Shown here piece after piece: positions 1 to 60,350 of a DNA stretch of 60,350 nt. The stretch's first letter is position 1. Each line of letters opens with the position of its first letter. The DNA comes from Acidobacteriota bacterium (GTDB taxonomy: Bacteria > Acidobacteriota > Thermoanaerobaculia > Thermoanaerobaculales > Sulfomarinibacteraceae): the NCBI GenBank assembly GCA_022340665.1, contig JAJDNM010000054.1, forward strand, positions 1 through 60,350. The letters are read 5' to 3'. The position numbers were made by a program, and so were the translations under genes. The notes below the pieces were generated by a model. That model searched no databases. It saw only the letters and a program-made list of their open reading frames with translations, and had not been told where the DNA came from.

Positions 1-354
1 GGCGATGCCCGCCGCGAGGCCGAGGGCCTCACCGAGCGGAGGGCGCCTCCGGGCCAGGAGATCGTCCAGGGTCTCGCCCTCGACAAGCTCCATGACCAGC
101 GCGTCCTGACCGTCAACGGTGAGGACATCGAAAACTGAAACGATCCCCGGATGGTTGAGGGCGGAGGCGGATTTGGCCTCCTGCAGGAATCGCCGGCGAC
201 GGTCGGGATCGGATGACTTGTCCGGGGGTAGGACCTTCAGGGCGACGAAGCGGTCGAGCACCGTGTCCCGTGCCTTGTACACCACTCCCATGCCGCCCTG
301 GCCGAGCTGCTCGACGACGCGAAAGCGGTCGATGGTCTGACCTATCACTTCCAT
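1..354 (-). CDS. Serine/threonine protein kinase, N-terminal part (truncated by window edge)
   Basis: Reading the minus strand from an ATG at 354 gives an open frame to the window edge. It encodes the N-lobe of a Hanks-type kinase: a glycine loop GQGGMGVVYKA near residues 19-29, the ATP-binding lysine in the VALKVL strand (about residue 40), an alphaC glutamate in FLQEAK, and the hinge VMELVEG. The catalytic loop and everything after it lie outside the window. Proteins of this type phosphorylate Ser/Thr on partner proteins at the membrane or in the cytosol. The gene points away from its neighbours and lies downstream of the methyltransferase-like gene on the same strand, separated by a purine/pyrimidine inverted repeat. 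The family call is firm; the substrate is unknown. Confidence 0.9.
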   Translation of the reverse strand, partial: MEVIGQTIDRFRVVEQLGQGGMGVVYKARDTVLDRFVALKVLPPDKSSDPDRRRRFLQEAKSASALNHPGIVSVFDVLTVDGQDALVMELVEGETLDDLLARRRPPLGEALGLAAGIA

Positions 355-398
355 CTTCCTTCGTGAGTGCCTTGCGAGAGTATAGCTCGTACTTCGCT

Positions 399-490
399 GC
401 AGGAAAGCGGGGGAAAAACGGGCAGAGGGCAGCGAAGGCGTGCCGCTTTTCTCGTACCCCTCTGCTCCCCTTTTCCTTTTCTCCTCTTCT
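399..490. repeat. Intergenic purine-arm/pyrimidine-arm inverted repeat element
   Basis: The left half is purine-rich and contains GGGCAGAGGGCAGCGAAGG. The right half is pyrimidine-rich and contains CCCCTCTGCTCCCC and CCTTTTCTCC. The reverse complement of the right arm carries the same core, GCAGAGGGG followed by a GAGAAAAGC-like run, so the two halves can pair imperfectly. The element begins right at the stop codon of the methyltransferase-like gene (489) and ends before the kinase start. Similar purine cores occur at 36783-36930 and 43445-43499. It may act as a terminator for the upstream minus-strand gene, but there is no clean U-tract. Confidence 0.55.
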
Positions 491-1259
491 ACATCGGTTT
501 AAAGCAGGTGAGGTGCCCGTCGCCATAGAAGACCTCATAGCGATCTGAGAGGAAGTCGCGGAGACAGTCGGCGATCGAAAAAATGATGGGCGGGGATGCG
601 TCGGATTCGACGTCTTCTGCGAAGCGCGAATAGAAGTCACGGCCGACTCCTTCCGGCCGGACGGGACGGTAGAGGTATATGAAATCGAAACCTCGAGCGG
701 GAACCTCGCGCACGTCATCGACGATCCAGCTGACCCGATTCGAAGGTATGCCGAACCACTCTCGGAGGCATTCACCGATTTCGGCCATCCGCGCCGAGAT
801 CTCGATTTGGACGGTTTTTCCGTGAGGGTAGAGTTTCTGCAGGAGGAGTCCCTGCAGACCGTTTCCGGCGCCGAAATCGGCACTGATCGTCGCCGGATGG
901 ATCCAGGGCTGCGCCTTGAGGATCGGACTCAACCCTCCAGCGTGGTTCCAGTAACCACCTGCCTCGTCCATCCGCCGCCGTTCATCCTCCGAGTAGAGAG
1001 CCTCGTTCATGTGGACGTGCGCGTAGAGTTCGAGAAAAGCCTCTTCGATCTTGTCGCCGTCACCGGAGTGGAGGGTCGACTCCAAACGTTCCCGGAGTGC
1101 TCCGAATTTGGGGAAGAGAATCTGCTCGGGTGGCTCTGGTAGCTCGAGAAACAACCGAATGAGCGATGCCAGGCGTTTGAGCTCGTCCGGGGGGCGCTGC
1201 GACGCGTCGAGCCGCATGAGTAAATCGTCCGGTGAGCCTGATTCGACGTTACCCGTCAT
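489..1259 (-). CDS. SAM-dependent methyltransferase-like protein
   Basis: This 256-residue protein has a C-terminal Rossmann methyltransferase-like core. A motif I equivalent, ADFGAGNGLQG, begins near residue 128. It is followed by an acidic strand end, VQIEIS, and a motif II-like stretch DDVREVPARGFDFIYLYRP. The N-terminal 110 residues are helical and acidic and match nothing I recognise. No signal peptide is present, so the protein should be cytoplasmic. The gene is monocistronic-looking, flanked by a repeat element on its 3' side and a divergent receiver-like/PilZ gene on its 5' side. The fold call is reasonable, but the substrate cannot be read from the sequence, and it may be a non-catalytic class I MTase homologue. 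Confidence 0.6.
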   Translation of the reverse strand: MTGNVESGSPDDLLMRLDASQRPPDELKRLASLIRLFLELPEPPEQILFPKFGALRERLESTLHSGDGDKIEEAFLELYAHVHMNEALYSEDERRRMDEAGGYWNHAGGLSPILKAQPWIHPATISADFGAGNGLQGLLLQKLYPHGKTVQIEISARMAEIGECLREWFGIPSNRVSWIVDDVREVPARGFDFIYLYRPVRPEGVGRDFYSRFAEDVESDASPPIIFSIADCLRDFLSDRYEVFYGDGHLTCFKPM

Positions 1260-1427
1260 ATGACGGTTGTACCACTGGTCGCTTTGATGCGTGTTATTTC
1301 AGCGGAAATCCAGGATCCAAGAAGTCGATGGAATCTTGGGAACTGGTGAGTCGGGGAAGCGTAGGCTAAACTTGTTGAGAGGAGCAGCTTAGGTCTCGAG
1401 TTCTTCGGCCGGAAGGGGCGGAGCTGG

Positions 1428-2129
1428 GTGGAAGAAGTCAAATCGATTCTCACGGTCGCTCTCGACGACGAAACCTTCGAACGCATTGCACCGCTTCTCA
1501 AGCGCAGCAGTCTATCGGTGAGGTCGGTTACCCAGGCCTCGGAGGCGGAAACCGTGGCGCACAACGAGCAGTTCCACCTCGTGATCTGCCGTTACCCGTT
1601 GCCGGATTTGAAACTGCGGGAGTTCGTGACCTCGATCCGAGGTCGATCGAGCGCCAGCCGGAGCGCGTCTCTGATGCTGCTCACCATCCCGGAGATGGCG
1701 ACGGAGGCGCGATCCGGTGTTCGGGGAGGCCCGTTTCTCGTCTTTTCGGGCCAGGAGCCCGTCGGCACCCTCGGCCAGGGGGCGGCCCATCTCCTGAAGG
1801 TTGCTCCCCGCTATGCGCCGCGCATTTCGACACGCCTCAGCACCAGCCTCGAAGAGGGTAGCGACAGCCACCAGGGATGGGTGGTCAACCTCTCGAGGAC
1901 CGGAATGCTGGTGAGTGATGCACCGATGCTCGCAGTTGGTGCGTTGTGCGCCTTCGATTTCAAGCTTCCCAACGGCGAGATCGTCAGGGGGTCGGCGGAA
2001 GTGGTGCGTCACGCCAAACCACGACGGGAAAGGGTCACCGGATTTGCCCTCAATTTCGTGACCTTCGAGCCGGGCTGCAAGGAGGCTCTGATGGCCTGGT
2101 GTGATGGGGTCGAGCCTGGGGATTCCTGA
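1428..2129 (+). CDS. Receiver-like domain plus PilZ (c-di-GMP-binding) protein
   Basis: This 233-residue cytoplasmic protein starts at a GTG codon. Residues 1-90 resemble a CheY-like fold (ILTVALDD, HLVICRYPLPD, ASLMLLTIP), but the phosphoacceptor aspartate and acidic pocket are not conserved, so it is probably a pseudo-receiver. The C-terminal half is a PilZ domain with both c-di-GMP signatures: RxxxR (RISTR) and NxSxxG (NLSRTG), followed by FDFKLPNG and GFALNF strands. PilZ domains bind c-di-GMP and pass the signal to motility, secretion or transcription targets by contact. A paralogue with the same architecture lies at 27893-28588. The target is unknown. Confidence 0.8.
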   Translation: MEEVKSILTVALDDETFERIAPLLKRSSLSVRSVTQASEAETVAHNEQFHLVICRYPLPDLKLREFVTSIRGRSSASRSASLMLLTIPEMATEARSGVRGGPFLVFSGQEPVGTLGQGAAHLLKVAPRYAPRISTRLSTSLEEGSDSHQGWVVNLSRTGMLVSDAPMLAVGALCAFDFKLPNGEIVRGSAEVVRHAKPRRERVTGFALNFVTFEPGCKEALMAWCDGVEPGDS

Positions 2130-2176
2130 TTGGTTCCTTCCGGGCGAAACCAGTCTGAATGGGTGTGCAGCGCGTG

Positions 2177-2193
2177 CGGCGTGGGTCACGCCG
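2177..2193. terminator. Possible bidirectional hairpin between convergent genes
   Basis: A perfect 7-bp stem, CGGCGTG/CACGCCG, closes a 3-base GGT loop in the 79-base gap between the convergent PilZ gene and the TPR peptidase gene. No U-tract follows on either strand, so this may only be an RNA stabiliser. Confidence 0.3.
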
Positions 2194-2208
2194 GACGGCT
2201 TTCGGCGG

Positions 2209-4326
2209 TTATTTCATGGCAGCCCGAGTGTCTTCGAGAAGAGCCTGCGCCGAATCCAGCTCCCGCCCTTCTCCCAAGGTAGCGATGAGTGCCTCGAGTA
2301 TATCCACCGTCTCGCCATACCGCCGCTGATTGTAGGCGTCGATGGCGCGGTTGTACTCGTCAACGAAACGGTTGTAGTCGAGGGTTCGACGGATTTCGCG
2401 AATCCGTCCGTCGAGCCACTCCTGCTGTTCGCCTCCAACCCTGGTTCGCATCTCCTCCAGAAAGTCGATCGCAGCAGTGAATTCCCTGGCCACGATGAGA
2501 CGGTTGAGCTCGTCGATTTCAGCGGCGGTCGGGGACGGGCTGAAGGTCGATATCGAAGCGGCTTCGTTCGGGCGCTCCGGGGCGTTGATCTGCGCCAGAA
2601 GACGGCGACAGGAAAACGCGATGGGCCCCTCGTCGACAAGTTCCAGCGCCGCTTCGATCAGTTCGCGCGCGCCCTCTCTGTCATCATTCGAGAAGAGTTC
2701 CTGCGCATGATTGTAGAGGGATGCCGCCCTGTACTCGGTCACCGCGCGTCGCGCGGAATCGAGGCTCAGGCGAGCCATCCCGGGGTTCAGCGAGCGTTCG
2801 ATCAGCTGCTCTGACAGCTCGATCCTCTCGACTGCCGCGTCCGGTTGGCCCTTTTGAAGGGACTCGCGGGCGCGCAAGACGTCGTGTTGAATGACGAGCA
2901 TCCACATTTTCTTTTGGGTTTCACGGTCCGACCGGAGGAACCTTTCGGTCAGCGAAACTGCCTCTTGACGCCGGTCGAGACGCAGGTACAGCCGAATCAG
3001 GTCGCGTGCTGCGGCGATATCGGATGGCCGCATTATGAGTGCAACGCGAGCAGCCTCCACCGCCTCCGGAGACGTGATCCCTGCATCGGCGTAAACCTCC
3101 GAGAGTGATGCCCACGCCGGAGCGAAGGACGGATCGAGCTCGGTGCTGCGCGTCAGGACATCTACTGCGTGCTCGAACCCTTCGCCCCGGCGGCTCAGAA
3201 ACTGACCCCAACGAAATGCCACCAGGGCGTCTTCGGGGCTGGCCGCAAACGCTCGTTGATGGAGGCCCCGGGCGACCTCCCAGTCCGCCGCTTTTTCGGC
3301 TTCGATCGCCAGCGAGGACAGGACTGGGCCGTAGTGCGGATCAAGCTCCAGCGCCGCCTCGAAATAGGCGCGCCTTTCCGGGCGATCCGGATGTTGGCTC
3401 GCGAGCAGTTCTCCGAGACGATGGAACGTCTCTGCTCGAGACATCTTTCGAACCTCGAGGCTTTTGTCGAGGTCGATTTTCGCCTGCAACTCGATCGACG
3501 GCAGGCGAAGCGACCGGATATACGCACGGAGTTCGCGCATCAGCGTTTCGTAATCGGATGAAAAGGCTTCCGCGAATGCTTCGTCCGAAGGTGCGCCGTT
3601 GCGAATCGATTCGAGGTAGGTGGCGACCTGTGACCTGCGTTCCTCGCTCCCCAACAGAAGGTAGTGGACGAGGGCCCAGCTCTCGGCGTAAAAGACGTTC
3701 TTGCGATCGGTTTCGTTGTACAGCTCCGACATGCGATCAACTGCAAACAGCCGTTGGAGAGGTATCAGGGTCGAGTTTCGCAGGAGGATGAGATGGCGGG
3801 CGACGGGAAGGCCGATCGTGACCCTGTTTCCGGACACGTGAAAGCTCTCGTAGAACTCGGCCAGGCCTTCCGAAAACCAGACCGGGAGGTACCACAGGTT
3901 GTTATTGGCCACATAGTGGACGTACTCGTGATAGATGAGCGCGGAATCGTCCGGGGTGTCGGCGTTGATCGCGATGAAGTTCGCCTCTTCATTGGCGAAG
4001 AAGTAGCCACTGACATCGGCCGGCCGGCCGTCGTAGAGGATCTTGAAGGGGAGGAAAGAACGCCTGCCCTTGAAGACATAGATATAGGTCTGCAGGGGAG
4101 ATTGGAGTTCGTAATCGGTCAACTGAGAGAGGACCGCTCGCAATTCCTCGAGATCGACAGCGATGCTCCTCGTGGTCTGCCGACCCGCATTGCTGAAGAA
4201 ACGGAAGTTGGTGGTACGGACCTCGATCCAGTTGTCGCCCGGTTTCAGCAAGGTTGACTCTGCCGCCGATTTGTTGAGCGGAGACATCGCGAGGAGAAAC
4301 CCGAGAACACCGGCGACCAGCTTCAT
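2209..4326 (-). CDS. Exported zinc metallopeptidase-like protein (peptidase MA/DUF1570 type) with TPR repeats
   Basis: An ATG at 4326 gives a 705-residue protein with a clear signal peptide (MKLVAGVLGFLLAM then AAES). A GTG four codons upstream is the longer alternative. About 110 residues after the signal lies HEYVH, a gluzincin HExxH motif, followed 13 residues later by WFSEGLAEFYE, whose glutamate is the expected third zinc ligand. Residues 280 onward are alpha-helical TPR-like repeats (for example ALELDPHYGPVLSSLAIEA) that should bind protein partners, ending with more helical segments. The protein is probably periplasmic or surface-attached. Expression is likely driven by the strong promoter at 4583-4611, which leaves a leader of about 240 bases. 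The peptidase fold call is good; the substrate is unknown. Confidence 0.8.
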   Translation of the reverse strand: MKLVAGVLGFLLAMSPLNKSAAESTLLKPGDNWIEVRTTNFRFFSNAGRQTTRSIAVDLEELRAVLSQLTDYELQSPLQTYIYVFKGRRSFLPFKILYDGRPADVSGYFFANEEANFIAINADTPDDSALIYHEYVHYVANNNLWYLPVWFSEGLAEFYESFHVSGNRVTIGLPVARHLILLRNSTLIPLQRLFAVDRMSELYNETDRKNVFYAESWALVHYLLLGSEERRSQVATYLESIRNGAPSDEAFAEAFSSDYETLMRELRAYIRSLRLPSIELQAKIDLDKSLEVRKMSRAETFHRLGELLASQHPDRPERRAYFEAALELDPHYGPVLSSLAIEAEKAADWEVARGLHQRAFAASPEDALVAFRWGQFLSRRGEGFEHAVDVLTRSTELDPSFAPAWASLSEVYADAGITSPEAVEAARVALIMRPSDIAAARDLIRLYLRLDRRQEAVSLTERFLRSDRETQKKMWMLVIQHDVLRARESLQKGQPDAAVERIELSEQLIERSLNPGMARLSLDSARRAVTEYRAASLYNHAQELFSNDDREGARELIEAALELVDEGPIAFSCRRLLAQINAPERPNEAASISTFSPSPTAAEIDELNRLIVAREFTAAIDFLEEMRTRVGGEQQEWLDGRIREIRRTLDYNRFVDEYNRAIDAYNQRRYGETVDILEALIATLGEGRELDSAQALLEDTRAAMK

Positions 4327-4582
4327 TATCCGAGCCACCGCTCATTATCCCCGCACCCCGGTTCAGAGAGTATTTTCATGGTGGGTGAATACGGCGGGCG
4401 GACCGTTCAGGTTACAGCTGATCGAGGCACATCTCGAGACAAACTCGTCGAAAGCCCGTGTGCAAGGTGGGTCATTTGGTTGGATGTTATGGTGAGCTTC
4501 CAGGTGGGAAAAATAGGAAGGCTGTTAAGGCACGGGCGTATTCGAACGAGTTTGCGAAAGACCTTTTCGTCCTCGCCAAATA

Positions 4583-4611
4583 AATATATAAGCATAGAGT
4601 TAATTTGTCAA
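4583..4611 (-). promoter_or_regulatory. Strong sigma70-type promoter for the TPR peptidase gene
   Basis: On the minus strand, TTGACA (4611-4606) and TATATT (4588-4583) are separated by exactly 17 bases inside the most AT-rich stretch of the left part of the window. Transcription would start near 4576 and run into the peptidase gene, whose start codon is about 250 bases downstream. I found no convincing gene in that leader. Confidence 0.65.
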
Positions 4612-4660
4612 GAGAATCAATTATTTAAGAATGATTCTCAGCTGGCGGCAGCTGAGAATC
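4612..4660. promoter_or_regulatory. Double inverted repeat abutting the -35 box (operator or terminator)
   Basis: GATTCTCAGCTG (4633-4644) and CAGCTGAGAATC (4649-4660) form a perfect 12-bp inverted repeat with a 4-base loop. GAGAATCA (4612-4619) pairs with TGATTCTC (4632-4639), and its outer half-site touches the -35 hexamer at 4606-4611. The three GATTCTC/GAGAATC copies look like half-sites of a DNA-binding protein. Alternatively, the 12-bp hairpin, 30 bases past the stop of the receiver gene, could terminate that gene; only a short AT-rich run follows it. Confidence 0.5.
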
Positions 4661-4690
4661 AGACTGGAAAACCTCGATGCGCAGGGGTTG

Positions 4691-5203
4691 TCAGCAGACG
4701 CCGACCCGCTGCTCAGTATTGTCGACGATGCGGAGCCTGAGCAGTAGCAGAAGATCATGGGCGGAGACCGGTTTCTGAAGAAACGTGAGTCTGGCTTTGC
4801 CGAATCTCGCTCCAATCTCGAAAACCGGGTGATCCGTGAGCGCCACGATGTGGCTCTGACAGTCGCTGAGATTGGCGAGGGTGATGAGATCCATCGGTTC
4901 GTGCTCGAGCAGCGACATGTCGATGATGAGATAGTTCGGCGGATCTGCAGCACAGATCTGCCTGGTTTGCGGAAGGGTGGAGCACCCGGTCACTCGAACC
5001 GAAGAAAGCTCGGCGAAACCATCGAAAACGGCCCACAGGAGCTCCTCCTCGCGGGTCGCAATGACAACGTGGACCATTTCCGGCGTCGTCATCGGCTCGC
5101 GGAGCTTTGCGAGCTCGTTTTTCTGATTGCTTGCGGAGTCTGTGTGATTGCCCATTTTGTGCTCCCTGACCGGTGTTCGATCGGTCGCACTCGTTTTGAG
5201 CAA
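4691..5203 (-). CDS. Degenerate response-regulator receiver protein
   Basis: This protein of up to 170 residues contains one CheY-like domain after a variable N-terminus of about 40 residues. A start at the internal ATG before TTPEMVHVV would give 133 residues. Conserved features are the phosphoacceptor-like aspartate in YLIIDMS and the K-P pair in FLQKPVS. The first strand, VHVVIATREEE, lacks the usual acidic pair that binds magnesium, so phosphorylation is doubtful. There is no output domain. The gene lies downstream of the M4 protease gene on the same strand and ends just before the double inverted repeat. A 13-base palindrome, CTGAAC-C-GTTCAG (5263-5275), precedes its start. Function and partner are unknown. 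Confidence 0.7.
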   Translation of the reverse strand: MLKTSATDRTPVREHKMGNHTDSASNQKNELAKLREPMTTPEMVHVVIATREEELLWAVFDGFAELSSVRVTGCSTLPQTRQICAADPPNYLIIDMSLLEHEPMDLITLANLSDCQSHIVALTDHPVFEIGARFGKARLTFLQKPVSAHDLLLLLRLRIVDNTEQRVGVC

Positions 5204-5278
5204 GCTGCGTGCCAGAATTTTCCCCAGAGTATCGGCTCGAATCCTGTCTCAAGTTGGGACGGCTGAACCGTTCAGATT

Positions 5279-8113
5279 CTACCTCGAAGATCCTCTCGCG
5301 GGAGCACGACGCCCGCTGGGTCTTCTGGTGGCCGACGGCGAGACGCCCTCGGCAATCACCGTGACGTTGTCGATGTACCAGCCGTCGCGACCGTTGCACC
5401 CGTCGATTCCGAAGTCCCACCGGAGCCTGACGCTGTCACCGGGATCAGCGAAGAAACCGAGGTCTATCTGTGACTGGCCCCAGCTCCCGCCGAAGACGTG
5501 CCCCTCGTCCTCGCCCGTGTAGGCGGCCTCGCCGGAGAGGGGGTTCGTGTTCGTGTACTCTTCATCTTCGATCGTCATGGTCACGATGACCGAGGAGTTG
5601 TACGGATTGTGGATGAAGGCCGCAGATGGGACGATCTGGTACTCACTTCCATTGACGCTAATCTTGAGGTTGCCGCCGTCCCAGCCGTCCTCGGTGTAGA
5701 CCCAGTGGTCGAAGGCGAGGACGGCGCCAGTGGCTGTGGCCGGTATGCGGATCTCAGGGCTTTCGAGCCGGGTCACGCCCGACTGGTCGTCGTCGTTCGG
5801 TTCGCAGTTGCCGATCAAGACGCTGTTGATGGCCCAGAGGGCGCCGCCGGAGCCCTCATCCGGCACGTCATTTGTCCACCGCCAGGCGCTGCGTGCCTCG
5901 TCGTACTCCGGGTAGATGCCCTCCGATGTCACCGGCCACGCAGGTCCGGGATCGCTGTTGAAGGTCTCCGAGAAGATCACCTTGCCGCTCGGCAGGGCGG
6001 GCGGATCGGGGTCGAGGATCGTCTGGAAGTCGCACCGTGGCGCCGCACGCATGTCGACCGCCGTCATCGCCTTGGCCACCTGCTCGCAATCGTTGCCACT
6101 GATGGTGTCGCCGATCGTGTTGCCGGTCGCCAGGGAGGTAATCGGCTGTCCGACGAGATCGGCGCAGCTGAGCTCGAGAATATCTGCGTGCTCGGCGAAG
6201 TTGGTGGTCGGGCCCTGGTAGACGCTCATCGCCCGCCAGTAGATATGCGCTGCCTTCGTCATCCCGATCGGTGCGATCTCCAGTCTGTTGGCCGTTCCTC
6301 CATCCACCAGCAGGGCGAAGGCGCGGTTCGGGATGCCGCTGTTGATGTGCACGCCGCCGTTGTCGAGAGAGGTGCATTCGTAGAAGCCGTCCCAAACCCG
6401 GGCGGGGTCTTCGAAACAGTTCGGGTGCCACATGTCACGGATCGGGCCGCCGTTGATGTCCTCTCCCATCAGCCAGCGGACCGTGTCCTCGGAGGCAGAT
6501 CTATCGCTCATGGAGACCCGGAGTCCCTGTGCCAAAGCCGACTTGAGGATCTGCCCGTCCGCGAGACCGATTGATATGCCCGGGATGCCCGGAGTCGTAT
6601 CCAATGCTGTCATCCTGAATGGGTCTTCGCCTTCGTGGTTGGCGACGATGATGGCGGTCGCACCGGCCTCCTCGGCGTTGAACACCTTGTCGCGGAACGG
6701 ACACTCGCCGCGGTCGATCAGCGCGATGTTTCCGGCGGTGAAACCGACCAGCGCCTCGCAGGCGTCGCTGGTGGTTCCGCTGCCGTCGTCGACCAGCTCA
6801 ACCATGCCGGACAGCGACCACTGGTCCGGGTTCCAGGTGGCGGTCTGCGAGCTGTACGTGCGGGCAACGGTTGCTGGAGCGGTGACTTCGAGCAGTGGCG
6901 TGTTGATACCTCCGGAGTCGGTGCAGGTCCCCGTGGGGCGCGGGGGCGACGGATCGTCTATCCCGCGGCCGTTCAGCTGATCGACGATCTCACCGAAGAT
7001 GTCGGAAAAGCTCTCGTTGAGGGCGCCCGGCTGCCAGGCGTAGATCAGGTTGTGGCTGGATTCGGTGTAGGCGTGCGTCCACTCGTGCGCGGCCACATCG
7101 TCGACCGCCCACCCCCTGCAGAAGTTGGTGGTGAAGCCGTTCCAGGTGGCGTTTTCGCATCTCCCTTCATCGACGAGAGCATCGGCCTCGTAGATGGTCC
7201 GCATCGCGATATCGTTGCCGTTGTAGGAGAGATAGCTGCCGCCGGTAAGGTTGGCGAAGAACTCATAGGTGTCCAACGTGGTTTCGATGACGTCGTTGAC
7301 CTCGGAGTCGCGAGCGCTGTCGAGCCCGGAGAAGGGGAGGGCGTCGCCTTCCTGCCAGATCGTCGTGTTGGTGTCGTGATGGTAGATCCTGCGTGTGATG
7401 GGGTGGATCAGGTCGATCCGATCTATCACGAGCCCGTCGTGCGCATCCAGGAAGACCAGTTCCCGAAGGTTGTCGCCGGATGAGATCTCCACCTGCCACG
7501 CGAGGTGGTTTTTCCCCGGAACACCCTGAATCAGGCCCGACCGGTAGATGAGCAGGCGAGACTCCGCCACGTCGAAATGGCTCGGGCGAACACCGTTTTC
7601 CTTTGCGACCGACGAACAGGCGATTGTCTCTGCGAGGCTGCGATCGACCCGGGGCGAGGTGTCGAGCGACAGATCCGGGATCAGCGCTCCATTCACGACT
7701 CTCACCTCGCCGGCGGCATCGAGGTGGACCCTGAGCTGTGCACCGAAGACGGGCAATCCGCGGTAGGACTGATCGAACCGCAGGTGGGTCATGCCGATGC
7801 CGTCGGTCGAGCTCCTCACGAACTCCAGATCGCCGGCCCCGGCCCGGACACCGAGCAGCGCGCCGTATCGGAGGAAGAAGTCCTCTGCCTTTGCCTTCGC
7901 GGTCGGGCCGTCGAGAATCAGCGACCCGCGCGGCACGACCACGAGCCGCGCTCGGGAGGTCGCCGGATTGACCACCGATCGAGCTCTGCCGCCGGTCGCG
8001 GCCGCCAGCTCCGCCTGCGCCCTAAGAAACCTCTCAGGGTTGTCAGCCGCGTATCCTGCTGAAACACAGACGGTTGCAAGAAAGACGACACCCAAGATCC
8101 TGTGCGATCGCAT
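5279..8113 (-). CDS. Secreted thermolysin-family (M4) metalloprotease with inserted PA domain
   Basis: The likely start is the ATG at 8113, preceded by GGAGG and followed by a signal peptide (MRSHRILGVVFLATVCVSAGYAA), giving 944 residues. The order is an FTP/PepSY-type propeptide (about 30-200), an M4 catalytic domain with HEWTH near residue 342 and the third ligand in NESFSD, an inserted PA domain (GNIALIDRGECPF to GIPGISIG), then the C-terminal part of the M4 domain with GGVHINSGI, which carries the catalytic histidine. It ends with a beta-rich MAM/immune-inhibitor-like domain (WYIDNV). It should be secreted and autoprocessed to digest external protein. The PA insertion splits the catalytic domain, which is unusual. 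A much longer frame continues upstream but has no start with comparable support. Confidence 0.9.
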   Translation of the reverse strand: MRSHRILGVVFLATVCVSAGYAADNPERFLRAQAELAAATGGRARSVVNPATSRARLVVVPRGSLILDGPTAKAKAEDFFLRYGALLGVRAGAGDLEFVRSSTDGIGMTHLRFDQSYRGLPVFGAQLRVHLDAAGEVRVVNGALIPDLSLDTSPRVDRSLAETIACSSVAKENGVRPSHFDVAESRLLIYRSGLIQGVPGKNHLAWQVEISSGDNLRELVFLDAHDGLVIDRIDLIHPITRRIYHHDTNTTIWQEGDALPFSGLDSARDSEVNDVIETTLDTYEFFANLTGGSYLSYNGNDIAMRTIYEADALVDEGRCENATWNGFTTNFCRGWAVDDVAAHEWTHAYTESSHNLIYAWQPGALNESFSDIFGEIVDQLNGRGIDDPSPPRPTGTCTDSGGINTPLLEVTAPATVARTYSSQTATWNPDQWSLSGMVELVDDGSGTTSDACEALVGFTAGNIALIDRGECPFRDKVFNAEEAGATAIIVANHEGEDPFRMTALDTTPGIPGISIGLADGQILKSALAQGLRVSMSDRSASEDTVRWLMGEDINGGPIRDMWHPNCFEDPARVWDGFYECTSLDNGGVHINSGIPNRAFALLVDGGTANRLEIAPIGMTKAAHIYWRAMSVYQGPTTNFAEHADILELSCADLVGQPITSLATGNTIGDTISGNDCEQVAKAMTAVDMRAAPRCDFQTILDPDPPALPSGKVIFSETFNSDPGPAWPVTSEGIYPEYDEARSAWRWTNDVPDEGSGGALWAINSVLIGNCEPNDDDQSGVTRLESPEIRIPATATGAVLAFDHWVYTEDGWDGGNLKISVNGSEYQIVPSAAFIHNPYNSSVIVTMTIEDEEYTNTNPLSGEAAYTGEDEGHVFGGSWGQSQIDLGFFADPGDSVRLRWDFGIDGCNGRDGWYIDNVTVIAEGVSPSATRRPSGRRAPARGSSR

Positions 8114-8150
8114 CCATTTCCTCCGCTGCTGCCCGATACGGGCGCGGCCG

Positions 8151-8159
8151 ATCATATCA
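8151..8159 (-). promoter_or_regulatory. Extended -10 promoter for the M4 protease gene
   Basis: On the minus strand the sequence reads TGATATGAT, an extended -10 (TGn plus TATGAT), 38 bases before the chosen ATG. No good -35 is present, as is usual for extended -10 promoters. The predicted leader is about 30 bases and includes the GGAGG ribosome-binding site, which supports the start at 8113. Confidence 0.45.
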
Positions 8160-8230
8160 AAGGGTTTGACGGGCCCGACACCTCGGGTTACGCGGCGACT
8201 CGAGAAGACGTCTCGACCGTTTTTCGGGGT

Positions 8231-8259
8231 TTGACAAACAATGTGCAGTAAAATGTATG
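8231..8259 (+). promoter_or_regulatory. Candidate sigma70 promoter for the TonB-dependent receptor gene
   Basis: A perfect TTGACA at 8231-8236 is followed after 17 bases by TGTATG, a moderate -10, in a locally AT-rich stretch. It leads toward the receptor start at 8333. It is divergent from the protease promoter about 75 bases away. Confidence 0.45.
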
Positions 8260-8332
8260 TAATGGGGGAAGTGCACAGCCCCCCAATGCTCACGTCATGT
8301 TTCACAGCAGAGTGGAAGAGGAGGGCGCTCAG

Positions 8333-11068
8333 ATGTTCCGCAAGAGCCACGTGTCGACCGTTTTGGTCGTGGTGGCGGCGATGCTGTTTGTGTGCGGAGT
8401 CCAGGCTCAAACCACCACCGGCCGCATCGTCGGCGCGGTGACAGACGTCAGTGGTCAATCCCTGCCCGGGGTCACAATCACCATCAGTTCGCCGGCGCTG
8501 ATTGGCGGTGCGCAAACCAGAATCACCGATCAAGATGGCGGATTCCAGTTCGTCAGCCTTCATCCCGGTGCATACGACGTCAAGGCGGAGCTAGCGGGCT
8601 TCGTCGGCCAGGAGCGGCAGGAGGTCAAGGTACCGCTCGGCGGCGCGGCGTCGCTCGACATCGTGATGCCGGAGGGCCGGTTCGAGGGGTCGATCGAGGT
8701 TCGGGCCGAGACGCCGGTGGTCGACCCGACGCAGGTCAATACGGAACAGATCTTCGACCAATCGTTCATGCAGAACGCGGCGGTCGGATCGGACAACCGG
8801 GATTACCTGCTGATCGTCAACCAGGCGGCGGGCGTCACAGGAGGTGACAACCCGAACGTCTTCGGGTCGACGCTGGCCGAAAACGTTTACTACATCGATG
8901 GTCTGGACACGACCGACCCGGTGGCTTCCACCTGGGGGACGTTGTACAACTTCGACGCGATCGCCGAGGTCGAGATCCAGACCTCGGGTTTCGAAGCCGA
9001 GTACGGGCGCGCCACCGGCGGACTCGTCAATCTGGTGACCAAGTCCGGCGGCAATGACTTCTCCGGGACTCTCGACATTCGTTACAGCGACAGCGGGTTC
9101 CAGGAGAGCGGCGATCACTACGACGCCTCGAGCCTGGACTCCTCGTACCAGGATATCGCGGCGACCCTGGGCGGACCGATCTCTCGAGACAAGCTGTGGT
9201 TCTTCGTTGCCTACGAGTTCATCAACTCCGAGCAGACGCCGGTCGACTCCCCGGCAACACGGGATTTCGAAGGCCAGACCTACAACGCCAAGCTCACCTG
9301 GCAGGCCGCGTCGAACTGGCGGCTGGTGGCCAGGGCCTCGGGCGATCCGGCCGAAATCGCAAACGACAATGCCTCCCAGTTCGTGACACCGGAGGCGATG
9401 GCACGCCAGAAACAGGGCGCAGACGTGTACGCGATCGAGCTCAACGCGGTACTCGCCGACAACCTCATCTGGAACACGGTCGCTGGCGCCTACCGTTCGA
9501 TGCTCGACGTGGTCCCGATGTCGGGAGACCTGCAGACGCCGTCCCATTTCGACTACGCGACCTTTCTCACGACCGCCAACTACCCCAATCAGCAGTACAC
9601 CAAAAGGAACAGGGATGATCTCGCGACGGATCTCACGTGGTTCTTGGGCGACCTCGCCGGCTCGCACGAGCTCAAGGTGGGCTTCCAGTACTCCGGCACC
9701 GATTTCCCGGGTGCAAGCTGTTACACCGGCACCGACGGCGGAGCGTGTTCGCCGGGGACGACCGGTCACTCGTACGAGGACTTCGCGGCGATGCCCTACT
9801 TCATGTGGGAGGGCGTCACCGCCGGGGTTCAGGACTATGAGGGCAAGCTCTACACGGCCTACCTCCAGGATTCGTGGAGGGTCCTCTCGAACCTGACCCT
9901 GAAGCTCGGTGTGCGCCACGATCAGGTGAGTTACGACAACAACGCGAGCCGCGAGATCGCGGACATGAGTAAGACGCAGCCGCGGTTGGGCGTGGCCTGG
10001 GACATCACCAACGACGCCAAAAACGTAATCCGCGGGAACTGGGGGCGCTTCATGCACCCCGCCTCGCTGACGTTGCCGTACGTCTTGCGCGCGGGGAACG
10101 AACCGGCCTACCTGTGGTCCTCCTGCATGAGCCTCGGTGGGTTTTATTTGGGAATCACCGATCCGGCGGAGTGTGAGACCATGGCAGGTCTCTTCGGTCT
10201 CCAGTATCGACCCAACGATCCGGATGGACTGGATCCGTTCGGTTGGTTCCTCCTGCCTTGGGACGTTTACGGCCTCGAAGAAACGCTGGTCCAGGCGGAT
10301 CTCAGGCCGACCTACGCGGACACGCTGAGCCTCTCCTACGAACGTGAGGTGGGACGGCGCGCATCGGTCGAGCTGACCTATGTGGACAAGAAGACCCGTG
10401 ACATCTTCGAAGATACCTGCGCCGGGAATTACCCGGAACCGAGTGCCAACGCGCCGTGCGTGGAGTATCTGCTGGCGAATCTGCCGGATCTCGCTCGGGA
10501 CTACGAGGGCTACATCGTGCGTTTCGAAACCCGTTCATTCTCCTGGTTGACCCTCCTGGCCTCGTACACCTACTCGAAGTCCAGGGGCAATCTGGAATGG
10601 AGCCAGGGCGCCAACGCGGATTTCGACATCTATCCGTGGCACTGGGAAAACCGCTACGGTTACCTCAGCGACCACCGTGCCCATCGCGTCAAGCTCAATG
10701 GGTTCTTCTACATCAAGGGTGACTGGACGATCGCGTTCGATGGGTTCTGGTCGTCCGCCTTCACGTGGGAACCGCAGGCGACGCCGTTCGACAACCCCGA
10801 GATTTCGTACGATGTCTACTTCCTCGAGCCCCGTGGCAGTCGAGAGGCGTTCGACGCCTACAGCCTCAACCTCCAGCTGAGCAAGGGATTCAACTTTGGA
10901 AACAGCCTGCGATTGGTGCTGATCGGCACGGTGTACAACACCTTCAGCACAGAGTACGGCACTGATGTCTGCAGCCTGAGCATGGGCTGCGGAGGATTCG
11001 AAATGGGCGACGCGACGGATTGGAGCCTGCCGCGAAGCTACGAACTCGGATTCCGTCTCGAATTCTGA
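8333..11068 (+). CDS. TonB-dependent outer-membrane receptor with carboxypeptidase-regulatory domain
   Basis: The ATG at 8333 follows a GAGGAGGG ribosome-binding site and opens a signal peptide (MFRKSH, hydrophobic core, VQAQ), giving 911 residues. Residues about 28-110 form a CarboxypepD_reg-like domain (GRIVGAVTDVSGQSLPGV). The plug domain follows (YYIDGLDTTDP, EIQTSGFEAEYGRATGG), then a long beta-barrel that ends in an aromatic residue (GFRLEF), as outer-membrane barrels do. The protein should import a large substrate through the outer membrane using ExbB/ExbD/TonB energy. There is no SusD-like lipoprotein beside it, so this is the Oar-like class common in Acidobacteriota. It is monocistronic, with a strong terminator. 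The substrate is unknown; the neighbouring exported proteases make peptides plausible. Confidence 0.92.
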   Translation: MFRKSHVSTVLVVVAAMLFVCGVQAQTTTGRIVGAVTDVSGQSLPGVTITISSPALIGGAQTRITDQDGGFQFVSLHPGAYDVKAELAGFVGQERQEVKVPLGGAASLDIVMPEGRFEGSIEVRAETPVVDPTQVNTEQIFDQSFMQNAAVGSDNRDYLLIVNQAAGVTGGDNPNVFGSTLAENVYYIDGLDTTDPVASTWGTLYNFDAIAEVEIQTSGFEAEYGRATGGLVNLVTKSGGNDFSGTLDIRYSDSGFQESGDHYDASSLDSSYQDIAATLGGPISRDKLWFFVAYEFINSEQTPVDSPATRDFEGQTYNAKLTWQAASNWRLVARASGDPAEIANDNASQFVTPEAMARQKQGADVYAIELNAVLADNLIWNTVAGAYRSMLDVVPMSGDLQTPSHFDYATFLTTANYPNQQYTKRNRDDLATDLTWFLGDLAGSHELKVGFQYSGTDFPGASCYTGTDGGACSPGTTGHSYEDFAAMPYFMWEGVTAGVQDYEGKLYTAYLQDSWRVLSNLTLKLGVRHDQVSYDNNASREIADMSKTQPRLGVAWDITNDAKNVIRGNWGRFMHPASLTLPYVLRAGNEPAYLWSSCMSLGGFYLGITDPAECETMAGLFGLQYRPNDPDGLDPFGWFLLPWDVYGLEETLVQADLRPTYADTLSLSYEREVGRRASVELTYVDKKTRDIFEDTCAGNYPEPSANAPCVEYLLANLPDLARDYEGYIVRFETRSFSWLTLLASYTYSKSRGNLEWSQGANADFDIYPWHWENRYGYLSDHRAHRVKLNGFFYIKGDWTIAFDGFWSSAFTWEPQATPFDNPEISYDVYFLEPRGSREAFDAYSLNLQLSKGFNFGNSLRLVLIGTVYNTFSTEYGTDVCSLSMGCGGFEMGDATDWSLPRSYELGFRLEF

Positions 11069-11092
11069 TGTGAGCCAACCTCCTTTCTCTCG

Positions 11093-11117
11093 CCCGCCCT
11101 TCGGGGCGGGTCTTTTT
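11093..11117 (+). terminator. Rho-independent terminator of the TonB-dependent receptor gene
   Basis: CCCGCCC and GGGCGGG form a perfect 7-bp GC stem around a TTCG tetraloop, directly followed by TCTTTTTG. It lies 25 bases past the receptor stop codon. It is the cleanest intrinsic terminator in the window. Confidence 0.92.
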
Positions 11118-11175
11118 GTGCGGTCGGTTCAGCTCCAGGGGACTTTTCCGGCGGGTCGGATCACGCAGACCTATA

Positions 11176-11793
11176 ATGACGCTGATGGCGAAGAACACTT
11201 GGCCGGACGTGCCCGCCACCATGCCCACTCGAGGCTGGGGCTGGGGCAAGGTAATGGGTCGAACGATGTTAAGTCGTGCCGGCTGGGGTTTCGAAGGTGA
11301 AATCCCTTCAATTTCGAAGGGAGTGATCATTGTCGCTCCGCACACATCAAACTGGGATTTCGTGGTTGGTGCCGCCGGGATGCTTGCCCTCGATCTGGAT
11401 ATCCGCTTCCTCGGGAAGCACACCCTCTTCCAGGGCCCGCTCGCTCCGTTGATGCGGGGACTCGGCGGTATTCCGGTCGATCGGTCACAGGTCGGTGGCG
11501 GAGTGGTGGAGGACATGGCAGCTCTCTTCGAGCAGGAGGAGCAGCTGCTTCTTGCGCTCGCGCCCGAGGGGACCAGAAGCTCGGTCGAAAGGTGGAAGAC
11601 CGGATTTCATCGCATCGCTCTGGCCGCGTCGGTGCCGGTGGTGGCCGTTGCTCTCGATTATGTCAACAAGAAGATCCGATTCGGTCCGTGTATGAAGGTA
11701 ACGGATGACCTCGAGCACGACCTGGAGGTCTTTCAACACTTTTTTTCTGACGCTGGCGGGAAACGGGGAAACCCGGAGGGCCCTTCTGCGTAG
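11176..11793 (+). CDS. PlsC-like 1-acyl-glycerol-3-phosphate acyltransferase family protein
   Basis: This is a roughly 205-residue acyltransferase. The HX4D catalytic motif is present as HTSNWD, followed by a GKHTLFQGP block, the GGIPVDRS acceptor-binding block, and APEGTRS (motif III). Enzymes of this family transfer acyl chains from acyl-ACP or acyl-CoA to lysophosphatidate or related lipids at the inner membrane. The frame is open back to 11116, but that start lies inside the upstream terminator. The likely starts are ATG 11176, ATG 11185 or ATG 11221, none with a good ribosome-binding site. A TATAAT box at 11172-11177 overlaps the first ATG and would suit a leaderless transcript starting at 11185. 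The small size resembles the lysophospholipid-acyltransferase subgroup rather than canonical PlsC. Confidence 0.8.
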   Translation: MTLMAKNTWPDVPATMPTRGWGWGKVMGRTMLSRAGWGFEGEIPSISKGVIIVAPHTSNWDFVVGAAGMLALDLDIRFLGKHTLFQGPLAPLMRGLGGIPVDRSQVGGGVVEDMAALFEQEEQLLLALAPEGTRSSVERWKTGFHRIALAASVPVVAVALDYVNKKIRFGPCMKVTDDLEHDLEVFQHFFSDAGGKRGNPEGPSA

Positions 11794-11825
11794 TACTCGA
11801 GACTACGCCCCAACGCGGAGGGCCT

Positions 11826-11987
11826 GTGAACAGCAAGGTCGAAGAGATCCTGGTCGCAGCGACGGTAGGCCTTGCAATCTCGGCACCGCTGGCCACACAG
11901 GAGACTCAACCGGAAAAAGCCTGCACGGACCCCAAGTACTCGCAGTTCGATTTCTGGAGCGGCATCTATACTCGCGACAGGAAATAG
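11826..11987 (+). pseudogene. Truncated DUF1579-like exported protein remnant (53 codons)
   Basis: A GTG-started frame encodes 53 residues. A short hydrophobic leader (EEILVAATVGLAISAP) is followed by ACTDPKYSQFDFWSGIYTRD and then a stop. The Cys-x-x-(x)-Tyr-x-x-FDFW-G block is the way many exported DUF1579-type proteins begin their mature domain, where the usual continuation is a G-E-W strand. Here the frame stops just after that block and runs into the amidase gene. I read it as the 5' remnant of a decayed gene. It could instead be a genuine small exported peptide. It lies between the acyltransferase (stop 11793) and amidase (start 12005) genes on the same strand. Confidence 0.5.
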
Positions 11988-12004
11988 ATCCGTCTGGAGG
12001 CCCC

Positions 12005-12823
12005 GTGCGGATAGCCCTCGTCCAGCAGCACGCCACCGACGACCGAGAGGACAACGTTCGGCGGGGCCTCGAGGCTCTGCAGCGGGCGGCGGATGGCGGG
12101 GCCGATCTGGTCTGCTTCGCCGAGCTCGCCTTCGAGCCGTTCTACCCGCAGCGGCCGGCCACGGGGAATCCGAAGGTGCTGGCCCAGGAGATTCCGGGCC
12201 CCGTGACCGAGGCCTTCGCCGGGGCCGCGGGCCAGCGAGGCGTCGTCGTCGTGCTCAACGTGTACGAACGTGACGGCGACCGGTGCTACGATTCATCTCC
12301 TGTCATCGACGCAGATGGTGCCTTGCTCGGCCGTGCGCGAATGGTCCATATCACCGACTATCCGTGTTTTCACGAGAAGGGCTACTACGCGCCGGGCGAC
12401 ACGGGAGCGCCCGTCTTCGAGACGAAGGTCGGGAGAATTGGCGTTTCGATCTGTTACGACCGTCACTATCCCGAGTACATGCGTGCCCTCGCGCTGGCCG
12501 GAGCCCATCTGGTTGTGGTGCCGCAGGCCGGCGCGGTAGACGAGTGGCCGGACGGGCTGTACGAGGCGGAACTCAGGGTGGCCGCTTTCCAGAACGGCTA
12601 CTTCACAGCGCTCTGCAATAGGGTCGGCGTCGAGGACTGCCTGGAGTTCGCCGGTGAGTCTTTCGTGTGCGCGCCCGACGGAACGGTGCTGGCGCGCGCC
12701 CCCCGGGGCGAAGACCACATTCTGTTCGCCGATATCGACCCGGCAGAGGTGCTCGATAGTCACGCCCGGAAGCTCTTCCTGCGCGATCGGCGGCCCGAGC
12801 TTTATGCCGACTGGCTGGGCTAG
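12005..12823 (+). CDS. Carbon-nitrogen hydrolase (nitrilase superfamily) with Met at the catalytic Lys position
   Basis: The GTG at 12005 begins directly at the first beta strand (RIALVQQ), giving 272 residues; the open frame upstream is unrelated sequence. The layout resembles N-carbamoylputrescine amidase and beta-ureidopropionase: glutamate in CFAELAF (E40), FHEKGYYAPGDTG, the nucleophile cysteine in SICYDRHYPE (C150), and VVPQAG. Such enzymes hydrolyse amide or carbamoyl C-N bonds through a Glu-Lys-Cys triad. Where relatives have YRKxHI, this protein reads ARMVHI, so residue 113 is Met rather than the catalytic Lys. The substrate is not identifiable. The gene overlaps the convergent glycosidase gene by 4 bases. 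Confidence 0.85.
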   Translation: MRIALVQQHATDDREDNVRRGLEALQRAADGGADLVCFAELAFEPFYPQRPATGNPKVLAQEIPGPVTEAFAGAAGQRGVVVVLNVYERDGDRCYDSSPVIDADGALLGRARMVHITDYPCFHEKGYYAPGDTGAPVFETKVGRIGVSICYDRHYPEYMRALALAGAHLVVVPQAGAVDEWPDGLYEAELRVAAFQNGYFTALCNRVGVEDCLEFAGESFVCAPDGTVLARAPRGEDHILFADIDPAEVLDSHARKLFLRDRRPELYADWLG

Positions 12824-14508
12824 TTCGGTGAGAGCCGGCCCGTTGGACGGTACGGCAGCACCTCGCCAAGGCTGAGGCGTGCGGGCAGTGTGAAGACGCT
12901 CCCTGCATCGTTGGTGACGATGCAGTCGAAGTCTCCGACCAGCGACTGGTCGACGTGGCGGATCCGAAGCCATTTGGTGCGGCTTCCGGTAATCCCCTCC
13001 CCATCCTCGAGCTCGACACTGTTGCGCCGCCACCGATAGCGAACTGGACTCTCACTGTGGGTTTCAATCGCGAAGTGGGTTCTTGAGCCTTCGCGAACCG
13101 TCACCGACCGGGGCTGGAGGGTGACGGCGGGTTCGGGGAGATCTGTTTGAACGATGCGGAGCCGCAGGGGATCGCCGAACCGGTGACCGTTGCCGAGGAT
13201 CATCCTTCCTTCGAGGGTGACCTCGCGGGTCGGTTCCCCGGAGAGATCCGGTGCGGCCTGCACTTCGATCCAGAACTCGTGTGTCTCGCCCGGCGGCACC
13301 TCGACGTCGGGTCCGATGAGTTCGGTCGCTATCGCCCAGGCATAGGTTTCGGTCTGGAGATCGAAGATGTGACCCGATGCAGCGGTCCAGGTCGTCGTTC
13401 CGGTGTTGCGTACCGTGACCGACACCTCGAGCATCGAATCCGAACCGATGAAGGCCGGGATGGCGTGGGCGACGATCTCGGCATCATCGATCTCGGCTTC
13501 CGAAATGAAGTGCTGATACGCGAAAAAGGCGGGCTTACGCCGGAGAACGGCTCCGTCCTCGATGATGCCGAAGCTCGTGGGGGCCGGCTGCGGGCCGTCG
13601 AACATGTGGTAGAAGAAGATCCGATCCATCCAGCCGGCCTCGGGGTGCGGTCCGAACCAGTCAGCGAGTAGGTTTTCATAGAACGTTGCCTGCCGGTTCT
13701 CGCTGTACTCTTCGGTCTCGATCCCGGTTTCGGTCAGCCAGAAAGGACGTCCCCACCAGCCGGTGTCTCTGAGGAGGTCCCGCACGGAGGGCGAGCTCAA
13801 TGGCAGGTCGGGTTTCTGGTCGAGATCGTAGGTGATTTCGCTCGCCCTGCCGTAGGAGGGGTAGACGTGGTGCGTCACGATGTCGATCGCGCCCCCCGCG
13901 CGCTGGATGACCGCTGTCAGCCAGTCTGCCCAGTCGTAGGTCGAGAGGTGGGCAAGGTCTGGTGCGCAGATCAGAGCGCCGGGGTCCGCTGTGCGGATCG
14001 CCTCGATGGCCGGGAGAAGCAGTATCTCGAGATACTGGGTGCGTGTGCCTTCCCAGAAGCGGGGGAGATTGGGCTCGTTCCAGATGCCCCAGGCGTCGAC
14101 CCTGCCGCGGTATCGCGAGGCCACCAGGTAGCAGAACTCCTGCCATTCGGTAGAGTCTTTGGGCACGCCAGAGAACGCCGAACCCGAGGTGGCCCAACCG
14201 GGGGTCGAGCCAAAACTGGCGTAGATTCGAAGCCCTCGCGCCTCGAGCCGGTCGATGAGCCTGTCGTACCTTTGCCAGCTGTAGGCGTCCCGCTCCGGCT
14301 CGATCACCATCCATTCGAAATCGACTCTCACCCAGGTGATGCCGGCCTCGACGATCTCGTCGGCGATTGGGTCGAGTGGCACGTGCGCGTTGATGCCGAA
14401 GGTTGATGCCTGTGACGGACTCGCGCTCAAAACGAACAGGGCAAGAGTTCCCAAGACCAGAAATGGGTGCCGCTTCGCGGTTCGGGATGATATCGATCGA
14501 TTCTTCAT
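12820..14508 (-). CDS. Exported GH-A clan glycosidase-like protein (GH39/GH5-like) with C-terminal beta domains
   Basis: This 562-residue protein has a signal peptide (hydrophobic core LVLGTLALFVLSAS, then QAS). A TIM-barrel of clan GH-A follows. WNEPN near residue 143-147 carries the acid/base glutamate (E145), and WLTETGIE carries the nucleophile glutamate (E260), the pair typical of GH39 xylosidases and GH5-like enzymes. After the barrel (about residue 340) there is a beta-sandwich with a CARDB-like appearance (VTVRNTGTTTWTA), then an Ig-like domain (about 460-545; VTLQPRSVTVREGS, DFDCIVTNDAG). The protein is probably periplasmic or extracellular. It does not fit one GH family clearly. It overlaps the amidase gene 3' end to 3' end by 4 bases. 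Confidence 0.75.
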   Translation of the reverse strand: MKNRSISSRTAKRHPFLVLGTLALFVLSASPSQASTFGINAHVPLDPIADEIVEAGITWVRVDFEWMVIEPERDAYSWQRYDRLIDRLEARGLRIYASFGSTPGWATSGSAFSGVPKDSTEWQEFCYLVASRYRGRVDAWGIWNEPNLPRFWEGTRTQYLEILLLPAIEAIRTADPGALICAPDLAHLSTYDWADWLTAVIQRAGGAIDIVTHHVYPSYGRASEITYDLDQKPDLPLSSPSVRDLLRDTGWWGRPFWLTETGIETEEYSENRQATFYENLLADWFGPHPEAGWMDRIFFYHMFDGPQPAPTSFGIIEDGAVLRRKPAFFAYQHFISEAEIDDAEIVAHAIPAFIGSDSMLEVSVTVRNTGTTTWTAASGHIFDLQTETYAWAIATELIGPDVEVPPGETHEFWIEVQAAPDLSGEPTREVTLEGRMILGNGHRFGDPLRLRIVQTDLPEPAVTLQPRSVTVREGSRTHFAIETHSESPVRYRWRRNSVELEDGEGITGSRTKWLRIRHVDQSLVGDFDCIVTNDAGSVFTLPARLSLGEVLPYRPTGRLSPN

Positions 14509-14526
14509 CGTCGCGTCGTGATGCCG

Positions 14527-15657
14527 TCAAGCGACTTCGGGCAGATACTTCTCGCGAGCCAGGCGCCAGAACACGACCAGAAACGCGGTCAGCGGGATCG
14601 CCAGAATCATGCCCATGATCCCGTTGAGAGCGGTGCCCCAGAAGAAGATCGCGATGATGATGACCACCGGGTGGAGACCGGTACGATCGCCCATGATCTT
14701 GGGTGTGAGGAGATAGCCTTCGATCAGTTGCACCGTGCCGACCACTACGAGCACCAGCAGCACGCGCACGATTCCGCCGTCCTCTTGGAAAAACGCGAGC
14801 GGTATCGCGGTGCAGAGGCCGATGATGTTGCCCAGGTACGGGACGATGTTGAGGAATCCAAGGGCGAGCCCTATGACAAAGCCGTACTTCAGTCCGACCA
14901 GTGTGAAACCGATTGCGAAAAGCAGGCCCTGCACGGATGCAATGACCAATTGGCCGCGGAAGAAGGCAACGATGATGTTGACGAATTCCTCGAAGAGATA
15001 GAGCAGGTCCTGACGTGTTTCCGGTTTGAGGAAGGGAAGGAACCGCTCGAGATTACCGATTTGAGAGGTGTCGGCCATGAGGAAGAAGGCGAAGTAAATC
15101 GGTGTCACTACCCACCCGAGGAGGGCTGCGATTTTCGACAGAACGCCGGCGCCAGCGGAAACCACCCGCTCGCCAACGAATTGGACCGCATCGACCACCG
15201 CTCCGCCCTGTCCCTCGACCGCATCGCCGAACGCCTGGCCGAGCGGCGTCTCGTTGAAGAACTGGACCAGGCCAGGGGCACGTTCGCGCGCCCATGCGAT
15301 GGCTGATTGCCACCACGCGGGGAACGCCTCGACAAGTCCCTTGACCTGTTCGACCAACAGGTCGCCGAAAAACCACGCGAGAGCAGCGACGGGGATGATG
15401 AAAGACAGGAAAACCACGATGACTGCCGGGACTGGCCCGAGCTTCAGCTTCGTCGAAATAAACTCGTAATACGGTTTGACGACCAGGGCGGCGACGGCCG
15501 CGACCGCGAGAGGTAGGAATACCGCCGAGAACTTCGCGAGAAACGCGCCGACGATCCAGAAGAGAGCCCCTACCGCGACGATAATGACAACAGTCGCCAG
15601 AATCGTGATCGCAGCGGCAATTGTCTTGCGCTGTCGCTCGCTGAACTCGATGGCCAT
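14527..15657 (-). CDS. AI-2E family (PerM/YdiK-like) membrane transporter
   Basis: The ATG at 15657 is preceded by GGAGG four bases away and gives 376 residues; ten further codons are open upstream. The sequence has the family layout: two N-terminal transmembrane helices, a third after a short loop, a long central amphipathic region (about 120-200), then five closely spaced helices. The conserved segments YFAFFLMADT, PYLGNIIG and the terminal block ending in GxxLAIPLTAF are present. Members export small molecules (autoinducer-2 in E. coli TqsA) or act in ion homeostasis; most are uncharacterised. It sits downstream of the molybdoenzyme genes, separated from them by a heptad-repeat element. 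Confidence 0.88.
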   Translation of the reverse strand: MAIEFSERQRKTIAAAITILATVVIIVAVGALFWIVGAFLAKFSAVFLPLAVAAVAALVVKPYYEFISTKLKLGPVPAVIVVFLSFIIPVAALAWFFGDLLVEQVKGLVEAFPAWWQSAIAWARERAPGLVQFFNETPLGQAFGDAVEGQGGAVVDAVQFVGERVVSAGAGVLSKIAALLGWVVTPIYFAFFLMADTSQIGNLERFLPFLKPETRQDLLYLFEEFVNIIVAFFRGQLVIASVQGLLFAIGFTLVGLKYGFVIGLALGFLNIVPYLGNIIGLCTAIPLAFFQEDGGIVRVLLVLVVVGTVQLIEGYLLTPKIMGDRTGLHPVVIIIAIFFWGTALNGIMGMILAIPLTAFLVVFWRLAREKYLPEVA

Positions 15658-15698
15658 CCAACCTCCGGATGCAGATGATAGCAAGATTGCGACCGAAA

Positions 15699-15796
15699 GA
15701 ATTAGGAACTAGGAATTAGGAATTCGGAATTTCCACACGCACCCCCGAAAGAGAGGGTCCGGTGGAGGAGAATTCAAAATTGAGAATTCTCAAATG
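15699..15796. repeat. Intergenic heptad-repeat hairpin element (GAATTAG/GAATTCG units)
   Basis: The left arm (15699-15733) consists of five 7-base units: GAATTAG, GAACTAG, GAATTAG, GAATTCG, GAATTTC. The right arm (15767-15796) reads AGAATTC, AAAATTG, AGAATTC, TCAAATGG. A GC-rich core holding ACCCCCGAAAGAGAGGGT, itself a small hairpin, lies between them. The element starts 25 bases after the stop of the FeS/anchor gene and lies before the AI-2E gene, both on the minus strand. It is one member of a dispersed family in this window. Confidence 0.75.
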
Positions 15797-15820
15797 GTGG
15801 CCATTCTTCCCGGATCGGTG

Positions 15821-17143
15821 TCAAGCCGCTGACCGGGCGAGGTCACGGTCGATTTGGTGGGCGGGTGTGAGAAAGCGCAGATTCGCGTAGAACTCGGCAC
15901 GATCGATGAACTCGCCGATCGCTGCTCCAAGCATGGCCACTGGGGCTGGAATCAAACCAGTTGCCGCGAGGGCGATTGCCGGAAAGAGCCCGACACCGAT
16001 GCGGATCGGGGCGAGGGCGTTGCCGCCTGGCCTCGGCCGTTTGTTCCGCGCGAGATAGAGCACGAGCTTGAGCACCACCACCGGCCAGAGGATGGCCGGG
16101 TTGCCGGCAAGAATGCCGACGTAAAGCGCGGCCGTGAGCGTCGCCATGGCACTGTGGGGCACGGTATGAACCGGTTGGTCGGGTGCCCGGTAGACCATGT
16201 CCATGGCGAACATCGAGGCAAAACCGATGCATGCGATCGCCTGTTGCGGCCAGAAGACCGTCCTCGCGCCCATCAGGCTGACACAGGCGGCGGCGAAGAA
16301 GCTCGAAAAAAGGACGACCTCTCGGCTCACCCAGGATCGGCGCAGGTTGAGCGGCGCACGCCACGCACGCGAGATTCGCCCGAGGTGAAGGGTGCTGATC
16401 CCCATCGCGAGCAGCCCCGCAACGGAGAACACCGGCAGAGAAACCCTCGTGAAATCTGCTGCGGATGCGGTGAACCACGCCACTAACATGGCAGCTACCC
16501 AGGAAAAGAAAAGCAGAGACCACTCGTTTCTCAGACCGCTCCAGTCGATCGAGGAGGGTCGGGCGGGGAAATTGAAGGCGACAGGAGCCGCTGTCATGGC
16601 TGGGGCCGTCTCGTGCCGCGAGCCTTCGAAGCGCACCGCAGGTCGCAGGCCGGTGTCCGGGAAGCCCGGCTGATGGTTCGCCACCGGTGTGTTGATCCGC
16701 TCGAAATCGAGCGCATCGGTGGGGCATGCCGAAACGCATGCCGGACGCCGCCCCTGTTGCAGCCTCTCGTGGCAGAACGTACATTTCTCCATCAACCCGG
16801 ATACCGGGTCGAAACGAGGTGCGTCGTAGGGGCAGACCCAGGAGCAGTAGCGACACCCCATGCACCGCTCCCGGTGGATCAATACCGCACCGGACTCGGG
16901 CTCTATGACGTATGCGTCGGCCGGACAGTTCGCCTGGCAGGCGGGGTCGAAACAGTGGTTGCAGGCGAGGCTGAGGTGGAAGACCGGTTGCGTTGCCAGT
17001 CTCTGGTGATTGAAGGTGTAAACACCACGCCAGTTTGATTCCGCGGCGACGGGGTTCTCGTTGTTGCACGCGACCACGCAGGCCGCACAGCCGGTGCATC
17101 GGTCGAGGTCGAGCACGAAGGAGCCATGGCTGCCGCCCGCCAT
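15821..17143 (-). CDS. Fused four-cluster ferredoxin / DmsC-type membrane anchor subunit of a molybdoenzyme
   Basis: The ATG at 17143 overlaps the stop of the catalytic-subunit gene as TGATG, so translation is coupled. Residues 1-190 form a DmsB/PhsB-like electron-transfer domain with four cysteine groups: CTGCAACVVAC, CNHCFDPACQANCP, CMGCRYCSWVCP and CTFCHERLQ with CVSACP. These would hold four [4Fe-4S] clusters. From about residue 215 the protein becomes an eight-helix DmsC-like anchor (SLLFFSWVAAMLVAWF onward), which exchanges electrons with quinone. In most systems these are two proteins; here they are one 440-residue chain. A start further upstream is open but would lie inside the catalytic gene. 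Confidence 0.88.
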   Translation of the reverse strand: MAGGSHGSFVLDLDRCTGCAACVVACNNENPVAAESNWRGVYTFNHQRLATQPVFHLSLACNHCFDPACQANCPADAYVIEPESGAVLIHRERCMGCRYCSWVCPYDAPRFDPVSGLMEKCTFCHERLQQGRRPACVSACPTDALDFERINTPVANHQPGFPDTGLRPAVRFEGSRHETAPAMTAAPVAFNFPARPSSIDWSGLRNEWSLLFFSWVAAMLVAWFTASAADFTRVSLPVFSVAGLLAMGISTLHLGRISRAWRAPLNLRRSWVSREVVLFSSFFAAACVSLMGARTVFWPQQAIACIGFASMFAMDMVYRAPDQPVHTVPHSAMATLTAALYVGILAGNPAILWPVVVLKLVLYLARNKRPRPGGNALAPIRIGVGLFPAIALAATGLIPAPVAMLGAAIGEFIDRAEFYANLRFLTPAHQIDRDLARSAA

Positions 17144-19191
17144 CAGGTGGGTTCCACCTCGACCGCGTTGTCGTGAAAGGCCGCGCCGTGCCCCATGTCC
17201 GTTTCCCGAGCGGCGGAGAGGCGGTTCACTCCGCCACCTTCCGAGAGCCACCATCCGTTGTGGACCACCACGCACCCCGGTTTCAGGCTGTGGTCGATCC
17301 TCACCACGAGCTCGAGTGAGCCACGGCGGTTGAAGATCCGAGCATGATCGCCGTCGGTCAGTGCGCGGTCCGCGGCATCAACCGGGCTCATCTCGAGGAC
17401 AGGATCGGGATCGAGCCCGCGTATCGTCGGAAGGTTGCCGAACTGTGAGTGAATACGGTTCTTGGTGTTCGGTGTCAGAATATGGAGAGGGAATCCTTCA
17501 GCACTGCCGCGTTCCGGCCGTTCGGCGGGCGGTTTCCACAACGGCAACGGATTGCTTCCCCACCGTAGCTCGGCCTCCGTGGAGAGCAGCTCGATCTTGC
17601 CCGAGGGAGTGGGGAAGACGAGGTCCTCCCAGGCAACCTCCTGGGTGCCTGGTGCGAGGATCGGGCCGCAGCGAAGACTGTCGAGGGAGATGTCGGGGAA
17701 TTCCTCGAGCCGCTGCTCGAGCCAGGTTTCGAGCGCGGAATCGGAAGGGAAGGGTATTGCAGCTGCAACCTCGTCCCGGGGCAGCTCGAGCCGTTGCGCC
17801 AGCTCCCAGTAGATTTCCGTCTCGGGTCGGACCTCCCCGGGGGGATTGATCAGCTTGTCCTTGATCTGGATATAGGGGTGCCAATAGGCACCGATGACGT
17901 CAGTCTGCTCGAACATGGTCTTCGCCGGCAGAACGATATCGGCCTCGCGGGCGGTGTCGGTGAGAAACTGGTCGACGACCACGCGAAAATCGAGCCGCCG
18001 AAATGCTTCGACGACCGAATGGGTGTCTGGGTTCTGGGTCACCGGGTTGCCACGTTCGACCCAGGCGACCTTGAGCCCCGGGTCACGCTGCTCAAGCATC
18101 TGGGGTCCCAGGCGCGCAGTCGAGATCGAAACTCTTATCGGGTGGTCGTCGATTTCGGGGGGGTAGAGTGCGAGCGGATCTCTGATCGTACTGAAGACAT
18201 CGCTCTGAAGATTGGCGTAGATCCAACCCGACCCGGCTTTGCCCAGATTCCCGGTGATGGCGAGAAGGGCGATTATTGCGCGCATGGTCTGCGCCGAGTT
18301 CGTGTACCTCTGCATCCCGAACCCTGCACAAATGCTGCACGGAGCTCGCGAAGCGACCAGACTCGCAAGGTCATCGATGACGTCCTCCGGCACGTCGGTG
18401 ATGTCGGCAACGCGGTCGGGCGGAAAGTCGCGGACCATGGCAGCGAACTCCGGGAACCCATGTACGTGCTCACGGATGAAGTCTTCGTCGATCGCGCCAC
18501 GCGCGATCAGCAGATGGGCGACGCCGAGCGCTAGCGCCCCGTCGGTGCCGGGTCTGACTTGCACCAGGAGCTCGGCGCTCTCCGCCGATTGTGTTCGCCG
18601 GGGATCGATGACGACGACGCGCGCGCCGCGTTCCACCGCGTCTTCGACGAATCGCATCTGATGGACATTGGTTTCGGCGGGGTTCTTGCCCCAGAAAATG
18701 ATCAGTCGGGCGTTGACGAGATCCCATGGGGCGTTGTGCTTGTTTTCGCCGAGGGTGAGGCGCGTCGCTTCGAGACCGGCCGGCCAGCAGAGATCTCCGT
18801 AGGTCGTGGTGCAACCACCAAATAGACGCCAGAACTCCTTCGCAACACCGTTCAGCAGCCCCTTTGTGCCGCTCCCGTTATAGAAGAAGACGCTGCGCGG
18901 ACCGAATTCCTCGCGTGCTCGGCTGAGCTCGCTGGAGATACGGGAGATCGCCGAGTCCCACGAAATGGCCTCGAAGTCACCGGACGGGGTGCGCCGAAGC
19001 GGCTGGAGGATCCGCTCGTTCGAGTACACGCGTTCGATGTATGAGAGACCCTTGAGGCACACGCCCTCCGATGTAGCGCGGTTGCCGGAGTGTGACTCGA
19101 TGGCCCGGATCTTTCCATTTTCCACCTCGACACGCATGCCGCAGGTTGAGTAACAGTTTCTCGGGCACGCGGTGGTAAATACATCTCCCAC
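17143..19191 (-). CDS. Molybdopterin oxidoreductase catalytic subunit (DMSO reductase family, no Tat signal)
   Basis: This 682-residue protein begins directly with the FeS-binding domain: C9, C13, C17 and C45 (CPRNCYSTC, GVCLKG) bind the FS0 [4Fe-4S] cluster. The Mo-bis-MGD domains follow, with FYNGSGTKG, a YGDLCWPAG block whose Cys135 is a candidate molybdenum ligand, FWGKNPAETN, and a C-terminal dinucleotide-binding domain (LTPNTKNRIHSQF, VVHNGWWLSEGGG). There is no twin-arginine signal, so with its fused FeS/anchor partner it would face the cytoplasm unless it is exported on a partner. Substrate candidates include sulfur compounds, as in the Psr/Phs branch, but the sequence does not settle this. 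The two genes form an operon transcribed from the 19191 side. Confidence 0.88.
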   Translation of the reverse strand: MGDVFTTACPRNCYSTCGMRVEVENGKIRAIESHSGNRATSEGVCLKGLSYIERVYSNERILQPLRRTPSGDFEAISWDSAISRISSELSRAREEFGPRSVFFYNGSGTKGLLNGVAKEFWRLFGGCTTTYGDLCWPAGLEATRLTLGENKHNAPWDLVNARLIIFWGKNPAETNVHQMRFVEDAVERGARVVVIDPRRTQSAESAELLVQVRPGTDGALALGVAHLLIARGAIDEDFIREHVHGFPEFAAMVRDFPPDRVADITDVPEDVIDDLASLVASRAPCSICAGFGMQRYTNSAQTMRAIIALLAITGNLGKAGSGWIYANLQSDVFSTIRDPLALYPPEIDDHPIRVSISTARLGPQMLEQRDPGLKVAWVERGNPVTQNPDTHSVVEAFRRLDFRVVVDQFLTDTAREADIVLPAKTMFEQTDVIGAYWHPYIQIKDKLINPPGEVRPETEIYWELAQRLELPRDEVAAAIPFPSDSALETWLEQRLEEFPDISLDSLRCGPILAPGTQEVAWEDLVFPTPSGKIELLSTEAELRWGSNPLPLWKPPAERPERGSAEGFPLHILTPNTKNRIHSQFGNLPTIRGLDPDPVLEMSPVDAADRALTDGDHARIFNRRGSLELVVRIDHSLKPGCVVVHNGWWLSEGGGVNRLSAARETDMGHGAAFHDNAVEVEPT

Positions 19192-19508
19192 CGCACGAGT
19201 ATAGGTTGAACCCTGCGGCTATCATCCTTCGCCAGGTGGCAAGTCTCATTTCCCTGTGAAACCGAATGAGCAAGCAGTAACCGTCATCGCCATTGCCAAT
19301 TCGATCGGGGAACACCGTGAGCGAACGACGAAAACGGTGGAGAAAGCAAAGGCGCGCCGATGAAAAGGCCACAGATCCCTTGATCGTACGCTTTCCGCTT
19401 CGTCCTCAGGCCTTCTCTGTGACAGATCGCTCAACCGGTCGGGATGGCATCGCAAAACCGTGTTGCAGCATCGCTCGGAATGACGGATTGACGATGCATC
19501 GCGCGCTG
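19192..19508. other. Gene-free 317-base interval between two minus-strand genes
   Basis: This lies between the molybdoenzyme start (19191) and the M28 peptidase stop (19509). Short plus-strand frames cross it, but they run antisense into the peptidase gene and show no domain or ribosome-binding site. A loosely purine-rich stretch (AACGGTGGAGAAAGCAAAGG) faces a pyrimidine-rich one (GCTTTCCGCTTCGTCC), a weak echo of the repeat elements elsewhere. It presumably holds the molybdoenzyme promoter, which I could not locate. Confidence 0.4.
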
Positions 19509-21773
19509 TCAGCGGTCGGTGACGTACTCCGCCAAATTCCTCCAGAATTCGAGGTTGGGAGCCTGTCCCCCCGGGGCACCGAGAATTCCGAGGTCCGCGA
19601 GCACCAACACCTCCCCGGCGCCCGCATTTGCCAGCGCGACCACCGGATGGACGCCGACGCGGGCCAGCATTTCGAACTCGGGAGCGGAGAATCGAACGGC
19701 GTTGTCGTCTGCCAGCTGCAGATCGGGGATCCCGGCGACTAACTCGTGGTTGGACGTGATTGTGGCAGTCGTCTGGGCGAGGCCCAAATGGCCCACGGTG
19801 AAGCTCACGCCGAAGCGTTCGGCCAGCAAGTTGGCGTCTTCCCAATCCTCGTTGTCCTCGTAGGCGTAGTTGACGTACTTGAGGCGACGAGCGCTGTTGG
19901 TGATGATGAGCAGCCCTCCATCACGGACCCAGTCTTCGAGTAGATCGACCTCGGCGATCGTCCAGGCCTCGTCGTAGAGTGAAAGGTCTCCTTCGCTGCT
20001 TGGATAGTCGTAAACCGGGAGGGCGATGACCATGTCCGTGTCCTCGAGATCCGCGGCCGTCAGCGCACTGCCATAAGGCACTGTGTCGACGTCGATGCCT
20101 TCCCACGCCATTGCCATACCGAACTCGGTGAAGCTCGGCGCCGACATGTGGGCAGCCTCGGTGTGTGAGCCGACGAACAGGGCGCGGTGGGTTGCCGGCG
20201 GCGTCACCCGGAGCTGCGGGTTGTCCTCTGCCGTCCGCAGCGCCGCCGTCAACAGCACTTCGGCCATTTCCTGGTAGACGCCCCGGACCTCCTGGGCGAG
20301 CTCAACCGTGTCGTAGGGATCGTGCAAGTGGTTGTCGTAGTGCACCTCGAGCTCATCATAAGGATTCATGAAAATCATGTTCGCGCTCGGAAGGTCGAGC
20401 GCCACGAAATTCCCGTTGTCAGACCCCAGCCCATAGTAGGGAACCGGTTCGGTGTGGATGCCTCTGATCAAAGCAGCGTCCTCGAGGTATGCCGGCCAAA
20501 GAATGCGATCATCGCCGAAGCGCCCGTAGGGCCAGGTTTCCAAAGTGATGTAATTCGAGATGTCATCGACCGGTCGCCCCAGGCAGTCCATCTGGAGCAT
20601 CGCGATACTTCGGTCGATCAGCTCCGAATGGGCGGACACGAACGACGCGGAACCGAAGAGCCCGCGCTCGTGGCTGCCGAACCACACGAGATGGAGATCC
20701 ACCGGCGGTATGGTGCGAGACCGGTCGAGCGCGCGAGCGACCTCCACTAAAGCCGCGGAACCGCTGCCGTTGTCCAAAGCTCCGGGTGTGTTCGGAGAGT
20801 CGATATGGGCACCGAGAATCATTGCGCGTGAGGGGTCTCTTCCGGGGATACGTGCCATCAGGAAGGAGGAGACGCCCGGAGAGAAGAGATCGACGTCCCA
20901 GGTCAACCTCGCTCCCTGGAGATTCGCCAGGTCGTTCCAACTGTCCACCCCAGCGACGTCCAGGTCTTCGAGGCGGACCACCATGACCGGCGGCAGGGGA
21001 TCGACCTCGACCCACGTGAAGGCGGGAAGGTCGCTGGCAAAGCTTCCGTGACTCAGCCCGCGCCGATTCGAGTAACTCGTAACCAGGACGATCCCTGCCG
21101 GCTGCAGCTCGGCGATGCGCCAGGCCCGTTCGACCGCGACCGAAAGGTCGTTGATGACGCGGTCGATCACCTCGTAGTCCAGGAACACCACGCGTCCGGC
21201 GACCTGAGGCGCCGTCAGGGAGTCGATTTCAGCTGCGGAGCGGACCAGAATGGGAGCTCCTTCGACGGTCACCGGATCGCTTCGAGTGTCATTGAGGGTG
21301 CCGTCCGAGTCGAATCGGATCGCCAGGTCGATCCGGTCGCGATGGCCCGGCGGCGCGCTGGCCGGAACCTCGATGAAAGCATCATTCGTCCTGAGATAAA
21401 CGCGCGTCTGCCAAAACTCGATGCCAAGGAATGTCCGGAAGTACTGGCGTTCCAGCTGGAGACCGCGAACCCGGAGAAATCCCATCCTGGAGAGGCGTTT
21501 TTCGACCCACGATATAGCCTGCTCCTCACCTCGAGTCGTAGAGTGCCGCCACCCGTTGTTGCTGCCGATGGAGGTGAGCTCGGTGAGCGTGGTGAGAAGG
21601 CGATCGGCGGTGATCTGCGAAAAGGGATCGCCTTCGACCGACCGGCGCCCGCTCGCGCGGTGAATCGCGGCGCCTTCGTTGGTGAGTCTCTTTTCCGGTG
21701 CGGATTCTGGCGTGGCGCCCAGAGATAGGCCGACTGCCACGAGCGAAACCACGATTCGCGAAATCTGGGGCAT
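19509..21773 (-). CDS. Exported M28-family zinc peptidase with substituted general base and C-terminal GATase-like domain
   Basis: This 754-residue protein has a signal peptide (RIVVSLVAVGLSLGA). A PA-like domain lies within about 170-290. The M28 core keeps all five zinc ligands: H323 (GAHIDS), D334 (GALDNGSG), E369, D396 (LQMDCLG) and H484 (HDPYDT). Family members have adjacent Glu-Glu at the active site, the first being the general base. Here the block reads FGSHERGLFGS, so H368 replaces that Glu while the zinc-binding Glu is kept. Residues about 510-750 resemble a class I glutamine-amidotransferase-like/DUF4350 fold (ALFVGSH, LEDWVRDGGLLIITNSARR). It is probably periplasmic. Whether it is active is open. 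Confidence 0.85.
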   Translation of the reverse strand: MPQISRIVVSLVAVGLSLGATPESAPEKRLTNEGAAIHRASGRRSVEGDPFSQITADRLLTTLTELTSIGSNNGWRHSTTRGEEQAISWVEKRLSRMGFLRVRGLQLERQYFRTFLGIEFWQTRVYLRTNDAFIEVPASAPPGHRDRIDLAIRFDSDGTLNDTRSDPVTVEGAPILVRSAAEIDSLTAPQVAGRVVFLDYEVIDRVINDLSVAVERAWRIAELQPAGIVLVTSYSNRRGLSHGSFASDLPAFTWVEVDPLPPVMVVRLEDLDVAGVDSWNDLANLQGARLTWDVDLFSPGVSSFLMARIPGRDPSRAMILGAHIDSPNTPGALDNGSGSAALVEVARALDRSRTIPPVDLHLVWFGSHERGLFGSASFVSAHSELIDRSIAMLQMDCLGRPVDDISNYITLETWPYGRFGDDRILWPAYLEDAALIRGIHTEPVPYYGLGSDNGNFVALDLPSANMIFMNPYDELEVHYDNHLHDPYDTVELAQEVRGVYQEMAEVLLTAALRTAEDNPQLRVTPPATHRALFVGSHTEAAHMSAPSFTEFGMAMAWEGIDVDTVPYGSALTAADLEDTDMVIALPVYDYPSSEGDLSLYDEAWTIAEVDLLEDWVRDGGLLIITNSARRLKYVNYAYEDNEDWEDANLLAERFGVSFTVGHLGLAQTTATITSNHELVAGIPDLQLADDNAVRFSAPEFEMLARVGVHPVVALANAGAGEVLVLADLGILGAPGGQAPNLEFWRNLAEYVTDR

Positions 21774-21915
21774 TACTTCCTCCTCCGGAGAAGTCCCACC
21801 ATAGATATACCGCGGATTCCAAGCGAAGTTTCCACAATCTCGACCGCGCGCCGGTGGACGGAGCCCGTGGTACCCTCGGCGAGAACATCTTCAATGTGGT
21901 GAGGCTCAACAAAAA

Positions 21916-22398
21916 ATGACGGATTGGCAGCGAGGGCGTATGATTTCCTCGATCGGGACCATAGAAGTGTCGGTGGATGACGCGGGTGCCCTGACAAGCA
22001 TCTCGTTCGTGGATGACACCTCGACGGAATTGGGAAAACCCGACGACGCCTGTGTCCGTGTAATTCGCCAACTCCAAGAGTACCTCCGGGGCGAGAGGCG
22101 GCGTTTCCGGCTCCCCCTCGCGCCCGACGGAACCGAATTCGAGCACCGAGTGTGGGCCGAGGTGTGCCGGATCCCTTTCGGTTCCACCGACACCTACGGT
22201 GAGATTGCGCGCCGACTCGGAGTTCCCGATTCCGCTCGCGCGGTCGGGGCAGCCAACTCCCGAAATCCGATCGCAATCATGATTCCGTGCCATCGCGTAA
22301 TCGGTGCCGGAGGAGGCCTCACCGGATACGCTGGAGGCATCGATCGCAAGAAGTGGCTGCTCGACCACGAAGCGGGTCAACTGCGCCTCGGATTTTAA
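21916..22398 (+). CDS. ogt: Methylated-DNA--protein-cysteine methyltransferase
   Basis: This 160-residue suicide repair protein moves the alkyl group from O6-alkylguanine in DNA onto its own cysteine. The active-site motif is IPCHRVIG (Cys125). The DNA-binding helix-turn-helix block FEHRVWAEVCRIPFGSTDTYGEIA and the asparagine hinge GAANSRNP precede it, all at standard spacing. There is no N-terminal Ada metal-binding domain, so this is Ogt-type rather than Ada. An in-frame ATG eight codons downstream is an alternative start. The gene is divergent from the M28 peptidase gene and convergent with the WS/DGAT gene, with the AACGTT repeat element at its 3' end. Confidence 0.93.
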   Translation: MTDWQRGRMISSIGTIEVSVDDAGALTSISFVDDTSTELGKPDDACVRVIRQLQEYLRGERRRFRLPLAPDGTEFEHRVWAEVCRIPFGSTDTYGEIARRLGVPDSARAVGAANSRNPIAIMIPCHRVIGAGGGLTGYAGGIDRKKWLLDHEAGQLRLGF

Positions 22399-22507
22399 AA
22401 CGTTAAAACGTTAAACGTTTAAACGTTATAGCGTTGGGAGATTGAAGGGCAGGGCAGAGGCAAGCAGGGGGCGCGGGTGGAACGTTTCAACGCTCGAACG
22501 TTCAACC
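22397..22507. repeat. Intergenic octad-type hairpin element (AACGTT units) between convergent genes
   Basis: The left arm (22397-22435) repeats AAAACGTT-like units at mostly 8-base spacing. The right arm (22479-22507) reads GAACGTTT, CAACGCTC, GAACGTTC. Because AACGTT is its own reverse complement, each arm can fold on itself or pair with the other. The core is purine-rich, GGGCAGGGCAGAGGC. The right arm contains the stop codon of the WS/DGAT gene (22502-22504), and the left arm begins at the ogt stop. Confidence 0.7.
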
Positions 22508-23899
22508 GTGTTCTTTTATCAACGACGCCATCTCTTGCTGAAAAGCGTCGATGATGGTTTCGGGGTCCGGCACCAGACCCGAGTCCGTGGCGACGCCCAA
22601 GCGCACCTGTCCGGCGTAACTGAGAATGCTGACGCCGAGGCCGAGGCGAGCCGATTGCGGTACCCAGAACATCATGCTGCGCATCGCCTTGCCCGCCAGG
22701 TAGATTTCTTCACGCGGTCCGGGAACGTTTGTCATTACGGCTGTCGCCTTTGATCCGAATAGCTGCAGGGCGACGCTTTCGACCTTCGGCCCCGTGAGGC
22801 CGACCGCGTTCAGCAGGGCGAAGATGACCATTGGCTCGGACGATCTCTTGATCGCGTCCATCCGCTGCTTGAGCTCGGTCAGCCGGTCATCACGATCGGC
22901 GATGCCGATCGGCAGGGCGAGGAAGACCAGTCCGAAGCGATTCCCCAGGTTGATGATGTCGGACTCGGGACGCAGGTTGACCGGCACCACGGCTCGAATG
23001 TCGAGATCGTCCTCGACGTCGACGTTGCGGCCGATGAGGTAACGCCGGATTGCGCCGGTGACGCCGGCTAGAAGGACATCATTGATCGTCGCGCCCTTGG
23101 ACTTCGAGTAGGCCTTGACGTCCTCCAGTGGCAGAACGCGAGACCAGGCGCAGCGCTTGGAGGTCGTGAGCTCCCCTTTGAAGATGGTCTCGGGGTCGGC
23201 AGGCATGGTTGCCAGCCGGGCGAGAACAGCGGTCCCTTTCGCCCCTTCCGTCATCATCTCGGCGGCTCGCGAAGGGTCGGAAAGGGTTTCCAGCGTTTTG
23301 TCGACCAGTCGGGCGGTCACCCGACTGACGGAATACACCGCGTCGTTGACGACTTCCGGCAGCCAGAAACCCTGGCCCAACGGTTTTCGCCGCCGGTGCC
23401 CACGTCGCACCTTGGCAGAGCCCTTTGGCGAGTCGTCGGTGAGGCTGAGCAGCACCCGCACCAGGGCGATGCCGTCTGCGATGCAGTGGTGGATCTTTGC
23501 GACCACCGCCGAACCGCCACGGTAATTCTCGATGTATTGGAACTGCCACAGGGGCTTGGAGTAGTCGAGCGGGGTGCTCATGATCGTGCTCACCAGCTCC
23601 TGGAGCTCCTTCTGGCCTCCTGGATCCGGCAGTGCCACTCGCTGCAGGTGCGCGCGGAGGTTGAAGTGCTCGTCGTCGACCCAGCGCGGACCGAGGCCAG
23701 GCACGGTCGACAGCGCGACCTTCTGCCGAAATCGTTCGAACGGCAGGAGGCGGTCCTCGATCAGCTCCTTGAGCTCGTCGAAATCCAGCTTTTCGTAAAA
23801 CGACATCACCCCGGTGATGAGCATCAGGTTGGTGGGGGACTCCATGTGCAGCCACGCCGCGTCCACGTTCGACATCGGCTTGCCTTCGAGCAGAGCCAT
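22502..23899 (-). CDS. WS/DGAT wax ester synthase / diacylglycerol acyltransferase
   Basis: This 465-residue protein carries the HHxxxDG acyltransferase motif as HHCIADG (H137, H138, D142). The family's other landmarks are present: PLWQF, NDVLLAGVTGAIRRYL, VPVNLRPES, NVPGPREEIYLAG and the C-terminal SYAGQVRLGV block. Such enzymes use acyl-CoA to make wax esters or triacylglycerol, at the inner face of the membrane and lipid bodies. A storage-lipid or membrane-lipid role is plausible. The PlsC-like gene at 11.2 kb is not adjacent, so no operon link is implied. The stop codon sits inside the right arm of a repeat element. Confidence 0.92.
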   Translation of the reverse strand: MALLEGKPMSNVDAAWLHMESPTNLMLITGVMSFYEKLDFDELKELIEDRLLPFERFRQKVALSTVPGLGPRWVDDEHFNLRAHLQRVALPDPGGQKELQELVSTIMSTPLDYSKPLWQFQYIENYRGGSAVVAKIHHCIADGIALVRVLLSLTDDSPKGSAKVRRGHRRRKPLGQGFWLPEVVNDAVYSVSRVTARLVDKTLETLSDPSRAAEMMTEGAKGTAVLARLATMPADPETIFKGELTTSKRCAWSRVLPLEDVKAYSKSKGATINDVLLAGVTGAIRRYLIGRNVDVEDDLDIRAVVPVNLRPESDIINLGNRFGLVFLALPIGIADRDDRLTELKQRMDAIKRSSEPMVIFALLNAVGLTGPKVESVALQLFGSKATAVMTNVPGPREEIYLAGKAMRSMMFWVPQSARLGLGVSILSYAGQVRLGVATDSGLVPDPETIIDAFQQEMASLIKEHG

Positions 23900-24092
23900 T
23901 TCAGACGTCCTCCCCGCTGGTTCTGTGCAGACTTTACCAGAGCCGACGGGAGGGCAGTGGTTCGACTCGACGGCCTTTCCCTACCGCCCGCCCACGGCAC
24001 TATGGCTCGACGGGTTCCCCTGCCCACCCAACCTCGGCTCGTCGGCACCTGTTCTCATCGATGCCGATGGCATGCCTGATCGATGAGTCCCC

Positions 24093-24132
24093 GCCGTTTT
24101 GCCGTCTGGCCGTCTCGCCGTCGAGCCGTCAG
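24093..24132. repeat. Perfectly phased octad tandem repeat (GCCGTCnn x5)
   Basis: Five consecutive 8-base units read GCCGTTTT, GCCGTCTG, GCCGTCTC, GCCGTCGA, GCCGTCAG. They start 5 bases past the stop codon of the S9 peptidase gene (24138) in its direction of transcription. Upstream at about 23968, TCGACGGC is the exact reverse complement of GCCGTCGA, so partial arm pairing is possible. It is GC-rich, unlike most other family members. Confidence 0.65.
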
Positions 24133-24137
24133 CCCTT

Positions 24138-25208
24138 CTACGGTGCCGCCCTGCCCTCCGATGAAATGCCGAGGGTTATTCCGGGATTGGGCGGCTTCAA
24201 GTAACGCGCGAGAAAGGCGTAGGTCTTCTTCCGATAGCCCCACGCCTCTGGCGTGTCGAGACGGTCGAAGCTGTGCCCGCCGGGGACGTCTGAGACCTCG
24301 TGCTCGAAATCCTTTCCCGCCGCGGTCAGGGCCTCGATCAGGTGCTGGACCTCTATATAGTTGACGTCTTCGTCGTGGATGTTGGTGTGGATCCGTAGGG
24401 GCTTGGTGAGCTTGTCGACCGACCACACCGGCGAGCGGCGCTTGTACTCCGCCAGGTTCTCCTCTGCGGACTTGCCGATGAAGTAGTCCGCTTCGTAAAG
24501 ATCGCGGTATCCCTGGGAGGCGTAACCCATGCGCTGGACGAGATCAGAAACCGGAACGCCGGCGAAGCCGCAGGCGTAGGAATCGGGGTAGCGAAAGAGG
24601 CTGAAAAGGGTGATCAGTCCGCCGTGGCTCCAGCCGAGAATGCCGACCCGGCTGCGGTCGACGCGCGGGTGGTTCTCGACCACCCAATCACGGGCGGCGA
24701 GCGCATCCGCGACCTCGAGGCCACCGTAATCGATGTCCTCGTACATGCCGCGGCCGTAACCGGTGGAACCGCGATATTCCGGAGCAACGACGATGTAGCC
24801 CTGGGTGATCAGCTCGCGCACGATGTGCGCGTAGTAGGTGGTGAAGTCGCCGTGGACACCGCCGTGTGGCAGGACCAGTAACGGGAGTTTGCCTTCATCG
24901 TCGAAGCCTTTCGGCGTGAAGAGATAGGCGTAGAACTTGAGCTGATTGCCAGCATTGACGCCGGTCGGGTTCTCTTCCTTCCATCGTGGTGGACCGTAGA
25001 TGCGGCTCTTGTCGACAACCGCTACATCACCGACCCGTTCGTACCAGAGGATGTCATCGATGCGCTTGGCGAGAACGTCGAGCTCGTGGCCGATGCTCTC
25101 GCGTGATTTCTTGATGGCTTCGACAGTCTCGTTCTCCGGGGAATCTGCGAAGACGGCGAGGTTGCATGAAAGAATGGTGGCGAGGAAGAGCACGGCGATT
25201 CGTTGCAT
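24138..25208 (-). CDS. Exported prolyl oligopeptidase-family (S9-like) serine hydrolase
   Basis: The ATG at 25208 is preceded by AGGAGG and opens a signal peptide (RIAVLFLATILSCNLAVFA), giving 356 residues; the frame further upstream crosses a repeat element and is not coding. The catalytic domain is an alpha/beta-hydrolase with the S9 layout: the nucleophile elbow GWSHGG (Ser194), an oxyanion-like VAPEYRGSTGYG block, the acid in NIHDED (about 279-281) and GGHSF (His312). The N-terminal beta-propeller that limits substrate size in S9 enzymes is absent, so this is the short acylaminoacyl-peptidase/dipeptidyl-peptidase-like hydrolase form. It is probably periplasmic; whether it cleaves peptides or esters is open. 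Confidence 0.85.
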   Translation of the reverse strand: MQRIAVLFLATILSCNLAVFADSPENETVEAIKKSRESIGHELDVLAKRIDDILWYERVGDVAVVDKSRIYGPPRWKEENPTGVNAGNQLKFYAYLFTPKGFDDEGKLPLLVLPHGGVHGDFTTYYAHIVRELITQGYIVVAPEYRGSTGYGRGMYEDIDYGGLEVADALAARDWVVENHPRVDRSRVGILGWSHGGLITLFSLFRYPDSYACGFAGVPVSDLVQRMGYASQGYRDLYEADYFIGKSAEENLAEYKRRSPVWSVDKLTKPLRIHTNIHDEDVNYIEVQHLIEALTAAGKDFEHEVSDVPGGHSFDRLDTPEAWGYRKKTYAFLARYLKPPNPGITLGISSEGRAAP

Positions 25209-25265
25209 GGCGCGGCCTCCTTCGGAGCACAATTCTATACCGGCGCCACAGGGCGGGTGCGCGGC

Positions 25266-25300
25266 AAATTCGAAATCCGAAATTCGAAATTCGAAATGCG
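25266..25300. repeat. Heptad tandem repeat (AAATTCG x5)
   Basis: Five perfectly phased 7-base units read AAATTCG, AAATCCG, AAATTCG, AAATTCG, AAATGCG, flanked by GC-rich sequence. They lie 12 bases past the stop of the amidotransferase gene. On the minus strand this is nearly the same sequence as the left arm at 44221-44257, a shared stretch of about 35 bases, so these two are dispersed copies of one element. The right arm is missing here. Confidence 0.75.
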
Positions 25301-25312
25301 TCGGGCGGCCGG

Positions 25313-26041
25313 TCACGCGTACCGTTCGAGAAACAGCTCGAGCAGGCGGTCTGCCTCGATCGACGGACGAAGACTCCACAGGATCTTGCGGTGTTCCTCC
25401 TCGTCGGCCACGTAGTCCCTGAGGAAAATCTGGATGCGCTCGCGCAGCCGTTCCTCGTCCATCTCGCTGTGGAACTGAGTGCCGTAGACCGGCTTTCCGC
25501 CAAGTCGTATGACCTGATGCGGACAGAGATCGGATCGTGCGAGTTCGAGCCAGCCGGGACCGAGCTCACGGACGCGGTCGTTGTGGCCGAGCTGGACGTG
25601 AAATGTCCTCGGAAACTCGGTGAAGAGCGGATCGGCCTCGCCGGCTTCGGTGAGTTCAATCGGAAATGTCCCGACCTCGGACCGCTCCCTGTCCTCGGTC
25701 ACGCACCCGCCGCCGAGATCGGCCAGGAACTGATGTCCCCAGCAGGCGCCGAATACCGGGCGCTCATCGTCGATGAGTCGCTGAATGACCTCGCGAAGAG
25801 GTGCCGTGAACGGGTGCTCCCGGGTCACGGAATACGCGCCCGCGCCGCCAATCAGGACGGCATGGGCATCCTCGACATCCGACCACTGCACCTGCGGCGC
25901 GTCCGGCAGATTGATGAAACGGAACTGGTGTCTCGCGACCCGACAGCGCTCGATGAAACAGCTCTGCTCCTGTTTCAGCGAGACCAGCTCGTTTCGCACC
26001 TGCAGAAGGACCAGCCGGAGTCGGGTTCGCGGCGTCCCCAT
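25313..26041 (-). CDS. Class I glutamine amidotransferase-like protein
   Basis: The ATG at 26041 overlaps the stop of the gloB-like gene (TGATG), giving 242 residues and coupled translation. The class I amidotransferase triad is visible: the nucleophile in GACWGHQFLA, and the His and Glu in TQFHSEMDEE. Unlike GuaA or CarA, no synthetase domain or partner gene is adjacent, so it belongs to the stand-alone group (gamma-glutamyl hydrolase, YfeJ-like). It could act on a gamma-glutamyl compound. Coupling to a glutathione-linked hydrolase and divergent gshB make a glutathione or gamma-glutamyl metabolite an attractive substrate, but this is inference. Confidence 0.82.
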   Translation of the reverse strand: MGTPRTRLRLVLLQVRNELVSLKQEQSCFIERCRVARHQFRFINLPDAPQVQWSDVEDAHAVLIGGAGAYSVTREHPFTAPLREVIQRLIDDERPVFGACWGHQFLADLGGGCVTEDRERSEVGTFPIELTEAGEADPLFTEFPRTFHVQLGHNDRVRELGPGWLELARSDLCPHQVIRLGGKPVYGTQFHSEMDEERLRERIQIFLRDYVADEEEHRKILWSLRPSIEADRLLELFLERYA

Positions 26042-26817
26042 CAGCCTCGCCAGCCGTCTTTCCAGGAGCGAATTGTGGCAAAGACTTCGACCTCCGACGT
26101 GAGATCTCGCCCGGCAAACTGTCTCGCAGCGCTGATCACCGCCGGCTGTTGGCAACGGAGAAACGGGTTGGTTTCGAGCTCCTCCGCGATAGTGGATGGT
26201 ACCGTCGGACGCCGAGCTGCGCGAGTGGTCCGAGCCCGTTCCGCGCGCGCCTCGAGAGCCCGATTGTCCGGCTCCACCTCGCGAGCGAATTGGAGATTGG
26301 CGACGGTGTACTCGTGCGCGCAGTAGACCAGGGTCTCTCCCGGGAGACCGGCGAGTAGGTTCAGCGAATTGTGCATCTGATCGGCGGTGCCCTCGAATAT
26401 CCGACCGCAGCCGCCCGCGAATAGGGTGTCGCCGACGAAGGCGAAACCGTCGCCAAGATAGGCGATGTGCCCGGCGGTATGACCGGGGACGTCGATGACC
26501 GCCAGCTCGAGGCCGGTTTCGGGTAGAAGCGCTCGATCGCCACCGCCGATGGGTCGGTCGACCGTCGAGATGCTCTCCCGCGCAGGACCGTAGACTGGCG
26601 AGGAATGACTCCCGAGCACATCGCTCACGCCTCCGACGTGGTCGCCGTGATGGTGGGTGAGGAGGATGGCCTCGAGCTTCAGCTCGCGTTTTTCGAGAAT
26701 CTCGAGCACGAGCTCGGCCTCACCCGGATCGACGACGACCGCTCCATCCGAGGACGGCGCCGTCATCAGCCAGATGTAATTGTCGGAGAACGCGGGAACG
26801 GGTTCGATGATTGCCAT
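26041..26817 (-). CDS. gloB: Hydroxyacylglutathione hydrolase (glyoxalase II) family
   Basis: The ATG at 26817 starts the conserved sequence AIIEPVPAFSDNYIWL, giving 258 residues. Glyoxalase II hydrolyses S-lactoylglutathione to glutathione and lactate in the cytosol. The metal-binding motif THHHGDHVGG, the PGHTAGH histidine, FVGDTLFAGGCGRIFEG and YCAHEYT are all present in order. The C-terminal helices (ARAERARTTRAARRPTVPST, EELETNPFLR) match the glutathione-binding HAGH_C region, so this is closer to true GloB than to a generic MBL protein. It is divergent from gshB across 85 bases and co-translated with the amidotransferase. Confidence 0.9.
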   Translation of the reverse strand: MAIIEPVPAFSDNYIWLMTAPSSDGAVVVDPGEAELVLEILEKRELKLEAILLTHHHGDHVGGVSDVLGSHSSPVYGPARESISTVDRPIGGGDRALLPETGLELAVIDVPGHTAGHIAYLGDGFAFVGDTLFAGGCGRIFEGTADQMHNSLNLLAGLPGETLVYCAHEYTVANLQFAREVEPDNRALEARAERARTTRAARRPTVPSTIAEELETNPFLRCQQPAVISAARQFAGRDLTSEVEVFATIRSWKDGWRG

Positions 26818-26902
26818 TGGCTCATGCTGCCAAAGCCCGGCGGCGACAGTCAAATGATCCCCGTTCGATCGGGCAAATCGATGGACGTGGCAGAATGCTG
26901 AA

Positions 26903-27883
26903 ATGAAAACCCGCTATCTGTTGGTTGCCGACAGTCTGGACGATCTCAATCCCGAGTTTGACCTCGGAGTCTGCTTGAGCACCGAGCTCATTGATCGCGG
27001 TATCGGTGTCGACTATCTCGACCTTCCGGCTACCGATCCCGATCAGAGTTCTGAAGGATATCTCGCGAGCCTTCCGGTGCGCGAAATTTTTTCGTCGGAA
27101 GCGGCACGAGTCCCGTTCTGGGAACTCGGACCGTCTCGAAACGCTGATGTCCGTGAGTATCGGGTCATTCTCCAGCGCAAGGACCCACCGGTCGACCAGG
27201 CGTTCATTTTGCGGGCTCGGCATTTCGAGGCCGCGCCGGAAGAGATCGTCCAGATCAACCAACCCCCGGCCACTTACAAGCTCTCAGAGCACACCGCCGC
27301 CCTCCGCTATCCGGAGTACGCCGCGCCGACCCGGGTATGTTCGAGCCTGGATGAGGTACTGGCTGCCGTCCGCGAAATGCCCGGCGAGGCAGTGCTCAAG
27401 CCAGAGAACACCTACTGCGGCATCGGCGTCACCTTTGTCGAGCCAACCGCGTCGGAGGCCTTGATCACGGCCTATTGGGACGAGTGGAAGCCGCACGTAA
27501 TCGTCCAGCCGTATCTCGACGCAATCGAGTCGTCCGGCGACCTCAGGATCCTGACGATCAACGAAGTGGTCCTGGGATCAGTGCTGCGCGTCCCCGCGGA
27601 TGGCTCCAGGCTCGCCAACCTGCACCAGGGTGCGACCGCGGCGCCGCTCGAGCCGACGCCCCGCCAGCTGGAAGCCTGCAAGGTGGTAGCGAAGGACCTC
27701 AATCCCCTCGGACTGCACCTCCTTGGTCTCGATTTTATCGGCGAACACCTGACTGAGGTGAACTTTACCTCGCCGACGACAATTGTTCAGATCAACAGGG
27801 TCAACGGCATCCGGGCGGACATTGTCCTGGTCGACGAGCTTGAGCGAATGTGGAGAGCAAGAGTCTTCAACGACTTCGGCTGA
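26903..27883 (+). CDS. gshB: Glutathione synthetase (prokaryotic GshB type)
   Basis: This 326-residue ATP-grasp protein joins gamma-glutamylcysteine and glycine to make glutathione. GshB hallmarks are visible: LQRKDPP, VQINQPPATYKLSEH, AVLKPENTYCGIGV (ATP-grasp lysine and glycine loop), VIVQPYLDAI, GDLRILTINEVVLGSVLR, LHQGATA and the metal-binding EVNFTSPTTIVQINRVNG. The order fits GshB throughout. It lies divergent to gloB, whose product regenerates glutathione, a functional pairing. No gshA is in this window. No strong ribosome-binding site precedes the ATG. The stop is 9 bases from the convergent PilZ gene. Confidence 0.9.
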   Translation: MKTRYLLVADSLDDLNPEFDLGVCLSTELIDRGIGVDYLDLPATDPDQSSEGYLASLPVREIFSSEAARVPFWELGPSRNADVREYRVILQRKDPPVDQAFILRARHFEAAPEEIVQINQPPATYKLSEHTAALRYPEYAAPTRVCSSLDEVLAAVREMPGEAVLKPENTYCGIGVTFVEPTASEALITAYWDEWKPHVIVQPYLDAIESSGDLRILTINEVVLGSVLRVPADGSRLANLHQGATAAPLEPTPRQLEACKVVAKDLNPLGLHLLGLDFIGEHLTEVNFTSPTTIVQINRVNGIRADIVLVDELERMWRARVFNDFG

Positions 27884-27892
27884 CTCGCGAAA

Positions 27893-28588
27893 TCAGTGGA
27901 GCATTTCGTTGAGGTATCCGGTCAGGCGCGCGCGATCGCCCTCGCGGAAGCCGTCGAACCGTGCACCGACACCCTCCATCTTCTCAGACTCGATGTTGGT
28001 AGTGCGGGCAATGGTCGCGCGGCCTCGTATCGATTCGGGTTGGCCAGGGATGTTGATCTCGAAATCAATCGTCGTGCCAGGCGGATAGTGCCCGAAACCA
28101 CGAAGCAGCATTCCGGATTCCGAGACGTTCTCGGTCTGGCAGAACGTTCGAAGCGGACGGCGGTCGAGGTGGAGAACGACCCGGGTCGGGGCGCGCAGGG
28201 GCGCGCGAGGTGCGACCGACGAAAGTTCCAGAATCGCCGGTGCGAGACGATCTTGCATCTGATCGACGGAGATGGCTCGATTGATGCCGACGCCGATGCC
28301 GACGAATGTCTCGGCGGCTTCCATGTGTCTCGGCTCGGAGAGCAAGATGATGCCGCATTGCTGATTGACCGAGCCTGGAGATCGAACGCAACGGACGAAA
28401 CGGCGCAGGGCGTTGATAGACCCGGGAAAGCCGATCACGATGGCGTCGAACGAGTAGGTTTGCACGAGTTCCAGCGTATTGTCGTCCCAGGGGGCCATCT
28501 GGAGCTCGATATCGCTCGCGGCGACCGCTCTGTTCGCCTCGGAAAAGGTCGCTGTGTCGACGCGGGTCATGAGGACGTTGGCAGTCAC
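27893..28588 (-). CDS. Receiver-like domain plus PilZ (c-di-GMP-binding) protein
   Basis: This 231-residue protein has the same architecture as the one at 1428-2129. The N-terminal half is a CheY-like fold without a conserved phosphorylation site (VLMTRVDTATF, DAIVIGFPGS, QCGIILLSEP). The C-terminal PilZ domain has RxxxR (RAPTR) and NxSxxG (NVSESG), plus FEINIPGQ and GVGARFDGF strands. It should bind c-di-GMP in the cytosol. The pair of paralogues, each lacking a phosphoacceptor, suggests a lineage-specific family in which the receiver fold has become a protein-interaction module. It is convergent with gshB and divergent from murB; neither shows a functional tie. Confidence 0.8.
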   Translation of the reverse strand: MTANVLMTRVDTATFSEANRAVAASDIELQMAPWDDNTLELVQTYSFDAIVIGFPGSINALRRFVRCVRSPGSVNQQCGIILLSEPRHMEAAETFVGIGVGINRAISVDQMQDRLAPAILELSSVAPRAPLRAPTRVVLHLDRRPLRTFCQTENVSESGMLLRGFGHYPPGTTIDFEINIPGQPESIRGRATIARTTNIESEKMEGVGARFDGFREGDRARLTGYLNEMLH

Positions 28589-28680
28589 AGGTTCTTCTCT
28601 AGCTGGTCATTATAGTCACAGAATGAGGACTTTGCGAACACCTCGGGTGTTGATGATCACAAAAGCCCTGGAACTCAGGC

Positions 28681-29841
28681 ATGCTCTCGGGCACACTGAT
28701 CGCGATGACATCTCGGTCTGGCGACGATACGCGGTCCAAATTGCAAATTAGTCGCAATACCTCTCTGGCTTCGATGACCAGCCTCGAGCTCGGGGGTGCG
28801 GCCGACAGATTCGTGACAATCGGGAGTGTCGATGAAGTGCGAGAGGCGGTCTGCTTCGCTCGATCCGAGCGGCTTCCGATCTGCGTTCTGGGCTTTGGAT
28901 CCAACGTCGTGATCGCAGACGAGGGCGTGCTGGGTCTGATGATCCACCCGGCCATCAGCGGCTTTGAGTTGGAGAGAGAAAGACGTGGCAGGCGCGTTCA
29001 GCTGACAGCCTCCGCTGGAGAATCGTGGGACGACCTCGTGGCGATGACGGTGGACCAGAGCCTCGCTGGCGTCGAATGCCTGTCCGGCATTCCCGGGTCG
29101 GTGGGTGCGGCGCCGATCCAGAACATCGGCGCTTACGGACAGGAGGTCGCATCGGTGATCGATCGGGTCCGGGTCCTCGACCTTGCGAATCTCGAGGTGA
29201 GCTGGATCTGGCACGAGCGGTGCGGCTTCGGCTACAGGACCAGCATCTTCCGCAGAGATCCGGGACGGTACCTGGTTCTGGCGGTGAGTTTTAGCCTCGT
29301 TTCTGGTGGCCGGGCCGCGATCCGGTATGACGAGTTGAAACGTACGCTCGGAGTCGGTCGGACTTTGCCTCCCGTGGAAGATGTGCGCGAGGCGGTGCTC
29401 GAACTCCGGCGGTCAAAATCGATGTTGATTGAAGAGGGTGACCCGAACCGGCGCAGCGTGGGGTCCTTCTTCCTCAATCCTGTGGTCGATCCGAGGAGCC
29501 TTCGGTCGTTGGAGGTCTACGCACGCGAGACGGCGACTTCCGGCCAGACGGACCATGTCCCCGCCTTCCCAGTTGCGGACGGAAAATTCAAGGTGCCTGC
29601 TGCCTGGCTGATCGAACGGGCGGGTTTCAAGAAGGGGATGCGTAGGGGATCGGTGGGCATTTCGACCGCCCATTCGCTGGCCCTGGTGCATCACGGTGGC
29701 GGTACGACTGCCGAGTTGATCGAGCTGGCGCGGGAGATCCGCGACGGGGTTCGGAGGGAGACCGGAATCGAGCTCGAGCCTGAGCCGACGTTTTTCGGCT
29801 TCCCGACCGCAAATCCACTCGCGGATACAGTTGAGAGTTAA
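28681..29841 (+). CDS. murB: UDP-N-acetylenolpyruvoylglucosamine reductase
   Basis: MurB uses FAD and NADPH to reduce UDP-GlcNAc-enolpyruvate to UDP-MurNAc in peptidoglycan synthesis. Over 386 residues the sequence shows NTSLASMTSLELGGAADRF, the FAD pyrophosphate loop VLGFGSNVV, GIPGSVGAAPIQNIGAYGQE, GYRTSIFR, the active-site serine block SVGSFFLNP, PAAWLIERAGFKKG and the final glutamate block ELEPEPTFFG. Type I features (QNIGAYG, YRxSxF) are present. Starts at 28681 or 28705 are both possible. No other mur genes are nearby, which is unusual but seen in many phyla. The last codons and stop lie inside a heptad-repeat element. Confidence 0.93.
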   Translation: MLSGTLIAMTSRSGDDTRSKLQISRNTSLASMTSLELGGAADRFVTIGSVDEVREAVCFARSERLPICVLGFGSNVVIADEGVLGLMIHPAISGFELERERRGRRVQLTASAGESWDDLVAMTVDQSLAGVECLSGIPGSVGAAPIQNIGAYGQEVASVIDRVRVLDLANLEVSWIWHERCGFGYRTSIFRRDPGRYLVLAVSFSLVSGGRAAIRYDELKRTLGVGRTLPPVEDVREAVLELRRSKSMLIEEGDPNRRSVGSFFLNPVVDPRSLRSLEVYARETATSGQTDHVPAFPVADGKFKVPAAWLIERAGFKKGMRRGSVGISTAHSLALVHHGGGTTAELIELAREIRDGVRRETGIELEPEPTFFGFPTANPLADTVES

Positions 29842-29944
29842 GAGTTAAGAGTTAAGAGTTGAAAGTTGCGCTCGTCCTCCCGTTGCCAGGTGCGCGTGGG
29901 TGGGAACTCTAAACTCTCAACTCTGAATTCTGCACTCTGCAACC
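29829..29944. repeat. Intergenic heptad-repeat hairpin element (AGTTAAG / AACTCTn arms) supplying the murB stop codon
   Basis: The left arm (29829-29870) has six 7-base units: AGTTGAG, AGTTAAG, AGTTAAG, AGTTAAG, AGTTGAA, AGTTGCG. The right arm (29905-29944) has AACTCTA, AACTCTC, AACTCTG, AATTCTG, CACTCTG. Read on the other strand the right arm becomes AGAGTT-type units, so the arms pair with each other across a roughly 34-base GC-rich core. The first units encode the last residues of MurB, and its TAA stop lies at 29839-29841. The element fills the gap between convergent murB and the ABC permease gene. Confidence 0.82.
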
Positions 29945-29950
29945 GTAACG

Positions 29951-30769
29951 CTAATCAGCCGAGTACGTCACCTCGAGACGCCGCGCGACTCGACCGGCGA
30001 GATACACCAGCACTGCCGAGCTGACCAACAAGGCCAGCAACGCGATCCATCGGGGGACGGGATCCGCCAGCAGGGCGAATGCGCCGAGGCCAACGGGCAC
30101 CGGTGCGAAGGACACCAGATAGTGAATGAAGCTCAGGAACTTGAGGACGTTCGGCAAAAAGGGTGTCAGCGTTTCCCACCCGAGGAAGAGAATGGCGGGC
30201 ACCATCGGGTTTTTGAAGTACAGCCCGGCAAGCATGAAGAGGGCGCCATAAGCGATGCACGCCAGAACGACGATCAGCTCGTAGCTCGCGAGTTGAGAGA
30301 TGCCGGCGCCGGAGAGGAGCAGGCGGATACCCGCCGAGCCGTGCGGCAGATAGACCAAGAGATAGGTCAGGGCAGTCGTCGGAATCAGGACCAGAGAGGC
30401 CGCCAGGACGCCACCGAGGTACTTTCCCCATACGAGCCGATTGCGGGGCACCGGTGCGAGCAGGGTGTAGTGGAGTGATTTCTCGAGCATCTCTCCGCGA
30501 AAGAGGCGGACGAAGATCAGGGCGTTGGCGAAGAAGACGACGAAACGGAGGAGAAAGAAGTGAAAGACTTCGGCAAACTCGTTGGTCGCGTGAATCGCGT
30601 CGGCGCGCATCGAGGGTGGCATGAACAGCGCCCGCAGCACCATCAGGGCAAACGGCATCCCAACCAGCACGTAGACTGGAAGCGAACGGCGGCTGACGAG
30701 GCTACGCCGGATTTCGCTCTTGGCGAGGGTCGAGACCTGCAGTCGGCGAACGGTGGTCGCGTCGGTCAT
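29951..30769 (-). CDS. ABC-2 type permease (second pair of the sigma-linked operon)
   Basis: This 272-residue membrane protein has six predicted transmembrane segments (PVYVLVGMPFALMVLRALF, FFLLRFVVFFANALIFVR, LAASLVLIPTTALTYLLVY and others). It starts 4 bases inside the end of the ATPase gene at 30766-31713 (ATGA overlap), so the two are translated together. It is the last gene of the operon. The block RGEMLEKSLHYTLLAPVPRNRLVWGKY after the second helix is typical of ABC-2 permeases whose partner ATPase exports lipids, peptides or drugs. The substrate is not apparent. Confidence 0.8.
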   Translation of the reverse strand: MTDATTVRRLQVSTLAKSEIRRSLVSRRSLPVYVLVGMPFALMVLRALFMPPSMRADAIHATNEFAEVFHFFLLRFVVFFANALIFVRLFRGEMLEKSLHYTLLAPVPRNRLVWGKYLGGVLAASLVLIPTTALTYLLVYLPHGSAGIRLLLSGAGISQLASYELIVVLACIAYGALFMLAGLYFKNPMVPAILFLGWETLTPFLPNVLKFLSFIHYLVSFAPVPVGLGAFALLADPVPRWIALLALLVSSAVLVYLAGRVARRLEVTYSAD

Positions 30770-31713
30770 GCGCTGCCTCCGCCCGGAGCTTCACCAATCA
30801 GGTAGTCGTAGACCGCGTGCACGCTCTCGTCCGCCGGAGCGATGGTCTCGACCACCACCTCGTCGTCGATGACGATGCGGTTGAACTCCGTGAAGAAGGC
30901 CGATGCGTCTTTGGTGCGCACGAGCAGGGCGTCGTCCTCGACGATGCGCACCTCGACGACGTGTTCGAGCTCGACGACTCGTGATGCCACCAGATGCGGC
31001 TTGTCGCTGCGGATCAGGAGCTGGATGGGATGGGCGGTGATCTCGCCGCGGACCTCGCGGATCCCGCCCTCGGCGACGATCGTTCCCCCGTGGATCATGA
31101 TGACACCGTCGGAAATCACGTCGACCTCGTGCAGGATGTGGCTGGACACGATGACGTGCCGTCCTTCCGCGGCGAACTGTGTGAAGAGATCGATCATCTC
31201 GGCGCGACCCATCGGGTCAAGCCCGTTCAGTGGTTCATCGAGGACCAGGACGCGGGGATCGTGGCAGTGCGCGTGGGCGAGCTTGATGCGCTGCCGCATA
31301 CCCTTCGAATAACCCGCTATCTTCCGGTTTGCGGCTTCCGTCAGCCCGACACGGGTCAACGCCTTCCAGGCCTTTTCGTCGATCTCCTCTGAGGAAAGGC
31401 CATGCAGGGCAAGGGCGTGGCGAAGAAACCCGAGGCCGGTCGATCCGTTCGGAAAATTGTCGTACTGGGTGCAGTAGCCGACCAGGCGGAAGAGGTCCTC
31501 GGGCCGGTCCGGTGGCAGACCGAGGACCGAGATGTCGCCACGGGTCGGGCGCAAGAGCCCCGTCATCAGGTGCATGAGCGTGCTCTTACCGGAGCCATTG
31601 GGTCCGACCAGCCCGGTCAGCCCCGGCGCGATCTCGAGGTTCACCCTGTTCACGCCGAGGACCTCGCCATAGAACTTCGAGACCTCGCGGAAGACGATGT
31701 GCTCCGAGGTCAT
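30766..31713 (-). CDS. ABC transporter ATP-binding protein (second pair)
   Basis: This 315-residue protein has one complete ABC domain: Walker A GPNGSGKST, Q-loop YCTQYDN, a signature-like YSKGMRQRIKL, Walker B VLVLDEPLNGLDP and the switch histidine ISSHI-like VSSHILHE. An extra C-terminal region (about 215-315) resembles the accessory domain of ABC-2 exporter ATPases. It overlaps the permease genes on both sides by 4 bases. It should energise export through the permease at 29951-30769, or form a heteromeric exporter with the other pair. The signature has KG where LSGGQ has GG, which is common in CcmA-like ATPases. Confidence 0.88.
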   Translation of the reverse strand: MTSEHIVFREVSKFYGEVLGVNRVNLEIAPGLTGLVGPNGSGKSTLMHLMTGLLRPTRGDISVLGLPPDRPEDLFRLVGYCTQYDNFPNGSTGLGFLRHALALHGLSSEEIDEKAWKALTRVGLTEAANRKIAGYSKGMRQRIKLAHAHCHDPRVLVLDEPLNGLDPMGRAEMIDLFTQFAAEGRHVIVSSHILHEVDVISDGVIMIHGGTIVAEGGIREVRGEITAHPIQLLIRSDKPHLVASRVVELEHVVEVRIVEDDALLVRTKDASAFFTEFNRIVIDDEVVVETIAPADESVHAVYDYLIGEAPGGGSA

Positions 31714-32570
31714 GTGACAACCTCATGGGGACGGAGCTTGCGGCCGAGCAGCCATATGCTGAGCGCGGTGGTGGCGATGAGCGTGGACCAGTTCAGCCAC
31801 ACCGGCAGTCCGCTCGGTGTCGGCGCTCCGAAGAGCGAGAGCACGACGCTGTTGATGGCGCGGACCAGGTGGAAGAGATCGCCGAACGAGGTACCAGTCA
31901 CGCCGTTGACCGCTTGCGCGAATCCCGCGAGGATGAAGATGATGGCGAAGAGTGCACCCCGCGCGGCCGGCTTGAATTTGACCCAGGCGGAGATCGCGAG
32001 GGTCAGCGTCGAGATGACGACGATCCAGGCGGCATGCCCGCCGACGTAGGCGATTCCAATCCGGTAGTTCTCGAGTGCCCAGTCCGCCCCCTCGAAATAC
32101 GCCTGAAGCAGGAATATGGCCAGCCCCATGACCCAGGTCATGGGTGACAGCAATATTGCCAGCACCGCCGCCTTGCCGAGGACATACTCGTGGCGGTCGA
32201 TCGGCCGACCGAGATAGAGGGGCAGGGCGTTGTTGGAGAGGTCGGAAGCTATCAGGTTCGGCGAGATGATCACCGCGACGAGGAAGGCCGGGATGGCCTG
32301 CCAGGAGAAGAGGACCATGAAGAACTGGTCGGTGAGAACGTTCATCAGGTCGGGCGGCGCGCCGAGCTGTTGCAGCAGGGACGCGTTGTGGCTCAGATAG
32401 ATGAAGAAAATGCCGGCGACCGAGGGCAGGTAGCACAGTGCGTAGAATGCGGTGAATAGCCGCGAGGCGAATGCGTCGGCGATGGCGTATCGAGTGACCA
32501 CGAGCCACCGCCGCCGGAGCGAGGTCAGCTCGCCGTGGTACCGGCGCCAAGTGCGCTCATAGACCGCCAT
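31710..32570 (-). CDS. ABC-2 type permease (first pair)
   Basis: The ATG at 32570 ([17 protein letters not shown]) gives 286 residues; it overlaps the end of the ATPase gene by 14 bases and the next ATPase by 4. Upstream codons are open but lie inside the ATPase gene. Six transmembrane segments are evident ([59 protein letters not shown] and others). The block [23 protein letters not shown] is the typical ABC-2 cytoplasmic coupling region. It forms the membrane channel for the adjacent ATPase. The exported substrate is unknown. Confidence 0.8.
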
Positions 32571-33507
32571 GGTCGCCCTCCATGGCCCGCAGGAAGATGT
32601 CCTGCAGCGAATCGCGTTTGAGGTCGAGTCGGCGGATACCGACGCCGAGATCGCGTGCAACGATGTAAAGGTCACGGACGTTGCGCTCCGCGGGGAGCAC
32701 GAGCTTGAGCCGACCGCCATCGCGCACCGCGATCTCGCACCCCAACTCCGAGAGCTTCGCCGCGAACCTGTCGTCAGGCGACTGGAGCTCGATCTCGACG
32801 AATGACAGATTGGCCCTGCGTTCCGCCTGCAGATCGCAGCTGGCGGCGATCTCCCCGTTCTTGAGGATCAGGACCTCGTCGCAGACCGACTCGACGTCGC
32901 CGAGCAGGTGCGAGGACAGAAGGATGCTCGTCTCGCCGCCGTCGCGGATATCCGTTACCAGGTCGAGCATGCGCTTCCTCGCCGGCGGGTCGAGACCGTT
33001 GGTGGGTTCGTCAAGCATCAGCAGCTGCGGTCCGTGGACCAGGGCCTGGGCGAGCTTGACCATCTGTTTCATGCCGGTGGAGAAGGTCCCGAGCTTGCGG
33101 TAGCGGGCCTCGCCGAGACCGACGTAGAAGAGAGTCTCGTGCGCACGTTCGAGAGCGGCCTCGGACGGCAGGCCGCTGAGCTCGGCCATCAGTCGAACGA
33201 AGTGAATAGCGGTCATTCCAGCGATGAAGCTGTCGTTTTCAGGCATGTATCCGACGAGAGACCTGAGCTCCTTGCTCTGGTCGGTGAGGGACAGGCCGAG
33301 TATGTTCGCGCTTCCGGCTGTGGGAGGGAAGAAGCCGAGCATGGTGCGCAGCAGCGTCGTCTTACCAGCGCCATTCGGACCGAGCAGACCGATCACGCGC
33401 CCACCGAGAGTGGCGTGCAGATCCATCAGGATCGGGCGACCGCCGAGGTCAACCGAGAGGCCATCAAGCTCGACGGCCGGCGGTTTCGGGGCGAGGTCTG
33501 GCGTCAT
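32557..33507 (-). CDS. ABC transporter ATP-binding protein (first pair)
   Basis: The ATG at 33507 overlaps the stop of the anti-sigma gene (ATGA), giving 316 residues; the long upstream frame lies inside that gene. Walker A is GPNGAGKTT, the Q-loop is GYMPENDS, the signature region is [13 protein letters not shown], Walker B is [13 protein letters not shown], and the switch histidine is in LSSHLLGD. The C-terminal 90 residues form the accessory domain seen in ABC-2 exporters. It is co-translated with its permease at 31710-32570. Its placement straight after a sigma/anti-sigma pair suggests stress-triggered export. Confidence 0.88.
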
Positions 33508-36134
33508 CCGGAGGATGATACAGGGTCGCCCGTGTCGACCTGTTGCACCGGGCTCGACTGCTCGAGAGAGGCGCCGAGCATGCCGAGCGTCGAAGCCACG
33601 CCGACCAGACTTCCGCCGGTCGCGGAGGCGGTGATCCTCTCCGGCTCGCCGAAGACACACACCAGGCCTTGGCTGAGACCATCGTCGAGCGAAGCTGCGA
33701 GCTCGAGATCACCCAGAATCTCGGGCGGGACGGCGTCGATGAGCGAGCCGAGGTCCCGGTAAACGAGTGCCGAGCAGTCCGTGAAGCCGTTGTCCGGCAA
33801 AAGAGCCTTGAATGTTGCCGAGCTCGCCAGGGTCAGGTTCGAGTTGCGGTAGGCGATTGCCTGTTCGATCAGCGCCCGGCTCGGCGCAACCACCAGGAAG
33901 CCGTCGACTACGGTCATGACCGCTACTCTGTCGAAGCCCTCGCGGCGGACGCTGACGTAGTTACGACCGGACTCCACCGAGCTCTCGATGACCAGAAGCG
34001 CTTCACTCTGCGCTGCGAGTTCCTGGTTGACGCGCGCAATCACCTGTTCCACGGTGTGCATGAGCGTGCCGGGATCGTAAACCTCGACGATCAGCTTCCA
34101 CGAGGGCACCGGCAGCATCGGCCCGTCGATCGCGAATGCCGCTTCACCTCCGAAGGTCGCCGCCAGGTCAGCACGGAGGTCGAATCCAATCTCCTCTTCG
34201 CAGCGCCGCAGCTCATCAATGGTGGCCGGATCCTCGGAGGCGGCGAGCTCGAGCAGGTCGTCAAACATCCGTGAGGCGTCGACCGTGACCGCGGCAGCGA
34301 CCAGGTAGGCATCCGGGGAGACGAAGTCCAGGCTTCCCATGGGCGCCGGTTCGGCAAGCCACGCGGCCATTCCGTGCCTCGGTTTCGTGAAGCGGATATC
34401 GGCGTTGGTGGCGTACCAATCGCCGTCGCGATGGCGTTCAATGAGCACAGTGCTCGCGTCGAGCAGCCCGAGCCGATCCAGGGTCGCCGCATCTTCTTCC
34501 GAAGCATCCTTGAGGTTTTCGGAGATCGCTGCTGCCAGGTCGGCGCCGAGTAACCACGAAATGCCTCCGGCGTAGGCCTGTGCGAGCTGTGTGTGGAGGG
34601 CACTTCCGGGGAATGTGCGCTGTGACGGGTCGTCGACTCTCCGGGCAAGGACGCGCAATGATTCGAGGTCGCCTGCAGCGGCGAACACATCGCCTTCGAC
34701 CCAGAGAAAGAGATCTTCGCCGCTCGCCGTGGCAGTTCTGGGATCGTCGACGATCACCGCAGCGGGCTGGTCGGGGCTCTCTGAATTGGCAATCTCGATC
34801 ACCGCGCCAAGCTCTGCTCGGAAGGCGGTCGGGTCATCGAGTCCGGCCATGAATAGGGGCATGCCCTGTTCGTGGATAGCGGACAGCGGGACCGTCAGCA
34901 CCGCCTCATCGCCCATCGCCTCACCCAGGGGCTGGAGTCGATCGAGCAGGTCGTCGATCTCGGCGTCGATTCCGTTTGCGACGACCTCCTCCTGCCACCA
35001 CTGGGCGAGCGCCGCACTCGAGGCGAGCCTGTCGTAGAAGGCCGCGCGCACCTCATCGAGGTCGGTCGTGATGTTGGGCATGGCCACATACACAAAGGTG
35101 TCGCCTGGAGCGAGGTCTAGGAGGAAGGTCGAGGTGCGGGGCGGGGCATTATCGACGGCATCGACAATCGCCTTGCGCAATTCCGTTAGCTCGTGCAGGA
35201 GCGCCCTGTGTTTCTCGGCGTCTCGACTCCACGCAATTTCGGACTCGACCGGCACCGGCCGGAGGCGATCGCCGGTCGTGATCTGATCGCCTGGGCTGAG
35301 AAACGCGCTGACTGAGCCCTCGCGGACCTCCACCTCGCCCTCGATCACGGAGACCCGCGAGCCCTTGAGCCCGTGGTTGACGGCGAAGATCGTCCCCTTG
35401 ACAGCGACCTCGCAGTCGTTGGTTGCGACGTAGAGGCGGCCGCTGCCCTGGTCCGCGGCGGTGACGATGATGTTGCCGCGGGCCAGGTCGATTGTTGTAC
35501 CTCTCCTCGACGCGCCGAGCTCGAGCTCCGACCTTTCGGCCATTTCGACCAGCGAACCGTCGTCGAGCCGCAGCACCGCACCGGAACTCTTGCCGCTGCG
35601 AAGCACCTGGCCGGCTCGGATCTCGCTGGCCACGGCGAGCGTCTGGATCGAGTTCCGGTCGACGATCTGCAGACTGCCATCGATCGACTCGACGCTCGCT
35701 CGAAGCTCGCGATTGGCAGTGATGTTTCCAATCATGCGCCAGGCGACAAACCCTCCTAGCAGCACCAGTGCGATCGCAGCGGCCCGCAGCGCGGCGCGGA
35801 TGAACCGCGGCTTCGCGTGGCTTGAGATAGCCGGTGCCACCGGAGCGGCGACGCCACGCTCCTCCATCAACACGCGACGGCACGGGACACATTCACGCGT
35901 GTGGTCGCCAACCAGCAGCGCGCGCGGAGGGGGAAGCTCTCCGGCGACGTAGGCTGGGATCTCGGCCTGGTAGTCCGCGCAGGTAATGAGCGGACGGGAG
36001 AGGCCACCTGCGAAACCGAGCCGCCTGCCGACCTTCTCGGTGATCGACCGTGTCGTGTCCTCGTCGAGGTGCTGGCCGCGAATCTCGGCCGCGGCACGAT
36101 CGAGCGGGTTGCTGTCTTGATGTTTATCGGTCAT
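33504..36134 (-). CDS. Giant anti-sigma-like membrane protein: zf-HC2, TM, FecR domain, DUF3352-like domain
   Basis: This 876-residue protein overlaps the sigma gene by 4 bases. Residues 52-85 hold a zinc anti-sigma motif, C52-x25-H78-x3-C82-x2-C85. A single transmembrane helix follows (about 115-133). Outside the membrane lie a FecR-like beta domain (about 150-285; [41 protein letters not shown]) and a long DUF3352-like region (about 330-840), which reads like a periplasmic sensing domain with repeated beta/alpha segments ([24 protein letters not shown]). The N-terminus should hold the sigma factor while the periplasmic part senses a signal and passes it inward. FecR and DUF3352 in a single anti-sigma chain is unusual. 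The signal is not known. Confidence 0.8.
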
Positions 36135-36709
36135 TGCAGACCTCCCATGAACGGGGCCATTTCGTCTTTGAGGCGGCCTCGCGCGCGGTGAAGGGTCACC
36201 GCGACGGTGTTGGTCGATGTGTCCAGCGTTCTGGCGATTTCGGTGTTATTCATTCCCTCGAAGTAGCGCATGACGAAAATCTCCGCGCTGCGACGACCGA
36301 TCTTGGTCAGCGCCCGGCGGAGGAGCTCCTGAAGCTCGCGACCGTGGTGAACGCGGTCGGGCGCGGGTGTCGGATCGTGCCCGATGTCCTCGCCTGTAAG
36401 TTCGAGGGATACGCCGCTGCGGGCGTATCTCGACTGCACGATATCGAGCGCGGCATTGGTAGCGGCGCGCCGAAGATAGGCGCGTGATCCACTCGAGAAA
36501 TCGGGCGGCTCGGACCGGTTGGCGAGGCGGGTGAAGACGGTTTGCAGCACATCTTCGGCGTCGTCGGCGCTGCCGGTGACCCTGTAGGCGGTCTGGACGA
36601 CCGCCGCCGCATCTTCGCGGTATATGGTCTCGAGCCAGCTCGATGCGTCGGTTTCTGGTTTGACGAGAGCAGCTTGCACTCGGTCCTCCTCTTTGCGTTC
36701 GTCAACCAT
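36131..36709 (-). CDS. ECF-family RNA polymerase sigma factor
   Basis: This 192-residue protein has region 2 (SWLETIYREDAAAVVQTAYRVTGSADDAEDVLQTVF) and region 4 (RRALTKIGRRSAEIFVMRYFEGMNNTEIARTLDTSTNTVAVTLHRARGRLKD), separated by a variable linker; region 3 is absent, so it is ECF type. GGAGG lies 9 bases before the ATG. It is the first gene of the six-gene operon and is followed, with a 4-base overlap, by its likely anti-sigma factor. ECF factors normally activate their own promoter, which should lie in 36710-36780. I did not find a clear bipartite ECF promoter there. Confidence 0.9.
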   Translation of the reverse strand: MVDERKEEDRVQAALVKPETDASSWLETIYREDAAAVVQTAYRVTGSADDAEDVLQTVFTRLANRSEPPDFSSGSRAYLRRAATNAALDIVQSRYARSGVSLELTGEDIGHDPTPAPDRVHHGRELQELLRRALTKIGRRSAEIFVMRYFEGMNNTEIARTLDTSTNTVAVTLHRARGRLKDEMAPFMGGLQ

Positions 36710-36782
36710 AGAAACGCACCTCCGGCGCCTAGATTAACGAATTCTGTCGTCCCAGGATGCAAAAACTTAGCGATGGCTGGGC

Positions 36783-36930
36783 GTGCAGGGAAGCAAAGGA
36801 GAAAGATGGGAGGGAGGAACGGGACCCGAAATCGGAGTCCTGAATTCGGAATTCGGAATGCCGCTCGCTTTTTCCTGTCTCTATCGTTCCTTTTCTCGTT
36901 TTCTCCTTATCCGCTTTGCAGCCTTGCAGT
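36783..36930. repeat. Composite repeat: purine arm, GAATTCG heptads, pyrimidine arm
   Basis: The left arm is purine-rich (TGCAGGGAAGCAAAGGAG, GGAGGAACGG). The middle (36829-36863) has 7-base units GAAATCG, GAGTCCT, GAATTCG, GAATTCG, GAATGCC. The right arm (36868-36930) is pyrimidine-rich; read on the other strand it contains GCAAAG, AAGGAGAAAA and GGAACG in the same order as the left arm. The whole could form a long imperfect hairpin with the heptads near its tip. It lies between the divergent sigma-factor and phhA genes, so it cannot be a terminator for either. Confidence 0.65.
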
Positions 36931-36979
36931 CACGCAAACCGACGTGGCATAGTGCGGCATCAGTTCCAAAGGGAGGCGC

Positions 36980-37789
36980 ATGGCAGAACACATCGTCGAG
37001 TTGGAGGCGGACCATCCAGGGTTCAACGACCCCGACTACCGGCGGCGCCGTGACGAGATCGCCAAGCTCGCGCCGCCCCTCGACTCTGGGGAGCCCCCGC
37101 GGCGAATCGCGTACACCGCTGCGGAGCGCGCGACATGGGCGACCGTGTTCGACAAGCTCACGGACCTGTATCCGACCCATGCCTGTCGCGAGTTCGTCGA
37201 GGTGGTGGGGGAAATCGGCTATGCCGAGAGCGAGGTGCCCCAGCTGGCCGACGTCAGTGAATTCCTGACCGAGCGGACTGGCTTCCGGTTGCAGCCGGTC
37301 GCTGGCCTGGTATCGGCGCGCCAGTTCCTCGGCGCCCTCTCGCGACGGGTCTTTTCGGCGACCCAGTATATCCGCCATCACTCGCAACCGCTCTACACCC
37401 CGGAGCCTGACATCGTCCACGAACTGATGGGCCACGCACCGATGCTGGCGATCCCCGAGTTTGCCGACCTCTCGCAGAAGATCGGCGAGGGTTCTCTGCG
37501 AGCCGACGACGATCAGGTAGAGCAACTGGCTACCCTCTACTGGTTCACGATCGAGTACGGGGTGCTCTTTGAAGGCGATGAATTGAAGGCCTACGGCGCA
37601 GGCCTGCTTTCGAGCTTCGGAGAGCTCGAGCACGCTTTGTCCGGGGCGGTGGAGATTCGCTCTTTCGACCCCTGGCAGGCGAAGGACACCGAGTATCCGA
37701 TCACGTCCTACCAGCCACTTCTGTGGAGCGTGACTTCGATCGGCGAAGCGTTCGAGAAGATGAACAAGTTCGTGGAAACGATTGAATAA
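36980..37789 (+). CDS. phhA: Phenylalanine-4-hydroxylase
   Basis: This 269-residue protein catalyses tetrahydrobiopterin-dependent hydroxylation of phenylalanine to tyrosine. The non-heme iron ligands are H147 and H152 in VHELMGHAPML and E192 in YWFTIEYG. The family blocks NDPDYRRRRDEIAKLA, RQFLGALSRRVFSATQYIRH and YTPEPD are in order. The length matches bacterial PhhA (about 260-290), with no N-terminal ACT regulatory domain. GGGAGG lies 7 bases before the ATG. A repeat element occupies the promoter region upstream and another starts 3 bases past the stop. No pterin-recycling gene is adjacent. Confidence 0.94.
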   Translation: MAEHIVELEADHPGFNDPDYRRRRDEIAKLAPPLDSGEPPRRIAYTAAERATWATVFDKLTDLYPTHACREFVEVVGEIGYAESEVPQLADVSEFLTERTGFRLQPVAGLVSARQFLGALSRRVFSATQYIRHHSQPLYTPEPDIVHELMGHAPMLAIPEFADLSQKIGEGSLRADDDQVEQLATLYWFTIEYGVLFEGDELKAYGAGLLSSFGELEHALSGAVEIRSFDPWQAKDTEYPITSYQPLLWSVTSIGEAFEKMNKFVETIE

Positions 37790-37792
37790 TCG

Positions 37793-37890
37793 AAAGTTTA
37801 GAGTTGAGAGCTTTGAGTTTCGAGTGTGGAAGGTATCCCTAGGCGAGTGGACTGGGACTCTCAACTCTTCAATCTCGACTCTCAACTTTG
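37793..37890. repeat. Intergenic heptad-repeat hairpin element (GAGTTGA / CTCAACT arms)
   Basis: The left arm (37793-37828) phases at 7 bases: AAAGTTT, AGAGTTG, AGAGCTT, TGAGTTT, CGAGTGT. The right arm (37856-37890) reads GACTCTC, AACTCTT, CAATCTC, GACTCTC, AACTTTG. Its reverse complement is again GAGTTGAGAGT-like, so the arms are complementary across a 27-base core. It sits between convergent phhA (stop 37789) and the Rieske gene (stop 37903). It resembles the murB element in unit sequence but is not identical to it. Confidence 0.8.
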
Positions 37891-37902
37891 TAGAGCCTGA
37901 AG

Positions 37903-38271
37903 TTAAACGTCGAAAAACCCGCCGATCTTCGAGGTGTCGAGGAAGACCTCGCCGTCCGTCACCTCGATTGGAAGCGACTTGAGGTGTGAGCCTTCGCAGG
38001 GGCCGCTCACGCATAGACCGTCGTTCGGCTGATATCGAGCGCCGTGGGACGAACACACCAGGTACCGTCCCGTCGGGTCCCACAGGTCCCTCGGCTCGCG
38101 GTCGTCGAGCCGCATCGGCAAGTGACGGCACTCGTTCTTGTACGCGCGCACGCCTCCGTTTGGCAAGCTCAGGAGGATACCTTCCTCATCGAAAGGTCCG
38201 TCACGATAGCTGAAGCGGAGGCCTTCGGTGGGAATCTCGTCGACCCGGGCGATGCGTTCCATTCGAATCAT
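37903..38271 (-). CDS. Rieske [2Fe-2S] ferredoxin-like protein
   Basis: This 122-residue protein has the Rieske ligands C48-x-H50 (ECRHLP) and C73-x-x-H76 (LVCSSHGARY), with a GxxxxCxxxxL-type strand layout. It lacks the CTHLGC disulfide form of bc1 Rieske proteins and has no membrane helix, so it is the soluble, oxygenase-type ferredoxin. The protein would shuttle one electron to a partner oxygenase or nitrite-reductase-like enzyme. A second in-frame ATG lies 9 bases downstream. It is convergent with phhA and on the same strand as rluD; a partner is not obvious. Confidence 0.87.
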   Translation of the reverse strand: MIRMERIARVDEIPTEGLRFSYRDGPFDEEGILLSLPNGGVRAYKNECRHLPMRLDDREPRDLWDPTGRYLVCSSHGARYQPNDGLCVSGPCEGSHLKSLPIEVTDGEVFLDTSKIGGFFDV

Positions 38272-38317
38272 GATATCAGCGGGGCTGAAGCCAGAAATGC
38301 CTTCAGATTGTCACGGT

Positions 38318-39268
38318 TCAGTCAGCCGTTCCCCGAAGGCACTTCATGAGCTCCTCGAGATCCTCAGGCGGAGGCGCTTCGAACACGACGGTTTCCTTGG
38401 TGGCCGGATGGGTGAAGGCGAGCCTCCACGCGTGCAGCGCCTGCCGCGGGAAGCTGCGCGTTTTCGCCTGAATGACCGGGTCGCCGAGATTTCGCCACTG
38501 CCGCCCGGCGTAGAGGGGATCGCCGACTATGGCGTGGCCGATGTGGGCGAGATGCACCCGTATCTGGTGGGTGCGCCCCGTGACCGGTCTGCAGCTGAGG
38601 ATCGAGGTGCCGTCGAAGGATTCCTCCAGCTGGTAGAGAGTGCGCGCCGGGCGACCGTTGGCAATGACTGCCATCTCTTTGCGTTGACGAGGGTTGCGAT
38701 CGATCGGTGCGTCGATCACGCCATTCTCGAGTCGGGGATTTCCGTAACACACCGCGAGATAGGTCTTGCGTACCTCGTGCCGCCGGAAGGCGATCGACAA
38801 ACCGAGATGGGCGCGATCAGACTTGGCCACGACCATGATCCCCGTCGTGTCCTTGTCGAGGCGATGGACGATTCCCGGTCGTTCGACGCCGCCGATCCCC
38901 GAGAGATCCCTGCAGTGGTGGAGGAGGGCATTGACCAGAGTGCCCGAGGGGTTTCCGGCGGCCGGGTGGATGACGAGTCCGGCCGGCTTGTTGAGGACGA
39001 GGATGTCGTCGTCCTCGAACATGATGTCGAGTGGAATGTCCTCCGCCTTCGCTTCGAGTGGCGCTGGTGATGGTTCGTCAACCCTGATCAGGCTTCCTTC
39101 GCGCACGGCGGTGGACGCCCGTGCCGCCGAACCGTCGACGAGGACATGGCCCTGGTCAATCAGTTTACGGGCTCTCGATCGACTCCACTCGGCGTGAAGC
39201 TCGTGCAGGCATCGGTCGAGGCGGATACCGGCGAGTTCGCCGGTGACGGTGAACTCGAAGGTGGTCAC
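38318..39268 (-). CDS. rluD: RluD-type 23S rRNA pseudouridine synthase
   Basis: This protein converts uridines to pseudouridine in 23S rRNA helix 69. It has an N-terminal S4 RNA-binding domain (IRLDRCLHELHAEWSRSRARKLIDQGHVLVDG), then the RluA-family core with HRLDKDTTG carrying the catalytic aspartate, VVAKSDRAH, RxxxKTYLAV and GRTHQIRVHLAHIGHAIVGDPLY. The GTG at 39268 forms a GTGA overlap with the lgt stop and gives about 316 residues; a GTG 24 bases upstream is the alternative start. It is the last gene of the ileS-lspA-lgt-rluD operon, an order common in bacteria. Confidence 0.92.
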   Translation of the reverse strand: MTTFEFTVTGELAGIRLDRCLHELHAEWSRSRARKLIDQGHVLVDGSAARASTAVREGSLIRVDEPSPAPLEAKAEDIPLDIMFEDDDILVLNKPAGLVIHPAAGNPSGTLVNALLHHCRDLSGIGGVERPGIVHRLDKDTTGIMVVAKSDRAHLGLSIAFRRHEVRKTYLAVCYGNPRLENGVIDAPIDRNPRQRKEMAVIANGRPARTLYQLEESFDGTSILSCRPVTGRTHQIRVHLAHIGHAIVGDPLYAGRQWRNLGDPVIQAKTRSFPRQALHAWRLAFTHPATKETVVFEAPPPEDLEELMKCLRGTAD

Positions 39269-40044
39269 GCCGCTTTGCGACGCGTGAGCCACAGGTGGAG
39301 CCCGGCGCCGGTGCAGACCAGAGCGAGGGAGATCAGCTGGCTGGTCGAGAGAAGACCGTCGAGCACGAAACCTCGGGCCGCGTCACCTCGGGTGAACTCG
39401 AGGAAGAAACGGCCGACGCCGTAGAGCAGGAGGTAGGACGCAAAAACCCTGCCCGAGGCTGGTCGTTTCATGTACAGGAGTGCGAGAAACACGTAGAGCC
39501 CGAAATTGAAGAGAGATGAGTACAGCGGAAATGGGTGCAGCGCCTGGTGGAGCGGGGTCCCCAGCCTTTCGGCTGCGATCGGATCGGTGTAGGTGATGGC
39601 CCACGGCAGGTCGCAGGAGGCGCCCCAGCAACAGCCGGCGAGCAGACATCCGATCCGGCCGATGGAGTGTCCGAGCGCGAGGGATGGCGATATCACGTCA
39701 AAGGTCGGCAATGCGGGGAGCTCGTATCGGCGGAGAAGAACGATTGCCGCGATTGCGGCAGCGATGAAGCCCCCGAGGAAGACGCCGCCTGCGCGAATCG
39801 TCCCGAGGATCGAAGCAGGGTCTCTGATGTAGCGCGGAAACTCGACCAGGATGAGCAGAAGTTTGGCGCCGAGCAGAGCCCAGATCACCAGCCAGAGACC
39901 GAAATCGACGAGGCGGGTTCCATCCATTCCGGCCCGGTCAGCACGAAGGCGAAGCGTCCACAGCGCGACAACGACCGCCGTCGCAAGCAGTACCCCGTAT
40001 GAGGGGAGCTGGAAAAAACCGAAATCAATCAGGATCGGATGCAT
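39265..40044 (-). CDS. lgt: Prolipoprotein diacylglyceryl transferase
   Basis: Lgt transfers diacylglycerol from phosphatidylglycerol to the lipobox cysteine of prolipoproteins, the first step of lipoprotein maturation. This 259-residue membrane protein has about seven hydrophobic helices. It keeps YGVL in the first helix, GARL-like GAKLLLI, GGVFLGGFI, the signature HSIGRIGCLLAGCCWG with the essential His and Arg, and HPFPLYSS, followed by GVGRFFLEFTRGD. It overlaps the end of lspA by 20 bases, which places the next maturation enzyme in the same transcript. Confidence 0.94.
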   Translation of the reverse strand: MHPILIDFGFFQLPSYGVLLATAVVVALWTLRLRADRAGMDGTRLVDFGLWLVIWALLGAKLLLILVEFPRYIRDPASILGTIRAGGVFLGGFIAAAIAAIVLLRRYELPALPTFDVISPSLALGHSIGRIGCLLAGCCWGASCDLPWAITYTDPIAAERLGTPLHQALHPFPLYSSLFNFGLYVFLALLYMKRPASGRVFASYLLLYGVGRFFLEFTRGDAARGFVLDGLLSTSQLISLALVCTGAGLHLWLTRRKAA

Positions 40045-40531
40045 CGTCCGACCCGGATCGTGAGTGACGGAACTCGTTCGCGATTAATAAGAGAGCGCCA
40101 ACCGTGATGGACGCATCTGCAACGTTGAAGTCCGGCCAGGACCAGGTGCGTCCGCCAACCTTGGCCCACAAATGGACGAAATCGACTACCGCGCCGTAGA
40201 GCACCCGATCGATCAGGTTGCCGATCGCGCCGCCGAGGATCAGACCGAACGCGATGCCGCCGAAGCGACTGTGATGGCCGTGGCGCACGACCATCGCCGC
40301 GATAATGACCACCGAGGTGAAAATGATCAGGTGGAGCACTATCCTGGTCAGCGGCCCGCCTCCGGCGAAGAGGCTGAAGGCGATCCCGCGGTTGAGGATG
40401 TGAGTGAGCGCAAACCCGGGCACGACCTCGATCCACGAGCCCGGTTCGATCCGGTCCATGACGAGTCCCTTGGTGATCCGGTCGGCAATGATCACGACGG
40501 CGGCGGTGATCCACGGCAGGAATCCGCGCAT
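40025..40531 (-). CDS. lspA: Lipoprotein signal peptidase (signal peptidase II)
   Basis: LspA removes the signal peptide of diacylglyceryl-modified prolipoproteins. The 168-residue sequence has four transmembrane helices and both catalytic aspartate motifs: GAIGNLIDRVLYGAVVDFV and WPDFNVADASITVG. The first conserved region ADRITKGLVM and LNRGIAFSLF are also present. The start ATG overlaps the ileS stop (TGATG) at 40531. The order ileS-lspA is near-universal, and lgt follows here, grouping both lipoprotein enzymes. Confidence 0.95.
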   Translation of the reverse strand: MRGFLPWITAAVVIIADRITKGLVMDRIEPGSWIEVVPGFALTHILNRGIAFSLFAGGGPLTRIVLHLIIFTSVVIIAAMVVRHGHHSRFGGIAFGLILGGAIGNLIDRVLYGAVVDFVHLWAKVGGRTWSWPDFNVADASITVGALLLIANEFRHSRSGSDDASDPD

Positions 40532-43356
40532 CAGCCCTCGACCTCGCGGAGTTCCGCCCGGCCTTCTGCGAGCAAACGGCTGACGACGTTGTGGCAGCGC
40601 GGGCAGAGGTCCGGCAGATCTGCGTCCTCGACGGGATTCTCGACTCGCCTCCAGCAGCGGCTGCAGGTGTGGGCCTCGTACGGAGCGACCGAGATTTTCA
40701 ATCCCGGGTACGCAGGGACTTCAATCCCGTTGCCGTCGATATCACCGTCCCCGGCCGCGGACACGATCAGCAGTTTCGCGAGATCGATCCCGGTCGCCTC
40801 GAGGTCGGAATGCAGAGCCACGGAATCTCCGCTGAAGCTCATCCGCGCCTCCTCGGACTTGCCGATGGCGCCCTGCTGGCGAAGGTCCTCGAGGCCCGCG
40901 AGCACCACGTCGCGCAGCCCCAGGAGGTTACGGAACGCCGGATCGTCGACCGTAGCCTCGAGCGAGTCCCTGTCGGGGAAGTCGAGACGCGCGAGGTGAA
41001 CCGATTCCTCCCGCTCGCCCGGAAGGTGCTGCCAGACCTCCTCCGAAGTGAAGGAAAGGATCGGCGCGAGCACGGTGGCGAGGATCTCGGCGATGCGGAG
41101 AATCACGGTCTGAGTCGCGCGGCGGGCCGAATCCTCCGGGTGATCGCAGTAGAGCCTGTCCTTGTTCACATCCAGGTAGAGGCTGGAAAGGTCGACCGTC
41201 GCGAAATTGACAATTCGATGCGAGAGCGTCGCCAGCTCGTAGGCCTGATAGGCCTTGGCGGCGTCCTCGGCGAGCCGACGTGCGGCTCGCAGGATGTAAG
41301 CGTCGAGGCCGATGAGTTCGGTTTCCGGGACCGAGTCAGTGGCCGGGTCGAAATCCGCCAGGTTGCCGAGCAGGAATCGAAAGGTGTTGCGGATCTTCCG
41401 ATAGGCCTCGGCGTTGCGGGTCATGATCTCGTCCGAGATGCGGATGTCCTCGCGAAAGTCGACCATTGCGGTCCACAGCCGGAGGATGTCGGCGCCGTAT
41501 TTCTGCAAGAGCTCGCCCGGCGTGATCACATTGCCGATCGATTTCGACATCTTGCGTCCCTCGGCATCGACCACGAAGCCGTGGGTGACCACCTCCCGGT
41601 ACGGGGGAGCGCCCTTGAGACCGACCGACGCAACCAGGGACGACTGAAACCACCCACGATACTGGTCCTGACCCTCAAGGTAGAGGTCGGCCGGCCAATC
41701 GAGTCCGAAGCGCTCCGTGTCGCAGACGGCGAGGTGGCTGACCCCCGAGTCGAACCAGACGTCGAGGATGTCGGTCTCCTTCCTGAACGTCGTTGCGTTG
41801 CACGAGCCACAGGAGTAACCGGGCGGGAGCAGATCCTGCGTGTCGCGCGTGTACCACGTGTCGGACCCTTCGTCGATGAAGACCTGGCGAATGTGGTCGA
41901 AGACGGTTTCGTCGATTGCGGCGGTGCCGCATCCTTCGCAGGTCAGGACTGTGATCGGAACGCCCCACATCCGCTGGCGCGAGATGCACCAGTCCGGGCG
42001 GTTTCCGACCATGCCGTCGATCCTGGCTTCACCCCAGCGGGGGACCCAGTTGGCGTCGTGAAGTGCTTCCTGAGACCGGGCGCGGAGGTCGTTGCGGTCC
42101 ATCCGGATAAACCACTGATCGGTGGCGCGGAAGATCACCGGGTTCTTTGATCGCCAGCAATGCGGATAGGAGTGAGTGACCTCCTCGTGAGCCAGCAGAA
42201 CGCCGAGATCCCTCAGCTTTTCAACGATCGGACCGTTCGCCTGGTGGACATGGAGGCCCGCCCACTCGGGAACATCATCGGTGAAACGCCCGTCGGCGTC
42301 GACCGGCGCATAGACGTCGAGTCCGTACTGGACGCCAATGACGTAGTCTTCGGCGCCGTGGCCCGGTGCGGTGTGGACGAGGCCGGTTCCCTGGTCCAGC
42401 GTCACGTACGGGGCGAGGATGAAGACGCCCGTCTTCCCGGTCAGAGGATGACGATAGTGCGTTCCCTCCAGCTTTCCACCCTTGAAAACTTTCACCGTTT
42501 CCGGATCTGACCAGCCGATGGCCTCTGTGGTTGCCTTGAGGAGCTCTGCGGCAACCACCCAGAGTTTGCCGTCCGCGCGGACGACGAGGTACTCGAAGTC
42601 CGGATGGAGGGCGGTCGCGAGGTTAGCCGGCAGGGTCCACGGTGTGGTTGTCCAGATCAGGGCCGCCGCCTCTTCGCCGTCAGGAATCTCGAGTGCCGCG
42701 CGCGCATCGTCGTCGAGCTCGAAGGCGACGGTCACCGACGGACTCGTGTGATCCTGGTATTCGACCTCGGCCTCGGCCAGCGCGGTCCGGCATTCGGAAC
42801 ACCAGTGGACCGGCTTGCGGCCGCGCTCGACGTAGCCGGCGAGCATAAAACCGTGCAGGGCAGTCGCGATCTCGGCCTCATAACGGTAGTCCATCGTCAG
42901 ATAGGGGTCGTCCCACTGCCCGAGTACTCCCAGGCGAACGAACTCGTCCCGCTGGACCCTGAACCAGCGGTCGGCATATTTCCGGCAGGCGCGCCGGATC
43001 GAGGGGATGTCCATATGGAGCTTCTGCGAGCCGAGCTGTTTGTCGACCTGGTGCTCGATCGGCAGCCCGTGGCAATCCCAGCCGGGCACGTAGGGGCTGT
43101 CGAAACCGAGCATAGTCCTCGATTTGACCACGATGTCCTTGAGGATCTTGTTGAGCGCCGTGCCGGCGTGGATCGAGCCATTCGCGTACGGCGGGCCGTC
43201 GTGGAGGATGAACCGGGGAGAGCCTCGGCGGGCGTTACGAATCTTGCCGTAGAGATCGATCTCGTCCCAGTGCTTGAGCATCTCAGGCTCACGCTGGGGC
43301 AGATTGGCTCGCATCGCGAAACTGGTTTTCGGCAAATTCAGCGTTTTTCGGTACAT
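40531..43356 (-). CDS. ileS: Isoleucyl-tRNA synthetase
   Basis: This 941-residue class I synthetase charges tRNA-Ile. The N-terminal HIGH-type motif reads [17 protein letters not shown], so the usual HIGH/HIGT form is HAGT. The KMSKS loop is intact ([10 protein letters not shown]). The CP1 editing domain lies between them, with [18 protein letters not shown] and [14 protein letters not shown]-terminal zinc finger is present with two Cys pairs (CSRCWRR, CPRCH). The conserved SWPDLYLEG-type variant ([22 protein letters not shown]) shows it is a bacterial-type enzyme. It heads the lipoprotein-maturation operon. A T-box or other leader was not seen in the 150 bases upstream. Confidence 0.96.
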
Positions 43357-43444
43357 CTGGCGTTCTCCAAGGCCTCTACCTACGGCTTGTGAGCCTACGC
43401 GGGGAGGCCAATTGCGTCAAGGAGGTGGCGCAGAGGATCGCCGA

Positions 43445-43499
43445 GCAGAAAAGGGGGAAAAGGAGAGGAGGGGAGGGCAGGTCCGCCTTTCCCCTCTGC
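43445..43499. repeat. Purine-arm/pyrimidine-arm inverted repeat after the CheY-like gene
   Basis: The left arm GCAGAAAAGGGGGAAAAGG plus further purines faces CCGCCTTTCCCCTCTGC. The right arm's reverse complement, GCAGAGGGGAAAGGCGG, matches the start of the left arm. The element starts 11 bases past the CheY-like gene's stop and so could act as its terminator. The GCAGAGGGG core is shared with the element at 399-490. Confidence 0.6.
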
Positions 43500-43509
43500 A
43501 AGACGCGCG

Positions 43510-43878
43510 CTAGCCGAGGAACGATCGTACGCGCCGGATGACCTCTTCCGACGTGAAAGGCTTGGTGATGTAGCCGACGGCACCCACCTCGCGGCCCCGG
43601 AGAACGTCCGAGGCGAATCCCCGCGCGGTCAGCATGATGACCGGGAGATGCTGCGTTTTTGCGTTCCGCCGGAGGCGTGCAGCGAGGTCGAAGCCGTTGG
43701 TCGGGGTCGAAAGAGCGACGTCGAGCAGCACGAGATCGACCTCGTTTTCGCCGAGAAGGTGCTCCGCGTCCTCGGCAGATGCGGCCTCGAAGGTCGCGAA
43801 TCCCTCTCGGCGGAGCTTGAATGACAGTATCCGCCGAATATATGGCTCATCGTCGACGATCAGTACGCGGCGCCCCAC
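43510..43878 (-). CDS. CheY-like single-domain response regulator
   Basis: This 122-residue protein consists of a complete receiver domain: the acidic pair in LIVDDEPYI, the phosphoacceptor aspartate in LVLLDVALS, the threonine in PVIMLTARG, and K-P in YITKPFTSEE. All active-site residues are present, unlike the other receiver-like proteins in this window. There is no output domain, so it acts by protein contact after phosphorylation by an unlinked histidine kinase. It is followed on the same strand by a purine/pyrimidine inverted repeat and then ileS, and preceded by a small membrane-protein gene. Confidence 0.9.
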   Translation of the reverse strand: MGRRVLIVDDEPYIRRILSFKLRREGFATFEAASAEDAEHLLGENEVDLVLLDVALSTPTNGFDLAARLRRNAKTQHLPVIMLTARGFASDVLRGREVGAVGYITKPFTSEEVIRRVRSFLG

Positions 43879-43910
43879 GTTCGAGAGTTTAGGCCTTCAA
43901 CACCACCAGA

Positions 43911-44189
43911 TCAAGGCCCTGCGTTCTCATGAGGTTGCGTACCGGAGTCGGACTGAGGGCTCAGCAGGGTCGGGTTGATGAGTTCCCAGGTAACCATGAC
44001 GAGATGAAGGACGCCGAATGCGCTCAGTAGTCCTCGAAACCACGGGGCATCGAGATAGCTGGCGATTGAGATCGGAAATCGAGTCAGCAGCAGTCCCCAG
44101 GCCCGCGACCAAGGCAGGAGAATGAGCATCAGGCCGGCGTTGACCATGTAGCCCATGTAGATGACGATGAGGATGAAGCGCCCTGGTTT
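43911..44189 (-). CDS. Small membrane protein of unknown function
   Basis: I do not recognise this gene. A GTG at 44189 gives 92 residues and an ATG at 44156 gives 81; codons before that cross a repeat element. It has two or three hydrophobic segments (RFILIVIYMGYMVNAGLMLILLPW, RFPISIASYLDAPW, GLLSAFGVLHLVMVTWELI) and a charged, proline-rich tail. The sequence contains no catalytic motif I know. It lies 32 bases upstream of the CheY-like gene, on the same strand, so they may be co-transcribed. The reading frame keeps the high third-position GC of its neighbours, which supports it being coding. Confidence 0.6.
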   Translation of the reverse strand, partial: KPGRFILIVIYMGYMVNAGLMLILLPWSRAWGLLLTRFPISIASYLDAPWFRGLLSAFGVLHLVMVTWELINPTLLSPQSDSGTQPHENAGP

Positions 44190-44220
44190 CACCTTTTGAT
44201 CATAGCCTGTGATCAAATCC

Positions 44221-44332
44221 GCATTTCGAATTTCGGATTTCGAAATTCGAATTTGCCGCCCACCCTCCCTGAGAACTGGGGGACGGAGGGGAATTGAGAA
44301 CTGAGAATTCAAAATTCAAATTTCAACATTCG
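44221..44332. repeat. Intergenic heptad-repeat hairpin element (GAATTTC / GAAATTC arms)
   Basis: The left arm (44221-44257) phases at 7: GCATTTC, GAATTTC, GGATTTC, GAAATTC, GAATTTG. The right arm (44291-44332) reads GAATTGA, GAACTGA, GAATTCA, AAATTCA, AATTTCA, ACATTCG. The core contains CCCACCCTCCCTGAG and GGGGGACGGAGGGG, which form an inner stem. Here the element lies between a minus-strand gene start and a plus-strand gene start, so it is in a divergent promoter region. Its left arm matches the element at 25266-25300 on the opposite strand. Confidence 0.8.
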
Positions 44333-44360
44333 TCCGGTCGCCGTGTGGTAGTTTTCTCCC

Positions 44361-45521
44361 ATGAGGATCCTCTGGGGTTCGCCCTTGCCGCCGACGCGTT
44401 CCGGTGTCAGCGATTACGCTGTCGAGCTGCTTCCCGAAATCGGAGCTCTGGCCCGTCTCAGAGTGTTGACGCCTCCGGATGCATCCCCCCCGGAACCGGG
44501 TTCGCTGGGCCCCGGTGTCGAGTTCGTACCATTCGACACCCCCGCACACGAGGACGAGGTGTCGCTGATCCACCTCGGAAACAACCCGCATCACCTGTGG
44601 CTGCTCGATCGCCTGAAAGCTCGGAACACGGTAGCGGTCATGCACGATCTGGTGCTCCACCACTTGCTCGTCGAATCGTCAGGCGAGGAGAGTGACGACC
44701 TCGGGAAGGGGCTTCGGGTCGCTCACGGCGATTCCGGCGCCGCCCTCGGCGCCGCCCGACGCTTCGGCCTGACCGGTCAGAGAGATCCATTTCTGTTTCC
44801 CGCCCGGTCAGCTTTCGTCGAAGGTTTGAACGGAGCTATCGTCCATTCGCGATGGGGCCGGGATGTGCTGCGGAAGGAATTTCCGGACCTTCGTGTTGGG
44901 CTCACGGGACTCGCGGTCGCTGACCCGGGCCCGATCGACAGGGGGATGGTGCGGCAGGCGCACGGGATCGCCGAAGACCAAACGGTGCTCATGCACCTCG
45001 GTTTCATGACGCCGGAGAAAGGTCTCGAGGCGATTCTCACGGGCTTCGCGACCGCCAGACAGGCGGGGGTCAACGCCCACCTATTGGTGGTCGGTGAGGG
45101 TCGCGGTGGTGAAGGTCTGATGGCAGCTGCGAGTGCGGTCGATGTGGCAGACTCAGTGTCCTTTGCCGGTTGGGTGAAATCAGAAGAAATGCGGTCGATT
45201 CCTGCGGCCGCGGATCTCGGCATCGTGCTGAGGACGCCGTCAGCCGGGGAGACTTCTGCGGCTGCGGTACGGTTTTTGGCCGCAGGTACGCCGGTGGCAG
45301 TCGGAGGGCAACACCAGTTCCTGGAATGGCCGGAGGAGGCGGCGCCGCGCATAACGCCCGGCCCGTCTGCGGCTGCCGAGATCGCGCGGTTGATCGCTTT
45401 CGCGGCCGAGCGCGATGAGCGTTGGGATGGGCGCAGGGTCGCAGCGCGCCGCGCATACGAGGAAAATCACCGGCCGGCTCAAGCAGCGGCGACGATGGTC
45501 GGCTTTCTGGAATCGCTCTGA
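44361..45521 (+). CDS. GT4-like glycosyltransferase
   Basis: This 386-residue protein has the GT-B fold layout of family GT4. The N-terminal domain opens with RILWGSPLPPTRSGVSDYAVEL, a glycine-rich acceptor loop. The C-terminal domain has LMHLGFMTPEKGLEAILTGFATA, VVGEGRGGEGL, SVSFAGWVKSEEM and the E-x7-E-like region PSAGETSAAAVRFLAAGTPVAV that binds the nucleotide sugar. A conserved block HLGNNPHHLWLLDRL, seen in related transferases, is also present. It may build a polysaccharide or glycolipid; the acceptor is not apparent. No good ribosome-binding site precedes the ATG, and a heptad-repeat element lies 28 bases upstream. The gene is convergent with the TPR gene. Confidence 0.82.
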   Translation: MRILWGSPLPPTRSGVSDYAVELLPEIGALARLRVLTPPDASPPEPGSLGPGVEFVPFDTPAHEDEVSLIHLGNNPHHLWLLDRLKARNTVAVMHDLVLHHLLVESSGEESDDLGKGLRVAHGDSGAALGAARRFGLTGQRDPFLFPARSAFVEGLNGAIVHSRWGRDVLRKEFPDLRVGLTGLAVADPGPIDRGMVRQAHGIAEDQTVLMHLGFMTPEKGLEAILTGFATARQAGVNAHLLVVGEGRGGEGLMAAASAVDVADSVSFAGWVKSEEMRSIPAAADLGIVLRTPSAGETSAAAVRFLAAGTPVAVGGQHQFLEWPEEAAPRITPGPSAAAEIARLIAFAAERDERWDGRRVAARRAYEENHRPAQAAATMVGFLESL

Positions 45522-45560
45522 TCGAGACCTCATGAACAATGGGGGCTGACGGGTTGAGTA

Positions 45561-47195
45561 CTACTGGGGCAGGGCCTTGACCGGCCGGGCGCTGTCCGCG
45601 AGCGCCACCGCGGCAGCTGCAGCCCGCGCCTTTTCGAGATTCTGGGCCACAATGACGAGGGCGGGATCGATTTCGTACGCTCGCTCGAGGAGAATTACCG
45701 CATCCCCGTACCTTGATTGAGGGTAAACGCTCGAGGCGAGGAGATTGATGGACGCAGGATCGTTCGGACGGTTGTTGACGACGGAGGCAACGATCATCTC
45801 GGCGTCTTCATACTGCCCTCTGCTGAGCTTCACGTATCCGGCGACGATGTCTTGGTCGCCGTCACCCGCTGTGGTGACCGCATCGAGGACGCGGAGGCTC
45901 TCGGAGTATTTCCCGTCCAACGCCAGAGCGAGGGCCAGCGAGCGTTGCACGTCGTCCGGGCCGAATCCTCCCGCTACGGCTGCCTGAAGACTTGGGAGGG
46001 CCTCCTGGCTCCTGCCCGCTGCGAGCAGGGCCTGACCGTATCGAGCCGCGAGATGCGGGTCGTTGGGCATCAGCTTCGCGGCCGCCTCCAACGACTCGAG
46101 AGCCCCGTCATAGTCACCCTCAACCAGCAGCAGCTCTCCGTTGGCGAGTTGCACGGCCGGGAGCATGGGGTTCTCCGCAAGAGCGTGATCGAGGGCATCG
46201 AGGGCGCGCTCGTTGTTGTGGAGCCTCGCTTCGAGGAGACCCAGGGATGCCCAGGCGCGATCTGATGTGGGATAGGCCTCGGTCAGGGATTTGAAGATGT
46301 CGCGGGCAGCGGAAGCTTCGAAGGTCGCCAAATAGACCTCACCGAGACGGAGCTTGAGCCCGATATTGTCGGGCTGCAACCCGAGCGCGGATTTGAGGGC
46401 GAACTCCGCCGATTTCCAGTCAGCCGTCTGCATCGCGGCCTCGGCCATTAGCTCGAGAGCGTAGGAATTGCTGGGCTGGCGGTTCACCGCCTGTCTCGCG
46501 AGCTCGAGCGCGGTGGTTGCGTCGCCTCCCTCGAGAAGGCGGTTGGCGCGAAGAATGAGGTCGGGCACCGAATACGCTTCGTCGACGGCCGCATCCCCGA
46601 CAACGGTCCCGTGCGAGCGACTGACACTTTCGGCTTCTTCCGCTCTGCCGAGCTGGCGGAGGATCTCGACCTTCAGGGGGACCAGGCGACCGTCGCGGGG
46701 GTACGCCGCGATGAGCCGATCAACATCGACGAGTGCGCCCTCGAGGTCGACCCCTTGGCTGATCCGGTCATTGATGCCGGCGACTGTTGCCTCGAGGTCA
46801 GGCGGCGGTGCGCCGTCGTTGGCCGCGTTCTCGAAGTTCGTTCGTCTCGCTCTTTCGTAGAGATCGAGGAATTCCTGGCTGTAGTAGGCGTCGTCGAGGG
46901 CCAGATTCGGGTCCTCGACCAGCGCCGCTCTGAGGTGGGTCCTGACCTCCTCGGTACGACCGAGAAAAAACAAGTTCCACGCGATCTGCACCTGTAAACG
47001 CGCACGGTGATTCGGATCCTCGGTCTCTGACAACGCCTTGGTGTAGAGATCGACTGCGCGGTCGATTTCGCCCTGACGATAGGCCTGGAGGGCGAGCTCT
47101 TCGCTCGGCGTCACGGATTGTGCCAGGCCCGTTGTCGGGAGAAGGAGCAATAAAGCCAGGGTGCCTGCTACGGATCGAAGCAATAGCGCAAACAT
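45561..47195 (-). CDS. Exported TPR-repeat protein
   Basis: This 544-residue protein has a signal peptide (MFALLLRSVAGTLALLLLLP, then GLAQ). Most of the rest is about twelve TPR-type helical repeats, with the pattern AxxxYxxGxxxxA visible in ALQAYRQGEIDRAVDLYTKAL, ALLAAGRSQEALPSL and others. TPRs mediate protein-protein contacts, so the protein may scaffold complexes in the periplasm. It starts 58 bases downstream of the PEGA-type kinase gene on the same strand, so it may be co-transcribed with it. No catalytic motif is seen. The TPR call is firm; the partner is unknown. Confidence 0.8.
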   Translation of the reverse strand: MFALLLRSVAGTLALLLLLPTTGLAQSVTPSEELALQAYRQGEIDRAVDLYTKALSETEDPNHRARLQVQIAWNLFFLGRTEEVRTHLRAALVEDPNLALDDAYYSQEFLDLYERARRTNFENAANDGAPPPDLEATVAGINDRISQGVDLEGALVDVDRLIAAYPRDGRLVPLKVEILRQLGRAEEAESVSRSHGTVVGDAAVDEAYSVPDLILRANRLLEGGDATTALELARQAVNRQPSNSYALELMAEAAMQTADWKSAEFALKSALGLQPDNIGLKLRLGEVYLATFEASAARDIFKSLTEAYPTSDRAWASLGLLEARLHNNERALDALDHALAENPMLPAVQLANGELLLVEGDYDGALESLEAAAKLMPNDPHLAARYGQALLAAGRSQEALPSLQAAVAGGFGPDDVQRSLALALALDGKYSESLRVLDAVTTAGDGDQDIVAGYVKLSRGQYEDAEMIVASVVNNRPNDPASINLLASSVYPQSRYGDAVILLERAYEIDPALVIVAQNLEKARAAAAAVALADSARPVKALPQ

Positions 47196-47253
47196 GGGTT
47201 TACTCTAGCGTCATTGGTTGAAGTCGGCAACCATCGCCTCGATGCCACGAGGC

Positions 47254-48945
47254 TCAGTTTTTCGGGGGTGCTACCGACGGCACGATCAGCGCCGGGCTCG
47301 GGAGGCGGGGGATGACGATCCGCTTTCTGAACGGCTCCTGACCGCTCCATCTGACCACCAACTGGTGTTCTCCGGCGGGTACCTTGTGCCGAACCAGTGG
47401 CACTGGCCCCAGTGTATTTCCGTCCAGATACGCGATCCCACCCGGAGGGGCCCGTTCCGGATCCACTGTGACTGTGAGTAGACCGACCTCGAGGGTGAGC
47501 GACAGGGTGGTCGTGGACGGTGTGACTTCGCGGGTCAGGGTCCGCGTCGGAAAATCCGGAAGTGACAAGGTAAATGTGTGTTGTCCCGGCATCAGGGAGA
47601 TCGATCCGCCTGGCGTCCGGCCGCTCCGGAATGGACGCCCATCGATTGTGACCTTTGCAGGAGGATCGATGATCAGCCGCACGCGCACCGGCGCCGGCGT
47701 GGGCGTTGGACTGGGGATCGGCGTTTGGGTCGCGGTTGCAGTTGCCGTGCCCGTCGGTGTAGGTGTCGAGGTCGGGGTTGCGGTAGGCGTCGGAGTGGGA
47801 ACCCACGGCGGACCGGCATCTCCGAACACCAGCTGTTGCGCCCTTTCCGAAAAGTAGAGGGTGGCTGCGGCGGCAATCAACAGTAAAAGGAGTGCGATGA
47901 AGATGAAGAGGAAGGGGCTACGCCGCCCAGTGTCGTCATCATGGACCTCTGGCGTCCTTTGGAGCTTGGTGTTTTGTGGCGTCGACGGCGAATCCGGCGG
48001 CTTCGGTTGCGATTGAGGGGTCGCCACGCGACGGGTGGTTTGTTCGAAGCTCCCTGACGAGGTCGGCATCTCCCGCATTGCGCGCCGCAGAACGCCTGTC
48101 GAGAGATCCTTGGTCGATGTGGCGTCGGGCACGGAGGCCGGAGAGATTCTGCGGAGGGCCTCTAACATATCCGCGGCACTTTGATAACGCTCGTCGGGTT
48201 CTTTCGCCATGCACCGCCGGATGACAGCCTGGAGCTCCTCGGAGCAGCGGCTGTCCACATTGGGTGGGTACTCCGGCTCGTCGTTGAGGATCTTGTAAAG
48301 AACATTTGACAGGGTCCCGCTCTCGAACGGACGGCTTCCGGTGACGAGCTCGTAGGCGACAACTCCAAGCGCGAAGATGTCGGTGCGGGCATCTATAGTG
48401 CGCCCCTGAATCTGCTCTGGTGCGAGATAGCCGGCGGTGCCGAGGGCAATTCCGGTTTGTGTCAGTTTGCTGGCCGAGAGCACCGACTTGGCAATGCCGA
48501 AATCCATGATCTTGACGGTGCCGTCTTCGAGGACCCGGATGTTCGATGGCTTGATGTCCCTGTGAACGATTCCCTTCTCGTGGGCAAATTCCAGCCCTTC
48601 GCAGACCTGCATGAGGATTGAGACGATCGACTCTTCGTCATTCAGAACGCCGGCTTTCAGCAGTTCGTCCAGGTCGTATCCGGATAGAAACTCCTGCACG
48701 ATGTACGGGACCTTGTCCTCGACCCCGAAGTCGAAAACGAGCGTGATGTTGCGGTGTACGAGGTTGCCGACGAACTCCGCCTCCTGCTGAAAGCGCTGGC
48801 GCACCTCTTCGTCGGGAGTTGCGCACATCTTGATGGCGACCTTTCGCTTGATGAAGGGGTCCCAACCCTTGTAGATGACGCCGAAACCACCAACGGCGAT
48901 CTGCTCGATGACCTCGTATTTACCGATCTTCTCCGGCGAATCCAT
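47254..48945 (-). CDS. Serine/threonine protein kinase with TM helix and C-terminal PEGA-like repeats
   Basis: This 563-residue protein has a complete Hanks kinase domain (1-270): glycine loop AVGGFGVIYKG, the lysine in VAIKM, HRDIKPSN (catalytic loop), the DFG in IMDFGIA, and the APE-type LAPEQI. A basic/proline linker follows, then a transmembrane helix (FLFIFIALLLLLIAAAATLYF). Beyond it, a roughly 35-residue stretch of alternating Pro and Thr leads to two PEGA-like beta repeats (RLIIDPPAKVTIDG, LTVTVDPERAPPGGIAYLDG). The kinase domain is cytoplasmic and the PEGA part periplasmic or surface exposed, as in one-component transmembrane kinase sensors. A partial kinase with a similar N-lobe is at 1-354. 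Confidence 0.92.
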   Translation of the reverse strand: MDSPEKIGKYEVIEQIAVGGFGVIYKGWDPFIKRKVAIKMCATPDEEVRQRFQQEAEFVGNLVHRNITLVFDFGVEDKVPYIVQEFLSGYDLDELLKAGVLNDEESIVSILMQVCEGLEFAHEKGIVHRDIKPSNIRVLEDGTVKIMDFGIAKSVLSASKLTQTGIALGTAGYLAPEQIQGRTIDARTDIFALGVVAYELVTGSRPFESGTLSNVLYKILNDEPEYPPNVDSRCSEELQAVIRRCMAKEPDERYQSAADMLEALRRISPASVPDATSTKDLSTGVLRRAMREMPTSSGSFEQTTRRVATPQSQPKPPDSPSTPQNTKLQRTPEVHDDDTGRRSPFLFIFIALLLLLIAAAATLYFSERAQQLVFGDAGPPWVPTPTPTATPTSTPTPTGTATATATQTPIPSPTPTPAPVRVRLIIDPPAKVTIDGRPFRSGRTPGGSISLMPGQHTFTLSLPDFPTRTLTREVTPSTTTLSLTLEVGLLTVTVDPERAPPGGIAYLDGNTLGPVPLVRHKVPAGEHQLVVRWSGQEPFRKRIVIPRLPSPALIVPSVAPPKN

Positions 48946-49037
48946 GGAGCCTACTGTATAGGAATCGGTGTCGGGAAGCTACAGAGAGCTACAGCCAAAT
49001 CACGGCATTCATTGAGCCTTCTCTGACGGTCCGGCGA

Positions 49038-49697
49038 TCATTCCTTGGTGGAGTGGGCGAGGAAGAAGCACAGTTCCTCGAGGTGGACCTTGAGGTCGAC
49101 GGTCTTCACGAGCACACCCTCAGGCGCGCGCACGCGGACGGGCGCGAAATTGAGGATCGCACGAAGACTCGCTTCGACCATCTGATCGCACACCGCCTGA
49201 GCGGCGGTCGCCGGCGTTGTGATGATGCCGATATCGACCGAACGCTGGGCGACGATTTCGCTCATCCTCTCTGAATCTTCCACCAGGAGGCCACCCGGAG
49301 TGGCATCGCCGATGCGGCTCGGATCCGAATCGAGAACGCCGACGATGAGAAAATTCCCACCCGACAGGCCCGAGTAGTGGCACAGGGCATTCCCGAGATT
49401 GCCGGCCCCCACGATCAACAGCCGCCGCTCGCGATCGAGTCCCAGGATTTCGATCACGTACTGGCGGAGTTCGCGAAGGTTGTAGCCGACTCCGCGCACC
49501 CCGAACTCTCCGAAGTACGCCAGATCCTTGCGGATCTGCGCCGAGTTGAGATTGAACTTCTGTGCCAACTCCTGGCTGGAGACTGTTTCGACGCCTTCGT
49601 CGAGGAGCTGGTCCACGCATCTCAGGTAGATGGAAAGCCGTGAGATTGTGAGTTCAGAAATGTTTGCGGTGTCGATATGACGCTTGTAAGCACCCAT
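49038..49697 (-). CDS. rex: Redox-sensing transcriptional repressor Rex
   Basis: This 219-residue protein has the Rex layout: an N-terminal winged helix (TISRLSIYLRCVDQLLDEGVETVSSQELAQKFNLNSAQIRKDLAYFGEFGVRGVGYN), the NADH-binding Rossmann domain with the glycine loop VGAGNLGNAL, and a C-terminal swapped helix. Rex represses respiratory and fermentative genes when NAD+ is high and leaves DNA when NADH rises. The gene follows nuoN by 3 bases, so it is the terminal gene of the nuo operon. Autoregulation through a palindromic TTGTGAA-type site is expected upstream of nuoA, outside this window. Confidence 0.93.
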   Translation of the reverse strand: MGAYKRHIDTANISELTISRLSIYLRCVDQLLDEGVETVSSQELAQKFNLNSAQIRKDLAYFGEFGVRGVGYNLRELRQYVIEILGLDRERRLLIVGAGNLGNALCHYSGLSGGNFLIVGVLDSDPSRIGDATPGGLLVEDSERMSEIVAQRSVDIGIITTPATAAQAVCDQMVEASLRAILNFAPVRVRAPEGVLVKTVDLKVHLEELCFFLAHSTKE

Positions 49698-49700
49698 GCG

Positions 49701-51149
49701 CTACCTCGCGAGACTGAGAATAGCATCCTGTGCGGCTGCCATCACAGGTGTTGGGTAGATTCCCAGCAGCAATGTGCCAAGAGCAGCCACGGAGGCAGCA
49801 GCGGCAACTGAAAACGTGAGGTCGAAATTCGGGGGGCGATCCGGCAGCGGCCGCATGTAGAGGACGAAAATCACCCGCACGTAGTAGAAGACCGATAAGA
49901 GCGAGTTGAGGACACCTATGACGGCGAGCCAGATGAAACCTTCGTTGACAGCCGCCCTGAAGACGAGGAACTTGGCGGTGAAACCGATGAACGGCGGGAT
50001 GCCCGAGAGGGCGAAGAGACAGGTTGTGAGGGCGAGCGCAGCCGCCGGTCGGTTGTAGCCCTGTCCGGACAGGTCGCTGATGAGATGGGGTCGGTCCTCG
50101 CGCTCGGAGAGCTGGGCAACGCACGCGAAGGCACCCATGTTCATGAGGGTGTAGGCGGCGAGGTAGACGAGAACCGCAGTGCCCCCCTCTGAACCCGCGA
50201 CTATCACAGCCACCAGTGCATATCCCATATGAGCGATGCCTGAGTAGGCGAGCATTCTCTTGACGTCCCGTTGGACAATAGCGACCAGATTGCCAAGCGT
50301 CTGAGAAGCCACCGCAATCACGCTCGCCGCTACCACCCATCGGGGCGAGATGTGGAGCAGGCCCATCCCGTCCACCATTCGCAGCAACACGATCAGCGCC
50401 GCACCCTTGGGCACCACCGAAAGAAACGCGGTGACCGGAGTCGGGGAGCCCTGGTAGACGTCGGGTGCCCAGGCGTGGCAGGGGACGAGCGCGAGCTTGA
50501 ACGCGAGGCCGCCCACCACCATCGCCAGACCGACCGCGACGAGGGGATTGAGAATCCCGACATCGACAACCTGGCGACTGATATCGACCAGAGAGATCGA
50601 GGCGGAGGCCCCGTAGAGGAGCGCCATTCCGTAGGCGACAAAGGCCGACGCAAACGCACCGACGACAAAGTATTTGAGCCCCGCCTCGACACTCGCCTGG
50701 TGTCGCCGCAAAAAAGCGTTCAGCACGTAGAGCGGAATCGAGAGGAGTTCGAGCCCGAGGAAGATTGGCAGAAGGTTGACAGAGCTGGCCATGACCATCG
50801 CGCCGACAGTGGCAAGCATCATCAGGGCGTAGAACTCACCGTATTCGCTCTTCGTGCGACGAAGGAACGGCCCGGCGATCCAGACCGAAAAGAAGAGTGC
50901 AATCAGGATATAGCCATCGACGAACGCGGTGAGGCCGTCGACGTGGAGCATTCCGGCCCACACGGGTCCTGGAAGGTCGAGGGAGAGACGCGCCCACAGG
51001 GCACCGGCGATCGCGATCATAGACAGGCCGTTCAGCGTGCGGCGCAGACCCGGAAGGAACGCCTCGATCAGCAGCACGAGTCCCGCCGCGATCGTCAGGA
51101 TGATCTGCGGCATTACGGCGACGATGTCAACGAGGTTGGGCGTCGGCAC
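49701..51149 (-). CDS. nuoN: NADH-quinone oxidoreductase subunit N
   Basis: NuoN is one of three antiporter-like proton-pumping subunits of complex I. The 482-residue sequence has about fourteen transmembrane segments and the family's KYFVVGAFAS, VPCHAWAPDVYQGSPTPVTAFL and AYSGIAHMGY blocks, with the pump lysine and glutamate residues in ELLSIPLYV-like and FKLAL segments. It is the last structural subunit, 15 bases after nuoM and 3 bases before rex. The length matches E. coli NuoN (485). Confidence 0.95.
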   Translation of the reverse strand: MPTPNLVDIVAVMPQIILTIAAGLVLLIEAFLPGLRRTLNGLSMIAIAGALWARLSLDLPGPVWAGMLHVDGLTAFVDGYILIALFFSVWIAGPFLRRTKSEYGEFYALMMLATVGAMVMASSVNLLPIFLGLELLSIPLYVLNAFLRRHQASVEAGLKYFVVGAFASAFVAYGMALLYGASASISLVDISRQVVDVGILNPLVAVGLAMVVGGLAFKLALVPCHAWAPDVYQGSPTPVTAFLSVVPKGAALIVLLRMVDGMGLLHISPRWVVAASVIAVASQTLGNLVAIVQRDVKRMLAYSGIAHMGYALVAVIVAGSEGGTAVLVYLAAYTLMNMGAFACVAQLSEREDRPHLISDLSGQGYNRPAAALALTTCLFALSGIPPFIGFTAKFLVFRAAVNEGFIWLAVIGVLNSLLSVFYYVRVIFVLYMRPLPDRPPNFDLTFSVAAAASVAALGTLLLGIYPTPVMAAAQDAILSLAR

Positions 51150-51164
51150 GATGCTACCTCCTGA

Positions 51165-52661
51165 TCATCGCGTGAGCAGGAGGCGGACGGACGCCTCCAT
51201 CGGTTCGAGAAATGTGTTGGGATGGACGCCGATCCAGATGATCAGAACGATCAGTGGGGCGACCACGAAGATTTCGCGCAGATTGACGTCAGGTAGGGCT
51301 TCGTTGGCCCTGATGTCCAACGGTCCCCAGAACACGCGCTGCACCATCCACAGCATGTAGACAGCTCCAAGGATAATGCCGAGCCCGGCGATCGCGACTG
51401 CGACAGGGTGTTCCGCCCAGGCGCCGGCGAGGATCAAGAACTCTCCGATGAAGCCGTTGAGACCGGGCAACCCGATCGAACCGAGGGTCACGAGCAGGAA
51501 AATCGCGGTATACACGGGCATCACGCTGGCGAGGCCGCCGTAGCGCTCGATCAGCCTGGTGTAGGTGCGCTCGTACAGCATGCCGACCATCAGGAAGAGG
51601 GCGCCGGTCGTGAGTCCGTGGTTGACCATCTGCAGGATCGCGCCCTGGGTCGATGCTTGCGTCCCGGCGACCAGACCGAGGACGACGAAACCGAGATGGC
51701 TGACGGAAGAGTAGGCGACGAGCTTCTTTATATCCGGCTGAACCATCGCAATCAGAGCGCCGTAGACGATGCCGATCACCGCCAGCACCATCAGAAAAGG
51801 TGCGAAGACATCCCAGGCGTCCGGCAGGAGGGCACGATTAAATCGTAGGAAACCGTACGTGCCCATCTTGAGGAGCACTCCAGCCAGGATTACCGACCCG
51901 GTGGTTGGCGCCTCCACATGGGCATCGGGCAGCCAGGTGTGTAGCGGGAAGAGAGGTACCTTGATGGCGAAGGCGAGAGCGAAGGCCGCGAAAACAAGGA
52001 GCCCGGGCGCGGACAACCCTCCGCCAATCGGCAGCAACGGAGCCGTGGTGAGCAGGTCAATGTAGTCATAGGACCATGCCCCCGTCTGCTCGTGGTGGAA
52101 CCACGCGAGATAGAGGATCGCGACCAGCATGAGGACCGAACCGGCCATCGTGAAGATGAAGAACTTGACGGCGGCGTAGATGCGCCGGGGGCCCCCCCAG
52201 ACCCCGATGATGAAGTACATCGGGATAAGCGTGATCTCCCAGAAGATATAGAACAGGAAGAGATCGAGAGAAACAAAGGTGCCGATCATTCCCGTCGTGA
52301 GGAGCAGGAAGGTGATATGGAGGGATTTGATGTGCTCGATGTTCAGCGACCAGGCGGCGAGCACGACTACCGGGAGCAGTAGCGTGGTGAGCAGGACCAG
52401 CAGGAGAGAGATGCCGTCGACGCCGATGTGAAAGGTGATTCCGAATTGCGGCACCCAGGGAAACTGGTCGACGAACTGGAAGCCAGGATCATCCGGGTCG
52501 AATCTGGCCCACAGTCCCGTGGATACGGCGAACATCAGGGTGGTGACAGTCAGTGTGACGACCCTGTGCACCCGTTTGTACTGCATCGGGATGAAGAGCA
52601 GGATGATCGCGAAAACGGTCGGTCCGAGTGTTACGACGGTGAGCAGGTGGTCCTTCAGCAC
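51165..52661 (-). CDS. nuoM: NADH-quinone oxidoreductase subunit M
   Basis: The GTG at 52661 follows a GGGGGG ribosome-binding site and lies 10 bases after the nuoL stop, giving 498 residues, the usual length for NuoM. The frame is open further upstream, but that sequence lies inside nuoL. Antiporter-like features are present: the lateral glutamate in FWEITLIPMYFIIG, the FPLHTWLPDAHVEAPT block, KLVAYSSVSHLGFVVLG and the broken helix LKMGTYGFLRFN. It carries one of the three half-channels of the membrane arm. Confidence 0.95.
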   Translation of the reverse strand: MLKDHLLTVVTLGPTVFAIILLFIPMQYKRVHRVVTLTVTTLMFAVSTGLWARFDPDDPGFQFVDQFPWVPQFGITFHIGVDGISLLLVLLTTLLLPVVVLAAWSLNIEHIKSLHITFLLLTTGMIGTFVSLDLFLFYIFWEITLIPMYFIIGVWGGPRRIYAAVKFFIFTMAGSVLMLVAILYLAWFHHEQTGAWSYDYIDLLTTAPLLPIGGGLSAPGLLVFAAFALAFAIKVPLFPLHTWLPDAHVEAPTTGSVILAGVLLKMGTYGFLRFNRALLPDAWDVFAPFLMVLAVIGIVYGALIAMVQPDIKKLVAYSSVSHLGFVVLGLVAGTQASTQGAILQMVNHGLTTGALFLMVGMLYERTYTRLIERYGGLASVMPVYTAIFLLVTLGSIGLPGLNGFIGEFLILAGAWAEHPVAVAIAGLGIILGAVYMLWMVQRVFWGPLDIRANEALPDVNLREIFVVAPLIVLIIWIGVHPNTFLEPMEASVRLLLTR

Positions 52662-52671
52662 GTGCCCCCCA

Positions 52672-54666
52672 TCACCACAGGAATACCGCCAACGCGAGCA
52701 CGGCGATGGCCACGGCAAGCGCGTAGTTCCGCACATTGCCGGTTTGTACGAAGCGCAACACGTCGCCGGTCAGCTCGACCGTGAATGCGGCGCCGTTGAT
52801 GAAAAGAGTGTCGATGATGAGTTCGTCGACCACCTTCCACAGGAAGTTGGCGAGGCGATGGATTGGTCTGACGATCAACGCATCGTATATCTCGTCGACC
52901 CAGTACTTGTTGAACAGGAGCTTGTGCAGGAACGGCAACCGTTCGGCGAGCTTGCGCGGCAACTCGAATGCATGGTCACCGGTATAGAACCGTCTCGCCA
53001 CCAGCCACCCGATGACTGCGACCGCCACCGAAATGCCGACTAGTAGCCATTCGGTACCCGTGCTGACTCCATGGGTTGCGTGTTCCGCCGCATCCGCAGC
53101 TGCGTGAGAGGCGGTATCGCCCAGCTTCGGGAACACCGGGTGGAGGAAATTCTCGATCAGATTCCACCCCGTCTTATGCACCAGTTGGCCGGGGAACCCG
53201 ATGAAACCGCCGACGACCGAAAGCACTCCTAAAACTGCGAGCGGAAACGTCATGCTCGTCGGCGACTCGTGGAGGTGATCCCGCGCCGTGTCGTCCCCAC
53301 GAAATGACCCGTGGAAGGTCATGTAGACGGCGCGAAACATGTAGAAGGCTGTCAGGAGAGCGCCCGCCAGTGCGAGGAGCCACAAGAGGCGATACGTGTC
53401 GCCGAAACCGTTCAGGTCGGTAGCTCCGGCGGCGAAGGCGCGCGCGAGGATTTCGTCCTTCGAGAAGAAACCGGCAAACACCGGGATGCCCGCGATGGCC
53501 AGGGTCCCGGCGAGAAAGGTCCAGTAGGTGGTCGGCATGTATTTTCTCAGACCACCCATCCGGGTCATGTCCTGTTCGCCCGAATTGGCGTGGATCACGG
53601 AACCCGACCCGAGGAAGAGGCAGGCCTTGAAGAAGGCGTGAGTGACAACGTGGAAGATGGCCGCGGTGAAAGCACCGACTCCGGCTGCAAGGAACATGTA
53701 GCCGAGCTGTGAAACAGTCGAATAGGCGAGGACCTTCTTGATGTCGTTCTGCACGAGACCGATGGTGGCTGCAAAGATCGCCGTCAAGCCGCCAATGCAG
53801 GCGACGACGATCATCGCGGTCGGGCTTAATCTGAAGAACACGTTGCAGCGAACCACGATATAAACGCCGGCGGTGACCATGGTCGCGGCGTGAATGAGCG
53901 CCGACACTGGAGTCGGCCCGGCCATGGCATCGGGAAGCCACACGTAGAGAGGAATCTGCGCGGATTTGCCGATGGCGCCGACGAACAGGAGCAGGGCGAT
54001 CACGGTTGCTGCACCTGCGTATTGATCGGGAGATCCGGCGGCGGCGCTGAAGATCTCACTGAATTCGACGCTCCCGAAGACCGCGAAGGTCGTGAAGATC
54101 GCGAGCAGAAAACCGAGGTCTCCGATACGGTTGACGATGAACGCCTTGCTACCGGCTGCCGCGCACCATTTCTGTTCGTAGTAGTAGCCGATCAGGAGGT
54201 ATGAGCAGAGGCCAACGCCCTCCCAACCGACGAAGAGTACCGGCAGGTTCGACCCGAGTACCAGCAAAAGCATCGCGAACATGAAGAGGTTGAGGTAGGA
54301 GAAGTAGCGCGCGTAGCCCGCTTCACTTTCCGAGTCCATGTAGCCAACGGAGTACACGTGAATCAGGAATCCAACAAGGGTGACGAAGGCGAGCATGACG
54401 GCGGACAGAGGATCGAGTCGGCACGAAGCGTTAACCGTGATCTCTCCGGCGGATATCCACGTGAAATACTGTTCGATGATCTCCGCGTGAGGCTGGTGCA
54501 GGTACTCCCACAGTGCCGCGTATGTCGCCACCGTCGCAGCTCCGACTGAACCGACACCGACCACCGTGACAATGATCTTCCGTGCCTTGAAGGCACCGAG
54601 CAGGAGGTTGACCACTGCCCCTGCGAGGCAGAGGATCGGGATGAGCCAGAGATAACCAAGCATCAA
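52672..54666 (-). CDS. nuoL: NADH-quinone oxidoreductase subunit L
   Basis: This 664-residue subunit forms the distal end of the membrane arm. It has about sixteen transmembrane helices and the family blocks GWEGVGLCSYLLIG, SKAFIVNRIGDLGF, GKSAQIPLYVWLPDAMAGPTPVSALIHAATMV and AYSTVSQLGYM, followed by the long C-terminal lateral helix region. Two ATG codons open the gene; either start gives a standard NuoL. It lies 6 bases after nuoK and 10 bases before nuoM. Confidence 0.95.
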   Translation of the reverse strand: MMLGYLWLIPILCLAGAVVNLLLGAFKARKIIVTVVGVGSVGAATVATYAALWEYLHQPHAEIIEQYFTWISAGEITVNASCRLDPLSAVMLAFVTLVGFLIHVYSVGYMDSESEAGYARYFSYLNLFMFAMLLLVLGSNLPVLFVGWEGVGLCSYLLIGYYYEQKWCAAAGSKAFIVNRIGDLGFLLAIFTTFAVFGSVEFSEIFSAAAGSPDQYAGAATVIALLLFVGAIGKSAQIPLYVWLPDAMAGPTPVSALIHAATMVTAGVYIVVRCNVFFRLSPTAMIVVACIGGLTAIFAATIGLVQNDIKKVLAYSTVSQLGYMFLAAGVGAFTAAIFHVVTHAFFKACLFLGSGSVIHANSGEQDMTRMGGLRKYMPTTYWTFLAGTLAIAGIPVFAGFFSKDEILARAFAAGATDLNGFGDTYRLLWLLALAGALLTAFYMFRAVYMTFHGSFRGDDTARDHLHESPTSMTFPLAVLGVLSVVGGFIGFPGQLVHKTGWNLIENFLHPVFPKLGDTASHAAADAAEHATHGVSTGTEWLLVGISVAVAVIGWLVARRFYTGDHAFELPRKLAERLPFLHKLLFNKYWVDEIYDALIVRPIHRLANFLWKVVDELIIDTLFINGAAFTVELTGDVLRFVQTGNVRNYALAVAIAVLALAVFLW

Positions 54667-54672
54667 TCCCCC

Positions 54673-55020
54673 CTACCAGCGCAGAATGTTTGCCCGATCG
54701 ACATCGATGGTTCCCTTGAGGCGATTGAGCGCGATGAACAGAGCGAGTCCGACGGCGGCCTCCGCGGCTGCGACGGCGATCACGAAAAACACGAACACCT
54801 GGCCGTCCACCGCGGCTGCGGCGGTGGTGTGCGCTGTGGCAAAGCGATAGGCGAACGCGCCGAAGGCGAGGTTCGCGGAGTTGAGCATGATTTCCAGTGA
54901 CAGGAAAATCGCGATGCCGTTTCGGCGAAGCAGGACGCCGACGGCGCCGATGGCGAAGAGAACTGCCGACAGGGCCAGCACCCAGGTGTAAGGGATGGGG
55001 ACGACATCGGCCGGTGTCAA
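54673..55020 (-). CDS. nuoK: NADH-quinone oxidoreductase subunit K (TTG start)
   Basis: This 115-residue, three-helix subunit carries the conserved membrane glutamates in [12 protein letters not shown] and [10 protein letters not shown] that link proton movement across complex I. The start codon appears to be TTG: TTGA overlaps the nuoJ stop by 4 bases, which suits coupled translation, and no ATG or GTG lies nearby in frame. The C-terminal tail [16 protein letters not shown] is slightly longer than the minimum for the family. Confidence 0.93.
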
Positions 55021-55520
55021 CCTTCATCTCTCCTTCCGAGATACACCGCACCAATGATCGCCGCCACCAAAAGCAGAGTGATGAACTCGAACACGAAGAG
55101 GTGCGTGCTCAAAAGAGCCCGGCCGATCGGGAAGGCGGTCCCACTCTCGACAGCTCCGGGCAGCGGTGACCCGTGCTCCGGAACGAGGAGACCGGCGATC
55201 ACCAGGAGAGTCGCCCCGATCCCTGCGGCTACCAGGGTGCCGATCAGGGCCTGCCATGGCCGGCCACTGCCGAAGGCTTCAACCCGGCGGATGTTGAGGA
55301 GCATGATGACGAACAGAAAGAGAACTAGGATCGCGCCGGAGTAAACGATCACCTGGATCGCAGCCAGGAAATCCATTCCGAGCATGGCGAATATTCCAGC
55401 CATGGCAAAGAACAGCACCACCAGGGAAAGGACGTTGGTGATTGGGTTTCGAGGCACCACTGCAAGGATCGCGAAGACCACCGCGATGGCTGCTGCAACG
55501 AGGAAAGCATAGGTCACCAT
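55017..55520 (-). CDS. nuoJ: NADH-quinone oxidoreductase subunit J
   Basis: This 167-residue subunit has five transmembrane helices. The conserved TM3 segment with its pi-bulge is [27 protein letters not shown], where the mobile tyrosine and glycine sit. NuoJ helps carry the conformational change from the quinone site to the antiporter units. The gene follows nuoH by 10 bases; in most operons nuoI lies between them, and here it is absent. Confidence 0.94.
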
Positions 55521-55530
55521 CGTCTACCGC

Positions 55531-56583
55531 CTAGAAGAAGCCGACGGCGAGGCCGACAGCGACCCAGAGAAAGTTGAGTGTGGCCAGGGGAACCATCACC
55601 TTCCAGCCGAGGGACATCAATTGGTCATACCTGAAACGGGGGAGGGTCCAGCGAATCCAGACGAAGAACCACATAAAGAAGGCTACTTTGAAGGCGAAGA
55701 CCGCCATCGACGCGATTGCTCCTGCCCAGCCGTGAAATGGAACGTCGACCCATGGCAAATGCCATCCTCCGAAGAAGAGCACTGTAAGCAGCGAAGAGGC
55801 GACGATCATGTGGAGATATTCGCTCATATAGAAGGCCGCGAATCCCATCGAGGAGTACTCGGTGTGATAGCCGGCGACCAGCTCTGCCTCCGCTTCGGGG
55901 AGGTCGAAGGGCAGGCGGTTCGTTTCGGCGAAGACCGCGACCATGAATGTCACTGCGCCGATCAATTGCGGAAAGACATTCCACCGCGGTACCACTCCGA
56001 ACCAACTCCCTGCCTGGGCGTCAACAACCTGTTGCAGATGGAGCGATCCGGCGCTCATGAGCACGCCGACCACCGCGATCGTCATCGCGAGCTCGTAGGA
56101 AATGGCCTGCGCCGAGGCGCGGATTCCGCCATAGAGCGAATACTTGCTGTTCGAGGCCCAACCGGCGAGGATCACCGGATACACGCCAAGCGAGGCGATG
56201 GCGAAGATGTAAAGCAGGCCGATGTTGAGGTCGGGAGCGACGATGAAACCGTCCACCGGCGTGCCGAAAACTTCGAGGTCAGCGTCCTGAGCAAAGGGGA
56301 TGGCGATGAAGGTGCTGAGCGAGATGGCGATGGCGATCGCCGGTGCCAGCAGGAAGAGGAAGGTGTTGACTCCTTCGGGCCTGAGATTCTCCTTGGTCAA
56401 CAGCTTGACGACATCGATCACCGGTTGTAGGAGACCGAAAGGACCGACCCGGTTCGGTCCGAGACGATCCTGAATCAGGGCCGATCCTCGCCGCTCGACC
56501 CACACCATGATCGGAACCGTGGTCAGCATCACGGCAAGAACAAAGGCGAGCTTCACGCCGACCAACACGACCTCAGTCCACAC
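55531..56583 (-). CDS. nuoH: NADH-quinone oxidoreductase subunit H
   Basis: NuoH links the peripheral and membrane arms and forms part of the quinone cavity. The 350-residue sequence shows ERRGSALIQDRLGPNRVGPFGLLQPVID, the acidic loop RLPFDLPEAEAELVAGYHTEYSSMGFA, SYELAMTIAVVGVLM and WIRWTLPRFRYDQLM, all typical for the family. It overlaps the end of nuoG by 11 bases. The expected downstream partner, nuoI, is not present. Confidence 0.95.
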   Translation of the reverse strand: MWTEVVLVGVKLAFVLAVMLTTVPIMVWVERRGSALIQDRLGPNRVGPFGLLQPVIDVVKLLTKENLRPEGVNTFLFLLAPAIAIAISLSTFIAIPFAQDADLEVFGTPVDGFIVAPDLNIGLLYIFAIASLGVYPVILAGWASNSKYSLYGGIRASAQAISYELAMTIAVVGVLMSAGSLHLQQVVDAQAGSWFGVVPRWNVFPQLIGAVTFMVAVFAETNRLPFDLPEAEAELVAGYHTEYSSMGFAAFYMSEYLHMIVASSLLTVLFFGGWHLPWVDVPFHGWAGAIASMAVFAFKVAFFMWFFVWIRWTLPRFRYDQLMSLGWKVMVPLATLNFLWVAVGLAVGFF

Positions 56584-58162
56584 GCCGGACCTCCTCGTTG
56601 ATCGGAATGCTTCCCTCGGTCGATAGGCGGCGCCAGGTCATGCCAGAGAACGCCGGCATGGTCGCTGCCATCTCCGTGAACAGGACGCGCGGCGAGGTCT
56701 CCGTTTCTTCGGCCTCTCCAAGCTCGAAGGCCAGGTGATTCACTACCGACCACGCCGGACGCGCCTGGCCGCGCGGAGGCAGAGCTCTCGCCGCGAACTG
56801 CACTCTCCCGGTGGACGAGGTATAGGTGCCCTCGGTTTCGGCCCAGGACGCGAGCGGCAAGACAATAGACGCTGCGTCGACCAGGGGTGTGCGGTACCTC
56901 GCGAGCACCGCCACGCTCCTGCCGGCAGCGAGATGCCGAGCTCCGTCCGACATCAGCCAGGGAGCCGCATGAGCGTCGAGGACGAGCACCGGACCGGTAC
57001 GATCGCACACAAGGCTGTCGATTTCCGAGACGTCGATGGTGGTCAGGCCGAGGCGTCGGGCTCCGGTCGAGTTCGAGTGTGAGTCCACGCTCGAGATCCA
57101 TTCCCCATGGCCGTTCTTGATGCTGCGAGCCTCGCCTGCGAAGACCGGAACGACGACCTCCAACCGGTGTATGTCGACCAGATGCCGGCGGATGGCATAG
57201 AGGGTCTCGTTGCTGAAATCTGCGGAGGCGAGCACGAGCGGTTGTGTTCCCTGCAGCAGCCAGCTGGCCACTTCGGAGATGGCGGCCTGCCAGGAAACCC
57301 GCCGCTCCTCGCTTTCGGTGTGCAACAGGGGACGATCGACATCGCGCCGATTGAGCCCTTCAGCGAGAAACCTGCCGAAATCGCACATCCACCATCCGTT
57401 GACGTCGAGATTCTCTCTCGGCACGAATCGGTGGATGGTGCCGCCGAGGTGGCCGAGCAAGACGTTGCAGCCAATGCTGCATCCGGGACAGATGCTCTCG
57501 GTCTCATCGAGGTGCCAGACTCTGGCCCTGAAGCGGAATTCGTCGACTGTGAGCGCCCCAACCGGACAGACGTCGGCGACGCAGGCCGACCACGGGTTGT
57601 CCAAGGGCTGCCCGTCAAAAGTGTCGATGTAGGAGTGGTTCCCCCGGGATTTCATCGTCAGATCTCCGGTTTCGGCGATCTCCTGGGTGAATCGTATGCA
57701 GCGCGTGCAGTGGATGCAGCGATTCTGGTTCTGAACAACGTGCGGCCCGATCTTTCGTCGTTCGAATCCGGGATAGGTCCGCCGCTTGTCGACCATGTGG
57801 GTGGTGTCGAGGCCGTGTTCGACCGAATAGTCCTGGAGTCCGCACTCTCCGGCCTGATCGCAGACCGGACAGTCGAGGGGGTGGTTCTCGAGCAGAAACT
57901 CCATCACCGCCGCCCGCGCCTCGACGACGCGGTCAGAGGCGGTGTGCACCACCATCTCAGGCTGAACCGGAGTCGAGCAGGCGGTCACCAATCGGGGCAT
58001 ACCTTCGACTTCCACGAAACAGATGCGACACTGTCCGACGACGCTCAGACCGGGGTGGTAGCAATACGTGGGGATTTCGATGCCAGCCGCCTTGGCCGCC
58101 TGGACGAGATTGACACCCTCGGCAACAGTGACTTCCACGCCGTCGATGGTCAAGATCACCAT
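56573..58162 (-). CDS. nuoG: NADH-quinone oxidoreductase subunit G (short form)
   Basis: This 529-residue iron-sulfur subunit keeps all N-module clusters. C34, C45, C48 and C62 would bind the [2Fe-2S] N1b; H94, C98, C101 and C107 the [4Fe-4S] N5; C149, C152, C155 and C199 the N4 cluster. CPGCSIGC with a later cysteine (C225, C228, C232, C260) matches the extra N7 cluster. The degenerate molybdopterin-fold domain after it is much shorter than in E. coli (908 residues) or Thermus (783). It lies 9 bases after nuoF and overlaps nuoH by 11. Confidence 0.93.
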   Translation of the reverse strand: MVILTIDGVEVTVAEGVNLVQAAKAAGIEIPTYCYHPGLSVVGQCRICFVEVEGMPRLVTACSTPVQPEMVVHTASDRVVEARAAVMEFLLENHPLDCPVCDQAGECGLQDYSVEHGLDTTHMVDKRRTYPGFERRKIGPHVVQNQNRCIHCTRCIRFTQEIAETGDLTMKSRGNHSYIDTFDGQPLDNPWSACVADVCPVGALTVDEFRFRARVWHLDETESICPGCSIGCNVLLGHLGGTIHRFVPRENLDVNGWWMCDFGRFLAEGLNRRDVDRPLLHTESEERRVSWQAAISEVASWLLQGTQPLVLASADFSNETLYAIRRHLVDIHRLEVVVPVFAGEARSIKNGHGEWISSVDSHSNSTGARRLGLTTIDVSEIDSLVCDRTGPVLVLDAHAAPWLMSDGARHLAAGRSVAVLARYRTPLVDAASIVLPLASWAETEGTYTSSTGRVQFAARALPPRGQARPAWSVVNHLAFELGEAEETETSPRVLFTEMAATMPAFSGMTWRRLSTEGSIPINEEVRRVD

Positions 58163-58171
58163 TGGCCCACC

Positions 58172-59488
58172 CTACCCTCCGAACAGCGCCGTGTCGGAAC
58201 GGACCGGCAGGATCGGCTGCACATTGGATTGCTCGAATGAGCCTTCGGCAATCGCACGTTCGAACTCGTCACCGAAATGATCGAGGAAGCTCGTTATCGG
58301 ACCGCAGAAGGCGTCGCCCAACGGACAGATCGTCATCCCCTGGCTGGCATATCGGGAGATCCTCCGTAGAGTCTCGATGTCTTTCGGCTGTCCGTTGCCT
58401 CTGCGGATTCGGCGCACGATGTCGACCGCCCAGTCCGAGCCCTCACGGCAGGGACTGCACTGGCCGCAGGATTCGTGGGCATAGAAGACGAGTAGATTCT
58501 CCAGCGCCCACACCATGTCGACGGTTTCGTCCATGACAATGACGCCGCCGGAACCGAGCATCGATCCGGCCTGAGCGACGGCGTCGAAATCGGCGGGCGT
58601 ATCGACGAGTGCGGCGGGCAGTACCGGCGCTGACGAACCGCCGGGGATGAAGGCTTTGAGCCCTCTTCCATCGCGAATTCCACCGCAATGGCGCTCGATG
58701 ATCTCGCGGAAGGTCGTGCCCATCGGCACCTCATAGACCCCTGGGCGCTCGACGTGGCCAGAAACGCTGAAGAGCTTCGTTCCGGTGCTGCGTTCGGTGC
58801 CGATGCCCGCGAACCAACTGGCGCCGTGCTCGATGATGTGCGGCACGCAGGCCAAGGTTTCGACGTTGTTGACCACCGTGGGACACCCGAACAGGCCGAC
58901 GACTGCCGGGAACGGAGGCTTGAGCCGCGGCTGGCCCCGCTTGCCCTCGATCGACTCGATCAGGGCGGTCTCCTCGCCGCAGATGTAGGCGCCTGCTCCA
59001 CGGTGGATGTGAATATCGAGATCGAAGCCACTCCCGAGGATGTTCTTGCCGAGGAACTCCTTGCGCCGTGCTTCGGCGATTGCAGTTTCGAGAATTCTGG
59101 CCTCCTCGGCGAACTCTCCCCGGATGTAGATGTAGGCGGTATTCGAGCCGATTGCATATGACGCGATCGCGATTCCCTCGAGAATCATGTGCGGGTCGAC
59201 GAGGATGAGCTCCCGATCCTTGAAGGTCCCGGGCTCCGACTCGTCGGCGTTGCAGATCATGTACTTCGGCTTGGGAGAATCCTTCGGCACGAAGCCCCAC
59301 TTGACACCTGCCGGGAAGCCCGCACCACCACGTCCGCGCACTCCTGACGCCTTCACCTCCTCGATCACGTCGAGCCGACTCATTCCGAGGGCCTTCTGGA
59401 TGGCCGAATATCCGCCCAGCCGAAGATAGGTAGATATTGCCCGAGAGTTCTTGACCTCGCGCGCCCGTAGGAGAATCGGTTGAGTCAT
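58172..59488 (-). CDS. nuoF: NADH-quinone oxidoreductase subunit F
   Basis: NuoF binds NADH and FMN and passes electrons to the N3 cluster. The 438-residue sequence has GRGGAGFPAGVKW (NADH/FMN loop), CNADESEPGTFKDR, GAGAYICGEETALIESIEGKRGQPRLKPPFPA, and CGQCSPCREG with a later cysteine in TICPLGDAFCGP for N3. The gene overlaps nuoE by 4 bases (ATGA), so the NADH dehydrogenase module E-F-G is co-translated. Confidence 0.95.
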   Translation of the reverse strand: MTQPILLRAREVKNSRAISTYLRLGGYSAIQKALGMSRLDVIEEVKASGVRGRGGAGFPAGVKWGFVPKDSPKPKYMICNADESEPGTFKDRELILVDPHMILEGIAIASYAIGSNTAYIYIRGEFAEEARILETAIAEARRKEFLGKNILGSGFDLDIHIHRGAGAYICGEETALIESIEGKRGQPRLKPPFPAVVGLFGCPTVVNNVETLACVPHIIEHGASWFAGIGTERSTGTKLFSVSGHVERPGVYEVPMGTTFREIIERHCGGIRDGRGLKAFIPGGSSAPVLPAALVDTPADFDAVAQAGSMLGSGGVIVMDETVDMVWALENLLVFYAHESCGQCSPCREGSDWAVDIVRRIRRGNGQPKDIETLRRISRYASQGMTICPLGDAFCGPITSFLDHFGDEFERAIAEGSFEQSNVQPILPVRSDTALFGG

Positions 59489-60015
59489 CGAGAGGCCAAT
59501 CGTTCGAGGAGCCTGTCGATTTTCTCTATCGAGAGCTCGGTATGGTAATCAGAGTTGATCTGGATCACCGGCGCCTCCCCGCAGGCGCCGAGACACTGCA
59601 CGTCAATCAGAGTGAAGAGACCGTCGGCCGTCGTTTCGCCGAAGTCGATGGCGAGCTTCTGCTTGAGGTGACTGACAAGCTCGGAGGTCCCGCAGAGCTG
59701 GCACGACAAAGTTGAACAAACCTGGAGCAGGTATTTCCCCGGGGGTTTGATGCGGTACATCGTGTAGAAGCCGACGACGCCTTCGACGAAGGCCGGGGAA
59801 AGGTCGAGCCGGTTGGCGACCGCCTCCATGACTCCAGCTGATATCCAACCCCACCTCTCCTGGCAGAGCCAGAGCACCGGGAGCAGGGCCGCAGCAGGAT
59901 CGGGGTAGCGCTCGAGAGTCGAACGGATCTCGGTTTCCATGGCTTCGTCGAACTCGACCGAGGCGATCTCGTCTGCCGGAGCAACGATGAGCGGTTCGGT
60001 GGATATCTCGGTCAC
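59485..60015 (-). CDS. nuoE: NADH-quinone oxidoreductase subunit E
   Basis: This 176-residue thioredoxin-fold subunit carries the [2Fe-2S] N1a cluster. Its ligands are C100 and C105 (VCSTLSC) and C141 and C145 (CLGACG). The helical N-terminus with ALLPVLWLCQERWGWIS and VEGVVGFYTMY matches the family. The ATG overlaps the nuoA stop by 4 bases. In standard operons nuoB, nuoC and nuoD would lie between nuoA and nuoE; here there is no space for them. Confidence 0.95.
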   Translation of the reverse strand: MTEISTEPLIVAPADEIASVEFDEAMETEIRSTLERYPDPAAALLPVLWLCQERWGWISAGVMEAVANRLDLSPAFVEGVVGFYTMYRIKPPGKYLLQVCSTLSCQLCGTSELVSHLKQKLAIDFGETTADGLFTLIDVQCLGACGEAPVIQINSDYHTELSIEKIDRLLERLASR

Positions 60016-60350
60016 TCCTTCGGACCCTCCTCGAGTTGGCCGGTGCGTCTGCGACCCCAGTCGAAGACACCCTTTCGCCAGAGGTAGAGGTAGGCAAAAA
60101 CGAGGAGGGTGAGAAACGCCACAATTTCCCAGAATGGTACGAGCGAGCCGTTTCCAACCAACGACCGATAATTGATGGCCCAGGGATAGAGAAACGCGAC
60201 CTCGATGTCGAGAACCACGAAAACGAGGGCGACGAGATAGAACTTGACCGAGATTCGCTTGTGCGCGCGATCGATGAGTGGTACGCCGGACTCGTAGACC
60301 TCTGTCTTGGCGGCCGAGCGCTGGCGGGTACGCTGTCCGAGCAGTGCCGC
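60012..60350 (-). CDS. nuoA: NADH-quinone oxidoreductase subunit A (5' end outside window)
   Basis: The frame is open from the window edge to 60012. It encodes at least 112 residues of NuoA, including YESGVPLIDRAHKRISVKFYLVAL, the family signature, followed by VVLDIEVAFLYPWA with its conserved acidic pair and a final transmembrane helix (FWEIVAFLTLLVFAYLYLW). The internal ATG at 60218 starts inside a conserved helix, so it is not the true start. NuoA contacts the quinone-site region of NuoB/NuoD/NuoH. It should be the first gene on this transcript or close to it. Confidence 0.93.
   Translation of the reverse strand, partial: AALLGQRTRQRSAAKTEVYESGVPLIDRAHKRISVKFYLVALVFVVLDIEVAFLYPWAINYRSLVGNGSLVPFWEIVAFLTLLVFAYLYLWRKGVFDWGRRRTGQLEEGPKE

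Follow-up and report, generated by a model that had tools for sequence, protein, structure and literature searches.

Paired heptad repeats of changing unit behind genes of an Acidobacteriota bacterium, one of which supplies the stop codon of murB

The 3' end of murB in the 60,350-nt stretch of Acidobacteriota DNA analysed here (the window) runs into a hairpin made of two inverted arrays of 7-nt units. We found that this element belongs to a large, mostly intergenic population of such arrays, and that the units are clearly different at six of the seven sites at which the genome carrying the window (G000) and a congener (G004) both have an array. A preliminary description of this DNA had proposed that the element offers a natural test of whether such repeats move or grow, and the comparison of the two congeners provides that test. 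We give about an even chance to the reading that the hairpin arose by slippage and arm-to-arm strand switching and was placed by purging, with no dedicated function at murB needed.

The gene encoding UDP-N-acetylmuramate dehydrogenase (murB) occupies 28681–29841 of the forward strand according to the list of open reading frames, a profile search and our own gene caller, the last of which preferred a start at 28774. Both NF010478 and TIGR00179 were matched above their cut-offs, the former with 372.9 bits (cut-off 231) over residues 16–373 of 386. Since this match stops at residue 373, leaving the last 13 residues outside, the three residues made by the repeat lie beyond it. The protein ends in ..NPLADTVES*, and its final codons and stop (GTT GAG AGT TAA, V-E-S-stop) do lie within the first units of a 7-mer array, as had been described.

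This left arm, with the unit AGAGTTN, extends over 29829–29868 of the forward strand; TRF places the tandem 7-mer at 29829–29867 and scores it 57 for period 7 and 64 for period 14. The old end of murB is probably contained in the initial 7 bases of the arm, and the current stop TAA (29839–29841) lies inside the array. The three TAA triplets, which had been assigned to one frame, start at 29839, 29846 and 29853 (1, 2 and 0 modulo 3) and thus fall in three different frames, the next in-frame stop past the TAA being the TGA at 29860. The arm is followed by a GC-rich spacer of 36 nt (29869–29904) with GGGTGGG at its 3' end (29898–29904), motifs of the GGG.GGG type being frequent in spacers of this hairpin family. 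A second array, reading AACTCTN on the forward strand, occupies 29905–29941. It repeats the left arm in reverse complement, which makes the whole element a hairpin. The earlier view of one heptad element at 29829–29944 was correct as to the tandem 7-mer, and its right part is an inverted second array. The predicted RNA fold of 29825–29950 has a free energy of -44.1 kcal/mol (z = -3.9), and that of the gap alone, from the stop onward, a z of -2.25. Six of seven bases are paired along much of the stem, with the N base unpaired in four of the five units. With E values up to 1 allowed, an Rfam search of 29700–30050 gave one match only (E 0.33), which was far under the gathering score and outside the hairpin. 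The convergent neighbour at 29951–30769 on the reverse strand is an open reading frame, itself without an NCBIfam match; it is a probable ABC transporter permease gene, a label taken from the adjacent ABC ATPase gene (30766–31713), which matched many ABC models.

MurB was searched in 59 genomes, 50 of which matched, and the 3' end was inspected in 24 murB stretches including that of the window, with short-form MurB relatives left out. Two of the four other genomes of the genus, G003 and G004, gave a match, with 53 to 58% identity (58% for G004). The convergent neighbour is orthologous in both; in G006, G007, G014 and G017 it was identified from a sequence motif at its C-terminus. In G004, murB terminates in GACAGTTGA with TGA as the stop, and the protein ends in ..NPLSDS*. 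This end has ACAGTTGA in common with G000, aligned with a 2-nt gap, and the G004 stop aligns with a TGA at 29832–29834 of G000 that is 2 nt off frame there and may be a relic stop. Among random 24-mers, only 0.3% have any 8-mer in common with the murB end of G000. The AGTTGAG that had been read as the first repeat unit is indeed inside the array; it also holds ACAGTTGA, which aligns with the G004 gene end, and need not be part of the repeat. Likewise, of the proposal that the element had expanded into the gene end or replaced it, the part that stands is that the array supplies the current stop; wholesale replacement fits the retained ACAGTTGA less well than a small indel and a two-codon read-through to the TAA of the array. 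The former gene end is thus probably still in place, a small frameshift having moved termination downstream to a stop provided by the array. The order, indel first and array later, is a guess from one alignment pair, as MurB was matched in only two congeners (53 to 58% identity), and the pattern is absent in G003. Relatives with the same C-terminal codons and no repeats downstream, which had been named as evidence against the proposal, are in part represented by G004, which has the nucleotides of the first unit and no AGAGTT array.

Among the relatives compared, only G000 has an AGAGTT array in the murB gap; in G003 and G004, the two congeners in which murB was matched, the gap contains tandem hairpins of other units. 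In G004, about 30 nt after the stop, there is a hairpin of 8-nt units (GTTAGGAA, z -3.1). In G003, the stop TAA adjoins AACGTT units forming a hairpin (z -2.6), and the protein ends in ..PFES*, the last two residues being those of G000 in other codons. The G014 gap has an uninterrupted stem of 24 pairs, one of them G-U, without tandem units (z -5.1); this stem (L016) is flanked by an A6 run. No significant hairpin was found in the murB gaps of G006, G007 and G017 (z 0.5, -0.5 and 1.5, respectively), that of G007 containing a period-6-like run. Five family members (G008, G009, G011, G013 and G016) gave only weak, split MurB matches at 29–41% identity; some of the family thus seems to have a different MurB type in place of the long one encoded in the window.

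The murB arrays are not isolated. We sampled 860 kb of G000 (40 stretches and the window), with genes called by our own script alone; all 40 stretches are on contigs matched in an earlier search, and 12 of them contain a match. The sample holds 112 arrays at period 7, 108 of them intergenic (108 or 110 under slightly different definitions of intergenic), as compared with seven each at periods 6 and 8, two at 12, one at 15 and none at 4, 5, 9, 10, 11 or 13; the 41 at period 14 represent twice 7. The 28 match-free stretches contain 66 arrays at period 7, three at 6 and four at 8, and the 12 others contain 40 arrays. The count of 112 is somewhat inflated by the sampling, the density being about 118 per Mb without the match-containing stretches, and scaling from the sample suggests some 450 to 500 heptad arrays in the whole genome. 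By a looser test, which asked for at least 16 of 21 self-matches at period 6, 7 or 8 in gaps no shorter than 40 nt, 127 of 400 gaps and none of 400 letter-shuffled gaps were positive, so the arrays are not a product of chance. Their units vary by place (GAATT.., GAGTT.., GGATG.., AACGTT..), and GRRT is contained in 124 of 137 intergenic arrays; the commonest units (GAATT.., GAGTT.. and GGATG..) lack G3 runs, and a rare GGGGCTT array was seen in L062. In 308 kb of G004 we found 36 arrays at period 7, 35 of them intergenic, with seven at period 6 and six at period 8, and the same unit families at other sites. Within the window, the same population includes GAATTAG (15694–15737) and AAATTCG (25261–25312) arrays, and arm pairs of AGTTTAG and ACTCTCA in a convergent gap (37795–37887) and of AATTTCG and AATTCAA with CCCACCC in the spacer (44215–44332). 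AACGTT units with mixed 7/8 spacing, the unit also found at G003 murB, occur in the convergent gap at 22391–22439.

The inverted arrangement at murB is also common to the population. Of 55 neighbouring array pairs, 38 were closer to each other as inverted and eight as direct copies, with nine ties, and the spacer between them had a median of 40 nt. The arms of one pair differed at 1.5 of 7 positions, as compared with 2.8 when arms were swapped between pairs. This comparison replaced a blunter one of each array with the flanks of 25 other arrays, in which 13 of 74 arrays beat all 25 (2.8 expected); that test is blunt because unit families recur. Folding of all 55 pairs gave a median z of -3.55, with 43 below -2. 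The spacers carry motifs of the CCC.CCC type in the 5' half in 25 pairs (26 of 363 random gap pieces), of the GGG.GGG type in the 3' half in 29 (37 of 363) and of both types in 14 (6 of 363).

We then compared the positions of the elements with random placement. For half of the elements facing a 3' end (42 of 84), the distance to the stop is 10 nt or less, with 26.9 expected; nine of 76 are as close to a start, with 19.9 expected. Stops are overlapped by 22 elements (18.3 expected) and starts by four (12.9 expected). These overlap and distance counts make the avoidance of starts the clearer effect. Among the 110 intergenic arrays, 17 overlap a stop codon, murB included, and two a start codon; overlap with stops is little more than random placement in gaps would give and is not special to murB. 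Convergent gaps were occupied in 17 of 59 cases and divergent gaps in 15 of 85, a difference that is not significant (p 0.15).

The seven sites occupied in both G000 and G004 show what has changed between these species. At murB, AGAGTTN in G000 corresponds to the 8-nt unit in G004, and at window position 25261 AAATTCG corresponds to AACGTTC. The two units are GGATGTT and GAACGTT at L048 3203, and GAATTCG and GGATACC at L063/L233. The remaining three sites were picked by occupancy in G004 alone. Site 1 is not a clear difference, as the AACGTT of G000 scores 15 (threshold 16) and G004, with GAATTAG first, also has AACGTT downstream in the gap; G003 has ATTTCGA there. Site 2 has a period-6 array in G000 and AGAGTT in G004, with none in G003, the G004 hairpin lying, by eye, behind an apparent intrinsic terminator. 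The units of site 3 are GGATNCT and GGAATTA. The change of unit is therefore clear. The retention of sites is suggestive only: among 30 orthologous gaps, two were occupied in both genomes, four in G004 only, one in G000 only and 23 in neither (Fisher p 0.09), a table in which gap 25316 is mis-scored as 'G004 only', the array in G000 being cut by a start that the gene caller put within it. The table lacks the L233/L063 gap, one of whose genes falls on two separate stretches, and the six G003 pairs (L067). At L216 1601, AACGTT units are present in G004, below the threshold of that table, and absent from G000. The gaps at L063 19213 and L233 4321 contain a conserved block beside the heptad array in both species, which looks to us like a cobalamin riboswitch. 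By eye, larger non-tandem inverted repeats, possibly a small mobile palindrome, were found in G004 at L066 6776–6920 and L231 6064–6585, and are absent from the G000 counterparts.

Period, inversion, arm match, place and unit change form the basis of the reading that we rate at about even. Replication slippage would lengthen and shorten the arrays by 7-nt units. Strand switching from one inverted arm to its partner, the process known as quasipalindrome correction, would copy unit text from arm to arm, by which the arms would stay alike as their wording drifts. Selection would purge arrays from coding sequence and from the vicinity of starts, leaving them to accumulate just behind stops. At murB, a 2-nt indel may have put the old TGA out of frame, judging from the one alignment, and the TAA of the array, two codons on, may thereby have become the stop. 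Slippage, arm copying and the frameshift at murB are what we infer from these patterns, and the same would hold for a role at RNA ends. At the level of single units the two arms are not mirror images, and the N base unpaired in four of five murB units implies that arm copying, if real, is old or partial. The small number of unit families, with GRRT in nearly all, is not explained by slippage alone. We regard as possible, with considerable doubt, a more specific version, in which hairpins are kept at gene ends over genus-level time and a self-templating cycle, slippage followed by copying between arms, rewrites the unit as a whole and in the two arms jointly.

Less likely than the main reading is selection on the hairpin as an RNA structure at the 3' ends of mRNAs, where it would stop transcription or block 3' exonucleases, in both directions in a convergent gap. 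The strong folding, the proximity to stops and avoidance of starts, the hairpins in the same convergent gap of G003, G004 and G014, and the higher occupancy of convergent gaps are all consistent with it. However, neither T5 nor A5 was found just outside any of the 55 pairs, and an intrinsic terminator was rejected on this account; a terminator scan, which detects loops of 3–8 only, reported none at 29829–29941. Ordinary GC hairpins with T runs exist elsewhere in the organism (L270, by eye), and in one case a G004 heptad hairpin lies behind such a site. The convergent excess is not significant, 10 of the 55 pairs are in divergent gaps, and the murB gaps of G006, G007 and G017 lack a significant hairpin.

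It is unlikely that a mobile hairpin of the REP, REPIN or MITE type was inserted at the murB end. REP and REPIN sequences are dispersed extragenic palindromes, and the many dispersed copies, the recurrence of unit families elsewhere in G004 and five Y1 transposase matches in G000 would suit such an origin. However, apart from GGGTGGG-like motifs the spacers of the six G000 AGAGTT hairpins have little in common by eye, and units differ between copies. An array is near one of the five Y1 transposase genes, which is not above the background in gaps, and the REP/RAYT link was dropped. Unlike REP/REPIN, the present elements comprise several unit families with no fixed palindrome and no such transposase link.

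Still a little less probable, in our judgement, is that the arrays are single-step slippage debris, free to arise anywhere outside genes, with the inverted pairing incidental. Work on other heptads cites heptanucleotide repeats as common in bacteria (PMC4692102; PMC4679880), and purging would explain the avoidance of genes and starts; yet the excess of inverted over direct pairs, the narrow spacer range and the better match of own arms oppose it. That the array is a fail-safe stop, 7 not being a multiple of 3 so that stops reach all frames, is very improbable and was discarded: stops in three frames within 45 nt occur at 25 of 54 array-bearing 3' ends as compared with 27 of 304 array-free ends, but shuffling the columns of the units still yields 28.1 of 54, so that composition together with period is enough to account for the stops, and a pure GGATGCT array has none.

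Tandem heptamers are known as the short tandemly repeated repetitive sequences of cyanobacteria. Three Calothrix heptanucleotides are cited in PMC4692102. In that paper, Rehm et al. (2015) describe GGGAATC heptads of Xanthomonas that are dispersed and mostly intergenic, lie nearer the upstream gene (on average 28 nt versus 160 nt), form 70 and 75 inverted pairs in two species and are in the same gene context between species in 83% of cases (PMC4692102). The present arrays resemble them in their exact 7-nt units, intergenic location, proximity to the preceding stop and frequent inverted pairs. The Xanthomonas unit is a G-rich quadruplex type of the same kind in both species, which the commonest G000 units are not, whereas the arrays described here use several mostly AT-rich units per genome, have arms matched in text around a GC-rich spacer, and differ in unit from congener to congener at a given site. 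The TAACTGA heptads of Beggiatoaceae (MacGregor 2015; PMC4679880), 13 sets of which overlap the upstream stop codon, are also 7-nt repeats with stops in all three frames; they differ in having one unit in direct orientation, mostly upstream of starts, with one inverted case. Mrazek and colleagues, as cited in both papers, found 7 to be the commonest long unit size in prokaryotes and proposed slippage, with arm pairing and unit turnover not mentioned in that citation (PMC4679880). Among the titles listed for our queries of an open library, none concerned heptad hairpins with mixed units that turn over, and mixed units that change at kept sites look new beside the Xanthomonas and Beggiatoaceae heptads.

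As roughly one in three of the sampled gaps that are 40 nt or longer carries an array, whatever produces these arrays is a main force on the noncoding DNA of this organism. The overlapped stop codons indicate that gene ends are shaped as well, and the C-terminal residues and gap sequences of such genomes call for caution, being partly made of repeats. Comparison between congeners separates place, structure and sequence, which are usually coupled. If the arms are truly rewritten together, they would provide a natural readout of template switching in bacteria. If that reading is true, methods based on conservation would miss such hairpins, as only place, period and self-complementarity persist.

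The AGAGTT unit itself is not special in the phylum of the window, since its hairpin was present in three of 396 genomes (6, 2 and 17 copies) and a backward-read control in two (one copy each); its candidacy as a special unit was given up. A universal GRRT rule was also rejected, as about 40 of 129 arrays outside the AGAGTT family in the 119 analysed loci of named genomes (see below) conform and shuffled units give 94 of 270 overall. A scan of named genomes, run without a control, found the AGAGTT hairpin in at least 119 stretches, with Prevotella, Planctomycetota, Acidobacteria, Anaerolineae, Nitrospirae, Clostridiales, Hymenobacter and others among the matches listed. These stretches contain 270 arrays at period 7, about half of them of the searched unit, and two each at periods 6 and 8. 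AGAGTT hairpins were also seen on two IMG/VR viral contigs (L040 and L041), one of which carries two copies.
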